From: Negativicutes bacterium
Lineage (GTDB): Bacteria; Bacillota_C; Negativicutes; Acidaminococcales; Acidaminococcaceae
Length of the DNA: 6,487 nt
Assembly (NCBI GenBank): GCA_009930275.1
Contig: RZYP01000118.1
Span: 1 to 6,487, forward strand
Direction of reading: 5' to 3'
In this document: in pieces, positions 1-6,487 of the stretch
How the letters are laid out: every line of letters begins with the position of its first letter
Numbering within the stretch: position 1 is the first letter of the stretch
The notes under the pieces: generated by a model
Databases searched by the model: none
The model's input: only the letters and a program-made list of their open reading frames with translations
What the model was told of the DNA's origin: nothing
Position numbers and translations under genes: made by a program

Positions 1-1779
1 CGGCGCGGATAAATAACTTATAAGGCAAGCGGCACTCCTTCTTTTGGCCTGAATGCCTTCACCTACGCAGGTAATCCAATAAGGATATATGTTAGGCATA
101 TCACCGGTGGCAATATCCGGATAACATGCGTCAGACATAGCATTACCTTTACCGGGAAGCCATTCCAAATTGCCATGCGTTCCTACATGAATCATAGCAT
201 CCGCCTGCCATACGTCCCTGATCCAATAATATACGCCTAAATAATGATGTGTAGGCGCACAATCAGGCGAATGGTAAATTTTCCCAGGGTCATCGCCAAA
301 ACCACGTGGCGGCTGCACTGTTATATAAACATTACCGTTCAACATACCGGGAACGATAATTTCATCATCATAACGGAAAACATCTCCCGGTGCTTCTCCC
401 CAATCCCTCACCAAATGTTCCTTTGTTTTTTGCGGTTGTTTGGCAAAAAATTCTCCGTACTCTTCTTTGCTAAGCCTGCCATCAGCTTCTTTAATGAGTT
501 TTTCGGAAATAAAACGCCTGTCATTTGTGGCATGCGCAGTAATATCTTCGATAAAACTTTGACTGTTATCCGGTATATTGGCAACGCAATACCCCTGTTT
601 CTGCATTTCCTCGAGCAAAAGCCTGATACTTTCAATAGAATCCAGGCAAGCCGCACTGCCAATATTAGAATTTGTAGGCGGATAATTGTGAAATACAATT
701 GCTATTTTTTTGTCTCTATTATTTTTCTTACGCAGCAGGCCCCATTTTTTTGCTTTTCTTGCCAACATATTAATACGATCTTCAAGCGGTTTTCTAAAAT
801 GAGTACCATCATCTGCTTCTTCTCTGGAAGAAACCGGCACTGAATGAATTACACCATCAAACTCCGGCATGGCCACATTATAGGAAACCTCATTCGGCGT
901 CAACCCCACCATATTTTTCTCCCACCATTTGAAATCCATATAAAGGTTGACTATCTGTAAAATCGGTACACCAAGGCTCTGCAAATCAGACAGCTTTAAA
1001 AAGCCTGTGTTTGTGAGAGAAAAAACAAATGGATTCAGCAAAACATCAATAACAACCTTACCATCTATATAAAAGAATTTTTTTAGGCTATCCGCCAGTG
1101 AAGGTGCTCCTGTTTTTGAATCGGCCATCGTATTCGTGAAAAGAGGTATTATATTGCAGCCCTCTTTTTCTATTTGTTTGATAATTTCATCCTGATAATC
1201 AAACTTATTCCAAAGCCAGTCTTCACGTGAAAAAATTAAGCCAACAGTCGGAAGCTCAGGATTGCAAAATTTCAAGCAATATTCACGAACATCAGTGAAA
1301 GCATTTTTTACTGACGGGTGATATATAGCTGCCCAGGGTAGTTCTGTAGGCGGCTCAAAAACATATTGCCAATTACTATAAGAACTGCCAAGCCACAAAC
1401 ACAAATTAGTATAGTTCTTAATTCCACCAAGAGAAAAATATTTCTTAATCGTATTTATTTCTTCCTGCGAGATTCCATAGTCCATTACATCATCCGCAGC
1501 TTGTATCGTGTTATATAGGTGTTTTTTATTCTTTTTCTGCATAAATAGGGAAGATTTTCGTAAAAAATCACAGCATAGACCAGTTCCCATCCAGGTGAAA
1601 AGAACAAAATCACTGTCGGCTATATCTTTTTCCCATCTTGAATTCCATTCCTCATTATCATCAATTTGAACAGGAATGATGTTTCTAACTTTGCTGTTCT
1701 CACCAACAATATTTGCAATAGCTTCTTTCATGCCAATAAAGTGATTTTCCATATTAGTTATAAAAAATATTTTGCCCAT
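1..1779 (-). CDS. cobN: CobN/BchH-family chelatase large subunit, N-terminal 593 residues (partial, 3' end outside window)
   Basis: The frame is open from an ATG at 1779 to the window edge with no stop and no frameshift, giving 593 residues. CobN-type proteins usually have about 1,200-1,300 residues, so roughly half is visible. Family signatures in order are: GIYHP-like AIYHPS (~151-156), PEFDGVIHS (~305-313), the HNYPPTNSNIG block (~364-374), WGEAPGD (~460-466), VPGMLNGNVYI plus QPPRGFGDDP (~476-498), HSPDCAPTHHY (~503-513), GTHGNLEWLPGKG (~533-545) and GEGIQAKRR (~573-581). In the family, this subunit binds the tetrapyrrole and, with an AAA+ partner (CobS/CobT or ChlI/ChlD-like), inserts Co or Mg. 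The homologue HmuS is tied to haem iron acquisition. No AAA+ partner gene is visible, and the gene follows a BtuF-like gene by 21 bp. A role in corrinoid or other tetrapyrrole metal handling is therefore likely, but insertion versus removal cannot be decided. Family assignment is strong; the gene symbol denotes homology only. Confidence 0.9.
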   Translation of the reverse strand, partial: MGKIFFITNMENHFIGMKEAIANIVGENSKVRNIIPVQIDDNEEWNSRWEKDIADSDFVLFTWMGTGLCCDFLRKSSLFMQKKNKKHLYNTIQAADDVMDYGISQEEINTIKKYFSLGGIKNYTNLCLWLGSSYSNWQYVFEPPTELPWAAIYHPSVKNAFTDVREYCLKFCNPELPTVGLIFSREDWLWNKFDYQDEIIKQIEKEGCNIIPLFTNTMADSKTGAPSLADSLKKFFYIDGKVVIDVLLNPFVFSLTNTGFLKLSDLQSLGVPILQIVNLYMDFKWWEKNMVGLTPNEVSYNVAMPEFDGVIHSVPVSSREEADDGTHFRKPLEDRINMLARKAKKWGLLRKKNNRDKKIAIVFHNYPPTNSNIGSAACLDSIESIRLLLEEMQKQGYCVANIPDNSQSFIEDITAHATNDRRFISEKLIKEADGRLSKEEYGEFFAKQPQKTKEHLVRDWGEAPGDVFRYDDEIIVPGMLNGNVYITVQPPRGFGDDPGKIYHSPDCAPTHHYLGVYYWIRDVWQADAMIHVGTHGNLEWLPGKGNAMSDACYPDIATGDMPNIYPYWITCVGEGIQAKRRSAACLISYLSAP

Positions 1780-1785
1780 TTCAAG

Positions 1786-1790
1786 CCTCC
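1786..1790 (-). promoter_or_regulatory. Ribosome binding site of the CobN-like gene
   Basis: GGAGG lies 6 nt before the ATG at 1779, inside the 21-bp gap after the BtuF-like stop codon. It is a near-consensus Shine-Dalgarno sequence and fixes the start. No in-gap promoter is apparent, so the gene is probably read from the upstream operon transcript. Confidence 0.8.
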
Positions 1791-1800
1791 GACTCTTTGG

Positions 1801-2748
1801 TTATTTAAAGTATTGTGGATAAACACTTTTCGCCAGTATTTCTATGCTATCGGCAGTATATTGCGAAACACAGAATACGCATTTCCCGCTGATTGCGGCT
1901 ATATCATTATTTTGAATGGCCTTGACAGGTTTCAAGCCTTCATCACTCATGATTTCTTCCTTAGTTTGTGATTTCATCATACCATTGGCATCCCAAACTG
2001 TTACTAATATACAATCAGGATTAAGCTGAAGGATTCTCTCCTTTGGCAAACCATTAAATTGGCTTCCTGTTTCTTCAGACAAGCAGTTGCCCACGCCTGC
2101 ATACTTGCACATGTCATCATAAAGCCCACCTTTAGTGCCAAAGCCATCTTTGCCTGTCAGCGCCACTACTCTTTTTCTTTCTGTTTGTGGTATTTTTGCT
2201 GCCTTTAGTTCTACATTTATAATTTTATCATTAAAGACATCGATTACATTCTCCGCCCTTTGCGGCTCGCCAACAACTCGGCCCACTTCTCTTATTGTAT
2301 TTCTAATATCATTGACAGAATAAGGTGTCTTGTAAACATAAACGGGAACGCCCATATCCCTCAATGTCTGCAGCATATCGAGTCCCCACCAATCAGCAAT
2401 CAAGACAAGATCAGGTTTTAACGCCAATATTTCCTCGGCACTGTTGCTTCTAATCTTACTTTTAACCAATGCACTTTTATCTGTTACAAAGGATATACCA
2501 CTATCACTTGCCAGATACGTTAATGCCGCAATACGCTCCGGTTCTACAAGATCAAGCAATATTTCATCAGTGCCAAGAGTAAGGGATATAATCCTTTGCG
2601 GTTTTGCCTTAACATTAACTATTCTGCCTGTCCTGTCTTTAAATGATACACTCTTTTCTTTTTCAGCCTGCGTAATCGAAGAACAACCGCTGATCAAAAA
2701 AGCAAAAACCATCAGAATGAACAACGAAAAAATAATTCTAGGTTTCAT
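1801..2748 (-). CDS. btuF: BtuF-like ABC transporter substrate-binding lipoprotein
   Basis: This 315-residue protein belongs to the helical-backbone (class III) metal-chelate binding proteins (PF01497 type), which bind cobalamin, haem or siderophores outside the inner membrane. A lysine/arginine n-region, a hydrophobic stretch and lipobox ISGC place the lipidated Cys at residue 22. The family pattern follows: QRIISLTLGTDEILLDL (~51-67), then EEILALKPDLVLIADWWG (~105-122), the linking helix (~145-180), and a second lobe with ERILQLNPDCILVT (~237-250). The WW pair after KPDLV lies near where BtuF proteins carry ligand-contacting tryptophan, which is compatible with a corrinoid ligand. Five further Cys are present (214, 222, 246, 290, 293), including a CVFC pair. 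The ATG overlaps the stop of the CbiZ-like gene by 4 bp (ATGA), with AGAGG 10 nt upstream. No permease or ATPase gene is seen. The ligand is inferred mainly from the CbiZ neighbour; haem or a siderophore remains possible. Confidence 0.85.
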   Translation of the reverse strand: MKPRIIFSLFILMVFAFLISGCSSITQAEKEKSVSFKDRTGRIVNVKAKPQRIISLTLGTDEILLDLVEPERIAALTYLASDSGISFVTDKSALVKSKIRSNSAEEILALKPDLVLIADWWGLDMLQTLRDMGVPVYVYKTPYSVNDIRNTIREVGRVVGEPQRAENVIDVFNDKIINVELKAAKIPQTERKRVVALTGKDGFGTKGGLYDDMCKYAGVGNCLSEETGSQFNGLPKERILQLNPDCILVTVWDANGMMKSQTKEEIMSDEGLKPVKAIQNNDIAAISGKCVFCVSQYTADSIEILAKSVYPQYFK

Positions 2749-3899
2749 GATTTCTCAACCTCTTTTTCCAGCAAATCAAGGATAATTTCTTCCCAAATGT
2801 CAATTATGTCTGTTTTGGTTGAAATATTGAAATCTGGGGTTGAACCGGATGCATCATACATTGCACGCAAAATATCGGCCGCCGCCGTACTGGTTTCTTT
2901 GAAACTAAGCAGATCCCAGTTATATTGATCCAAAAGATGCGCTATGAGGCTTGTATATACGAGGGGTTTTTCATCATGATTTACGTTACTTAAAGCTTTT
3001 TCAAACTTTTTCATATCAACGGCAGGATCCTTTATGTTTTTATAATCTTCAAAAAGCCGTTGTTTAGAAATTCCGAACCTATACATACGTCTGTCAATGT
3101 CATGCATCTTTTCACCGCAAAAACCATTTTGCAAAAACAAGGCCTCTTTAACAGCATCTTTGACAACGTGGCCAATAAGTTCTCCTGGCTTAGTGTGTTT
3201 TCCTGTGTCTCCGATAGTAAACTTTGCCTGTGGATTGCTGATTACAATTATCTGGTCGGTTCCTGTACCTGTAGCAAGCCCTTCGGAATATCTGCTGCCC
3301 ACTACCAATTCCTGCAGAGCAGCAGTCTTAGCTTCGGTAGCAGTTACTATTGACCTTGCCAGAACTCCCTGAGGCATATCAGCATTCATATGTAAAATAA
3401 TATTAATTGTCCCTGGTTTCGGCATTTTTTTGTTTTCGAGCGAAGCGTAAAAAGCCTTATCACCTGCGCGTCCCGGATTACCTTCTGCACCTGCCGTGAC
3501 AATAGCAGTCACAGTAAGATCTTTGTATTTCTCACTTTTTATGACAACATTTCTCATCGGTACACCTGTACCCATAGATGAAACTTTCGAAGGATTATAC
3601 CCAAACCTTGTAACTAGTTCATTCATATGCTTAATATAACTTTCTACCGTCATCGGGCCATCATTGGAATGGTTGTTTAAAACAGCCACTAAATCTTTCC
3701 TATAACCGCCATTGAGCAAAGAACTGCTGATAACGTCGCGTTCGCCCCCGAACTCTACTATGACAGTATCCTCTTCACGATAGACTCTATCCCCACCGTT
3801 AAGCATTGCCAATTCTTCTGCTTGCTGCTCAGCAAAACACGCTGCAGGGGTTCCTCCCACCATCATACATAGGGTTAAAACTAACAAATACTTTTTCAT
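2745..3899 (-). CDS. cbiZ: Adenosylcobinamide amidohydrolase (CbiZ family) with signal peptide and C-terminal extension
   Basis: This 384-residue protein carries a CbiZ (PF01955) domain at roughly residues 40-255. CbiZ cleaves the amide linking the aminopropanol (and nucleotide loop) to the corrin ring, giving cobyric acid for salvage or remodelling. Recognisable blocks are MGTGVPMRN (~109-117), TAGAEGNPGRAGD (~135-147), NIILHMNADMP (~166-176), LATGTGTDQIIVIS (~208-221) and TKPGELIGHVVKDAVKEAL (~236-254). The start at 3899 is preferred over an in-frame TTG two codons upstream, because GGGGAA lies 8 nt before it. The first 23 residues look like a type I signal peptide: MKK, then a hydrophobic core, ending CFA before EQQAEE. 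PAAC is not a good lipobox. Typical CbiZ proteins are cytoplasmic and about 200 residues, so export and the mainly helical-looking tail (~residues 256-384, no recognised domain) are both unusual. The gene starts 2 bp after the nitrilase stop and overlaps btuF by 4 bp. Confidence 0.88.
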   Translation of the reverse strand: MKKYLLVLTLCMMVGGTPAACFAEQQAEELAMLNGGDRVYREEDTVIVEFGGERDVISSSLLNGGYRKDLVAVLNNHSNDGPMTVESYIKHMNELVTRFGYNPSKVSSMGTGVPMRNVVIKSEKYKDLTVTAIVTAGAEGNPGRAGDKAFYASLENKKMPKPGTINIILHMNADMPQGVLARSIVTATEAKTAALQELVVGSRYSEGLATGTGTDQIIVISNPQAKFTIGDTGKHTKPGELIGHVVKDAVKEALFLQNGFCGEKMHDIDRRMYRFGISKQRLFEDYKNIKDPAVDMKKFEKALSNVNHDEKPLVYTSLIAHLLDQYNWDLLSFKETSTAAADILRAMYDASGSTPDFNISTKTDIIDIWEEIILDLLEKEVEKS

Positions 3900-3901
3900 A
3901 A

Positions 3902-4675
3902 TCAAAATTCCCCATTCAGTATTTCAAAATTTGCAATACCATCGTTTGCTTTAAATCTACCAAAATCAAACATTAATATCGCTTCTTCACCCGAATATTC
4001 GCAAACCAACTCCCCGCCATAAACCACGGCGCTTTTAGCGATAGTACAATCCATTCCATTATTTATTCCCGTTTGATTACAAACAAATACCGGCAACCCG
4101 CCAGCCCTTACAGAACAACGCCTCCAAGCCTCTTCAGGAGGACCGCCGCACCCTGGCGGCCAGGCTGCAACTACTACTATCGCCTCAGCGCCGGCTTTTG
4201 CCAGTGACTCACCATTATCACCAAACCACGCATCCGCACATACCAATACGCCAATTTTGCGTTCATCACAAACAACAGGCTCCAGCTTACTACCCGGTAC
4301 CGACCACGACTCAGTCACCCAATTAAGTGTTCTGATTTTTCTTTGTCTGCCTACTATATACCCTTGAGCAGAAAATACGAGACAACTATTATATGCCAAA
4401 CCAGTCATATCATCAGACTCACCACAACCAAGAAAAATCGCAACACCATAATCGCGTGCTAATTTTTTAAAAGGTATTGTCATTTTCCCTGATTCTTTAA
4501 AAAGTTCATAAGGGTAGCCTGTTTGTGTCATAAAATAACCCTGCAGAGCCATTTCCGGCGTGATTACCCAATCTGCCCCTGCCTTAGCCGCCCGTTCAAT
4601 ACCTGTCTTTATTTTTTCCAAATTTTTACTTTGAGGTCCTCCGCTCAAATCAAAATGCAAAAAAGCTGCCTTCAT
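3902..4675 (-). CDS. Nitrilase-superfamily carbon-nitrogen hydrolase (amidase-like), substrate unknown
   Basis: This 257-residue protein has the complete Glu-Lys-Cys triad of the carbon-nitrogen hydrolase family (PF00795): E41 in ITPEMALQGY, K113 in GRQRKIRTLNW, and C146 in GVLVCADAWFG. The sequence runs from a first strand (KAAFLHFDL) through AKAGADWVITPE to the late VFVCNQTG block (~197-203), so the fold appears complete. These enzymes hydrolyse amides or nitriles through a Cys thioester. The Cys context (CADAWF) and the short length do not let me name a subfamily. The ATG at 4675 is chosen because AAGGG lies 7 nt upstream; the frame continues 39 codons further but that stretch overlaps the receptor gene. 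With this start there is no signal peptide, so it should be cytoplasmic. It ends 2 bp before the CbiZ-like gene, which suggests a role on corrinoid side-chain or loop-derived amides, but that is inference. Confidence 0.85.
   Translation of the reverse strand: MKAAFLHFDLSGGPQSKNLEKIKTGIERAAKAGADWVITPEMALQGYFMTQTGYPYELFKESGKMTIPFKKLARDYGVAIFLGCGESDDMTGLAYNSCLVFSAQGYIVGRQRKIRTLNWVTESWSVPGSKLEPVVCDERKIGVLVCADAWFGDNGESLAKAGAEAIVVVAAWPPGCGGPPEEAWRRCSVRAGGLPVFVCNQTGINNGMDCTIAKSAVVYGGELVCEYSGEEAILMFDFGRFKANDGIANFEILNGEF
3908..3913 (-). promoter_or_regulatory. Ribosome binding site deciding the CbiZ-like start
   Basis: GGGGAA sits 8 nt before the ATG at 3899, within the last codons of the nitrilase-like gene. 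It is only about 2 nt from the alternative TTG at 3905, which would be too close. This supports the ATG start and the signal peptide beginning MKKYLL. Confidence 0.65.
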
Positions 4676-4682
4676 AATATCA

Positions 4683-4687
4683 CCCTT
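4683..4687 (-). promoter_or_regulatory. Ribosome binding site of the nitrilase-like gene
   Basis: AAGGG lies 7 nt before the ATG at 4675 and downstream of the inverted repeat in the same gap. It supports the shorter 257-residue product over a form initiating inside the receptor gene at 4792. Confidence 0.7.
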
Positions 4688-4700
4688 ATCAAACAAATTT

Positions 4701-4728
4701 TGGAAGCACGACCACGGTCGTGCTTCCA
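4701..4728. repeat. Perfect inverted repeat (13-bp arms, 2-bp spacer) in the receptor-nitrilase gap
   Basis: The left arm is TGGAAGCACGACC (4701-4713), the spacer is AC, and the right arm is GGTCGTGCTTCCA (4716-4728). As RNA it would form a 12-bp stem with a tetraloop once the innermost pair opens. It starts 9 bp after the receptor stop. On the minus-strand transcript the stem is followed by AAAATTTGTTTG, and on the other strand by TTAACAAAATC, so neither side has a clean U-tract. It could be a weak terminator or attenuator lowering expression of the downstream genes, an RNA processing or stabilising hairpin for the receptor mRNA, or one copy of a dispersed palindromic repeat. The structure is certain, the role is not. 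Confidence 0.8.
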
Positions 4729-4737
4729 TTAACAAAA

Positions 4738-6487
4738 TCAGAAGGAATATTGCATACCAACAACAAAGTTTCTGCCCGGAGAAGAGTACCATTCACCGGG
4801 ATCGCCCCATGCTACGTTGGAATGTTCCGCATAATACTTGTCAAAGATATTATTTGCTTTCAAGTAAACTTTCATATCCTTGTTAACTTTATAATTCAGC
4901 GATGCGTCCCAAACCCAATATGTATCACATGGGAAGGCAGGGTTTGTACCATCACCGGTTCCCGGGCGGTCAATAACGCCATGACCGATAATTGAGGCGT
5001 CAAAATCTTGATTAGTGTAATCTAAATTAAGATGATATTCACCCTTCGGGATATAGGTGTTGGTTGATTCAAAGCCACTGCTGACTGATTTAGATTCGAT
5101 ATGTGTATATCCAACTTTAGCACTAACATTTTTATCAAACTTTTTGTCAAACTGTACATCCCAGCCATTTGCTTTCTCTTCATTAACATTGATATATTTC
5201 CAAGTAGAATAATTAAAACCGATTACATCTTCGGCTTTACGTTTAAAAGCATGTACCCTTACAGCGAAATTGTCATCAAATGCATGGTGTACGCCAATAT
5301 CATAAGTGCGACCGCTTTCCGGTTTCAGATTTTCATTACCGTAAGGACTGTAGTACTGGTACTGATTTGGTGCAACAAAATATTCCTTATAGCCAACAAA
5401 CATATGCGTTTTATCACTGAATTTATAATCTAATGTCGCGCTCGGAGATGTTTCGCCGCCTGCCATGGAGTGATAATCATAGCGCATACCGGTAGTCAGA
5501 TTCCATCTTTGGTCAAAATCCCAGGAATCCTGCACATATACAGATCTGTTATTAAGCTCTTTCCCTTTGTAATTGGTATACATATCGTCATAATCTTTGA
5601 TTTTTTCTTTGTAGTAATCTACGCCGGCAACCAATGTGTTATTTTCATTTAACTTGTTGGTATACTGGTCACTGAAACCAACAGTCTGCAAATCCATCAT
5701 CCAATTGTCATAGTCAGTTTTTGTATTTTGGCTGTATACGGCAAATTGATTGTTCTCTTTTTCAGTAAATTGCGTGTTATGAATGATACGCCAATTGTAA
5801 TTATCCGCTGTACCGTAATGTCTTTCAGTGACATCATAATTTGTTCCGGAATACATATAGTCAGCAGTATATTTGTCATAGATCATCGTTAAATCGGAAT
5901 GATCATTGATTTTTTTGTTAACTTTTAAATTTATAGTATCGGAATTCAACCGCGCCGGTACTTCTAAATTGTTACCATCTTCGTATGAACCCATCTTGTC
6001 TTTTTGCACGCCTACTACCCAGCTATAATCACCATTTCTGCCTTCATGACTTAATCGGTACTGTTCTTTATCATAGCTGCCAGTTTCGCCTGATAACACC
6101 GTCTTTTGCTTGTCACCGGCCTTTTTTGTGATAATGTTGATAACGCCGCCTTTGGCATCAGAACCATAGAGCGTAGAGGCTGAACCCTTCAACACTTCAA
6201 TGCGTTCAACATTATCAAGTGCTTTGAAGGCACCAAAGGAGAATACGGCAAAGGTACTGCCATTCATATTGGCACGCGTACCGTCAATCAAAACCAATAT
6301 TTGGCTTGTGCCATTAATTTGAATGCCTTCTGATTGTTCATAGCCTACACCACCGCCATATCGTGTAATTGTAACCCCCGGCACGGTGCGCAATGCTTCT
6401 ACCAAGTCAGAATAATGATTTTTTTCAATATCCTCTCTGGTTATAACGTTAATATTTGCATTAGCTTCAAATTCCGTTGTTGCCATT
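4738..6487 (-). CDS. TonB-dependent outer-membrane receptor, BtuB-like (5' end outside window)
   Basis: The visible part is 582 residues from an ATG at 6486, but this Met is probably internal. TonB receptors normally have a signal peptide, a TonB box and a few residues before the plug, and none of these is seen, so the true start should lie beyond 6487. Residues ~8-122 form the plug (PF07715 type): INVITREDIEK, LRTVPGVTI, LVLIDGTRAN, VERIEVLKG and the hallmark SASTLYGSDAKGGVINIITKK. The rest is a beta-barrel (PF00593 type) with alternating aromatic strands, ending in NIFDKYYAEHSN, SSPGRNFVVG and a C-terminal MQYSF, whose final Phe is the usual barrel-assembly signal. The receptor imports a large ligand across the outer membrane using TonB-ExbB-ExbD energy; those genes are not in the window. 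The size is close to cobalamin receptors (about 600 residues), and the CbiZ and BtuF-like neighbours point to corrinoids. Haem or siderophore use is not excluded. Confidence 0.93.
   Translation of the reverse strand, partial: MATTEFEANANINVITREDIEKNHYSDLVEALRTVPGVTITRYGGGVGYEQSEGIQINGTSQILVLIDGTRANMNGSTFAVFSFGAFKALDNVERIEVLKGSASTLYGSDAKGGVINIITKKAGDKQKTVLSGETGSYDKEQYRLSHEGRNGDYSWVVGVQKDKMGSYEDGNNLEVPARLNSDTINLKVNKKINDHSDLTMIYDKYTADYMYSGTNYDVTERHYGTADNYNWRIIHNTQFTEKENNQFAVYSQNTKTDYDNWMMDLQTVGFSDQYTNKLNENNTLVAGVDYYKEKIKDYDDMYTNYKGKELNNRSVYVQDSWDFDQRWNLTTGMRYDYHSMAGGETSPSATLDYKFSDKTHMFVGYKEYFVAPNQYQYYSPYGNENLKPESGRTYDIGVHHAFDDNFAVRVHAFKRKAEDVIGFNYSTWKYINVNEEKANGWDVQFDKKFDKNVSAKVGYTHIESKSVSSGFESTNTYIPKGEYHLNLDYTNQDFDASIIGHGVIDRPGTGDGTNPAFPCDTYWVWDASLNYKVNKDMKVYLKANNIFDKYYAEHSNVAWGDPGEWYSSPGRNFVVGMQYSF

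Follow-up and report, generated by a model that had tools for sequence, protein, structure and literature searches.

The window, the whole 6,487-nucleotide stretch of DNA that was analysed, contains five large genes, all on the minus strand, encoding a TonB receptor, a nitrilase-family hydrolase, CbiZ, a BtuF-like protein and a CobN-type protein. The following features were assigned.

1..1779, minus strand: CobN-type chelatase subunit, truncated at the edge of the window, without a signal peptide (PF02514, E 5.3e-155)
1801..2748, minus strand: BtuF-like binding protein with the lipobox ISGC, read directly (PF01497, E 1.7e-25)
2745..3899, minus strand: exported CbiZ, 384 aa (PF01955 at residues 49-250, E 5.5e-58)
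2748..3122, minus strand: C-terminal helical domain of CbiZ, residues 260-384
3150..3755, minus strand: CbiZ catalytic domain, residues 49-250 (PF01955; conserved positions; Ntn-type fold in the model)
3408..3413, minus strand: Gly163-Thr164, candidate self-cleavage site and nucleophile (conservation; S58 alignment)
3831..3899, minus strand: Sec type I-like signal peptide of residues 1-23, probably cut after CFA
3902..4675, minus strand: nitrilase-family carbon-nitrogen hydrolase, without a signal peptide (PF00795, E 2e-26)
3909..3913, minus strand: ribosome-binding-like GGGGA upstream of the cbiZ ATG, read directly
4738..6486, minus strand: TonB-dependent receptor with its N-terminus cut (TIGR01779, 214.7 bits, cut-off 599.7)

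The stop codon of the nitrilase gene lies 2 nt from the cbiZ ATG, and the 3' end of cbiZ overlaps btuF by 4 nt. The B12 receptor model TIGR01779 was the best NCBIfam match of the TonB receptor, although the score fell below the cut-off. An Rfam scan of the window gave no match. The CbiZ-family gene with an export-type leader that the preliminary description had placed at 2745-3899 was confirmed and assigned to the minus strand, no strand having been named before.

Residues 1-23 of CbiZ, read directly from the sequence, are MKKYLLVLTLCMMVGGTPAACFA, followed by EQ. They comprise a basic n-region, an uncharged core with a mean Kyte-Doolittle value of 2.62 over 11 residues, and a C-x-A motif before the likely cut. 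The leader was examined with our own scorer, which was calibrated on neighbour proteins and requires a net positive n-region together with 11 uncharged core residues whose Kyte-Doolittle value is at least 1.8; this found the n-, h- and c-regions in the order expected for a signal peptide of Sec type I. With the same scorer a leader was called in 8 of 10 binding proteins and in 11 of 14 TonB receptors, and in none of 47 proteins from nine cytoplasmic families; the calls for two of 15 ABC ATPases and one of 10 ChlI/D proteins are doubtful. Among 29 homologues, which had been chosen as exported, the mean identity was 27% in the leader compared to 51% in the mature part; the core reached at least 2.0 in every one of them, and the following 27 residues never exceeded 1.45. 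Sequence, scorer and homologues therefore bear out the 23-residue leader with a hydrophobic core and a CFA/EQ site that had been described at the outset. The ribosome binding site is also present, but the GGGGA at 9 nt from the ATG is adequate rather than good, as it had been called. A lipoprotein reading of CbiZ was rejected because there is no lipobox: when compared with the lipobox consensus, PAAC has a proline at -3. A cysteine roughly three residues ahead of the predicted cut (C-x-x), without a lipobox, is common in the exported leaders and is seen in the window at 3831-3899.

The AlphaFold model of CbiZ gave a pLDDT of 89.4 overall and of about 55 for residues 1-20. Its folded domain begins at the strand formed by residues 28-32, where the signal-less relatives start. 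If the leader were a mis-called start or unused, with synthesis from near residue 30, CbiZ would be cytoplasmic. Near this domain border, 70 of the 74 signal-less loci carry a start codon with a ribosome-like site. Some of the clade's database entries begin at a methionine just after the leader, and weak GTG or TTG starts with a four-base ribosome-like match occur near the border in three of the nine exporting genomes (G090, G005 and G305). Against this, neither TTG30 nor ATG32 at the border in the window has a ribosome-like site, while the upstream ATG lies 2 nt beyond the stop of the nitrilase gene. Between 14 before the start of the domain and 6 after it, neither the window nor the nine exporting genomes contain an ATG with a ribosome-like site, and the leader property is kept despite the low identity. 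A cytoplasmic CbiZ was consequently judged very improbable. Homologues starting near residue 25 had been named beforehand as evidence against export. Such starts do exist, but they only half refute it, because the 70 loci belong to the internal branch from which the exporting clade springs.

The distribution of the exported form was examined across databases and genomes. An export leader was present in 56 among the best 120 of 2338 homologues. A single-sequence scan of genome contigs found no CbiZ relative, and an alignment-based scan of the contigs gave 482 relatives, of which 79 loci were kept. Five of these 79 loci from named genomes (L001, L002, L003, L005 and L023) carry the leader, all in the class of Sporomusa ovata. 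Within this class 113 of 380 genomes have a CbiZ match, and DNA was read for 110 of them, G026, G294 and G094 being left out with 31 to 56 residues matched; the exported form was found in nine. All nine exporting genomes contain a second, leaderless CbiZ match, interrupted in G004, and two or more matches occur in 13 of the 104 other genomes, two of these 13 being one gene in pieces. In the cultured acetogen S. ovata an exported CbiZ (L003) exists alongside an internal one (L012). None of 44 CbiZ open reading frames from the phyla of a Treponema MAG and Clostridium ihumii, a few genomes being represented twice, has a leader; the scope was 296 genomes in the first phylum (11 with CbiZ) and 398 in the second (50 with a match, at most 30 loci read). 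In the Treponema MAG phylum, the open frames at L238 and L244 span about 700 residues, include a CbiZ domain and may be fusions.

A quick tree was calculated with the leader removed from 112 of 179 non-redundant sequences, including 35 signal-less sequences drawn at random. All 35 signal-bearing sequences fell within one set of 44 (SH-aLRT 94), nested among signal-less CbiZ, and the simplest history that the tree suggests is a single gain of the leader. The database entries of nine members of the set show no leader. Four of them (P0013, P0023, P0025 and P0031) are probably truncated, as the apparent last leader residues are still present, and the signal-less P0014, P0026, P0028, P0039 and P0041 have no leader trace. 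The mean number of cysteines is 3.0 in the exported set compared to 5.1 in the 68 signal-less tree sequences, the sequences being related, and one in the window protein; fewer cysteines may be what is expected outside the cytoplasm. The exported CbiZ at L131:5464-6990 (CTSoil_078) has a C-terminal DUF3887-type domain, and the S. ovata form is equally long at 508 aa. Taken with the predicted structure, the start position, the clade-wide leader and the second signal-less CbiZ match make the predicted export of CbiZ well supported. The same evidence upholds the export part of the interpretation first offered for this gene, which was thus supported in part.

The catalytic domain of the window CbiZ aligned with the whole PF01955 profile (positions 1-191 of 191) at 196.6 bits, with a cut-off of 27. 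Identity as CbiS was rejected, since NF038002 gave 54.7 bits, below the curated cut-off of 250. Thirty-two of the 34 positions that are at least 95% conserved in 135 aligned sequences outside the clade are kept, the exceptions being T59S and A113V, and the exported and internal branches do not differ at any position that is at least 75% conserved in both. The predicted structure has the Ntn-type fold of DmpA, NylC and ornithine acetyltransferase (OAT). Gly163 and Thr164 are each conserved in 177 of 179 sequences and align with the S58 nucleophile column, in which G or N is followed by S or T. The profile score of CbiZ against S58 was 30.7, where the best of 11 control families, the unrelated BtuF, gave 29.0; the score against the ArgJ family was 19.7. 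A larger CbiZ alignment gave 24.0. The link between CbiZ and the Ntn enzymes rests on structure because these profile scores are about equal to the control. In the window CbiZ there was no Pfam Peptidase_S58 match at E 0.01 and no ArgJ match, and a sequence search of the PDB gave no CbiZ relative, only chance-level rows. Thr164 is a candidate for the Ntn-type nucleophile. The fold match supplies a candidate catalytic residue for a family that has no solved relative by sequence.

Amidases of many substrates share this fold family, and cbiZ has a nitrilase gene as its neighbour in the window as well as in exported and internal relatives, so the exported enzyme could act on another amide, perhaps one common to the nitrilase. 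The retained family positions, the lack of branch-specific differences and the cobamide gene context all speak against this, and we regard it as quite improbable. Pairs of nitrilase-family genes with exported or internal cbiZ were seen in the window (3902-4675) and in L122, L126, L130, L135, L136 and L137.

The gene neighbourhoods of the exported form contain several functions of B12 uptake. The clearest uptake run is in L132 (genome G305), where a riboswitch, BtuF, ExbB, ExbD, a TonB receptor, MATE, exported CbiZ, FecCD and an ATPase follow each other on one strand. L122 and the window have CbiZ, nitrilase, BtuF, CobN and a TonB receptor in common. Cobalamin riboswitches were found in seven of the eight regions scanned, all of them exported-CbiZ regions, and precede a same-strand gene run in L122, L128, L129, L131 and L132. 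The Anaerospora locus L127 has no riboswitch, and neither a TonB receptor nor BtuF nor CobN is encoded within 5 kb of its CbiZ. CbiB and CobS are present in eight of the nine exporting genomes, and so cobyric acid could be rebuilt in these; both are absent from G004, an assembly that is perhaps incomplete, as its two CbiZ contigs are only 8-10 kb. In all three cases where CbiK adjoins exported CbiZ it has no leader. Nitrogenase-like NifH/NifDK genes occur in the B12 loci L125, L128, L132, L133 and L134, HGD-D with Fe-S membrane genes in L122, L128 and L131, and a BadF-type ATPase in L122 and L128. Genes of the AP endonuclease 2 family lie in CbiZ runs at L130:1228-2202, L132:13957-14934, L134:8067-9035 and L137:4920-5900; they are CbiR-like by family only, L137 from Pfam and the other three by clustering. 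Because these genes share the same runs, two different loop-removing enzymes, CbiZ and a CbiR-like protein, may act together.

The importer genes are distributed differently. When compared with 38 signal-less Negativicutes-type loci, which were hand-picked with at least one counted twice, BtuF was found within 5 kb of two of nine exported genes versus 22 of 38, and FecCD within 5 kb of one of nine versus 18 of 38, while TonB receptors were alike (5 of 9 and 17 of 38). The importers may sit with the partner CbiZ, since L131 and L133 are short contigs and in G090, G301 and G002 no more than 20 kb separates the exported gene from its signal-less partner. AcrB, HlyD, MacB and MATE occur within 5 kb in 2, 3, 1 and 2 of the nine exported regions, and near signal-less CbiZ in 0, 0, 0 and 1 of 74 loci, with the same counts among the 38. 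Same-strand efflux-type genes (MacB/HlyD/ABC-2, MATE or AcrB/HlyD) were seen near exported CbiZ in L124, L125, L128, L129 and L132.

The main rival to a role in uptake is that exported CbiZ is active on cobamides for gating or disposal, foreign cobamides being degraded at the envelope and the fragments expelled by pumps. The excess of efflux genes near the exported form, the MATE, AcrB or MacB gene directly upstream of it in L132, L129 and L124, and the rarity of importer genes beside it relative to internal CbiZ are in keeping with disposal. The TonB receptors in five of nine regions, the riboswitches in seven of eight and the capacity for rebuilding in eight of nine genomes do not favour it, and in the window no pump accompanies BtuF and the receptor. 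Disposal was considered unlikely on balance. Whether the purpose is salvage or disposal, stripping would be separated from rebuilding.

The best fit to the data is a role in uptake, in which periplasmic CbiZ would strip corrinoids on their way in, BtuF would pass on cobyric acid and the cytoplasm would rebuild a cobamide; we hold this to be marginally more probable than its negation. It draws on computed results, namely the signal peptide, the clade, the second CbiZ, the kept residues, the predicted fold and the riboswitches; the reaction, the substrate, the nucleophile and the form that is transported are inferred. Synthesised with a Sec signal peptide, CbiZ would act in the periplasm of a Firmicute that, from its relatives and the TonB receptor, appears to be Negativicutes-like and to have two membranes. 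Cobamides or cobinamide would enter through the TonB receptor, and CbiZ, whose Ntn-type nucleophile is probably Thr164, would cut the amide joining the aminopropanol or nucleotide loop to the corrin ring. An ABC importer would then receive the stripped corrinoid, presumably cobyric acid, from the BtuF-like lipoprotein, and the cell would rebuild its own cobamide from it in the cytoplasm. As stripping would take place in a different compartment from rebuilding, the new cobamide would not be cut again. Loop removal before inner-membrane transport is plausible given the riboswitches and some uptake operons, and we hypothesise that the BtuF-like protein delivers cobyric acid. The export tag and the B12-uptake neighbours suggest that, in some bacteria, trimming of foreign B12 forms takes place outside the inner membrane before uptake. 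Archaeal CbiZ needs an adenosylated substrate, which is scarce in the periplasm, and this need was counted against the uptake role together with the efflux pumps and the rarer importer genes. The five clade members with no leader trace, the weak starts in G090, G005 and G305, the inability of R. sphaeroides CbiZ to cut cobalamin, the surroundings of L127 and the missing CbiB and CobS and interrupted second CbiZ of G004 were also weighed against it. A fuller version, in which a self-processing periplasmic CbiZ of Ntn type uses Thr164 as nucleophile, the importer carries cobyric acid, remodelling is divided over two compartments, the second CbiZ being internal, and the DmpA/NylC/OAT fold extends to all of the CbiZ family, is rather doubtful as a whole.

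If the uptake role is correct, the importers of these bacteria would see cobyric acid and not intact cobamides, which bears on predicting how B12 forms are shared. Stripping outside and rebuilding inside would also answer, by location, how remodelling enzymes spare their own product. S. ovata, with an exported and an internal CbiZ, makes this directly testable.

CbiZ is the adenosylcobinamide amidohydrolase of Methanosarcina and Rhodobacter sphaeroides, where it is an internal salvage enzyme. The window CbiZ resembles these known enzymes, as far as the accessible portions of the literature describe them, in its full-length PF01955 domain, conserved residues and cobamide gene context. One difference is the signal peptide, with the mature protein expected in the periplasm; another is the extra C-terminal domain, which is common to its own signal-less relatives. 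Unlike DmpA, NylC, BapA, ThnT and ornithine acetyltransferase, CbiZ lacks a Pfam S58 or ArgJ match, and the profile link is about at control level. Open-licence literature on CbiZ with export or Ntn and on periplasmic cobamide remodelling, in a search partly swamped by general papers, yielded no statement of an exported CbiZ, and none is made in the available sections of PMC8620254, PMC5723603 and PMC4758666. In the available text of PMC7733943, R. sphaeroides CbiZ cuts pseudocobalamin and not cobalamin, a coupling of CbiZ to uptake is suggested, and the question of how remodelling cells spare newly built cobamide is raised for CbiR. As in the operon of the de-chelatase HmuS, in the portion of PMC12583661 available, a CobN-type gene adjoins a TonB receptor in an anaerobe; that system handles heme rather than a corrinoid, and the window CobN has neither a leader nor an N-terminal anchor by the scorer. 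CbiR of Akkermansia muciniphila, as the same text of PMC7733943 describes it, belongs to the AP endonuclease 2 superfamily and cuts the phosphoribosyl bond, so that CbiZ differs from it in both superfamily and bond; like CbiZ, it starts cobamide remodelling and its gene sometimes adjoins transport genes.
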